DNA of 30,492 nt from a virus. The DNA lies in IMG/VR virus record IMGVR_UViG_3300012199_000042, positions 1-30,492 of that record, one strand, 5' to 3'. Below are positions 1 through 30,492 of the stretch, piece after piece. The notes beneath the pieces are model-generated. The model ran no database searches. It worked only from the letters and a program-made list of their open reading frames with translations, and was not told the origin of the DNA. The position numbers and the translations under genes are program-made. Numbering within the stretch: position 1 is the stretch's first letter; each line of letters opens with the position of its first letter.

Positions 1-309
1 CCGATACCGACGCCCGTGCCACAACCAGCGGCCAACACCAATCAGCAGAAGCAGTTTCAAGATATCTGGAATTGCTCAGTTGCTCTATTAGGAGGAACGG
101 CACCGAGCTATACCAGCGGCATTGCCAATGAATGGAAAACGAAGTACATGCCGAAATACTTTGTCGGCCCACCGGTCACACCTGAGTTTCATACCGTGGA
201 CTGGAGCGGCAAGGATATTATCGTGCAGCTCTTCCTAAATGGGGTATGCCAGTACACCTTGAATGTGGGAGGGCGTTGGTGGCTTGGAGACCGTGAGATT
301 ACCTTCTAA
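1..309 (+). CDS. C-terminal part of a probable secreted or lysis protein (partial)
   Basis: The reading frame is open from the first base, so the gene starts outside the window; a GTG at 16 is an internal candidate but has no ribosome binding site. The visible part begins with a Pro/Ala/Asn/Gln-rich linker (PTPVPQPAANTNQQ) and continues into an 80-residue globular domain rich in Trp and Tyr that ends WWLGDREITF. A linker followed by a compact C-terminal domain, just upstream of a small two-helix membrane protein, fits the binding domain of an endolysin. No catalytic domain is visible, so this rests mainly on context. A tail or adhesin protein is the alternative. Confidence 0.45.
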   Translation, partial: PIPTPVPQPAANTNQQKQFQDIWNCSVALLGGTAPSYTSGIANEWKTKYMPKYFVGPPVTPEFHTVDWSGKDIIVQLFLNGVCQYTLNVGGRWWLGDREITF

Positions 310-318
310 GGAGGATGT

Positions 319-567
319 ATGTTTAGTCCAACGGCGCTTACTCTCATGGGCTTCGAGGTAGCAATCCTTCTCATCACGGCTGCGTGCGTCTACTTGCATC
401 TCATCCCGAATGATCTGCTTATCCTGGCCCTTGGTGTCGTCATCCGTGGGGCGCTCGGTGTCGTGCCGACGACTGCCGCTATCAATCAGAACACGGCGGC
501 AACCAGGGAGAATACGGCGGTAACACTGGCTACCGCGCCTCCTGTAGAAGTTCCACCGGCCAAATGA
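319..567 (+). CDS. Small membrane protein, holin candidate
   Basis: This 82-residue protein starts at an ATG behind a strong AAGGAGG site that overlaps the end of the previous gene's stop region. Residues about 8-28 and 31-50 are hydrophobic and could form two membrane helices separated by a short HLIPND turn. The C-terminal 30 residues are polar and Thr/Ala/Pro rich with repeated N-T-A. Size, two helices, and position after a putative lysin and before a secreted nuclease all fit a phage holin. Holins share little sequence, so the call is from architecture only. Its TGA overlaps the ATG of the next gene (ATGA). Confidence 0.45.
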   Translation: MFSPTALTLMGFEVAILLITAACVYLHLIPNDLLILALGVVIRGALGVVPTTAAINQNTAATRENTAVTLATAPPVEVPPAK

Positions 568-1061
568 GTAAGTGGGTGTTTCTCGTCTGCATCGCCTTCC
601 TCATGATACGCTGCGCGGCAGTGACGAGCACACCGACGGCCCGTCATGCAATGCCCTCGCCCATTCCTCGCTGCCATGTACGTGGGGTTTTGCCTGATCC
701 TCTCTGCACTCCGGGAGCGATCCTACCAGTCACTAGAGAGCAGGTATGCAAGGCGGGTTATGCGAAGAGTGTGCGCAATGTACCAGAGAGTGAGAAGCTA
801 GCGGTGTATAAGGAGTACGGTATTCTCCATCATGCACCGGGAGCCTACGAGGTGGATCATCTCGTGAGTCTGGAGCTAGGCGGGAGCAATGACATAAGCA
901 ATCTCTGGCCGGAAGCAGCAAAACCGAAGCCCGGCTATCATGAGAAAGACGCCGTTGAAAATAGCTTGCATCAGCAGGTGTGTAGCAAGGTGATCACGCT
1001 CGCACAAGCACAAAGGGAGATTGCGACGAACTGGCTAGCGGTCTACAAGGTAGGGGCATAA
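564..1061 (+). CDS. Exported HNH-family nuclease-like protein
   Basis: This 165-residue protein starts with a short hydrophobic segment (residues 4-16) followed by Cys17, which resembles a signal peptide or a poor lipobox. The mature part carries VRGVLPDPLCTPGAI, an N-P-E-S segment, and an HNH core around EVDHLVSLELGGSND (Asp98, His99, Asn109) with NLWPEA and a downstream His126/Lys128. This arrangement is that of a widespread family of small exported HNH proteins, so a periplasmic or extracellular nuclease is likely. It overlaps the holin candidate by an ATGA junction and is the last gene before the CRISPR leader. Its activity and its role in lysis or DNA degradation are inference. Confidence 0.7.
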   Translation: MSKWVFLVCIAFLMIRCAAVTSTPTARHAMPSPIPRCHVRGVLPDPLCTPGAILPVTREQVCKAGYAKSVRNVPESEKLAVYKEYGILHHAPGAYEVDHLVSLELGGSNDISNLWPEAAKPKPGYHEKDAVENSLHQQVCSKVITLAQAQREIATNWLAVYKVGA

Positions 1062-1173
1062 TATGCTATACTGTTATCGCAAGTCGGTGCTCTTTTCTTA
1101 CAAAAAGTGATTTGCGAGAAATAGCACTCATACAGACATCATAAATGAGCCTGAGGAGGGCATTTATGAGTCG
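1062..1173 (+). promoter_or_regulatory. CRISPR leader with possible extended -10 promoter and a hairpin
   Basis: The 112 bases between the HNH stop codon and the first repeat hold no gene. TGCTATACT at 1064-1072 fits an extended -10 element (TGnTATAMT type), though no good -35 is present. A perfect 8-bp inverted repeat, CATAAATG (1140-1147) and CATTTATG (1161-1168), encloses a 13-base loop and ends five bases before the first repeat. The degenerate repeat lies at the opposite end of the array, which supports this being the leader side and transcription on the + strand. Confidence 0.5.
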
Positions 1174-1873
1174 GTTGCATTGACTTCGACCCGTTTGAGG
1201 GTACTGAAAGTCGCCCGCCGCTGAGTGAACAAAACGCGGATCTATAGTTGCATTGACTTCGACCCGTTTGAGGGTACTGAAAGATGCACGGTGGACTACT
1301 TTGAAGTTGTTCCACACAGAGTTGCATTGACTTCGACCCGTTTGAGGGTACTGAAAGGAAAGAGTATATTGGCTTCGATCCTTCTTCAGAAGAAGTTGCA
1401 TTGACTTCGACCCGTTTGAGGGTACTGAAAGGAGCAATCTAATGAAGAGACTTCCGCCAGGCTCTTAAGTTGCATTGACTTCGACCCGTTTGAGGGTACT
1501 GAAAGCGGTACTCATTGAGGTAGATGGTCTGTACTTCGTGAGTTGCATTGACTTCGACCCGTTTGAGGGTACTGAAAGTCCTTGAGCATCAAGAGCTTGC
1601 GTTCAAAGGCTTTCTGTTGCATTGACTTCGACCCGTTTGAGGGTACTGAAAGCCGACAGAAATGCCACGCACCTTGGAAGGTCAGCAACGTTGCATTGAC
1701 TTCGACCCGTTTGAGGGTACTGAAAGTCATCTAATACAAGTATACCACGTAGGTAGCAAAAAGTTGCATTGACTTCGACCCGTTTGAGGGTACTGAAAGT
1801 GAAAGTACCACGCTGGAGAGCCTGCACAATCTGGAGGTTGCATTGACTTCGACCCGTGTGAGGGTACTGAAAG
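1174..1873 (+). CRISPR. CRISPR array, 10 repeats and 9 spacers, no cas genes nearby
   Basis: Ten 37-bp repeats begin GTTGCATTGA and end GGTACTGAAAG. They start at 1174, 1247, 1321, 1395, 1469, 1542, 1616, 1690, 1763 and 1837. Nine are identical; the last has one T-to-G change at 1858, as expected for the leader-distal end. The nine spacers are 36 or 37 bases long and all different. The 3' end ACTGAAAG resembles the 5' crRNA handles of type I and type III systems. No cas gene is visible anywhere in the window, so processing would depend on host proteins. By eye no spacer matches the rest of the window, but the check was not exhaustive. Confidence 0.98.
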
Positions 1874-1990
1874 TCGTGTGCTATACTTCCTCTATCAAGG
1901 CGAGACTTCCTTATTCCATGCTAACCACTACCGCCGCAAGTCCAGGCCCACCCTGGCAATTACACCGTATAGCACTTCGGCCTTGACGTG

Positions 1991-2024
1991 AAAACACACC
2001 TCCCGAATATGGGAGGTGTGTTTT
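1991..2024. terminator. Strong bidirectional terminator hairpin
   Basis: A perfect 14-bp stem, with arms at 1991-2004 and 2011-2024 and a 6-base loop, starts with AAAA and ends with TTTT, so it can terminate transcription in both directions. It lies between the + strand CRISPR array and the 3' end of the long - strand operon and separates the two convergent units. The region 1874-1990 holds no gene. Confidence 0.85.
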
Positions 2025-2041
2025 GTGTTAGGATATACAAA

Positions 2042-2070
2042 ATGCCGCTCCCGTGTGAGAGGAGCGGCAT
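2042..2070. terminator. Second hairpin at the end of the leftward operon
   Basis: A perfect 10-bp stem, ATGCCGCTCC (2042-2051) and its complement (2061-2070), encloses a 9-base loop. It lies 18 bases past the stop codon of the last leftward gene. No long T run follows on the - strand, so it probably works with the neighbouring hairpin or protects the 3' end of the mRNA. Confidence 0.6.
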
Positions 2071-2087
2071 CGAACTGTGCGAGCTGG

Positions 2088-2468
2088 TTACTTTGTGAGC
2101 ATCTGTCCAACCACGCACGCTTCAAGTTGGAGTAGGTAGGATTGCCTGAGTGCAATCCGATCATTGAAATCTTCAGTATAGGTATCAATTCTTTGTAGAG
2201 CGGTCATCAATCGCTCTGCAAGGATATCCTCTCCTGGCTCTGCCTGATGATGCCAGAACCACTTCCACTTCGACCAATTCCCTGCCTGATGCTTGAGGAG
2301 CACTCCAATCTCAGACGGATACTTGCACTCAAGGCTGGCTTTGTAAAGGCCGTGCAAGTATTGCTCCAACCCTGCACGGTTCCCCCATGCTTTTATTATA
2401 AGTTGGGGAAGCAGGGAGAGCATCTCGCTCTCTCCCTGCTGGATTTGCGACCAGAGAATACTTCTCAT
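2088..2468 (-). CDS. Hypothetical protein, last gene of the leftward arm
   Basis: A 126-residue protein of unknown function, rich in Leu, Gln and Trp, with a KWKWFWHHQAE segment in the middle and a probably helical C-terminal half. I chose the ATG at 2468 because GGGGAG then sits 6 bases upstream and the start overlaps the previous stop (TAATG). An ATG at 2474 would abut the ribosome binding site. It is followed by two terminator hairpins. Confidence 0.65.
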   Translation of the reverse strand: MRSILWSQIQQGESEMLSLLPQLIIKAWGNRAGLEQYLHGLYKASLECKYPSEIGVLLKHQAGNWSKWKWFWHHQAEPGEDILAERLMTALQRIDTYTEDFNDRIALRQSYLLQLEACVVGQMLTK

Positions 2469-2707
2469 TACCATCTCCCCATAGGCACGCCATGCTCACA
2501 TCCATTGCCATGCCCACATTCGGGACAGAAGAGGTCATACTCAATCTCTGCGGCCATCGTGGCCCGCTCATCATTGAGATTATAGAGCCGCTGGCCTTGC
2601 TCCTGCTCGAACTTTGCTGAAAGCCTATCATACTCTTTGTGCTGCTCTTCAAACGGGCAAACCTGCCCAGGCTCGACATGGACACATGTCCGTTGTGCTG
2701 TTGCCAT
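2468..2707 (-). CDS. Small Cys/His-rich protein, possible zinc binder
   Basis: This 79-residue protein has a CxH near the N-terminus (TCVHVEPGQVCPF), a charged helical middle (EEQHKEYDRLSAKFEQEQGQ) and a C-terminal CPECGHGNGCEHG cluster able to bind zinc. The start has AAAGGAAAAG upstream. It is joined to the next gene by a TAATG overlap. An imperfect hairpin at 2727-2753 precedes its ribosome binding site. No function is recognised. Confidence 0.65.
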   Translation of the reverse strand: MATAQRTCVHVEPGQVCPFEEQHKEYDRLSAKFEQEQGQRLYNLNDERATMAAEIEYDLFCPECGHGNGCEHGVPMGRW

Positions 2708-2759
2708 GATCGTTCTTTTCCTTTCGCACCCTCCCCGCGTGCAGAGAGGGATGGGGGGA

Positions 2760-2984
2760 CTACTTATTTTCTACTGGAAGAACATCCGATGTACCCCAAC
2801 CAAAGTCGTGGGCGACTTCCCGCATCAACTGCTGATTTTCTACGGGAATATCATGATAGACAATGATACTGCCATCATGCCGTGTTGGACGGCAGTATGC
2901 GAGATTGGCAGCAGTACGACGCCGCATGAGTTCTTCAAAAAACCCGTTGTGTCCAGCTTGCGCTGGATAGACGCAAAACTCCAT
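2760..2984 (-). CDS. Hypothetical protein
   Basis: A 74-residue protein (MEFCVYPAQAGHNGF...) with no recognised domain. The frame extends upstream, but the ATG at 2984 is preferred because GGGAAGG lies 11 bases before it, whereas the in-frame ATG at 3041 has no such site. A perfect hairpin (3001-3017) lies just upstream. An ATG in another frame at 2993 is also close to the site, but its product looks less like a real protein. Confidence 0.5.
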   Translation of the reverse strand: MEFCVYPAQAGHNGFFEELMRRRTAANLAYCRPTRHDGSIIVYHDIPVENQQLMREVAHDFGWGTSDVLPVENK

Positions 2985-3000
2985 TTTGTCTTCATCCTTC

Positions 3001-3017
3001 CCTCCCGATACGGGAGG
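3001..3017 (-). other. Hairpin just upstream of a ribosome binding site
   Basis: CCTCCCG (3001-3007) and CGGGAGG (3011-3017) form a perfect 7-bp stem with a 3-base loop, 16 bases before the start at 2984 on the - strand. It is one of several such hairpins in front of phage genes in this window. It could block or expose the ribosome binding site, or mark an mRNA end. Confidence 0.5.
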
Positions 3018-3058
3018 CGAGACTGCCGTACTCGCGCGCATCGGCGCAAGCGGCTTAC

Positions 3059-3580
3059 TTATACAAATCCTGTCACCGGGGCGACAATAGCCGGAGGATC
3101 GTCGAAGAAGATGCGGGCGGGTATGAAGTCGCAATGCGCATTGAATGCGGCCTTCTCATCATCCTTCATATCACCGACATACAACGTCTTAGCAGGCTCA
3201 GCCCCGAAGTCACTCATGGCTTCAATAAGCATCCCTGGCGCTGGCTTGCGTCTATGATCTTCCATCCGGTACTGTGGAAGTTTTGCGTTGGGATGGGTAT
3301 AACAGACATACAACCCACTTGCTGGTATCCCGACTTCTCGGCACATCTTTTGCAGTTCAGCTAGGATGTCCTCTTGCTTCATGAAGCCATAGGCCACGCC
3401 ACCCTGATTGGTGATGACGACTACACGCTTCCCCTGTCCGATGAGGTCGCGTATCTTCTCAACACGACCGGGCAGCCACTTCCAATCGGCGGCATCCTTG
3501 CGGAAGGTAGCACCGGACTTGGTTGTAACCATGCTCCCATCGACATCCAGACCGATCAGTTTATACTTTTCAAGATTCAT
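3059..3580 (-). CDS. HAD-superfamily phosphatase (polynucleotide 3'-phosphatase/HisB-N type)
   Basis: The 173-residue protein shows the HAD motifs in order: GLDVDGS (residues 10-16, nucleophile Asp12 and acid/base Asp14), VVVITNQGG, RKPAPGM with the motif III Lys, and YVGDMKDDEKAA. TNQGG plus RKPxPGM is typical of the HAD-IIIA group, which includes polynucleotide kinase-phosphatase and heptose bisphosphate phosphatases. In a phage without sugar genes nearby, a DNA or RNA 3'-phosphatase used in end repair is the more likely role. The ATG at 3580 has GGAGGAAAG upstream and overlaps the previous gene by 11 bases. No kinase domain is attached. Confidence 0.8.
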   Translation of the reverse strand: MNLEKYKLIGLDVDGSMVTTKSGATFRKDAADWKWLPGRVEKIRDLIGQGKRVVVITNQGGVAYGFMKQEDILAELQKMCREVGIPASGLYVCYTHPNAKLPQYRMEDHRRKPAPGMLIEAMSDFGAEPAKTLYVGDMKDDEKAAFNAHCDFIPARIFFDDPPAIVAPVTGFV

Positions 3581-3824
3581 CACTTTCCTCCTCATCTGGT
3601 GCATGCTTCTGCATATAATGCAAACTACAGAACCAGGCCGGTGGCTTGCATAGCTGACAAAACACGGCGGCCTTATCACTACAAAGACTACAGGTTTGAT
3701 GCTCGTTCACCCAGGTTTCACACGCCCTGGCGATTTCTTGATTGATAGAGCGGCCATGCTCAGTTGCTAGCCGCTCTATGTCTGCCTGAAGGGTATCAGG
3801 CAGACGCAGAGGGAACCTACTCAT
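3570..3824 (-). CDS. Ribbon-helix-helix (Arc-like) protein with C-terminal zinc cluster
   Basis: Residues 1-42 (MSRFPLRLPDTLQADIERLA..GRSINQEIARACETWV) match the Arc/MetJ pattern: a basic beta strand followed by two helices with a G-R-S-I-N turn. This implies a dimeric DNA-binding protein. Residues 45-75 hold CSLCSDKAAVFCQLCKPP and CSLHYMQKH, a Cys/His arrangement like a B-box zinc finger. The combination suggests a regulator or partition-type DNA binder with a second metal-binding module. It starts one base after the stop of the upstream gene and overlaps the HAD gene. Confidence 0.7.
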   Translation of the reverse strand: MSRFPLRLPDTLQADIERLATEHGRSINQEIARACETWVNEHQTCSLCSDKAAVFCQLCKPPAWFCSLHYMQKHAPDEEESDES

Positions 3825-4220
3825 TTAGAAACCTTCTTCTTGGGATTTCTTCAGGCTATCCTCGGATTGATTAATGAGGTCGCGCACAATCGTGTAGCGA
3901 CCCTTCATCGTATACGTGCGTAGGCGAGAGGTGCCAATCTCATACTCCTGAACTTCTTGAGACTCATCTAAACGAATGATGAACTTCTCAGGCCCTTCAT
4001 ATCCCTTGTAATCAATGAGGATGTCAGTCCCTTCGGGAAGCTCGAAGACGGTCTTCACAACGGTTGCATGCTTGTCGTTTTTCAGCCATTCTTGAGAGAC
4101 AATCGCTGGCTTGTTCTGATAGAGGAATTGTCCATCACGTTCGCCGCCTACAAATTTCGCTTGACAGGACTGCCATGAGGTTGTGTGGCTCTCTTTGCCG
4201 GTTTCAATGAGGAACTTCAT
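3825..4220 (-). CDS. Hypothetical protein, first gene of the 4.2-kb promoter unit
   Basis: A 131-residue soluble protein of unknown function, predicted mainly beta (FVGGERDGQFLYQ, ILIDYKGYEGPEKFIIRLDE) with a charged C-terminal tail. It is the first gene behind the promoter at 4286-4314, and AAAGGAC precedes its ATG. It probably forms one transcript with the ribbon-helix-helix, HAD and following genes. Confidence 0.65.
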   Translation of the reverse strand: MKFLIETGKESHTTSWQSCQAKFVGGERDGQFLYQNKPAIVSQEWLKNDKHATVVKTVFELPEGTDILIDYKGYEGPEKFIIRLDESQEVQEYEIGTSRLRTYTMKGRYTIVRDLINQSEDSLKKSQEEGF

Positions 4221-4275
4221 TTCTTTGATGTCCTTTCCTGCTGACTCAGGTCTTTCATCTCTCAGATCATTTATC

Positions 4276-4314
4276 TGATATCACTATAGTACCATGATAT
4301 CGTGGTGATGTCAA
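4276..4314 (-). promoter_or_regulatory. Consensus sigma-A-type promoter with operator-like GATATC repeats
   Basis: Read on the - strand, TTGACA (4309-4314), a 17-base spacer and TACTAT (4286-4291) form a near-consensus promoter for the genes from 4220 leftward. Two copies of the palindrome TGATATC, at 4276-4282 and 4295-4301 (19 bases apart), flank the -10 element and overlap the spacer, so a repressor could bind there. The bases 4221-4354 contain no gene. Confidence 0.75.
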
Positions 4315-4354
4315 GGGATTTTGGAGACCAATTTGGAAGTGCGCAGCAACTCGA

Positions 4355-4567
4355 TTAGGATCGCTCGTCTCTCTTATCTATGGATTTGCGTTTTTCCTGC
4401 CCTATCTTCCCTACTTCTCTGCGCATGATCTCAGTGATTTCTTGACGGTGTTCCATGACATAGGTATAGATGAGATAGGCATCTTCAGCTGGTATCTCTA
4501 CCTCAGACCCATCTACATCTCGCAAAACGACACGAGAATGACGCAGAAAAATACTACCAATCAGCAT
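4355..4567 (-). CDS. Hypothetical small protein
   Basis: A 70-residue protein starting MLIGSIFLRHSRVVLRDVDG, with a beta-rich N-terminal half and a highly charged helical C-terminus ending KRKSIDKRDERS. It starts one base after the stop of the membrane protein upstream and has AAGGTGA before the ATG, so it is probably translated with it. No family was recognised. Confidence 0.6.
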   Translation of the reverse strand: MLIGSIFLRHSRVVLRDVDGSEVEIPAEDAYLIYTYVMEHRQEITEIMRREVGKIGQEKRKSIDKRDERS

Positions 4568-4568
4568 C

Positions 4569-5432
4569 TTATTCACCTTTGAGTATTTGCGAACGGGTCG
4601 TGCTCGCATAACTTTTCTTGCACTGTGCATATTCCATAATTTCAGAGAGCGCTGCCTGGGGGTTTGCTTCGAGGAGTTTGCGGATAAGTTCTTTCTTGTT
4701 TCCCTCGTTCGCTTCACTCTCGACAATACGCAGGGGTTCGGTGGGTTCAGTTCGCAGGGGTTCGCTTCGTTTGCTATGCATGGGGAGAAGCGAACCCTGC
4801 GCGGTAATCTCAGTCACTGTTGTTTTGACTTCAGTGACCGTTGCAGTAATCTGTCCGATGTTCGCTGCCAGGAGTGCCACCTGTTCGGTCAGTTGTTTGA
4901 TCGCATCATCCGGGGGGTTCGCTTCGGTTCGCTTCAAATCCGAGAAGCGAATATGTTTGGCACGGCAGAGATAGATATAGCCAACCGAAACGACGCACCT
5001 GAGACCGAACAGAACCAGCATAAAGGGGGTATCATTCTGTTGTTGCTCCCATCCAGCGAGCTGCATAAAGAGCATGATTCCTCCGGCAAGCGCAAGAAGT
5101 CCTGAGAGGACAAAGTATAACCCGGCCTTCACCTCGTCCTTTTCCTTCAGCGAAGTCAGCCCATACACAAGTACGACACCACCCGATGACTCGATGGCTG
5201 TCGCCTGGGTGAGCGCCCAAAGGTCGGCGGCGAGCTGGTTATTGCCGCTGAGATGGCCGTGCGAAAGAATGTCGGCAGCAGAATACACAATGCCGAGCGC
5301 GAGCAAGGGTTCGCTCGTTTTTGCTACGAAACGGAAGATGAACTCAATGAGTGAGTCATACCAGGTGAGGGAAGCGAAGCTCTTCAGGCGTGCCCACCTC
5401 TCTGTCATTTGTGCTTGTGCTGTCTGCTGCAT
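4569..5432 (-). CDS. Membrane protein with coiled coil and C-terminal helix-turn-helix-like region
   Basis: The 287-residue protein has hydrophobic segments at about 41-57, 82-95, 104-126 and 134-155, consistent with four membrane helices. These are followed by a coiled coil (KQLTEQVALLAANIGQITA and on through about residue 212), a Pro/Glu/Arg linker (SEPLRTEPTEPLR) and a C-terminal 45-residue helical domain (KKELIRKLLEANPQAALSEI...). That domain looks like a winged helix able to bind DNA. A membrane-anchored DNA-binding protein is therefore likely. The linker is encoded by GCGAACC-type repeats. The family was not recognised. It may attach phage DNA to the membrane or sense a signal. Confidence 0.65.
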   Translation of the reverse strand: MQQTAQAQMTERWARLKSFASLTWYDSLIEFIFRFVAKTSEPLLALGIVYSAADILSHGHLSGNNQLAADLWALTQATAIESSGGVVLVYGLTSLKEKDEVKAGLYFVLSGLLALAGGIMLFMQLAGWEQQQNDTPFMLVLFGLRCVVSVGYIYLCRAKHIRFSDLKRTEANPPDDAIKQLTEQVALLAANIGQITATVTEVKTTVTEITAQGSLLPMHSKRSEPLRTEPTEPLRIVESEANEGNKKELIRKLLEANPQAALSEIMEYAQCKKSYASTTRSQILKGE

Positions 5433-5629
5433 ATACGTACCTCACGTGTCTCCCCTTCCCCGACGATACGAAGAAGGGCATTCTATGATTTAGCCGATCA
5501 GCCATCAATCAATCAGGATTTTACAGGTGAAAATCGGTCAAATTATTGACCTCAATCAATGATATCGATAGGTTTTCTATCATACTACACGCCCATGATT
5601 GGCCGATCTATCAAATATCTATCGATCTG
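5433..5629. promoter_or_regulatory. AT-rich intergenic region with repeated GAT motifs
   Basis: The 197 bases hold no gene. They contain many short direct and inverted copies of GATAGAT, GATCGAT and ATCAATC, plus a GGTCAA/TTGACC inverted repeat near 5538-5554. The gene starting at 5432 must be transcribed from here or from further upstream. No -35/-10 pair is clear enough to name. The repeat pattern suggests regulator binding. Confidence 0.35.
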
Positions 5630-6091
5630 TCACGCACTTTTCTTCTTTGCTTCGCTCGTCCACTTCTGAACATAGTAGTAAGACACTCCGGTTTTCACTT
5701 CGATGTCTCTGAGCGACATACCCGTTTGCCAGAGTTCGATAACCGTCTCTTTATCGGCTGGTTTCACTTCATCGATGACAACCGAGTTCGGTGCCGGAAG
5801 TTTGGCCTGTTCATGGAGTGCCGAGAGGTGAGTAAACGAACCATTCGGCGCGAGGTACACCACGACCTCACCAACGGCGATCACCCGGCGACGGTTATTC
5901 CAGTTGCAAATCTTGCTCCAGGTGAACGAAACTATGAGGACGGCAGCGCATATCAAACCGATGATAACAACGCCGGTGGTGACTCTGCCGATGATAAAGA
6001 AGTATGGCCAGAGAGAAGCGAACAGAAACAAGCCGAGAGATGCCGCAAGTGTGACCACAAAGGCCAGGCCGAGAATAAAAATACGTTGCAT
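5630..6091 (-). CDS. Two-helix membrane protein with C-terminal helix-turn-helix
   Basis: The 153-residue protein has hydrophobic helices at about 4-26 and 29-56, a short cytoplasmic beta region (VIAVGEVVVYLAPNGSF) and a C-terminal domain. In that domain KETVIELWQTGMSLRDIEVKTGVSYYYVQKW is a clear helix-turn-helix of the transposase/resolvase type. A DNA-binding domain tethered to the membrane is unusual. The neighbouring 4569-5432 product has the same general plan, so the pair may act together. The ATG at 6091 lies directly behind a GAGGCGAACC sequence that also belongs to the repeat family. Confidence 0.7.
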   Translation of the reverse strand: MQRIFILGLAFVVTLAASLGLFLFASLWPYFFIIGRVTTGVVIIGLICAAVLIVSFTWSKICNWNNRRRVIAVGEVVVYLAPNGSFTHLSALHEQAKLPAPNSVVIDEVKPADKETVIELWQTGMSLRDIEVKTGVSYYYVQKWTSEAKKKSA

Positions 6092-6108
6092 AGGTTCGCC
6101 TCGGTTCG

Positions 6109-6321
6109 CTAGAGAACGTTTATAGGTTCGGTGATAGGTTCGGTGAATGGTTCACCAGGGGTTCGCTTGAAATGACCAGCAAACCATCCGGCAACCCACC
6201 CGTCCATCCAGGCTTCCTCTGGATTGTCATACACCCCCCGGATATCCCTACGGGCTTCTTGTCCTTCCGCAACGACATCAGCAAGGAGCGCATCAGAGAA
6301 ACAATCCACTTCTTCACTCAT
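6109..6321 (-). CDS. Small acidic hypothetical protein
   Basis: A 70-residue protein with an acidic helical N-terminus, an AWMDGWVAGWFAGHF segment, and a repetitive C-terminus (EPFTEPITEP) encoded by heptamer repeats. It overlaps the upstream gene by 8 bases. The GWxxGWFAGHF pattern resembles a short amphipathic or membrane-associated helix. Function unknown. Confidence 0.55.
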   Translation of the reverse strand: MSEEVDCFSDALLADVVAEGQEARRDIRGVYDNPEEAWMDGWVAGWFAGHFKRTPGEPFTEPITEPINVL

Positions 6322-6592
6322 CTGCTTGCCTCTCTACAATGCTCATTCTTTGCTTCTCCACGATAGTCACCCGCATAGCGATAAGCATTCCGGTCACATG
6401 GCGCGATACTCGGATAAGCACCATCGCACTTCCTTGCTCCTCGTCCTGAGAGGTAACATCCACCTCGATGTAGAAGCGATTACTTGTGTAGTGATACTGG
6501 TAGAGTCTCGCCTCATCTACATGGACGTAGGGCATATCAGCTAGAACACGCTCTTTAGCAAGTTCTAGCGCCTGTTGTTCCGCTTCACTCAT
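6314..6592 (-). CDS. Hypothetical protein
   Basis: A 92-residue protein with a helical N-terminal 20 residues followed by alternating beta strands (RFYIEVDVTSQ, AMVLIRVSRHVTGMLIAMRVTIV). Its start is preceded by GAGGAG. It lies between the XRE regulator and the 6109-6321 gene and overlaps the latter. No family was recognised. Confidence 0.6.
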   Translation of the reverse strand: MSEAEQQALELAKERVLADMPYVHVDEARLYQYHYTSNRFYIEVDVTSQDEEQGSAMVLIRVSRHVTGMLIAMRVTIVEKQRMSIVERQADE

Positions 6593-6610
6593 CTGATTGC
6601 TCCTCTCTCA

Positions 6611-6829
6611 TCATGGCTGCCGGTAGCGGTCGGCCATCGGGCACACATCCAACGCCTCGTACTCATCGCGAGAGATACCGAGCACCTGGCATATAGCGAT
6701 GAGATTTCGTTCGGCGATGACTTCTTTTCTATTCGCCTTATACAAGGTCGGTGTACTAATCCCGGCGCGAGCTGCTACTTCTGTTGAAGTCAACCTCTTA
6801 CTTATCCATAGGTCACGTAACGTGGTCAT
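6611..6829 (-). CDS. XRE-family helix-turn-helix regulator
   Basis: The 72-residue protein is one Cro/C1-type domain: LRDLWISKRLTSTEVAARAGISTPTLYKANR, then a helix with N-L-I-A-I-C and LGISRDEYEAL. The turn TSTEVAARAGIS is the recognition unit. GGGAGG precedes the ATG. It is the first gene behind a compact promoter that overlaps a divergent one, so it probably represses itself and the + strand microgene at 6921. Confidence 0.85.
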   Translation of the reverse strand: MTTLRDLWISKRLTSTEVAARAGISTPTLYKANRKEVIAERNLIAICQVLGISRDEYEALDVCPMADRYRQP

Positions 6830-6845
6830 GAAGTCCTCCCTTATG

Positions 6846-6890
6846 AAAGTTTAACAAAGTTTTGTAAAAAAAGCAAGAGCATGCTATACT
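6846..6890. promoter_or_regulatory. Overlapping divergent promoters with tandem AAAGTTT operator
   Basis: Leftward: TTGCTT (6871-6876 on the - strand), 17 bases, TAAACT (6848-6853). Rightward: TTGTAA (6862-6867), 17 bases, TATACT (6885-6890) with an extended TGC before it. The two promoters overlap, so they should exclude each other. AAAGTTT occurs twice (6846-6852 and 6856-6862), one helical turn apart, across the leftward -10 element and spacer. It is a good candidate operator for the adjacent XRE protein. Confidence 0.7.
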
Positions 6891-6920
6891 CTGTCTATCA
6901 ACTCGAAATAAGGAGTCCTC

Positions 6921-7019
6921 ATGAAACACGTCGTACAGATGGCCGTGGCTATTCTCTGTATCCTGGTTCTCGCGGGCCTGGCAGTCCTCGTCATCTATGC
7001 CTGGTGGCCGCTACCATGA
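6921..7019 (+). CDS. 32-residue single-helix membrane microprotein
   Basis: A short + strand gene starts at an ATG behind AAGGAG, 31 bases after a good -10 element. The product, starting MKHVVQMAVAILCILVLAG and ending YAWWPLP, is one membrane helix with a Trp-rich end. Promoter, ribosome binding site and product composition agree. It is opposite to its neighbours. It could be a small membrane-acting regulator or toxin-like peptide controlled by the divergent XRE gene. A 21-codon ORF (7016-7081) overlaps its stop by ATGA but has little support. Confidence 0.6.
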   Translation: MKHVVQMAVAILCILVLAGLAVLVIYAWWPLP

Positions 7020-7061
7020 ATATTTACCTCTTCTCCCCGAAACGTTTGCGCGATCTATTCA

Positions 7062-7253
7062 TCAATGTATCCCCCAGGTGAGAATAGCCGCGCTAGCAAG
7101 AGCTATAGCAAGCATTGCTATGCGCGTGTACCAATCCCAGGATAGGAAGGTTTGCCACCAGCGAGCAAATACCCCCTGCTTGATACCAAGGGCGATAGTG
7201 GACCCTAAAATGAGAATAGTTATCAAGAGCATGACGATTGCTTGTGTGTTCAT
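7062..7253 (-). CDS. Small two-helix membrane protein
   Basis: A 63-residue protein with hydrophobic helices at about 4-23 and 44-61 joined by a basic/aromatic loop (KQGVFARWWQTFLSWDWY). The ATG overlaps the stop of the upstream gene (ATGA), with GAGGT upstream. Its 3' end is convergent with the + strand microgene. It may be a second holin-like or membrane accessory protein. Confidence 0.6.
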   Translation of the reverse strand: MNTQAIVMLLITILILGSTIALGIKQGVFARWWQTFLSWDWYTRIAMLAIALASAAILTWGIH

Positions 7254-7516
7254 TGCTTACCTCGTTGCTCCATAAGATGTGTCAGACGTTCAATTGACCG
7301 CTCTACCATTCCCTTTTCTCTTCTATACTCTGCCTCATTCAGCACTTTGCTAATGGGAAGTACCGCTTCAAGGAGCGTCTCATCTGATGTGCTTGTCACT
7401 TCAAGAATGCGCCCAACTAGCTCACTCATTGTCACCTTGTGGTTTTCACAAATCAGTTCGAGGCATGCCCACGTTCGTGTTGAGCCTGGTACCCATAAGA
7501 ATTTTCTAAAGTTCAT
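7250..7516 (-). CDS. Hypothetical protein
   Basis: An 88-residue, mostly helical protein beginning MNFRKFLWVPGSTRTWACLE. The ATG at 7516 is chosen because the longer frame upstream is basic and out of character and lies over the neighbouring gene. It overlaps the upstream gene by 11 bases and the membrane protein by ATGA, so the three are translationally coupled. Function unknown. Confidence 0.6.
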   Translation of the reverse strand: MNFRKFLWVPGSTRTWACLELICENHKVTMSELVGRILEVTSTSDETLLEAVLPISKVLNEAEYRREKGMVERSIERLTHLMEQRGKQ

Positions 7517-7769
7517 TGTTCCTTGCCTTGTCTCTTCCCGCGACGTATCTCCCACCCGTCTTTCGCCCGCTTTCAGTGCGGCGGCGGGCGATATCTTCCA
7601 ACCTGGTTTTATCTGTCCACTCCTTCTTGTCGCCATCATACATATAATCCAGGTTGTGCATGTAGCTCTCGATGCCGTGCGCGATGTACTGACGCAACTG
7701 CTCATTATCCTCGTTCTCAAGCGCATAGTTGTAGGCAGCGGATAGGATGAGAAATAGTTCGATATTCAT
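7506..7769 (-). CDS. Hypothetical protein
   Basis: An 87-residue protein with a helical, acidic N-terminal half (MNIELFLILSAAYNYALENE) and a basic C-terminal tail (RRRTESGRKTGGRYVAGRD). GGAGAG precedes the start, which overlaps the previous stop as ATGA. The basic tail could contact nucleic acid, but no family was recognised. Confidence 0.6.
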   Translation of the reverse strand: MNIELFLILSAAYNYALENEDNEQLRQYIAHGIESYMHNLDYMYDGDKKEWTDKTRLEDIARRRTESGRKTGGRYVAGRDKARNNEL

Positions 7770-8026
7770 TCTGTTTGCTCTCCCCGGAGTCGCTGTAAAC
7801 GCTGCCACGTTGTCTCTTTCACTTCCGGCGTCTCCAATGGAAGTACACCAGGCCAATCAGGAGCAAGCGCACGGAAGCGATCTGTGAGAGCAAAGAAGAC
7901 TTGAAATAGCTCCTCATCGTCAAGTTCATAGTCGAGATGAGCAACGGTGATCTGTGTTGACAACATTTCATAGGCTTCTAAGCAATCCTGAAGAAGTTGC
8001 TTGAATGCGTCTATATTCTCACTCAT
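7766..8026 (-). CDS. Hypothetical acidic helical protein
   Basis: An 86-residue, strongly acidic and helical protein (MSENIDAFKQLLQDCLEAYE). It overlaps the upstream gene by 8 bases and the downstream gene by ATGA. It belongs to a run of short coupled genes with no recognised function. Confidence 0.6.
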   Translation of the reverse strand: MSENIDAFKQLLQDCLEAYEMLSTQITVAHLDYELDDEELFQVFFALTDRFRALAPDWPGVLPLETPEVKETTWQRLQRLRGEQTE

Positions 8027-8216
8027 CTCCTTTTACCTCATCTACCGTGATCTGTGGAGCATCCCTGATCTCGTACCCAATGCCATCGGGGATAAGATCA
8101 ACTGAGAGCGTCACCTTGTAGGACTTGCCGGGATTACTCTCTCGTAACAGCTTCACATAGTCGGCATACCCTCGCAAGAACTCCTCGGTCATCTGGAAAC
8201 TAAATTGATTGGCCAT
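8019..8216 (-). CDS. Hypothetical small protein
   Basis: A 65-residue protein with a helical N-terminus and a beta C-terminus (SYKVTLSVDLIPDGIGYEIRDAPQITVDE). AAGAGGAGAAGAG precedes its ATG. It has an independent start after a 56-base gap. No family was recognised. Confidence 0.6.
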   Translation of the reverse strand: MANQFSFQMTEEFLRGYADYVKLLRESNPGKSYKVTLSVDLIPDGIGYEIRDAPQITVDEVKGDE

Positions 8217-8272
8217 CCTCTTCTCCTCTTGACATAACTCTACAATTATCCATTAAAAAGAATAATCGTCAA

Positions 8273-8683
8273 TTACGGGCTTTCCCGAAAATACGGGTGA
8301 TCTTGCCACGTCTTTTCCTTTTTCGGGAGAGTGCCCTGATAAAGTCTATGCCCGCATGGGTAGCCATACACGCATCGTCCGACTTGTCTCTTTTCCTTTA
8401 TGGAATGTTCACAGTGAGGACAAATGTCATTCGCTATATTGGTGAGGTAGCGATTGAGTGCTTCCCCGGCTTCCCGTTCCTTCTCTGCTACCTCTTGAGG
8501 TGAGAGGAATGAAGCAGAAGCACAGCGCTCTGGGCAACCGACATCCTTAAAGCAGGGATATTGTTCTAATCCCTGACGGTGAGGGTCTTTCACATCAGCA
8601 TAGCGCACGCCAGCAGCGCAAGTATCTTGCATTAATCCTCTATAGTGACGACACCAATTCGCATAGCTATGTGTGACACTCAT
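8273..8683 (-). CDS. Cysteine-rich hypothetical phage protein
   Basis: The 136-residue protein has at least ten cysteines in pairs or clusters: NWCRHYRGLMQDTC near the N-terminus, PCFKDVGCPERC, and ICPHCEHSIKEKRQVGRC with a final PCGHRLYQG. This suggests two or more zinc sites. The start at 8683 has AAAGGTGAGG upstream; an ATG-like start further upstream would overlap the previous gene. Such proteins are common in phage early regions, but their functions are mostly unknown. Confidence 0.65.
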   Translation of the reverse strand: MSVTHSYANWCRHYRGLMQDTCAAGVRYADVKDPHRQGLEQYPCFKDVGCPERCASASFLSPQEVAEKEREAGEALNRYLTNIANDICPHCEHSIKEKRQVGRCVYGYPCGHRLYQGTLPKKEKTWQDHPYFRESP

Positions 8684-8690
8684 CTCTACC

Positions 8691-8915
8691 TCACCTTTCT
8701 TTGTCGCTTCTCTTAAGACACCACTCAAGCAAAGCCGGAAGAGTTTCCTCAGCTAAGGCAAATTCTTCCCGTCCATTTTTGACGAGGAGGAAGATAGGCT
8801 TCCCTACAATCTTTGCTATCCAGGTCGTTTCATTGAGTACTTGGAATGTCGCTTCCTCAAGTTGCCATTGATGTCGTATAGCGAAGTCACGGCGTACTTC
8901 TTCAAAGGTTATCAC
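8691..8915 (-). CDS. Hypothetical protein with GTG start
   Basis: A 74-residue protein beginning (M)ITFEEVRRDFAIRHQWQLEE and ending in a Leu-rich helix. The frame is open further upstream, but the GTG at 8915 has AAAGGTGAG directly before it. The same 19-bp block with the ribosome binding site (8919-8937) is repeated in front of the next gene (8690-8708), which supports this start. Confidence 0.6.
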   Translation of the reverse strand: MITFEEVRRDFAIRHQWQLEEATFQVLNETTWIAKIVGKPIFLLVKNGREEFALAEETLPALLEWCLKRSDKER

Positions 8916-9039
8916 TTGCTCACCTTTCTTTGTCGCTGCACTCCGTTCCGCGGCGGGGGATTTTATCCTCTCAGTCTCCTTTTCCAATATTCAGAGACGA
9001 ATAAGCCAGTAACACTCAGTCCAGCATAGTCTTGCTCCT

Positions 9040-9564
9040 CTACACGTGAATATCCCATATCGTCTGCCCGCCAGATATCAACTCAGCCTCAAACGCTAGC
9101 CTGAAATCATGTACCCCACCTGGCACTTCATACACCAGGCTTCCCTTGAGCGGGGAGTCGGGCTCTACCTTGCCGTCGAGTGTTGCCCCGGCCTCGTCAT
9201 CATAGCTATTGGTGTACTTCTGGCCTGATGCATCGGTTAAGGTAAAATTGGCTATACTTGAGATGTTCTGTTCGCTCGTGGAGATATTCTTGACGCTCAC
9301 CTGAAATATCAAGAAGACGTTCCCCGCGTGTTGGGGCTGACTATACTGTCCATGCGGGGATGTCTTCGCGCTCGTGATAGTGATCTGCCAGGTGCTGCCG
9401 ACATTGACGATTTGTCCTATCCTGAAGTGTTGAGCAGGTGCCGAAGTTGGTGTATTCTTGGTGTCCGTTGCTTGCGGTGTGGTGGCGGTGCCCTGGTTAG
9501 ATGAGGTGCTACCACAACTGACAAGGATGCACAGGCAACTAATGAGAATGAGTATCGTTTTCAT
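9040..9564 (-). CDS. DUF4352-type lipoprotein
   Basis: The 174-residue protein starts with a typical lipoprotein signal (MKTILILISCLCILVSCGS, lipobox LVSC with Cys17). A Ser/Thr/Pro-rich linker follows, then an immunoglobulin-like beta domain with IGQIVNVGSTWQITITSAK, VFLIFQVSVKN and GSLVYEVPGG. This is the DUF4352 pattern found in lipoproteins of Gram-positive and related bacteria and in their phages. It should be membrane-anchored and face outward. In a prophage it could act in superinfection exclusion or be a host-fitness gene, but neither is shown. It overlaps the upstream gene by ATGA. Confidence 0.8.
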   Translation of the reverse strand: MKTILILISCLCILVSCGSTSSNQGTATTPQATDTKNTPTSAPAQHFRIGQIVNVGSTWQITITSAKTSPHGQYSQPQHAGNVFLIFQVSVKNISTSEQNISSIANFTLTDASGQKYTNSYDDEAGATLDGKVEPDSPLKGSLVYEVPGGVHDFRLAFEAELISGGQTIWDIHV

Positions 9565-9773
9565 GAGATTACTCCTTCCTGTTTAATCAGTTCTATCTCC
9601 TCTTCAGAGAAAAAGGAGGCTCGTATCATCCCGTCCCAAGTGGTGGCAAGTTTATAGGCCCGTCTCTCTTTACCGCGTAGACGCCTACCCTCAACATTGA
9701 CAACTTTGACCTCTTGCCCGTGAAATATTCCTGCAACCTTGACGCGTACCATATCACCTTTCTGGATCATCAT
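9561..9773 (-). CDS. Small KOW/SH3-like hypothetical protein
   Basis: A 70-residue protein whose first half (MIQKGDMVRVKVAGIFHGQEVKVVNVEG) resembles a small beta barrel of the KOW/SH3 kind, followed by a basic stretch and an acidic C-terminal helix. It overlaps the lipoprotein gene and abuts the upstream gene. An RNA- or protein-binding role is only a guess. Confidence 0.55.
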   Translation of the reverse strand: MMIQKGDMVRVKVAGIFHGQEVKVVNVEGRRLRGKERRAYKLATTWDGMIRASFFSEEEIELIKQEGVIS

Positions 9774-9997
9774 TACTCCTCTCTTCCCGATCTAGCTTGC
9801 TCTATGATTGCACGTGCTTTCATTGACGGGCAGTTCTCTGTATGGGTAAAATGGCCCTTATAGTCATCTTGCCCATCGCACTGGAAGATGCAATATATAT
9901 CAAGATCATCATAATAGGTACAATCAGAGTCGGCTACTGCTCGCACAACTTCCCATAATCGCTCAATTGTCATAGGTATCGTATCCCCTGTTGTCAT
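9773..9997 (-). CDS. Hypothetical protein with Cys/His cluster
   Basis: A 74-residue protein beginning MTTGDTIPMTIERLWEVVRA, with CTYYDDLDIYCIFQC and a downstream H-x-H/C (GHFTHTENC) that could bind a metal. GAGGGAGAAAG precedes the ATG at 9997; the longer frame upstream is basic and unlike a protein. It overlaps the upstream gene by 35 bases. Confidence 0.6.
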   Translation of the reverse strand: MTTGDTIPMTIERLWEVVRAVADSDCTYYDDLDIYCIFQCDGQDDYKGHFTHTENCPSMKARAIIEQARSGREE

Positions 9998-10265
9998 CTG
10001 TACTTTCTCCCTCTTGATAGCGCTTGCACGCGTCCCATTTCGCTCGATGGTCGGAGCCTGCGCCATGTGTGATCTTCCGAAGCTCGCACTTGATATATAC
10101 TTTATTATGATATTCAAGTCTTAACAAGTGGACACATGTTCTACAACACGTGCCCTCTGGCCCTTTGCCGTATGCATCAATGCAGGGATTGACAGAGTGC
10201 TCTGGTGCTGGCGCTGGTTCCTCGACAGGCGGGAGGGATGCGCCCCATAGGGTTATGTCGCTCAT
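9963..10265 (-). CDS. Hypothetical protein with zinc-binding cysteine cluster
   Basis: The 100-residue protein has a Pro/Glu-rich N-terminus and a CCRTCVHLLRLEYH...YIKCELRK...DHRAKWDACKRY segment. This C-C-x-C/H-x-C pattern recurs in small phage proteins of unknown function. It starts by ATGA overlap with the upstream gene. Confidence 0.6.
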   Translation of the reverse strand: MSDITLWGASLPPVEEPAPAPEHSVNPCIDAYGKGPEGTCCRTCVHLLRLEYHNKVYIKCELRKITHGAGSDHRAKWDACKRYQEGESTDDNRGYDTYDN

Positions 10266-10471
10266 GACTTACCTTCCTTCATTTCGTGAATCTGCATTCT
10301 CGTTTTTACCGATTCGCCAAGAGTGGTATACATCCACCCATAGAAGCTATCATGCCACGAACACAGTTGATATGTGCGTACTATTGACTCACCACGATCA
10401 CTCGAGAGAATATCACGCGAGGCTGTAGCAATCTGCTCGCAGAACTGACATGATGCAAAGAGACTATCCAT
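10262..10471 (-). CDS. Hypothetical small Cys-containing protein
   Basis: A 69-residue protein beginning MDSLFASCQFCEQIATASRD, with a CxxC pair and a later C-x-x-H, so a zinc site is possible. The ATG at 10471 is preferred over an in-frame TTG because GAGGAG lies 7 bases before it. It starts one base after the helicase stop codon, so it is co-transcribed with the replication genes. Confidence 0.6.
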   Translation of the reverse strand: MDSLFASCQFCEQIATASRDILSSDRGESIVRTYQLCSWHDSFYGWMYTTLGESVKTRMQIHEMKEGKS

Positions 10472-10472
10472 C

Positions 10473-11858
10473 TCATCTCTCCTCAAAGCGTGTCACCCAC
10501 GGCACAAAGCGCAGCGGCACCGGCCCAACCGGCCCTTTGCGCTGCTTGGCTATCTTACATTCTACCGGGTAGGTATGCCCCTCCTGGCCCTCTGATCGTG
10601 GTATGAGGCGTATCGTCTGCGCCGCGGAAGTCAACCACATGAGCCCTACCACATCGCTATCCTCCTCGATACTGCCACTTTCCTTCAAGTGATGCAGTTG
10701 TGGCTCTATCCCCTCAGCAGCCCGTGAGAGTTGCGCCAGCGCCAGCACTGGGACATTTAAATCACGTGCCAGCGCCTTCAAGTCCTTGGTAATCGAACTA
10801 ATCTCCTGCACGCGGTTCTCATACCCGCCATTCCTAGAGCCATGCGTCGTTTTCGTTAATTGGAGATAGTCCACAATAATAAGATCAAGTCCTACTTGGG
10901 CTCGTACTTTCTGGGCACGGGTACGCATATCAAGAGGAGTAAGGCTTGACGAGTCATCAGCAATAAGTGTGCCCGTTGTGCCTACTAATTTGCCTAGACA
11001 CTCGACAATAAGCGGCCATTCCCCATCGTAGCAGGTCGTTCCCATCTGGATAGTCTCGTGATAGATATTGCCGATACGCATACGTGCCTGGTCAATCCCT
11101 GTGGCTTCCGCGAGCAGGCGCTGCCATAATTGCTCTTTACTCATCTCAAGTGAGAAGAAAAGCGCATTATAGCCTGCCTGGATCACGTTCTTAGCGATGT
11201 TCAGGGCGAGGCTAGATTTGCCTACCGATGGCCGAGCAGCATACACCACAAGATCACCACGCTGCAGGCCACCGGTCATTGTGTCCATCTTTGAAAAGCC
11301 AGTTGGAATGCCGGTAATGGTTATCCCCTCTTCTCTTCTGTCGCAAAGATCAGACAATGTTTCCATGTACTCAGATAGCCCTTCGCGGTGCGAGGTAAGA
11401 CGGTCCACCTTGCGCCGCTGAGCGATGTCATAGAGGAGCGTCTGTGATTTCTCTATAGCCTCTTCAGTTGCCACCTCATTATCGGAGGCAAGTCTTGCTA
11501 TCTTGCCTGCTGCCTCAATGAGATGACGTAGGATTGACGTTCGTTCCACGATGCGCCCATAGTACTCGACATTGCCGGAGGTCGGTACCTCGTTGATGAG
11601 CGAAGTGATGTAGCTGGCACCGCCGATATATTCCAATTTATTGGAGCGTTCCAACTCGTCGCAGATCGTGATGAAGTCGGCAGGCTCGCCACGCTCATAG
11701 CACCTCTCAACCACCTCGAAGATGATGCGGTGACTATCCCGGTAGAAGTCATCGGGGCGGAGGAAGTCGGCTACCTGCACGATAGCTTCCGGGTCGATGA
11801 TGATACTGCCAAGGACGCCACACTCAGCCTCGATGTTCTGAGGGAGAAGCTTATCCAT
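10473..11858 (-). CDS. dnaB: Replicative DNA helicase, DnaB family
   Basis: The 461-residue protein has both DnaB domains. The N-terminal domain (residues about 1-100) starts LPQNIEAECGVLGSII, and the RecA-like C-terminal domain holds Walker A ARPSVGKSS (208-216), Walker B LIIVDYLQL (326-334), LALAQLSRAAE and the KQRKGPVG arginine-finger region. Length and motif order are those of full-size bacterial DnaB. It unwinds DNA at the phage fork as a hexamer. ATG 11858 has AGGAG 9 bases upstream; an upstream in-frame TTG would sit on that site. It follows the initiator and a BC1872-like protein in one transcript. No loader of the DnaC/DnaI type was seen. Confidence 0.97.
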   Translation of the reverse strand: MDKLLPQNIEAECGVLGSIIIDPEAIVQVADFLRPDDFYRDSHRIIFEVVERCYERGEPADFITICDELERSNKLEYIGGASYITSLINEVPTSGNVEYYGRIVERTSILRHLIEAAGKIARLASDNEVATEEAIEKSQTLLYDIAQRRKVDRLTSHREGLSEYMETLSDLCDRREEGITITGIPTGFSKMDTMTGGLQRGDLVVYAARPSVGKSSLALNIAKNVIQAGYNALFFSLEMSKEQLWQRLLAEATGIDQARMRIGNIYHETIQMGTTCYDGEWPLIVECLGKLVGTTGTLIADDSSSLTPLDMRTRAQKVRAQVGLDLIIVDYLQLTKTTHGSRNGGYENRVQEISSITKDLKALARDLNVPVLALAQLSRAAEGIEPQLHHLKESGSIEEDSDVVGLMWLTSAAQTIRLIPRSEGQEGHTYPVECKIAKQRKGPVGPVPLRFVPWVTRFEER

Positions 11859-12315
11859 AATAATCAACTCCTATAGCTTCCAGGGCTGCAAGGCAGATAC
11901 GTTCAGGTGTTAGGTGATCACCGTCTTTATCGCAGTAGAAGAGATCATAGAACATGTTAGAGCCGATGATCTTCTCTAATACATCAATAAAGCGTGAATA
12001 CTCTGCATAACCGGGGCGCGCGTGATCAGGATACGGATTGTTTATCCTGCGTACTACCTGCCATGCATCGCTCATACTTTCAAGTGGATTGAAGAGAAGT
12101 GCATCTTCATCTTCATGATAGAAGACACACACCCCCTCAAGTTGATTATTCCAGAATGCATAAGGATAGGTCATAGAGTCATTATGTTCTAATGCCCAAC
12201 GAGCGGTATGCATGATATCCCAGACGGAAAAATACGTCCAGCCCATCACATCTTGCACAATACATTCCGTCTTCTGGCGTTTCGTCATTATTTCCCACTT
12301 CGTCAGCTTATCCAT
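11851..12315 (-). CDS. BC1872-like phage protein (ABA-sandwich type)
   Basis: The 154-residue protein has VMGWTYFSVWDIM near the N-terminus, FNPLESMSDAWQVVRRINNP in the middle and ERICLAALEAIGV at the end. That order (VMGW, NPxxxxxDAWxVV, xICLAAL) fits a small phage family known for an ABA-sandwich fold and unknown function, often encoded near replication genes. The start may be 12315 or the ATG at 12288, which has GTGGGA just before it and is perhaps better. It sits between the initiator and the helicase and overlaps both by 8 bases. Confidence 0.65.
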   Translation of the reverse strand: MDKLTKWEIMTKRQKTECIVQDVMGWTYFSVWDIMHTARWALEHNDSMTYPYAFWNNQLEGVCVFYHEDEDALLFNPLESMSDAWQVVRRINNPYPDHARPGYAEYSRFIDVLEKIIGSNMFYDLFYCDKDGDHLTPERICLAALEAIGVDYYG

Positions 12316-13555
12316 ACGTCACCGTTACCCCCTTGGGTGGGTATATCTGCCTCACCGGCGTCCATCCCACGATTTTCGGCTCCTCAACCGGCACAATGAC
12401 CTGCCCCGGCCATTTCAAGCGATCTTTGAGGACTTCACGGGCGTTTTGCGACTCTTTGAGGAGTGCGCACCCTCCTAACTTGTGTTTATTGGCAGGAACT
12501 TTAAAGGGGAATATTTCAGCGAGCACGAAGGTATCTATCACCTCGAGTTCGGCATCACTGAACTTATCAACGAGGGAAGCAATAGCGTTTGACTCGCCAA
12601 TACATTCCCCTTTAGTCGGGAGCAATTCACCTCCTCGCCGCTGGTTGAAGTATGCCTGCCACTTGCGCCGCCTGGCCTGGATTTCAGGCGGGCATTCTTT
12701 GATCTTACGCCGGATTTTAAGTTCGTCCTGTTCATGCGTCTTAGTAGGTGGGGCTGGTTTCGTAGTCTGTATGTGTACAACTTGTGTAGGCGTTTCCTGT
12801 AACGGCGTGGTATCATTAGCGGCAGAAGGAGCAGGCTTTTCGCTGTCACCTGCCGACTTCACAGGCTCCTCTTCATGTCCAGGTGGTATGCAGGACGTGT
12901 ATAGAGGAGCTTGCCCGTTTTGGACTTCTTGTAGGGTATCATCAAACTGAGAGAGAGAAGAAAGAAAAGAAGCACCCCCGTCGCTTTCTGCGTGAGCAGA
13001 AACAACAAGAGATATATTACTATCTATACTATCTATATATATAGGGGGCTTCTCATCGTGCTTCTGGCCTTGCGTGACACCCCTTTTAGTGCTTACTGAT
13101 TGAGCACTGGTGCTTACTGAATAATCACCGGTGCTTAGTAGGTAAGCAGTGGCGTTTACTGAGTAAGCACCTTCCCCTGTTGACTCTGGCTTAGAGGTGC
13201 TTACTGAGTAAGCACCTTGTTCCTGGTGATTGAGTTGCCAGAGGAGGTCAGTCGGTTCCACAAGAAAGCCGATGCCCTTTTTGATCTTTTTGTCGTCATC
13301 GACTGGCTTATAGGTTTTAATCAGTTTCAGGCGTTCCAGTTTCGGTATCATCCCTTCATGTTGGGGGGAATGGCAAAGAGAACCAATGGAAATACCTGAC
13401 TCTTTGGCAATAGTGCGATAGGAGAATGCTTGCGGCCCTGGCTTCCAGCAGAGACGGATGATCGTCGCACAGAGCCAGCGTTCAAGTGGAAGAAGGTCGG
13501 GAAATGTCCATAAGGAATAGGGGAGTTGGGCGAATGGCCCCTGTGCTTGTGTCAT
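12308..13555 (-). CDS. Replication initiator/DnaD-like protein with N-terminal winged helix
   Basis: The 415-residue protein starts with a winged helix-turn-helix (residues about 20-85: LERWLCATIIRLCW..FSYRTIAKESGISIGSLCHS..MIPKLERLKLIKTYK). Next comes a repetitive Ser/Thr/Tyr stretch (113-157, AYSVST-type 7-mers), a long low-complexity linker, and a C-terminal domain (about 285-390) with RRRKWQAYFNQRRGGELLP and LKWPGQVIVP. Winged helix plus linker plus C-terminal domain, next to dnaB, fits a phage replication initiator of the lambda O/DnaD type. The repetitive stretch is encoded by iterons, so the gene probably contains the origin it recognises. Its start overlaps the methyltransferase stop by ATGA. 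Confidence 0.75.
   Translation of the reverse strand: MTQAQGPFAQLPYSLWTFPDLLPLERWLCATIIRLCWKPGPQAFSYRTIAKESGISIGSLCHSPQHEGMIPKLERLKLIKTYKPVDDDKKIKKGIGFLVEPTDLLWQLNHQEQGAYSVSTSKPESTGEGAYSVNATAYLLSTGDYSVSTSAQSVSTKRGVTQGQKHDEKPPIYIDSIDSNISLVVSAHAESDGGASFLSSLSQFDDTLQEVQNGQAPLYTSCIPPGHEEEPVKSAGDSEKPAPSAANDTTPLQETPTQVVHIQTTKPAPPTKTHEQDELKIRRKIKECPPEIQARRRKWQAYFNQRRGGELLPTKGECIGESNAIASLVDKFSDAELEVIDTFVLAEIFPFKVPANKHKLGGCALLKESQNAREVLKDRLKWPGQVIVPVEEPKIVGWTPVRQIYPPKGVTVTYG
13011..13215. other. Putative replication origin: five iterons plus AT-rich tract inside the initiator gene
   Basis: Five 19-bp imperfect palindromes of the type GTGCTTACTGAGTAAGCAC occur at 13089-13107, 13110-13128, 13131-13149, 13152-13170 and 13197-13215. 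The first four are spaced exactly 21 bp apart, two helical turns and seven codons. Directly beside them (about 13011-13052) lies an AT-rich tract of TATCTATA repeats with very few G or C, suited to strand opening. The same order, iterons then AT-rich DNA within an initiator gene, defines ori-lambda in gene O. The sequence pattern is clear; origin function is inference. Confidence 0.75.
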
Positions 13556-14223
13556 ATCGCCACCTCCCGCCTGGCCATCACGGCATCATAGAGGAAGCCA
13601 CCAACCCAAAGAGTATAGGCCGGGGGAATGGCCTGTGCTATTTCTCTATCTTTGCTCCCTGTGGTTTTCATCCAGCTGATGCCCATTGCCCGTTGTGCCT
13701 TGTCCTTTTGTCCAAAGTTTCCTACTGGACACCAGAACTCGCCGGGCTGCGCGATCTTCCCAGACCTGGCAGCCTTTACACGATGCTTGATATGGGAATG
13801 CGCAAAGAGGAACACATTACTCTCAAAGAGCCGATGCCGGTAGACGTGCAGGTCGAACATCAGTCCACATAGCATAATAGGATTGATCATGCTTGCCCTG
13901 GCACCTTCAACATTTTCGATCACATACGGTCTTTTCGTCTCAAGAAAGCGTTCTCGCATGACGCCGATATAATTGGGGTATGTATCTTTGATCTGCTTAT
14001 TCCAGTTGAGCATCTGAGAAAAGCCCTGACAGAGTGGGCTGGCATGATAGGCGTCATATCCTTCAAGTGGGAACGTCAATGCATCGCCCTGGATAAATTT
14101 ATTGCCGCAGTAGCGCGGTTGTGGCTTGATATCTACGCCTACCACGTAGAAACCAGCATCCATATACCCGCGAGCTGCCCCACCAGCTCCACAGAAGAGG
14201 TCGAGCAAACGAGGCTTCATCAT
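13552..14223 (-). CDS. DNA cytosine-C5 methyltransferase, short phage type
   Basis: The 223-residue protein has motif I DLFCGAGGAARG (8-19), motif II VVGVDIKPQPRY, motif IV ASPLCQGFS (catalytic Cys65), motif VI ENVEGA (103-108), motif VIII RHRLFES (129-135) and a motif X-like EIAQAIPPAYT. All core motifs are present, but the protein is only about half the length of restriction-type enzymes, with a minimal target-recognition part. The usual PPCQ is PLCQ here. Short versions like this occur in phages, where they methylate phage DNA for protection or as the first step of hypermodification. It overlaps its neighbours on both sides (ATGA at each end). Confidence 0.92.
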   Translation of the reverse strand: MMKPRLLDLFCGAGGAARGYMDAGFYVVGVDIKPQPRYCGNKFIQGDALTFPLEGYDAYHASPLCQGFSQMLNWNKQIKDTYPNYIGVMRERFLETKRPYVIENVEGARASMINPIMLCGLMFDLHVYRHRLFESNVFLFAHSHIKHRVKAARSGKIAQPGEFWCPVGNFGQKDKAQRAMGISWMKTTGSKDREIAQAIPPAYTLWVGGFLYDAVMARREVAI

Positions 14224-14540
14224 AACACGCCCTCGCTTCCCGGCATATTCCGCCGCTCGCTCTTCTCGCGTAACTGCTTCTCACGCACTGCGGCTCGCCA
14301 CAAACACAACTCTAATGTCGCGGCAGCCATCGTCCTCTCCTCGCCATCCTCACCTATCCAGGTGAGCACCCACCAGAAGCGTGAAGAGACGGAGGGACGG
14401 GAGATGACCGAGAGGGAAACGGGCTGCGGAACATCATAGCTATCTCGTGCTAAATCTCTCAGGAAATACTCAAGGTCTATCTCGGCCCAGGGGATAGCTC
14501 GCCTGGCCTGGTACACTTCGGACTCGAATAAACTACTCAT
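14220..14540 (-). CDS. Hypothetical protein
   Basis: A 106-residue protein with a helical acidic N-terminus (VYQARRAIPWAEIDLEYFLRD), a beta middle (FWWVLTWIGEDGEERTMAAA) and a basic helical C-terminus. It overlaps the methyltransferase by ATGA and the upstream gene by 8 bases, so the three are expressed together. No family was recognised. Confidence 0.6.
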   Translation of the reverse strand: MSSLFESEVYQARRAIPWAEIDLEYFLRDLARDSYDVPQPVSLSVISRPSVSSRFWWVLTWIGEDGEERTMAAATLELCLWRAAVREKQLREKSERRNMPGSEGVL

Positions 14541-14913
14541 GACTACCCCCTTCTAACCACCTGACCCGTTTGCCTTGACTTGCTGCATAATAGGCTTCAT
14601 TGGCAGTAGACTCGCCCACATAACCGCCTACATTGAGGATAAGGACTTCATCGGCAAGATCAATTTTACGCAGGTGCAGCTCGTCTAGACGCTGCTTATC
14701 CTCAACGGTAAGTTCATCGGCAAGGAGCAAGTCTGTATCACTCTTGAAGTCGCAACCAATCGAGAGAACAATTTTCCCCGCGAGTGTCTCTCTCAAATTG
14801 GCTTCGTGAAAAGCCTGACTAAAACGCGTGCTTCCGCAGAGACATACAATGATCGGACGTTCTAACTGCTGCCCTCCCTCATGAAGACAGCACATTATGC
14901 GGTACGTACCCAT
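14533..14913 (-). CDS. DUF4406/nucleoside 2-deoxyribosyltransferase-like protein
   Basis: The 126-residue protein contains IIVCLCGSTRFSQAFHEAN, a middle D-x-L-H-L-R-K-I-D-L-A-D-E-V-L-I-LN region and a final VGESTANEAYYAASQGKRV. Together these make a Rossmann-like fold seen in many phage proteins related to nucleoside deoxyribosyltransferases. GSTRF and the GESTxxE motif would form the substrate pocket. A role in nucleotide salvage or modification fits its position two genes above the methyltransferase, but the substrate is unknown. The start (14913 or the later ATG) is uncertain because neither has a strong ribosome site. Confidence 0.7.
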   Translation of the reverse strand: MGTYRIMCCLHEGGQQLERPIIVCLCGSTRFSQAFHEANLRETLAGKIVLSIGCDFKSDTDLLLADELTVEDKQRLDELHLRKIDLADEVLILNVGGYVGESTANEAYYAASQGKRVRWLEGGSHE

Positions 14914-15011
14914 AGGTGTGTGACCCTTCTGTTCTGTTGCTGTGGTGACAATATTATGTAAACTGGACGTGACTCTCTAAGCATAACCCATTTCTGCATA
15001 GATTTCTATCC

Positions 15012-15155
15012 TTGCTTTTTCGCCCGTTTTCGGCTATACTTGCTATAGCTTCAAGAGCGAAACATCTTACCTCCATAAGTGGGGACTTATGGAAAATGGT
15101 ACTCATCTTTTAAAAAGTAGCAGCTATCTTAGCGGAGGGCTGCTATTCATTTTGT
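15012..15155 (+). ncRNA. Candidate small RNA opposite the leftward genes
   Basis: TTGCTT (15012-15017), 17 bases, TATACT (15035-15040) is a good + strand promoter in a region with no + strand gene. The transcript, starting near 15047, would contain a perfect 8-bp hairpin, CCATAAGT-GGGG-ACTTATGG (15073-15092), and end at the hairpin 15117-15146 followed by ATTCATTTT. A product of about 105 nt is possible. A short ORF from 15089 has only a weak GGGG site. The rest of the 14914-15146 gap holds no gene. Confidence 0.35.
15112..15146 (-). terminator. Rho-independent terminator of the XRE gene
   Basis: On the - strand, directly after the XRE stop codon, ATAGCAGC (15146-15139) pairs with GCTGCTAC (15124-15117), a stem of 7 bp plus one G-U, across a 14-base loop. 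TTTTT (15116-15112) follows. It separates the XRE gene from the leftward unit starting at 14913. Confidence 0.7.
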
Positions 15156-15371
15156 TCCCCAATCAATATCCTCAACCTCTACTTGTAACCCCCTCGCTTT
15201 CAGCGCATTGACGATCTTGCGCTTTGACTTCCAGGACAGTTGATGCCCTCCTGTCTCTGCTGCATTGATCGTACTGAGATGAAGTCCTGCTGCCTCGGCT
15301 AACTCCTGCTGGCTATTAAAGCCAGCATCAACACGATACATGAGCAATCTCTTTTGTGCCATATCAATCAT
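15147..15371 (-). CDS. XRE-family helix-turn-helix regulator
   Basis: The 74-residue protein carries LLMYRVDAGFNSQQELAEAA, GLHLSTINAAETGG and SWKSKRKIVNALKARG, a typical Cro/C1 domain with recognition helix LHLSTINAAE. AGGAGG lies 5 bases before the ATG. It has its own promoter and terminator, and an 18-bp palindrome lies between promoter and gene, so autoregulation is likely. It is adjacent to the divergent small RNA at 15515. Confidence 0.85.
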   Translation of the reverse strand: MIDMAQKRLLMYRVDAGFNSQQELAEAAGLHLSTINAAETGGHQLSWKSKRKIVNALKARGLQVEVEDIDWGTK

Positions 15372-15386
15372 GACCGCCTCCTATCT

Positions 15387-15436
15387 CTTGTTCACATGAA
15401 CAAGGATAGTATACCACAAAAGCAAAAGAAAAGCAA
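15387..15436 (-). promoter_or_regulatory. Promoter and operator of the XRE gene
   Basis: On the - strand, TTGCTT (15431-15436), 17 bases, TATACT (15408-15413). An 18-bp inverted repeat CTTGTTCA-CA-TGAACAAG (15387-15404) starts just after the -10 element and covers the expected transcription start. This is a standard place for an autorepressor operator. Confidence 0.75.
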
Positions 15437-15478
15437 TATCTTCAAAACATTCCGATATCATCACTTTTTCCTATATTC

Positions 15479-15508
15479 TTGACAATTTTCCGTTCTCTAT
15501 GCTACATT
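15479..15508 (+). promoter_or_regulatory. Promoter of the candidate antisense small RNA
   Basis: TTGACA (15479-15484), an 18-base spacer and TACATT (15503-15508) form a good + strand promoter divergent from the XRE promoter. Transcription would start near 15515. No convincing protein gene follows it within 300 bases. Confidence 0.65.
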
Positions 15509-15514
15509 TATGGC

Positions 15515-15603
15515 GTGTAAACAAAGGAGGGCTTATCCCGTGTGGTGACGTGTCGTCGTGTGTGACCGCGACAGACTTTTCTTCGGGCTGACGCTCTTTT
15601 TTT
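15515..15603 (+). ncRNA. Candidate trans-acting small RNA complementary to the sigma-factor mRNA start
   Basis: The RNA of about 89 nt would start from the promoter at 15479-15508 and end at a hairpin, GCGaCAG (15568-15574) with CTGaCGC (15588-15594), followed by seven T (15597-15603). The 26 bases just before the hairpin (15542-15567) equal the + strand at 17181-17206 except for two adjacent bases. That places them complementary to codons 1-9 of the ECF sigma-factor mRNA. Promoter, pairing region next to a U-tailed terminator, and a target at a translation start are the hallmarks of a bacterial small RNA. AAAGGAGGG (15523-15531) before GTG codons could instead start a 7-residue leader peptide. 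The interval 15372-15818 has no larger gene with support. Confidence 0.5.
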
Positions 15604-15619
15604 GTGGGCACAAGGGAAT

Positions 15620-15660
15620 GGTCGTCTGTTTCCTCATAAAACAGACGACCGGCCTCTTTT
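15620..15660 (+). terminator. Perfect hairpin terminator, second stop for the small RNA
   Basis: GGTCGTCTGTTT (15620-15631) and its exact complement (15639-15650) form a 12-bp stem with a 7-base loop, followed by GGCCTCTTTT. The T-rich tail is on the + strand only, so it supports rightward transcription through this region. It may catch read-through from the first terminator at 15603. Confidence 0.65.
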
Positions 15661-15751
15661 CCGAACGTGTACCTTTGCGCTGCCGGGGGATAGGCAACAT
15701 GAGATATTTTACGTGCATCCTCCTCCCTCTGTCAATGGGGAAAGATTACAA

Positions 15752-15790
15752 TTCTCTCATCTTTCTCGATTATGGGGAAAGATGAGAGAA
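15752..15790. other. Perfect 14-bp inverted repeat beyond the 15819 gene
   Basis: TTCTCTCATCTTTC (15752-15765) is exactly complementary to 15777-15790 across an 11-base loop. It lies 28 bases past the stop codon of the leftward gene and has no clear T run on either strand. It could end that transcript or protect its 3' end. Part of it (GGGGAAAGAT) is repeated just upstream at 15737-15746. Confidence 0.5.
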
Positions 15791-15818
15791 CGCTGTGGTG
15801 AATGTGAGAAACTGCATA

Positions 15819-16592
15819 CTATGGATAGCGGGCCAGCTCGCGCATGGGCAAGAGGTAGGTGCTGGCCCACTTGCGCTCACCGTAGCGGATGATGCGCCCG
15901 CGTATCTCGCACTCAAGGATAGCGAGCTGTGCATCATAGCGATGTGTAACGAGTTGTTGGGCTAGGCCTATATCAGGGAAGGAGAAGTATCCTCCTTTGT
16001 GTCCAGGTTTAGCCGCTTGCTTCTTTTCCTGGCCCAGAATATACTCCTCATCGGGCTTGAAGAGGCTGAAGTACTGGCCATCGCGCACCTCGACCACTTT
16101 ATAGGTCGTGAAGGTGACTTTACTTGCAGGTTGCCTATCCCCTTTGAGCTTACCCGGCTCTTTCATCCATTCTGACTCAAGATTAAACCAGGCCATATGA
16201 ATACGCGCCTGGTTTTCCTCAGTCAACTGCTGCCAATTGACCCGGCGGAAGTACCCTTCCTCAATCTCCAGATAGAAGCGCCAAAACTGACCTTTAGAGA
16301 CGCGTCTATCAGACTTGCGACCGTAGGCCTCCGTGCCATGATAGGCCACCAGGACGGCTATAAGGTTCTGGCACTGGTAGATCACCTGGCTCTGGATATA
16401 GGGAATATCGAACTCGCCATACTTGCCCTGGTTGCGAAGTCGGATGATGAATATCCCCTCCTGGTTCATCGAAACCTCGGGTTCCACATCCGAGCGAGTC
16501 AGATAGCCATCAGTCACCGGGTCGGTGGACTGGACGATTTCGAGCGCGGTAACTACGAGGTCGCTCAGTGGTGGTCGGTCAATGGTGGTCAT
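15819..16592 (-). CDS. Hypothetical protein, 257 residues
   Basis: No family was recognised. The N-terminal half is mixed alpha/beta (LRNQGKYGEFDIPYIQSQ, HGTEAYGRKSDRRVSKGQFW). The middle is rich in Glu and Trp, and the C-terminal half has YKVVEVRDGQYFSLFKPDEEYILGQ and a basic KPGHKGGYFSFPDI segment. It has its own promoter with TTGACA at 16653-16658 and GGGAGG before the ATG. It lies just downstream of the sigma-factor gene and may be expressed with it or from its own promoter. Confidence 0.7.
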   Translation of the reverse strand: MTTIDRPPLSDLVVTALEIVQSTDPVTDGYLTRSDVEPEVSMNQEGIFIIRLRNQGKYGEFDIPYIQSQVIYQCQNLIAVLVAYHGTEAYGRKSDRRVSKGQFWRFYLEIEEGYFRRVNWQQLTEENQARIHMAWFNLESEWMKEPGKLKGDRQPASKVTFTTYKVVEVRDGQYFSLFKPDEEYILGQEKKQAAKPGHKGGYFSFPDIGLAQQLVTHRYDAQLAILECEIRGRIIRYGERKWASTYLLPMRELARYP

Positions 16593-16629
16593 GGTTCCTC
16601 CCTTTGCTTGAAAAACATCTTATACACGA

Positions 16630-16658
16630 TATTTACCATGAAATATGGAAAATGTCAA
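16630..16658 (-). promoter_or_regulatory. Leftward promoter of the 15819-16592 gene
   Basis: On the - strand, TTGACA (16653-16658), a 17-base spacer and TAAATA (16630-16635) stand 38 bases before the ATG. The -35 element lies against the 3' end of the sigma gene. A TATAAG at about 16619-16624 is a weaker alternative -10 site. Confidence 0.6.
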
Positions 16659-16659
16659 T

Positions 16660-17208
16660 CTATGCACTATGCAGCAGTTCTGCATGTGCTTGTAGCTTTT
16701 GTTTCGCGCGATACTTGCGCGTCTTCAATGCACCGAGCGTCACACCGAGGGACGCGCTCACCTCGTGCGGACGATAGCCTTGCATCGAGAGTCCTATGCT
16801 TTGCTGCTCTTCTGGTGTAAGGATAGCAGCGATTGACGCGTGAAGTTCTCTCGCTCTCTCCTCACGTAACACCTTGTCTTCTGCCAATTCCGCCGGGTCA
16901 AGTGGGTCGTGCATCAGCTCCGTCCCCTTTTCGCTCTCCGTTTCCAGGGAGAGATGCATCCGATGCCTTTGCTTGCGGAAATAATCAATAACTAAATTGC
17001 GTGCGATCATGAAGAGGTAGAGCTTGGACTTCTCCTGGCCATCTCCGAGGTTGCACCAGAGGCGCATAAAGAGAATTTGCAAGAGGTCCTCTGCCTCTTC
17101 TCTATCCCTCACGCGAATGAGGAGGAAAGTGAAGAGATCGGCGCGGTACGTGTCATAGAGCGCCAGGAAACGCTCCTCTCGTGGTGACGTGTCGTTTTGT
17201 GTGACCAT
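16660..17208 (-). CDS. ECF-type RNA polymerase sigma factor
   Basis: The 182-residue protein has region 2 (FLALYDTYRADLFTFLLIRV, DREEAEDLLQILFMRLW, LYLFMIARNLVIDYFRKQ) and region 4 (LTPEEQQSIGLSMQGYRPHE, VSASLGVTLGALKTRKYRAK) with an acidic linker between them and no region 3, as in ECF sigma factors. It would direct host RNA polymerase to phage or host promoters. GGGGGA precedes the ATG. Codons 1-9 are the predicted target of the small RNA at 15515-15603. No anti-sigma gene is visible nearby. Confidence 0.9.
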   Translation of the reverse strand: MVTQNDTSPREERFLALYDTYRADLFTFLLIRVRDREEAEDLLQILFMRLWCNLGDGQEKSKLYLFMIARNLVIDYFRKQRHRMHLSLETESEKGTELMHDPLDPAELAEDKVLREERARELHASIAAILTPEEQQSIGLSMQGYRPHEVSASLGVTLGALKTRKYRAKQKLQAHAELLHSA

Positions 17209-17229
17209 AAAAATATTCCCCCGAACGCG

Positions 17230-17247
17230 GGTAGACGCTAGTCTACC
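17230..17247. other. Short hairpin in front of the sigma-factor gene
   Basis: GGTAGAC (17230-17236) and GTCTACC (17241-17247) form a perfect 7-bp stem with a 4-base loop, 22 bases upstream of the sigma-factor start and 17 bases past the previous stop codon. In the mRNA it would lie just above the GGGGGA site and could affect translation or mark a transcript end. Confidence 0.4.
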
Positions 17248-17263
17248 TCGACAATAAAACTGC

Positions 17264-17428
17264 TCACTTATTCACAACTTGAATTGCTACAAGATCGTAC
17301 GAGGGAATTTCCCAATACTGACTTGCCTTATGCAGTGCTTCACCCATCGAATCCGCGTTGATAGTTCCGAGCAACCGGCGTAGCTCATCGGTATCTGCAT
17401 TCTCATAGAAAATCTCGAATGTGTTCAC
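17264..17428 (-). CDS. Small hypothetical protein with GTG start
   Basis: A 54-residue gene begins at GTG 17428 behind GGAGGTAAACTT. The product starts (M)NTFEIFYENADTDELRRLLG and ends with SYDLVAIQVVNK. Its pattern (an F-x-I-F-Y strand, an acidic helix, A-L-H-K-A, a final beta strand) looks like a small folded domain seen in phage proteins. Its clear ribosome binding site and clean codon use make it a real gene although very short. Confidence 0.6.
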   Translation of the reverse strand: MNTFEIFYENADTDELRRLLGTINADSMGEALHKASQYWEIPSYDLVAIQVVNK

Positions 17429-17506
17429 AAGTTTACCTCCTCTCTTTTAGGATAAGGTCTTAGTCCATCCTCAACCTGGCTGGCCGTCTGCCAGTCCAGT
17501 CCGTGC

Positions 17507-17968
17507 TCAGACACGCTCGCCTGCGCGCTTCGTACGATAGCACCGACTGATGAACTCGCGCCGGTCGCCCTCATCAAGGATAATTTCAGCGGCTTCCTCT
17601 GGATGCGAGAAAACACTCACACCATCATACACATAGTCGGCCAGGTGCTTGCGGGCGCAGCGTATCGTCTCCTCATAGTCACCAATCAGAACGCTATTGC
17701 GATCCAGGCGGCCATTGAAACCTGCCCCACGTATGGCATAGCACCAATCACCTAGAGGGTTGCGCCAGATGTGGGCAACCCATCCCATAAAGGCGATTAC
17801 CACCGGGTCATAGGAGCCTTCCATGCCCTCGCGGACGAGAGTGAACAGGTTGCGGGTAGCGTCCTCTCGTGAGTCGCCAGCCGCGGATACTTCCCCTAAG
17901 CGGGCGGTCCACTTCGTTTGCCACTTCCCGGTGGCCCTCTCATACCTGATAAAATCTTCAAGTCTCAT
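17507..17968 (-). CDS. Hypothetical protein with HicB-like N-terminal segment
   Basis: A 153-residue protein beginning MRLEDFIRYERATGKWQTKW, then LGEVSAAGDSREDATRNLFTLV, which resembles the HicB-type pattern (strand, strand, then a helix after a D-S-x-E-A turn). The rest is unrecognised and contains several Cys and Trp. The start has AGGAGAAG upstream and overlaps the previous stop (ATGA). No HicA partner is visible, so a toxin-antitoxin role is not supported. Confidence 0.6.
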   Translation of the reverse strand: MRLEDFIRYERATGKWQTKWTARLGEVSAAGDSREDATRNLFTLVREGMEGSYDPVVIAFMGWVAHIWRNPLGDWCYAIRGAGFNGRLDRNSVLIGDYEETIRCARKHLADYVYDGVSVFSHPEEAAEIILDEGDRREFISRCYRTKRAGERV

Positions 17969-18189
17969 GACTTTTCTTCTCCTAGAATATAATTCCACCA
18001 GTGCTGACTACCACCAACGGTGGCAATACGCTGACCACAGCCCCTGCACTTGTAAATCTTCCATGCGACATCATCCCAAAACCCGCTTCCATCAGGGTCA
18101 AGTGTGCCGGTACAATCTGGCGACTTGTCACGAGCCAGGACAATCTCGCTTCTCTTTCCTTCATAGGTTAATGCTGTTTGATGATTCAT
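17965..18189 (-). CDS. Small Cys-containing hypothetical protein
   Basis: A 74-residue protein with PDCTGTLDPDG and KIYKCRGCGQRIATVGG, a possible zinc ribbon with one distant and one close cysteine pair. It overlaps the end of the upstream gene by 29 bases and has only a weak ribosome site, so the start is less sure. It is coupled to the downstream gene by ATGA. Confidence 0.5.
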   Translation of the reverse strand: MNHQTALTYEGKRSEIVLARDKSPDCTGTLDPDGSGFWDDVAWKIYKCRGCGQRIATVGGSQHWWNYILGEEKS

Positions 18190-18478
18190 TGGTTATTTCC
18201 TGGGCCTTGAGTCCCCATAAGCGTCGAGTCGTGCCCGTCGCCTCCTTAACTAACATAAAACGCTCATCCATTGTCGGCGTCAGTTCAATGCCCTCATCCC
18301 AGATGAAGGCGAATACTTCAGACTCTTCAAATGGCCTGCCTAGCGTTGCTGCTCGTCTTACGGCTTCATCGAAGTAGTGCTTCTGTTCCTGCTGGTCATG
18401 GAACTGCCAACTCATCGGGTTACTGTGCGGTAGCGTTGCGCCGCAGATCGGGCAGACTGGGATAGCATGTCTCGTCAT
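18161..18478 (-). CDS. Hypothetical protein with N-terminal zinc knuckle
   Basis: The 105-residue protein starts MTRHAIPVCPICGATLPHSN, a CPxCG zinc-ribbon half, followed by a helical part (QQEQKHYFDEAVRRAATLG) and a mixed C-terminal region. AGGAGG precedes the ATG, and a perfect hairpin (18494-18519) sits right in front of the ribosome site. Function unknown. Confidence 0.6.
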   Translation of the reverse strand: MTRHAIPVCPICGATLPHSNPMSWQFHDQQEQKHYFDEAVRRAATLGRPFEESEVFAFIWDEGIELTPTMDERFMLVKEATGTTRRLWGLKAQEITNESSNSINL

Positions 18479-18493
18479 GATGTCCTCCTGTTG

Positions 18494-18519
18494 GGGTAGG
18501 TGAAAAAACTCACCTACCC
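18494..18519 (-). other. Hairpin upstream of a ribosome binding site
   Basis: GGGTAGGTGA (18494-18503) and TCACCTACCC (18510-18519) form a perfect 10-bp stem with a 6-base loop, between the DUF932 stop codon and the next ribosome site, 15 bases before that start. No T run follows on the - strand. Confidence 0.55.
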
Positions 18520-18527
18520 GGATACTG

Positions 18528-19349
18528 CTAGGAACTTTTCAATTCTCTCATCTTCTCGGCAAACTGCCAGAGAAGTCGATTTACCTTGACATTCGTATCA
18601 ATACTCTTCACCTCCCGCGTCGTGTGCTTCTGTCCCTTGTTATCCCGGCGGGAGACACCGCCCCGAATGTGGTTCTCTTGCATCACCTGGAAGGTCGTAT
18701 AGAGGTCACTATGACCGCGATCCTCGCGGTGACGTACCTGCAAGAAGTCCTGTGGCTGATAGGGCACAACTGCTTTGGGTTGCTCGTCCTCATTATCACC
18801 CTCAAAGCGGGCCTTCATCACGTACTCACTCAGGAGCATTTTCTCGTCCTGCGAGAGAGGGATGTCCTTCATTTCCTCGACAATCCCCATGACCTTCGCC
18901 GAACCTTCGACGATGCGAACAGTGCCTTCAATCACATTATCAAGGAGGTTGCCTTTGTGCAGTACCTTCAAGGTATCATCGAAGTTCCCAACGATGGATC
19001 CGTTGCTACACACCATGCGGAAAATGCCGCTCATCAACTGGTAGGACGAGCTACCATCGTGCGAGTTGACGAGGACAATCTCATGCACATCCGGGTGGTT
19101 ACTCCCCAGGTCATTCATGGTACGCAACCGAATGAGGTGCTTGGTGTAGGCTTTACGGTCTTCTCTGCGCGAACGGGCTTGCATAACGCTGGTCGGAACA
19201 AACCCTTCTTTGTAGAGTCCGGCCAGGATATCCCCGGTGGGGATATAGAGGTAGCGGCTAGAACGGGACTCGTGCGGTTCACTTGCGAACACGGATGGAA
19301 CCGCCCGCATGATCTGGTCTGCTGTCAGACCGTCATTATTAATAATCAT
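18528..19349 (-). CDS. DUF932 family protein (YfjQ/YafZ-like)
   Basis: The 273-residue protein opens with LTADQIMRAVPSVFASEPHE, then SSRYLYIPTGDILAGLYKEGF and TKHLIRLRTM. Its most telling part is EIVLVNSHDGSSSYQLMSGIFR followed by MVCSNGSIVG, which is the DUF932 core found in plasmid and prophage proteins such as YfjQ and YafZ. The molecular function of the family is not settled. The gene starts by ATGA overlap with the upstream one. Its C-terminal part is basic (NKGQKHTTREVKSIDTNVKV) and may contact nucleic acid. Confidence 0.85.
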   Translation of the reverse strand: MIINNDGLTADQIMRAVPSVFASEPHESRSSRYLYIPTGDILAGLYKEGFVPTSVMQARSRREDRKAYTKHLIRLRTMNDLGSNHPDVHEIVLVNSHDGSSSYQLMSGIFRMVCSNGSIVGNFDDTLKVLHKGNLLDNVIEGTVRIVEGSAKVMGIVEEMKDIPLSQDEKMLLSEYVMKARFEGDNEDEQPKAVVPYQPQDFLQVRHREDRGHSDLYTTFQVMQENHIRGGVSRRDNKGQKHTTREVKSIDTNVKVNRLLWQFAEKMRELKSS

Positions 19350-19570
19350 GATTGTTGCCTCTCGACATAGGCCGGAACGGATTGGAGATCATTCCAGGCC
19401 TGTTGTCCATCTTCTTCAGCAGGGAGTAAGTAAAGTCTCTCTAAAGCCTTTTCACACTTTTCTGAGCAGAGACCGTCGGGCTCATCAGAAAAGTTCCAAC
19501 AAGTATACTCCCGCTGGCAGTATAAACAAGTTCGTACTATTTTTCGTTTGGTACCCACTTCAATAATCAT
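19346..19570 (-). CDS. Small zinc-knuckle hypothetical protein
   Basis: A 74-residue protein starting MIIEVGTKRKIVRTCLYCQR, with a CxxC, a further YTCW and a CSEKCEKAL pair: four or five cysteines suited to one zinc. AAGGAG precedes ATG 19570. It is coupled to DUF932 by ATGA and starts one base after the upstream stop codon. Confidence 0.6.
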   Translation of the reverse strand: MIIEVGTKRKIVRTCLYCQREYTCWNFSDEPDGLCSEKCEKALERLYLLPAEEDGQQAWNDLQSVPAYVERQQS

Positions 19571-19571
19571 C

Positions 19572-19775
19572 TTAGTTCTCCTTCTCACACCTGGCGCAAC
19601 TGCCAGACTCACCTTTGACTGTCCAGCCATGCCCCTTTGTACAACGAGTATGTGTTTTGAGGTAGCTGGCTTGTCGCTTGCTCACATGATGACCGGCAAT
19701 GATACCCTTGTTATAATGAGTAGATTGCTGACGCTCCATCGCTGCTGCTTGTCTGTCAAGTGCTGTATTTGTCAT
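19572..19775 (-). CDS. Small basic zinc-knuckle protein
   Basis: A 67-residue basic protein starting MTNTALDRQAAAMERQQSTH and ending RCTKGHGWTVKGESGSCARC, with Cys and His placed as in a zinc ribbon. AGAGGAGAAACG precedes ATG 19775. A perfect hairpin (19791-19807) lies just upstream. It could bind nucleic acid; no family was recognised. Confidence 0.6.
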   Translation of the reverse strand: MTNTALDRQAAAMERQQSTHYNKGIIAGHHVSKRQASYLKTHTRCTKGHGWTVKGESGSCARCEKEN

Positions 19776-19790
19776 CTTCGTTTCTCCTCT

Positions 19791-19807
19791 GCCGGATAGG
19801 CTCCGGC
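19791..19807 (-). other. Hairpin upstream of a ribosome binding site
   Basis: GCCGGA (19791-19796) and TCCGGC (19802-19807) form a perfect 6-bp stem with a 5-base loop, 15 bases before the ATG at 19775 and directly before AGAGGAG. The arrangement is the same as at 18494-18519 and 3001-3017. Confidence 0.45.
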
Positions 19808-19818
19808 GGGCCACTAGA

Positions 19819-20103
19819 TTACTTCTTTGCGGCAAGAGCTTGCTTCTGATACTGTTGGGCTTGCTGTGTGATCATTTGCAGATCAAGCTTTGAGGCATTG
19901 CTGCCATCAAAAGAATAATCTGGCAGATCCCACGAGAGCGTCAATTGTCCAGTTTCAAGATTGATGCCCATGACAGCAATTTCATACTTGGCGACTTTTC
20001 CATCAACTGTGCGGTAGACGTAAAAGGGATATCCCATGCTAATAGCTTTATTTACGGTTTGAAGATAGGCTATTTCCTTCTTCCAGGGGTTAAACTTTGT
20101 CAT
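19819..20103 (-). CDS. First gene of the leftward arm, hypothetical
   Basis: A 94-residue protein starting MTKFNPWKKEIAYLQTVNKA, with a beta middle (YPFYVYRTVDGKVAKYEIAVMG) and a Gln/Ala-rich helical end. GGAAGG lies before ATG 20103. It is the first gene behind the left copy of the 43-bp operator-promoter, so it should be among the earliest expressed leftward genes. Function unknown. Confidence 0.65.
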   Translation of the reverse strand: MTKFNPWKKEIAYLQTVNKAISMGYPFYVYRTVDGKVAKYEIAVMGINLETGQLTLSWDLPDYSFDGSNASKLDLQMITQQAQQYQKQALAAKK

Positions 20104-20147
20104 TTCTTTGCTTCCTTCCGGCTGTTTCATGTTTCATCTTACATAAG

Positions 20148-20190
20148 AATTATATCACATATGTGATGAAAATACTACCCCAAAAGGCAC
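20148..20190 (-). promoter_or_regulatory. Left outward operator-promoter (copy 1 of a 43-bp inverted repeat)
   Basis: Read leftward, this block is identical over 43 bp to 21472-21514. It has TGATATAAT, an extended -10 element, whose TG lies inside the perfect palindrome ATCACATATGTGAT (20154-20167). There is no good -35, so it relies on the extended -10 or on an activator. A bound dimer would cover the promoter. It drives the 20103 gene and probably the genes below it. Confidence 0.75.
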
Positions 20191-20215
20191 TAATTTCAAC
20201 ATAATTCCGTGATTT

Positions 20216-20539
20216 CTAGGAAATTGCTTTTTCTACCTTTTTTCTTTCTTCTCTCCATTGAGGATGGGGGCGTAAGGGTATATTCCGGATTCTTTCTTCA
20301 CGGTAGAGCCTCCCGCCTGGCAGGATGATAGAATCCCCTTCTTTTCTCAGGTCGGCGCGGTGTACTACTGAGAAGCGGGTATAGTTCTGATATGTTCTAT
20401 CCTTGTTGTATTCATTAACTACCCGCTCATTCCATATCTCAGCAACTCGATGGGGAGTGATCCACTTGACCCCGTGCTCATCAATAAATTCGGTTAAGCG
20501 CATCGGTATCTCATTTCCAATTTCTCTAAGGGACATCAT
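20216..20539 (-). CDS. Putative helix-turn-helix regulator of the control region
   Basis: The 107-residue protein contains FIDEHGVKWITPHRVAEIWN, a possible helix-turn-helix, then YQNYTRFSVVHRADLRKEGD and GGRLYREERIRNIPLRP. This resembles the small excisionase/MerR-like DNA-binding fold. The two starting ATGs (20539 and 20536) follow GGAGG. It lies between the two copies of the operator repeat, next to a divergent promoter region containing similar operators, so it is the best candidate for the protein that binds TCACATATGTGA. The family call is tentative. Confidence 0.6.
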   Translation of the reverse strand: MMSLREIGNEIPMRLTEFIDEHGVKWITPHRVAEIWNERVVNEYNKDRTYQNYTRFSVVHRADLRKEGDSIILPGGRLYREERIRNIPLRPHPQWREERKKVEKAIS

Positions 20540-20548
20540 CGAACCTCC

Positions 20549-20625
20549 ATTCTATCACATGTGTGTACTATTGTAACTTTCATCACATTTGTGCTATAAT
20601 ATGATTGTACTCATGTGTGATGAAA
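20549..20625. promoter_or_regulatory. Divergent promoters with three TCACA-type operators
   Basis: Rightward: TTGTAA (20571-20576), 18 bases, TATAAT (20595-20600) with an extended TGC, overlapped by ATCACATTTGTGC (20582-20594). Leftward: either TAGAAT (20549-20554), using the same TTGTAA as -35 (TTACAA) at 16 bases, or TACAAT (20570-20575), which leaves room for the ribosome site. Further operators are TCACATGTGTGT (20555-20566) and CATGTGTGATG (20613-20623). Only 107 bases separate the two starts, so the promoters must interfere with each other. Confidence 0.65.
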
Positions 20626-20646
20626 AAGTCAAGTAAGGGAACAGTG

Positions 20647-21456
20647 ATGAAAAAGCAAGAAGCACAACAGAGAGCAGAGAAATTTCGTAATCTTCGTCTC
20701 AATGGCGCTACCTTTGAAGATATAGCTAGTACCTATAGCATCTCACGCCAGCGGGTTGAACAGATCATTTCACAGTATGAGCGTACCTATAACTTACCTC
20801 GTTCTACTGCTACCAAAAGAGAAGTGGTGAAGTTCGCACGGCAAGCAGATAAGGAGGAATATAAAGAGGCTCTCCATATCTCTCAGCAAAAAAACCTGAA
20901 ACGCTTTGTTCCCTCCTTTCAACTTGATGCACACCTTGTGGGCCAATTTCTGAATGAATTGGGGAAGAAATCAGTTCTTTATGGGTACTTTGGGAAGTCT
21001 CAGCGGAATCCGAAAACACGGAAAGATGGCATTCCTTACCCTTGTATGGATACACCGACAAATATCTTTTTCTCAGGAAATAGACGAACAGGGAAAGATC
21101 ATGTGACTGTGCATTCCTGGGTGCTTCAACACTATGGGATACAACTAGAGCCGGGGCAAGATTGCCACCATATCGATGGTGATATCACCAATAATATGCG
21201 CGAAAACCTGGAGGTTCTTTCAAGTAAAGATCATGGGTATCTTACTATGCAAGAGCAGATACATAAAGGAAACATACATCGCCGCCCACGTAGTCGCGCC
21301 TTAACAGATCAGCAAGTCATACAGATACGCGCTCAGTATCAATTAGGGCAGACTTCTTTTCCTCAACTTGCAAAAATCTATAGCGTTTCACCTCTGTCTA
21401 TCTATAAAGCCGTGCATGGGCTCGAAGCCTATAAGGATATTACAAAACTGCTATAA
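20647..21456 (+). CDS. HNH endonuclease with N- and C-terminal helix-turn-helix regions
   Basis: The 269-residue protein has an N-terminal helix-turn-helix (residues 22-43, TFEDIASTYSISRQRVEQII) and a central HNH domain (His156, QDCHHIDGDITNNMRENLEV at 171-190, His196). A second helix-turn-helix follows at 237-257 (SFPQLAKIYSVSPLSIYKAV). This is the design of free-standing phage homing endonucleases, which cut DNA at specific sites to spread their gene. ATG 20647 has AAGGGA 6 bases upstream; the frame opens earlier at a TTG (20605) and an ATG (20620) without such a site. It lies within the control region and is transcribed from an operator-covered promoter. Confidence 0.85.
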   Translation: MKKQEAQQRAEKFRNLRLNGATFEDIASTYSISRQRVEQIISQYERTYNLPRSTATKREVVKFARQADKEEYKEALHISQQKNLKRFVPSFQLDAHLVGQFLNELGKKSVLYGYFGKSQRNPKTRKDGIPYPCMDTPTNIFFSGNRRTGKDHVTVHSWVLQHYGIQLEPGQDCHHIDGDITNNMRENLEVLSSKDHGYLTMQEQIHKGNIHRRPRSRALTDQQVIQIRAQYQLGQTSFPQLAKIYSVSPLSIYKAVHGLEAYKDITKLL

Positions 21457-21471
21457 AATTGCCCCATTTTG

Positions 21472-21514
21472 GTGCCTTTTGGGGTAGTATTTTCATCACA
21501 TATGTGATATAATT
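21472..21514 (+). promoter_or_regulatory. Right outward operator-promoter (copy 2 of the 43-bp inverted repeat)
   Basis: Identical over 43 bp to the complement of 20148-20190. The palindrome ATCACATATGTGAT (21495-21508) overlaps an extended -10 element TGATATAAT (21506-21512 region). It drives the rightward arm from 21573 onward. The identity stops at the edges of the promoter, so it has been kept or copied for this role. Confidence 0.75.
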
Positions 21515-21572
21515 ATATCAATGAGAGGACACCGTAAACCCTCTCACGAGCGCGATCAGAAAGGTCACAGAG

Positions 21573-21848
21573 ATGCAGAAAGTCACCACACTCAAGCGGG
21601 TCCAAGTTATTCAGACGTGGGTATTTAACAAGATTGATCGGGTATGCTTCAAGGTTCAATCTTCAAACAATGTAGATAAGTATAACACTTGCTTCGATCG
21701 TGGGCATGGCTCCTGCACTTGCCCGGCATACGGTGAATGCTACCACCTCAAGCAGCTTCGCCCGCGCTATGAAGCGATCAAGGCGAAGAGAGAAGCAGAG
21801 AAGCGAGCGGCCTTTGTTGCAGAGTATGACCCCTGCATGGTGGCCTAG
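21573..21848 (+). CDS. SWIM-like zinc-finger protein
   Basis: The 91-residue protein has a strand-rich N-terminus (RVCFKVQSSNNVDKYNTC), then CFDRGHGSCTCPAYGECYHLKQL with C-x-C...C-x-H spacing typical of SWIM zinc fingers, and a basic helical tail. SWIM domains bind DNA or proteins. It is the first gene of the rightward arm, with AAAGG before the ATG. Confidence 0.65.
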   Translation: MQKVTTLKRVQVIQTWVFNKIDRVCFKVQSSNNVDKYNTCFDRGHGSCTCPAYGECYHLKQLRPRYEAIKAKREAEKRAAFVAEYDPCMVA

Positions 21849-21866
21849 ATAGACAAGTGGCTGAGC

Positions 21867-21891
21867 GAGCGAGAGGGTGATCTTCTCGCTC
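21867..21891 (+). other. Intergenic hairpin
   Basis: GAGCGAGA (21867-21874) pairs exactly with TCTCGCTC (21884-21891) over a 9-base loop, 19 bases after the SWIM-protein stop. There is no T run. The rest of the 90-base gap contains only the ribosome binding site of the next gene. Confidence 0.35.
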
Positions 21892-21938
21892 ACATTGAAG
21901 ATTATATGTGTAGTCAAGAATATCAGGAGGATACAAAA

Positions 21939-22148
21939 ATGACAGAAGAGACACAAGCAGAAATGACTGAGGTTAATTTCCAGGTAGTGCAGGTGTATGC
22001 CAGTATGAAGTATTGGAGGAGAGGTGAAAAGATAGCTCGTCCTCTTCCACTTGGTACTTATCCAGCACAGACCGAGACACAAGCGCTAAGGAAAGCGGCT
22101 GATGATTGGAAATTGCCTACACAATTATTGTTCGCTACCATCAAGTAA
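21939..22148 (+). CDS. Hypothetical small protein
   Basis: A 69-residue protein starting MTEETQAEMTEVNFQVVQVY, with a strand-loop-strand core (VYASMKYWRRGEKIARPLPLG) and a helical end. AGGAGG precedes ATG 21939; the longer frame upstream has no such site. Function unknown. Confidence 0.6.
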   Translation: MTEETQAEMTEVNFQVVQVYASMKYWRRGEKIARPLPLGTYPAQTETQALRKAADDWKLPTQLLFATIK

Positions 22149-22156
22149 TTATCGCC

Positions 22157-22179
22157 GTGGCGGGCTATCCGCCCGCCAC
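22157..22179 (+). other. GC-rich hairpin upstream of a ribosome binding site
   Basis: GTGGCGGGC (22157-22165) and GCCCGCCAC (22171-22179) form a perfect 9-bp stem with a 5-base loop, 20 bases before the ATG at 22200 and directly followed by AAAGAAAGGA. No T run follows. It has the same placement as the hairpins at 18494, 19791 and 3001. Confidence 0.55.
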
Positions 22180-22199
22180 AAAGAAAGGAACCACACATC

Positions 22200-22778
22200 A
22201 TGACCCTTGTTACCCAACACATTAGCAGCCAATTAAATTTGAAGTTTGTTACAGCCTATTTCAAGGCTATGCACAAAGAGCGCGACATCCGCGTACAGAG
22301 GCGCGAGGACGGCTCTCTGTATATCAGTGATGGAATGCTGGCGGTAAACGTCCCTGTATCGCCTGATCTTTTCCCCTTCACGGTATTTGCTGATAATTGG
22401 CAGCGGTCCACCTTCCATTCTCAGAATAAGATAGCTGAGGAGGGCGGACCGGATATCGAGGTCTTCTTCCGTAGTTGGGGTAAGACGAATGAGAACTATG
22501 TTCTAACCTTGACACCCTTCCTCTTAGAGATACCAGGAGCCACGAATAAGCCAGGTACCCTCTCTCGCAAGCTCGCGGTCTACAATCTTCAGGAAGAGGT
22601 ATGGGCTATCTACATTCCTAAGCGTATGATGGATATGCTTAACCCCGACCTAGACGCGTTGAAGGGTTTCTTATTCGAGACAAGCGGCCATGAGAGGCCG
22701 GTACGAGTCTCAGCCATCAATGGCATCGTGGCCTACCTGATGCCGAAACAAAACATCGAACGGTACTTGAAAGTATAA
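22200..22778 (+). CDS. Hypothetical protein, 192 residues
   Basis: The product is mixed alpha/beta with VTAYFKAMHKERDIRVQRRE, ISDGMLAVNVPVSPDLFPF and a C-terminal RPVRVSAINGIVAYLMPKQ. No family was recognised; a clamp-like fold is conceivable from the alternating strands but not supported by motifs. AAAGGAACC precedes the start, and it stands directly before the putative annealing protein, so it may act in recombination. Confidence 0.65.
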   Translation: MTLVTQHISSQLNLKFVTAYFKAMHKERDIRVQRREDGSLYISDGMLAVNVPVSPDLFPFTVFADNWQRSTFHSQNKIAEEGGPDIEVFFRSWGKTNENYVLTLTPFLLEIPGATNKPGTLSRKLAVYNLQEEVWAIYIPKRMMDMLNPDLDALKGFLFETSGHERPVRVSAINGIVAYLMPKQNIERYLKV

Positions 22779-22790
22779 TAGGAGGATATC

Positions 22791-23441
22791 ATGACTCAAC
22801 AACAAACTTACAATGCTCACGAACATCTCATCCAGATCAAAGGCCGCGATGGACAGCAGAAGGAATACTACCCCGCAGCCTGGCGTCTCTATGAACTCAG
22901 ATACCGCCATCCTCACATCACGATTGAGTCCAAGATTGAGTATATGGACCAGGAGCACAATTTCGTTATCATTAAAGCCGTCATCTATGATGGCAAGACG
23001 TACGAAGAGTCAGACATGCGGGCCTCCTCGATGAAGCAAGGACTTCTCTCAGCACTTGATAAGGTTGAGACAGCAGCCAAAGCGAGAGCTGCTCGTGACT
23101 TCGGCGTTTCGACTGAGCTTGCTTTGGATAGCGAGCCAGAAGAAGACCTTGATCCTGCACTGACACAAAACGCGCCTGCTAATACCAAAGTGACACAGAA
23201 GGGGAACCTCTCAGTTGTTCCACAGAACGAGTCTGCCCCTTCCCCGCTCTTGGGTGCCCTGCAAGAAATGTACATCTACGCCCGCGACCTGGGGCTCATT
23301 ACCGACCTGGCAAGTTGGGAAGCCCTCAAGGTCGAGATACTGGGGAAAGCTGTCCATGATGAGGATATGAGTGCCCCAGATGTAGAGAAGATGCGCAAGG
23401 GGTTGGCCGAGCGCAAGAAGAAAGTCGCCAACAAAAAGTAA
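22791..23441 (+). CDS. Putative ssDNA-annealing/ssDNA-binding recombination protein
   Basis: The 216-residue protein opens with HEHLIQIKGRDGQQKEYYPA and AWRLYELRYRHPHITIESKI, continues with FVIIKAVIYDGKTYEESDMR, and then LSALDKVETAAKARAARDFG. Order and spacing (K-G-x-x-Y-x-P..R..W, beta strands, then E-T-A-x-x-R-A) fit phage proteins placed near Rad52/Sak-type recombinases that bind single-stranded DNA. A long Pro/Gln/Ser-rich linker (about 115-150) joins a second helical domain with a Lys-rich end. Annealing or binding of ssDNA is the likely role, but the family assignment is from memory. Confidence 0.6.
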   Translation: MTQQQTYNAHEHLIQIKGRDGQQKEYYPAAWRLYELRYRHPHITIESKIEYMDQEHNFVIIKAVIYDGKTYEESDMRASSMKQGLLSALDKVETAAKARAARDFGVSTELALDSEPEEDLDPALTQNAPANTKVTQKGNLSVVPQNESAPSPLLGALQEMYIYARDLGLITDLASWEALKVEILGKAVHDEDMSAPDVEKMRKGLAERKKKVANKK

Positions 23442-23454
23442 GGAAGGTAATATA

Positions 23455-23814
23455 ATGGCAGTAAAACACTATTGCATTCTTGGATACTACGGTGATAATG
23501 CTCCTATAGGTATTCATCCTGCCTGGGATGGAGAACTTTTTACTGAAGAAGCTGCTCAGGGAACAATACGCAACATCGAACATCAGCAGCAATTTGACCC
23601 TAACTGGCAAGTAGAAACGCCTTTCGGAATGTGTAGACCTTTACGGGCTTATCTTCAATCTGGGCGTATCATATGGGAATTAGAGGAAGTTACAACGCCA
23701 AAGAAGGCACATATACATCGTGAAGACATTCACATTTTTGGTGTCGATACAGCGATGCCAGAAGATTATATTACTGAACTACATGAGTTCCCAGTTCTTA
23801 GGAAGAAAGTGTAA
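23455..23814 (+). CDS. Hypothetical protein
   Basis: A 119-residue, mildly acidic protein (MAVKHYCILGYYGDNAPIGI) with many aromatic residues and no recognised domain. AAGGAAGG precedes its ATG. It ends the first rightward unit, 28 bases before the terminator hairpin. Confidence 0.65.
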   Translation: MAVKHYCILGYYGDNAPIGIHPAWDGELFTEEAAQGTIRNIEHQQQFDPNWQVETPFGMCRPLRAYLQSGRIIWELEEVTTPKKAHIHREDIHIFGVDTAMPEDYITELHEFPVLRKKV

Positions 23815-23842
23815 CTTTTCAGTAGCTCATAAATCCACTCAA

Positions 23843-23877
23843 GCCGGTGAGTAACCCCTACTCACTGGCCTCTTTTT
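23843..23877 (+). terminator. Rho-independent terminator
   Basis: GCCGGTGAGTA (23843-23853) pairs with TACTCACTGGC (23859-23869), with one G-T pair and a 5-base loop, followed by CTCTTTTT. It ends the first rightward unit. Confidence 0.85.
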
Positions 23878-23889
23878 GTCATGTCCTAC

Positions 23890-23919
23890 TTTACATAACT
23901 CTCGATTGTATGCTATGCT
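23890..23919 (+). promoter_or_regulatory. Promoter of the packaging and modification unit
   Basis: TTTACA (23890-23895), 18 bases and TATGCT (23914-23919) follow the terminator directly and lie 42 bases before the first gene of the next rightward unit. No operator-like palindrome is seen here, so this unit may be under different control from the early arms. Confidence 0.6.
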
Positions 23920-23961
23920 TATCTCAAGATCGGTCACACATAAAGAAAGCACGGCACGCGC

Positions 23962-24276
23962 ATGATGGGACTCTACTTGCTCGCACTCCTCGTCGGCTAC
24001 TTAGGAGGAGTCGCTACCGTCTACCTCTATCAATGGCTTATGCGCCAGCTTGGGCATGGGCCGTATCTGGAAGTGTGGGAACCACGAGGAGAGGATACAC
24101 AACCGCTTGTTACTTATGATGAGGATAGACGGGCATGGGTAGAAGGGGAAGAGTACGCTCCTTCAATTACCTGGATGGGTAGCGTGCCGCCGGGAACAAC
24201 GGCGCGTGTTGATGAGGTCAAAAGAGTTCCCCGTTGCGGAACGCTAGTGGAGCAACGAAAAGATGGTAGCCAATAA
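23962..24276 (+). CDS. Single-helix membrane protein
   Basis: A 104-residue protein with one membrane helix near the N-terminus (LYLLALLVGYLGGVATVYLY) and a charged cytoplasmic or periplasmic tail (EVWEPRGEDTQPLVTYDEDR). The ribosome site is weak (two adjacent ATGs at 23962 and 23965). It overlaps the terminase small-subunit start. Its position at the head of the packaging unit is unusual; function unknown. Confidence 0.55.
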   Translation: MMGLYLLALLVGYLGGVATVYLYQWLMRQLGHGPYLEVWEPRGEDTQPLVTYDEDRRAWVEGEEYAPSITWMGSVPPGTTARVDEVKRVPRCGTLVEQRKDGSQ

Positions 24277-24841
24277 TCCTACTCCACAATACAACGTTGC
24301 TCAGGTCATGTTTCCCGGCCTCTTCAAAAAAGTTCCACCTGAAAGCGCAAAGGCAGCGCGGGCCTATGCAAACTATGAACTGCTCGGTGATGGGCGCACA
24401 CTTCCGCGTCTAGTTGAATGGTATAAGAACCAACCGGAACCAACTAAACACAACCGGAAAGGCAAGAAGTATATCCCCAACCTCTCAACCTTGAAACAGT
24501 GGTCGAGTGATTATAATTGGCAGCAGCGCATCAAGGACTATGAGCGCATACAACTTGAGGAGCGGCGCAAACGGCGGCAAGAGGAGCTTGATCAGATGGA
24601 TAAGCGCCACGCCGACTATGGACGAGCCTCGCTCTACCGGGCGATAGAGTACATCAATGTTCATTTGGACGACCCAGGCACCACAATGGCCCAGGCCGTC
24701 TCTCTTATGCGCACGTCCTACGAGTTGGAACGCCTGGCGAGAGGAGCGGCAACCGAGCGTATAGAGGGGGATATGAGTATCACTGTGCTGCCAAAGGAGT
24801 ATATTAACTTGTCGGAAGATGAGGAGGGCAGCGAGCCGTGA
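24263..24841 (+). CDS. Terminase small subunit-like protein
   Basis: The 192-residue protein has an N-terminal part with FKKVPPESAKAARAYANYEL and the segment RTLPRLVEWYKNQPE..YIPNLSTLKQWSSDYNWQQRI, the phage-type helix-turn-helix recognised in small terminase subunits. A long charged helical region follows (RIQLEERRKRRQEELDQMDK). It would recognise the packaging site and bind the large subunit. Here the large subunit lies 2.8 kb downstream, with modification genes in between. The gene ends by a GTGA overlap with the ParB-like gene. Confidence 0.65.
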   Translation: MVANNPTPQYNVAQVMFPGLFKKVPPESAKAARAYANYELLGDGRTLPRLVEWYKNQPEPTKHNRKGKKYIPNLSTLKQWSSDYNWQQRIKDYERIQLEERRKRRQEELDQMDKRHADYGRASLYRAIEYINVHLDDPGTTMAQAVSLMRTSYELERLARGAATERIEGDMSITVLPKEYINLSEDEEGSEP

Positions 24842-25530
24842 TTGAAAATAGCACCTCTCTCGTCCTTGAAGAAATAGCCCTCGACCAACTCAAACCGCAC
24901 CCGCGCAACTACCGCTCACATCCTGAAGACGAGATAGAGCACCTGGTAGAAAGTATTCGTGCCAACGGTATCTACCGCAATATTGTGATTGCGAGTGAAG
25001 GAACTATCCTTGCGGGCCGGGGAGTTGCTATAGCAGCGCGTAGGGCCGGGTATAGCACGGCCCCAGTCTACCGCGCGCCATTCGGGCCAGGCGACCCCCG
25101 CGCCATCAAGCTCCTTATAGCCGATAACGAGATTAGTCACCTGGCCGAAAATGACGATAGGCTCCTGACCGAGTTACTGCGCGAACTGAAAGAGTCTGAA
25201 GTGGGACTGCTCGGTACCGGCTATGATGACATGATGCTGGCGAACCTCGTTATGGTCACACGACCAGAATTAGAGATTGCTGACCTGGATGCGGCAGCGC
25301 AATGGGTAGGACTTCCTGAGTATGATGAGGGAAAAGACCAGATTCAAATCATGATTAACTTTGCTTGTGAGGAAGATTGTCAAGCATTTTGTCGTATGCT
25401 TCATCTTGGTATGGGCAAAACCGCCATGAAAGGGGCAAAGAAGTCTTTCTGGTGGCCGGTCAGGGAAAATGATGATAACACCTCCATCCTCTTTTCCAGC
25501 GTCAAGAAAGAGGAGATAGGTGAGGCATGA
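24838..25530 (+). CDS. ParB/Srx N-terminal-like nuclease-domain protein
   Basis: The 230-residue protein starts at GTG 24838, overlapping the previous stop. It contains IALDQLKPHPRNYRSHPEDEIEHLVESIRANGI and LAGRGVAIAARRAGYSTAPV, then a V-x-R-A segment and KLLIADNEISHLAENDD, the standard ParB/Srx fold. The C-terminal half is specific to this group. Many phages carry such proteins beside terminase or DNA-modification genes; a role in DNA modification or partition-like DNA binding is possible, and some members have nuclease activity. It overlaps the next gene by ATGA. Confidence 0.85.
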   Translation: MIENSTSLVLEEIALDQLKPHPRNYRSHPEDEIEHLVESIRANGIYRNIVIASEGTILAGRGVAIAARRAGYSTAPVYRAPFGPGDPRAIKLLIADNEISHLAENDDRLLTELLRELKESEVGLLGTGYDDMMLANLVMVTRPELEIADLDAAAQWVGLPEYDEGKDQIQIMINFACEEDCQAFCRMLHLGMGKTAMKGAKKSFWWPVRENDDNTSILFSSVKKEEIGEA

Positions 25531-26585
25531 CTGGGCGTATTCTTCCACGCTACCCTGTCTATATTCCAAGTAAAGGCCGCTCGCATGCCTGTCAAACGGC
25601 GCGTTGCCTCGTAAAGTATGGAGTTCCTTTTTCTCTCGTGGTCGAGCCACAAGAGGAAGCTCTCTATCGGGCAAAGTTCCCTGATGCCCATTTTCTGGTG
25701 TTACCCTGGAGTGGTGATGATCAGGTACGACGTACTTTTTGTCAACAATGGGGTATTGAGAATGGGGGACTCATTGCAGTGCGTAATTGGATCAAAGATC
25801 ATGCAACAGCAAGCGGTACAGAACGGCATTGGCAACTTGATGATAATATGGACTATTTTCGGCGCTACTACCATCAAAAGCGCGTCTATTGTGAGCCGGG
25901 CATTGCTTTGCAGGTGTGTGAGGATTTTACCGACCGCTATGAGAATATCGCTATCTCAGGACTCAATTATGAGGCGTTTATGCCGGATGGTCAAAAGCGC
26001 GTTCCCTTTGTGGTCAATTGCCATGTCTATTCTTGCTCGCTCACCTTGAACTCCATCCCATTCCGTTGGCGTTTAGCCTACAATGATGACACAGACATAT
26101 GCTTGCAAGTCCTCGCCGCGGGATGGTGTACGGTTCTCTTAAATACCTTCATGGTGCATAAAATCCAGACCATGAAGGTCAAAGGTGGGAATACGACTGA
26201 CCTCTATCAAGGAGATGGGCGCTTGAAAATGGCCCGTTCACTTGAACGCATGTGGCCCGGTGTCGTTACTACAAAACGCCGCTATCATCGGCCTCAACAC
26301 GTCATTAAGGATAGCTGGAAATGTTTCGATACGCCGCTCCGCTTGAAGCCCGGTATCGACCTCACGCAATTGCCAGCAATCAATGAATACGGCATGGAAC
26401 TTGTGCAGGTAGCCGCCGAAGTGAAAAGCCCGCGTATCCAGGGCCTTCTTGATGAGTGGCACAAGAAAAGAGGAGGAGAGCATGCGCCAGTTAGCACGCA
26501 AGCGACCGAAGAAACCCAGGCGACGGATAGCACGCAGGCGCTACAGCCCGCGCCGAGCGCATACTACAGTGAAGAGGAGCCGTAA
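25527..26585 (+). CDS. TET/JBP-associated-type DNA-base glycosyltransferase (TAGT)
   Basis: The 352-residue protein begins RYPVYIPSKGRSHACQTARC (8-27), with VVEPQEEALY (38-47), RNWIKDHA (86-93), the acidic metal-binding HWQLDDN (101-107), DRYENIAISGLNYEAF (136-151), YNDDTDICLQVL (185-196) and KGGNTTDLYQGDGR (219-232). This is a GT-A-type transferase of the group that phages use to add sugar to hydroxymethylated bases in DNA, mostly next to TET/JBP oxygenases. Its 30-residue Thr/Gln-rich tail is low complexity. The methyltransferase at 13552 could supply 5-methylcytosine, but no TET/JBP gene was found here. The assignment is from remembered motif patterns. Confidence 0.8.
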   Translation: MTGRILPRYPVYIPSKGRSHACQTARCLVKYGVPFSLVVEPQEEALYRAKFPDAHFLVLPWSGDDQVRRTFCQQWGIENGGLIAVRNWIKDHATASGTERHWQLDDNMDYFRRYYHQKRVYCEPGIALQVCEDFTDRYENIAISGLNYEAFMPDGQKRVPFVVNCHVYSCSLTLNSIPFRWRLAYNDDTDICLQVLAAGWCTVLLNTFMVHKIQTMKVKGGNTTDLYQGDGRLKMARSLERMWPGVVTTKRRYHRPQHVIKDSWKCFDTPLRLKPGIDLTQLPAINEYGMELVQVAAEVKSPRIQGLLDEWHKKRGGEHAPVSTQATEETQATDSTQALQPAPSAYYSEEEP

Positions 26586-26588
26586 ATA

Positions 26589-26804
26589 ATGAGCGAACAG
26601 GTAACACGACCTATCAATACACCTTTGGTCGAGCAAGCTATGCTGCACTTGCTTGCGGCATATGGAGAACGCATGGATAGAGACGAGCTACACAAGAAAC
26701 CGCTTGACTTCCTTACCATCGTGCTCCGCATAGCACAAGCGCAGGGCTTCACCCTTGAGGATGTCCTCTGTCATTGGAATGATATTCTGGAGGGCAAGGT
26801 ATAA
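26589..26804 (+). CDS. Hypothetical small helical protein
   Basis: A 71-residue, mostly helical protein (NTPLVEQAMLHLLAAYGERM) with no recognised domain. It starts 3 bases after the glycosyltransferase stop, with GAGGAGCC upstream, so it is translated with it. It may act with the modification genes. Confidence 0.6.
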   Translation: MSEQVTRPINTPLVEQAMLHLLAAYGERMDRDELHKKPLDFLTIVLRIAQAQGFTLEDVLCHWNDILEGKV

Positions 26805-26805
26805 G

Positions 26806-27012
26806 ATGAGCGAGGAGGGAGATGAGATAACCTATGCGCAGGCGTACTGCATGTATGAACATCTTTGCTATCAGCTTGAGGTTCACCTGGCGCATTGCTT
26901 ACTTTGTATTGCGGGCAAGTGGTATTGTCCTGATGCCAATCAATTACAGGAAAGTAGGAACCGCTGGCAGGAGCGCATGGCGGCTCTTAAGACTACTACT
27001 ACACAAAAGTGA
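26806..27012 (+). CDS. Hypothetical Cys/His-containing small protein
   Basis: A 68-residue protein starting MSEEGDEITYAQAYCMYEHL, with CMYEHLCYQLEVHLAHCLLC and a later WYCPDA, enough Cys and His for a metal site or a redox pair. It starts one base after the previous stop, so the two are coupled. No family was recognised. Confidence 0.55.
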   Translation: MSEEGDEITYAQAYCMYEHLCYQLEVHLAHCLLCIAGKWYCPDANQLQESRNRWQERMAALKTTTTQK

Positions 27013-27025
27013 AAGAGAGGTTATA

Positions 27026-27265
27026 ATGGATTGTCCGAAGTGCCATGTGAGAATGCAGCAGTCTGAACCGTCTCCTCTTCAGGCCATCTTATTTTGCCCA
27101 TCCTGCAGGGCGCGGATTGTCATCACCTTGACGCAAGGCATTTCGACGATAGCACTTACTTTAGAAGCGGAGCACCTCCTGTGTGACTGGGGCGAGTTTG
27201 ACCGTGTATCCGTTCCGCAGGTATTCCAGGATGCCTTTTCCGAAGAGGAGGTCCTTGAGCCGTGA
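27026..27265 (+). CDS. Small zinc-ribbon protein
   Basis: A 79-residue protein beginning MDCPKCHVRMQQSEPSPLQA and then FCPSCRARIVITL: a CPxC..CPxC zinc ribbon in the first 35 residues, followed by an acidic C-terminal part. GAGAGG precedes ATG 27026; the longer upstream frame has no site. It overlaps the next gene by GTGA. Confidence 0.6.
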   Translation: MDCPKCHVRMQQSEPSPLQAILFCPSCRARIVITLTQGISTIALTLEAEHLLCDWGEFDRVSVPQVFQDAFSEEEVLEP

Positions 27266-27612
27266 AATTGATTGAAGCCTTAGTAGCCGCAAGCCAGGAG
27301 TTTGGTATCTATGGAGATTGGTCAGTCTTACATGGGCAAGATGCCCGTATCACTCTCTGGCAGAATCAATATACCTCCTATGTAGGTATGACCTTAGTTG
27401 GGCAGAGTGAGCGTCTAGAAGTTGTCATTGCGCGTCTTGCTGAAACGGATGCATCACTCATCTTGAGCGAACATTGGCAGATTGCCCGCTTTGCTGATAT
27501 TTCCCCCTCTCATCGTAGTCGATATGAAGCTATGCTTAGGCAAATAGGCGAGAACCGCCACCGCCGCGAACTTTACGGTGAATTCTTGGATAAGGAGGGA
27601 AACAAGGAGTGA
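27262..27612 (+). CDS. Hypothetical protein
   Basis: A 116-residue protein that starts at GTG 27262 by overlap with the previous gene. It has a beta core (DARITLWQNQYTSYVGMTLV) and a basic helical end (RYEAMLRQIGENRHRRELYG). It overlaps the terminase large subunit by a 4-base GTGA junction. Function unknown. Confidence 0.65.
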   Translation: MKLIEALVAASQEFGIYGDWSVLHGQDARITLWQNQYTSYVGMTLVGQSERLEVVIARLAETDASLILSEHWQIARFADISPSHRSRYEAMLRQIGENRHRRELYGEFLDKEGNKE

Positions 27613-29045
27613 CTACCGCTGTCCTCTCCCGTCCAGCAGAACGCCGCGCCTATGAAATGGTGTTATCTCGTCCAGTAGAACGCCGTCCTTATTCTCCATT
27701 CGGTGCTGCACGGCAGATGTTGCGCTCACGTCGTAGCGAGGTATTGAGTTGTGGGCCAGCAAACTCTGGAAAATCTCGTGGTGCTTTAGAGAAACTTCAT
27801 TATTGTGCTGTGAAGTATCCTGGTGCCCGCATGATTATTGTTCGCAAGACACGGGAGAGTATCACTCAGAGCGCGATGGTTACTTATGAGCGTAAGGTGC
27901 TTCCTGAAGGGCATCTTGCAGAAAGTAGAGTAGACGCTCGCAAACATCAGTGGAAAATTTATTTCTCCCCTGAACATCAGGAATATCGCTATCCAAATGG
28001 ATCTATCATCGCTGTCGGAGGTATGGATAAACCTTCTAAAGTTATGTCGAGTGAATGGGACATGATCTATGTCATGGAAGCGACTGAACTTACTGAAGAA
28101 GATTGGGAAATATTATCTATTCGCAAGCGATGGATGGTTATGCCTTACCAGCAGTTACTTGCTGATTGTAATCCATCATATCCTCAACATTGGCTTAAAC
28201 GTCGATGTGATCGTGGCGACACTCTTATGCTTCATGCTCGCTTTGAGGATAACCCTAGTATTACTTCTGAACAGATGGCTGACCTTGAACGATTAACAGG
28301 CGTGCGTAAAGATCGGTTATTTGGTGGAAAGTGGGCAGCGGCAGAGGGTATGGTGTACGGTATTTGGGATCCAAGTATTCATCTCGTCACTGAGAAGCAA
28401 CTCAAGGCCAGGGAAGTCTTCTACACCGACGGCACACTCAACCGCCAGGTGATCCGACATATCGTCGGCGGCGTCGATTGGGGCTTTACCAATCCCGGGG
28501 TACTCCAGGTTCACGGCATTGATGGAGACGGACGCAACTACCTGCTGGCAGAACTGTATCGCACACAACGGACAACTGATTGGTGGGTGGCCCGTGCTAA
28601 GGAATTAGATCAAGAGTTCCATGTAGAGCAATGGATTGCCGACCCATCAGAGCCTGCGGATATTCGCAAGTTCAACGAGGCAGGACTTCCAACGGTCGGC
28701 GCTGAGAACGCGCTTTCAACTGGCATCAAAGGCATGACCTCGAGGTTACAGATCCAGGGAGATGGTCGACCACGTTTTTACGTCTACGAATACGCGCTCC
28801 GCGATCGTGATGAATTGCGAGACGCGGCCCATCAACCCGTGTGGTTCGAGGGAGAGATTAACGAGTACGTGTGGCCGAAGTCGAAGGATGGGCAGCCTGT
28901 GAGGGAAGTCCCTGTAAAGACGAATGACCACAGTATGGACACCTCCAGGTACGTCTGCATGTACCTGGATAGCGGCATGGCGTTAGGTGAGTCAGAATAT
29001 GATACAGCCGATGCTATTAGGAACTATAGAGGATATGCTTCATGA
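27609..29045 (+). CDS. terL: Terminase large subunit
   Basis: The 478-residue protein has a P-loop SCGPANSGKS (47-56), Walker B MIYVMEATE (152-160), a coupling motif region around LLADCNPSYP (183-192) and a C-terminal nuclease domain starting IVGGVDWGFTNPG (285-297), with Asp290 as the first metal ligand and DHSMDTSRY near the end. This is the ATPase plus nuclease of the PBSX-like TerL group that packages DNA into the capsid. The start is GTG 27609. Residues 5-17 and 18-29 are a near-duplicate. Third-position use is AT-rich in the ATPase half and GC-rich from about 28380, which suggests a mosaic junction. Confidence 0.95.
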   Translation: MTTAVLSRPAERRAYEMVLSRPVERRPYSPFGAARQMLRSRRSEVLSCGPANSGKSRGALEKLHYCAVKYPGARMIIVRKTRESITQSAMVTYERKVLPEGHLAESRVDARKHQWKIYFSPEHQEYRYPNGSIIAVGGMDKPSKVMSSEWDMIYVMEATELTEEDWEILSIRKRWMVMPYQQLLADCNPSYPQHWLKRRCDRGDTLMLHARFEDNPSITSEQMADLERLTGVRKDRLFGGKWAAAEGMVYGIWDPSIHLVTEKQLKAREVFYTDGTLNRQVIRHIVGGVDWGFTNPGVLQVHGIDGDGRNYLLAELYRTQRTTDWWVARAKELDQEFHVEQWIADPSEPADIRKFNEAGLPTVGAENALSTGIKGMTSRLQIQGDGRPRFYVYEYALRDRDELRDAAHQPVWFEGEINEYVWPKSKDGQPVREVPVKTNDHSMDTSRYVCMYLDSGMALGESEYDTADAIRNYRGYAS

Positions 29046-29263
29046 GTAACCGGGATACACAATTTCGGGGATATGCAAAACTGGTTGAGCAAGAGATGTA
29101 TGATTTCTTACGAAGTAGCAGGGAAGTTGCTGATGTGAGGGAAACGCTTCGTCAGATTATAGCTTGTCATGCTTATGACCTGGTATGTTATGTGAATCAA
29201 TTTATGCCAGGAGTTGAGAATGTTCCCGATATAGAGACGTGGGATGACTTACCGGAAGGGTAG
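29042..29263 (+). CDS. Hypothetical small protein
   Basis: A 73-residue, mostly helical acidic protein (FRGYAKLVEQEMYDFLRSSR) that overlaps the terminase stop by ATGA and precedes the portal gene. No domain was recognised. The 53-base gap after it contains only the ribosome site of the next gene. Confidence 0.6.
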   Translation: MSNRDTQFRGYAKLVEQEMYDFLRSSREVADVRETLRQIIACHAYDLVCYVNQFMPGVENVPDIETWDDLPEG

Positions 29264-29316
29264 TAATTTTTATGACATTGTATGACAACAAAATTAAATC
29301 TGATTGAGGCTACTCA

Positions 29317-30492
29317 ATGGGAATGATAGGAACGTTTATGCAAAGTATGCAAGCAGGTTTACAAGCGGGCTACATGGCCGCCCGCCGCGTCTATGAAGAG
29401 CCAGCCCAATCGCACCGCAAACAAACCTGGCTGAACGTCTCGGCAGCCTATGCCCTTCTCTGGGCCTACTATAACACCTCACTCTTTGACCGCTCCATCA
29501 TGACCTACGAGCGCGGTGCATCGGCCTGGAACATCTGGGCTGCCTACAAGCAGCACTACACGCTCTATCGTGATATCAGGCTCATCTACAACCCGGTCCG
29601 TCGCCTGGTCAACTTCTATGCCGGCCAGGTCTACCCCGGCGTTCTCTCCATCGACGGCAAGAAACTTCCTGATGGTGTTCCATTGGCTATTCCCTTTAGC
29701 GAAGACACACCCGACACGCTGAAGGCCGCTATTGCGCAATTCTGGCAGTGGTCAAACTGGCAGAGTCGAAAGACGGTCATGATACGCTATGGCGCGGCGC
29801 TTGGTTCAGCCCTCGTCGAACTGGTGGACGACCTGGAGCGCGGCATCGTCTCATCGGAGATCATCTGGCCCGGCTTCATCTCGCACTTGGAGCTGGATCC
29901 GGCTGGCGACATCAAAGAGTATCACCTGCAATATCTCTCGCAAGACGAAGAGACAGGACGTACGTATACGTACCGCAAGGAAGTAACGAAAGATGCCTTC
30001 CGCTACTTCAAGGATGATGAGCCGTTTTCCTATAACGGGCAAGGCTCAACTATCCTCAATCCCTACGGTTTCGTGCCCGCGGTATGGGTGAAACACGAGG
30101 ACGTGGGTGGTATTCAGGGCAGCCCGGCTATTGCTGGTAGCCTCGGCAAAGTAGACGAGTTAAACAACCTCGTCTCTCACGCCCATGATCAAGTCCACAA
30201 GGTCATCGGTGCGCCTATGGTCCTCTGGACATCCACCAATGTCAGGAACATGTTCCAAGCCGCGAAGCGCGGTGTGAGTGAAGATGAACCGGTACCCACG
30301 TCAGACCAGGAAAATATGATGATCCTCAAAGGCTCATCTGATGGGCATGTGGATAGCCTGGCCGGCAACCTGCCGCTTGGTGAAGTCATCTTGTATGTAG
30401 ATAGGCTCTTAGGCGAGATCGAACAAGATCACCCTGAACTAGTGTTCTACAAGGAGCTTAGGGCTATGAGTCAAGTAACGGGCCCGGCAGCG
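29317..30492 (+). CDS. Phage portal protein (partial, cut by right edge)
   Basis: The frame is open from ATG 29317, preceded by GAGG at 7 bases, to the end of the window: 392 codons. It includes TWLNVSAAYALLWAYYNTSL, IRLIYNPVRRLVNFYAGQVY, YHLQYLSQDEETGRTYTYRK, YGFVPAVWVKHEDVGGIQGS and ELNNLVSHAHDQVHKVIGAP. Position right after TerL, the NP-x-R-x-L-V-x-F-Y segment and the H-x-D-Q-x-H-K-x-x-G-A-P segment fit portal proteins, which form the dodecameric ring at the capsid vertex. The 3' end is missing. The bases use GC-rich codons like the second half of TerL. Confidence 0.8.
   Translation, partial: MGMIGTFMQSMQAGLQAGYMAARRVYEEPAQSHRKQTWLNVSAAYALLWAYYNTSLFDRSIMTYERGASAWNIWAAYKQHYTLYRDIRLIYNPVRRLVNFYAGQVYPGVLSIDGKKLPDGVPLAIPFSEDTPDTLKAAIAQFWQWSNWQSRKTVMIRYGAALGSALVELVDDLERGIVSSEIIWPGFISHLELDPAGDIKEYHLQYLSQDEETGRTYTYRKEVTKDAFRYFKDDEPFSYNGQGSTILNPYGFVPAVWVKHEDVGGIQGSPAIAGSLGKVDELNNLVSHAHDQVHKVIGAPMVLWTSTNVRNMFQAAKRGVSEDEPVPTSDQENMMILKGSSDGHVDSLAGNLPLGEVILYVDRLLGEIEQDHPELVFYKELRAMSQVTGPAA

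Follow-up and report, generated by a model that had tools for sequence, protein, structure and literature searches.

A putative lambda-style early-control module with matching outward operator-promoters in a tailed soil phage

In phage lambda, the outward-firing promoters pL and pR and the operators that they share flank the repressor gene (oL/pL - cI - oR/pR). We analysed an IMG/VR virus record of 30,492 bases (the window, here meaning the whole stretch of DNA), which contains a module of 1.4 kb with this layout: two outward promoters with common operators flank the gene of a putative regulator, p107. Like lambdoid immunity regions, the module has replication genes in the controlled arms and a regulator that is predicted to be autoregulated, and, as in heteroimmune lambdoid swaps, operators and regulator diverge together between conserved flanks. 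A sequence-only reading of this DNA had set the module apart from lambda by its mirror symmetry; this was overstated, since outward pL and pR around a repressor gene are lambda's own layout, and the symmetry is therefore not the novelty. What is unusual is that the two outward promoters (PL and PR) are identical over 43 bp, that each carries one palindrome rather than three, that they are of the extended -10 type, that no CI-type protein lies between them, and that an HNH endonuclease gene sits inside under the same operator; the rightward arm also differs from that of lambdoid regions in leading into terminase and portal genes. The module looks like a swapped version of a lambda-type switch, not a new type of machine. 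The explanation that we prefer, at a probability of roughly 0.55, is that the module serves a tailed soil phage as its central transcription switch, in the style of lambda-type immunity and early-control regions, with p107 as the operator binder, a swapped cassette and the HNH gene as a passenger.

Two further systems bear on this locus. In phage T4, the endonuclease I-TevI acts as an autorepressor at its own promoter (PMC2988022). T4 homing endonucleases resemble the present case in that a phage endonuclease gene has an operator over its promoter, and in that endonuclease genes are inserted beside the promoters of essential neighbours; I-TevI differs in being an intron-encoded GIY-YIG enzyme that binds its own operator, whereas here the operator is common to the main promoters of the phage and the HNH protein is only a candidate binder (PMC2988022). 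The repressors of Cluster A mycobacteriophages likewise act on early promoters and have immune specificities that diverge among relatives; their stoperators are many asymmetric sites spread over the genome, whereas the good sites here lie within the 1.4-kb module (PMC9283540, PMC6550527).

Matching outward promoters at the ends of the module

The two arms, at 20148-20190 and 21472-21514, had been described as a perfect 43-bp inverted repeat, and are indeed exact reverse complements. The match extends to 46 bp at 98%, and the runner-up among perfect inverted repeats in the 30.5-kb window measures 16 bp. Also as claimed, the palindrome ATCACATATGTGAT overlaps the extended -10 element TGATATAAT in both arms, with the left arm oriented leftward and the right arm rightward, so that both point outward. 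The operator of PL (minus strand) occupies 20154-20167 and that of PR (plus strand) 21495-21508, and each promoter aligns with its counterpart in a distant relative, L020 (IMGVR_UViG_3300006028_000004, 54.6 kb), the sole informative relative. The identity between PL and PR spans about -48 to about -6 and so covers the core promoter but stops short of the transcribed region. A perfect palindrome, TGATATAATTATATCA, lies at 21505-21520.

In the rest of the window, exact copies of ATCACATATGTGAT are absent. Allowing up to two mismatches gives three sites in the window against 0.10 expected, the extra one being at 20582, and all good operator sites fall inside the module. Of the five occurrences of TGNTATAAT in the window, three are the operator/-10 units of PL, PR and an inner promoter of the HNH gene, PHNH. 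When aligned on their -10 elements, four units show one layout in one register (PR, ...TCACATATGTGATATAAT; PL, identical; PHNH, ...TCACATTTGTGCTATAAT; P107a, an inner promoter of the p107 gene, ...ACACATGTGATAGAAT), bearing out the claim that operators lie next to or over the -10 element at each promoter. The TG of the extended -10 comes from the TGTGA half of the operator.

Downstream of PL, the leader (20103-20147, minus strand) contains GTAAGATGAAACA, which is conserved, and, by the predicted start, the small palindrome TCTTACATAAGA (20137-20148). The PR leader (21515-21572, plus strand), which reads ATATCAATGAGAGG..., is also conserved with L020 and includes a predicted hairpin, TGAGAGG/CCTCTCA, which is not significant by itself. 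The genes change strand at the module, being mostly leftward to the left of about 20.1 kb and rightward to the right of about 20.6 kb. The leftward arm contains genes for a DnaB helicase, an O-like replication protein, a sigma factor and a DUF932 protein, and the rightward arm runs through terminase and portal. First in the rightward arm is a gene for a Cys/His-rich protein (21573-21848, plus strand), SWIM-like by eye, whose L020 counterpart (7250-7474) shows 26% identity.

The binder of the palindrome might instead be a host factor or one of two left-arm XRE-like HTH proteins (15147-15371 and 6611-6829). Both XRE-like proteins are recognisable small HTH proteins, unlike p107; no further good operator lies near their genes, however, and phage repressor genes usually adjoin their operators. 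As for a host factor, the spacing TCACA-N2-TGTGA differs from that of CRP/FNR sites, which rules out a CRP-type site. Overall, we regard a binder of this kind as rather unlikely. In IMG/VR, the remaining matches to the operator-promoter 19-mer were AT-rich phage contigs that carry one double-ended ATTATATCACATATGTGATATAAT in another neighbourhood, and were judged coincidental.

The p107 and HNH genes and the promoters between them

The two genes of the module are transcribed divergently from a region that is 107 bp long (20540-20646), as claimed, if the HNH gene starts at the ATG at 20647. The sequence-only reading had placed three more operators here. Two of them, at 20554 and 20582, are good, each departing from TCACANNTGTGA at one position. 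The third, at about 20609-20622, is a half-site only; part of it copies the GTGATGAAAAAG duplication found where the HNH gene starts. The site at 20554 belongs to P107a (20549-20567, minus strand), with operator ATCACATGTGTGTA and extended -10 TGATAGAAT, from which the p107 mRNA would be near-leaderless. PHNH (20578-20600, plus strand) combines operator ATCACATTTGTGCT with extended -10 TGCTATAAT and shares 91% identity with the PR unit across 23 bp. A further promoter-like sequence, P107b (20604-20632, minus strand; TTGACT-17-TACAAT), has the half operator in its spacer, and its transcript would take in the GGAGG of p107.

The p107 gene (20216-20539, minus strand) encodes a basic protein of 107 aa (pI 9.6). 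Searches of Pfam, PHROG, NCBIfam and PDB gave no family match and detected no HTH, so that p107 is not recognisable as the CI/Cro-type HTH repressor that a lambda-type region has between its promoters, and a single-sequence AlphaFold model was unusable (pLDDT 40). Close relatives of p107 and of the HNH protein in IMG/VR were confined to one near-identical contig, L003, and neither p107 nor p257, another protein of this phage, was found in 47 genomes of one Chloroflexota class. L020 encodes a small leftward protein of 111 aa (p111) in the same slot and on the same strand, with 19% identity to p107 in a global alignment, perhaps without homology. Its position, together with the small gene that both phages have in that slot, favours p107 as the binder of the palindrome, and it is our best guess for that role.

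The presence of an HNH endonuclease gene (20647-21456, plus strand) was confirmed by matches of its 269-aa product to PF13392 (HNH_3; E=7e-6, above cut-off) and phrog_7545 (E=7e-12). HTH-like stretches flank the HNH_3 domain at the N- and C-terminus. The gene is absent from the homologous control region of L020, a polymorphism of the site seen in this single relative, and among 400 Chloroflexota genomes we obtained one weak domain match. In another relative, L014 (2001-4400), the terminase is split by an intein-like insertion with an HNH-like ORF on the opposite strand (2314-3168).

With HTH-like stretches at both ends and an operator at its own promoter, the HNH protein might itself bind the palindrome as a repressor or autorepressor, the arms being its binding sites, much as I-TevI represses itself through an operator similar to its homing site (PMC2988022). 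Against this, the dual-promoter switch is kept in L020 without an HNH gene, and two perfect sites around its own gene would endanger the phage's own genome unless cleavage were uncoupled. We therefore consider an HNH repressor decidedly improbable. Since L020 has the control region without the gene, HNH is not a core part of it, and under the preferred p107-centred switch the gene would be an optional, homing-type passenger under the common operator. A later arrival would have set PHNH facing P107, with PR kept, or rebuilt from PL, downstream. A bolder variant, which we hold only as a minority view, is that HNH has been wired into the repressor circuit or has itself been turned into one; the identical palindrome of PL and PR would then couple the endonuclease to both arms, and p107 would represent a new DNA-binding family.

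A cassette exchanged between conserved leaders

L003 has the same arrangement, with no difference from the window between 20250 and 26453, which argues against an assembly error, but does not amount to independent conservation. Most of the 10.6 kb compared between the two is identical, with strong differences in the blocks 19767-20078 and 15797-16700, which we attribute to local recombination; one of these blocks stops some 70 bp short of the left arm.

L020 is more distant and has the same gene order and strands (terminase 59%, p216 69%, p257 54%, sigma factor 29%), an order that the terminase relatives L021-L033 do not have in common with the window. Its promoters lie at homologous places (6735-6790, leftward; about 7160-7250, rightward), and in both of them the -10 position and the leader align with the window counterparts. 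The PL leader (TATGTAAGATGAAACATG.. in one, TAGGTAAGATGAAACAAG.. in the other) aligns with a score of 37 against a shuffle maximum of 33, and the PR -10 and leader (TGATATAATTATATCAATGAGAGG vs TGTTATACTTCTATCAA-GAGAGG) with 28 against 25; in neither case did any of 2000 shuffles reach the observed score. A cross-control that aligned PL against PR gave no match, and the conserved 13-mer of the PL leader, GTAAGATGAAACA, occurred in no relative other than L020. The L020 promoters are of the classical -35/-10 type (TTGACT-17-TATCCT and TTGACA-17-TATACT), with a common AAAAnACTTGAC upstream and TTACGCA in both spacers in opposite orientation. Just downstream of the PL -10, L020 has a palindrome, CTTACCTAGTAAG (6743-6755), at the place of TCTTACATAAGA in the window, with different letters; these palindromes are possible second operators.

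Everything between the two -10 elements differs between the window and L020, including the operator-like repeats, the small leftward gene and the presence of HNH. Because -10 and leader positions align with L020, the two arms very probably represent genuine, conserved PL and PR promoters, which bound an exchanged regulatory cassette. The cassette is AT-rich (GC 45% in p107 and 43% in HNH, vs 50% outside), and the simplest reading of the alignments is that a regulator and its cognate operators were exchanged while the leaders on either side were conserved, as in heteroimmune lambdoid phages; the exchange is seen here in one pair of phages.

An HNH gene that is missing in L020 but lies here between perfect inverted ends, and the lower GC of p107 and HNH, would also suit a mobile element, of which the arms would be the terminal inverted repeats and the outward promoters an incidental feature. 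No target-site duplication was found at the outer flanks, though, and no transposase ORF; the inner promoters carry the same operator/extended -10 unit, and the matching promoter positions and conserved leaders of L020 mark both ends as promoter sites of long standing. An insertion sequence or transposon was thus rejected, and a mobile p107-HNH element is very improbable. Slimmer still is the chance that the arms flank an invertible segment, in which recombination across the 43-bp repeats would flip p107 and HNH. Such an inversion is possible in principle, but it leaves PL and PR unchanged and so would switch nothing outside; the orientation is the same in the window and L003, and no site-specific recombinase was found. 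This explanation, too, was set aside.

The proposed switch and its phage

In the preferred p107-centred switch, PL would drive the leftward arm and PR the rightward arm, and a dimeric protein on TCACATATGTGA would block RNA polymerase at the extended -10 elements of both, shutting the two arms. PL and PR, being copies of each other, would respond alike, so that replication genes on one side and terminase and portal genes on the other could be silenced together. The best candidate for the dimer is p107, whose own promoters carry weaker copies of the operator; this suggests that p107 is autoregulated and tuned below PL and PR, and the weaker central operators would permit low-level synthesis of the regulator. 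HNH, under the same operator, would be silent whenever the phage is silent. The cassette between the two -10 elements would be exchanged as a unit among related phages, with the flanking leaders conserved. We infer binding, repression, the identity of the binder and the physiological role from sequence. Searches of the window, L003 and the L020 contig (54.6 kb), all possibly incomplete, gave neither a tyrosine nor a serine integrase (PF00589, PF00239); 'immunity' may therefore not mean lysogeny.

Other features of the window concern replication, late transcription and the host. Five 21-nt palindromes of the GTGCTTACTGAGTAAGCACC type lie at 13089-13217, four of them in tandem at 21-nt spacing, within a gene (12308-13555, minus strand) that adjoins DnaB and looks like a lambda-O-like initiator gene bearing its own origin. 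The sigma-70-like factor of the left arm (16660-17208; PF04542, E=2e-12) may recognise late promoters. Within the virus contig there is also a CRISPR array (1174-1873), in which a 37-nt repeat, GTTGCATTGACTTCGACCCGTTTGAGGGTACTGAAAG, occurs ten times with nine spacers of 36-37 nt; the spacers gave no convincing match to the fetched loci. Long arrays in a genome of the Chloroflexota class mentioned above (G103) match a 28-nt part of the repeat with two mismatches. The N-terminal domain of p216 (22791-23441) is present in 27 of the 47 genomes of this class, with 14 matches in a single 4.3-Mb genome (G183), and represents a host-lineage family common to the phage and the class; tried as an anchor for prophages there, it led to host genes. 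Together, the p216 domain and the CRISPR repeat point to this class, with genomes of up to 13.7 Mb, as the host, and the class is probably Ktedonobacteria.

The module would offer an early-control switch in soil phages of an unstudied group, which probably infect Chloroflexota, and an instance of a lambda-style swap of regulator and operators in which no CI protein is recognisable. Should p107 bind the palindrome, it would found a new family of phage repressors; should the HNH protein do so, a homing endonuclease would have been captured as a phage regulator.
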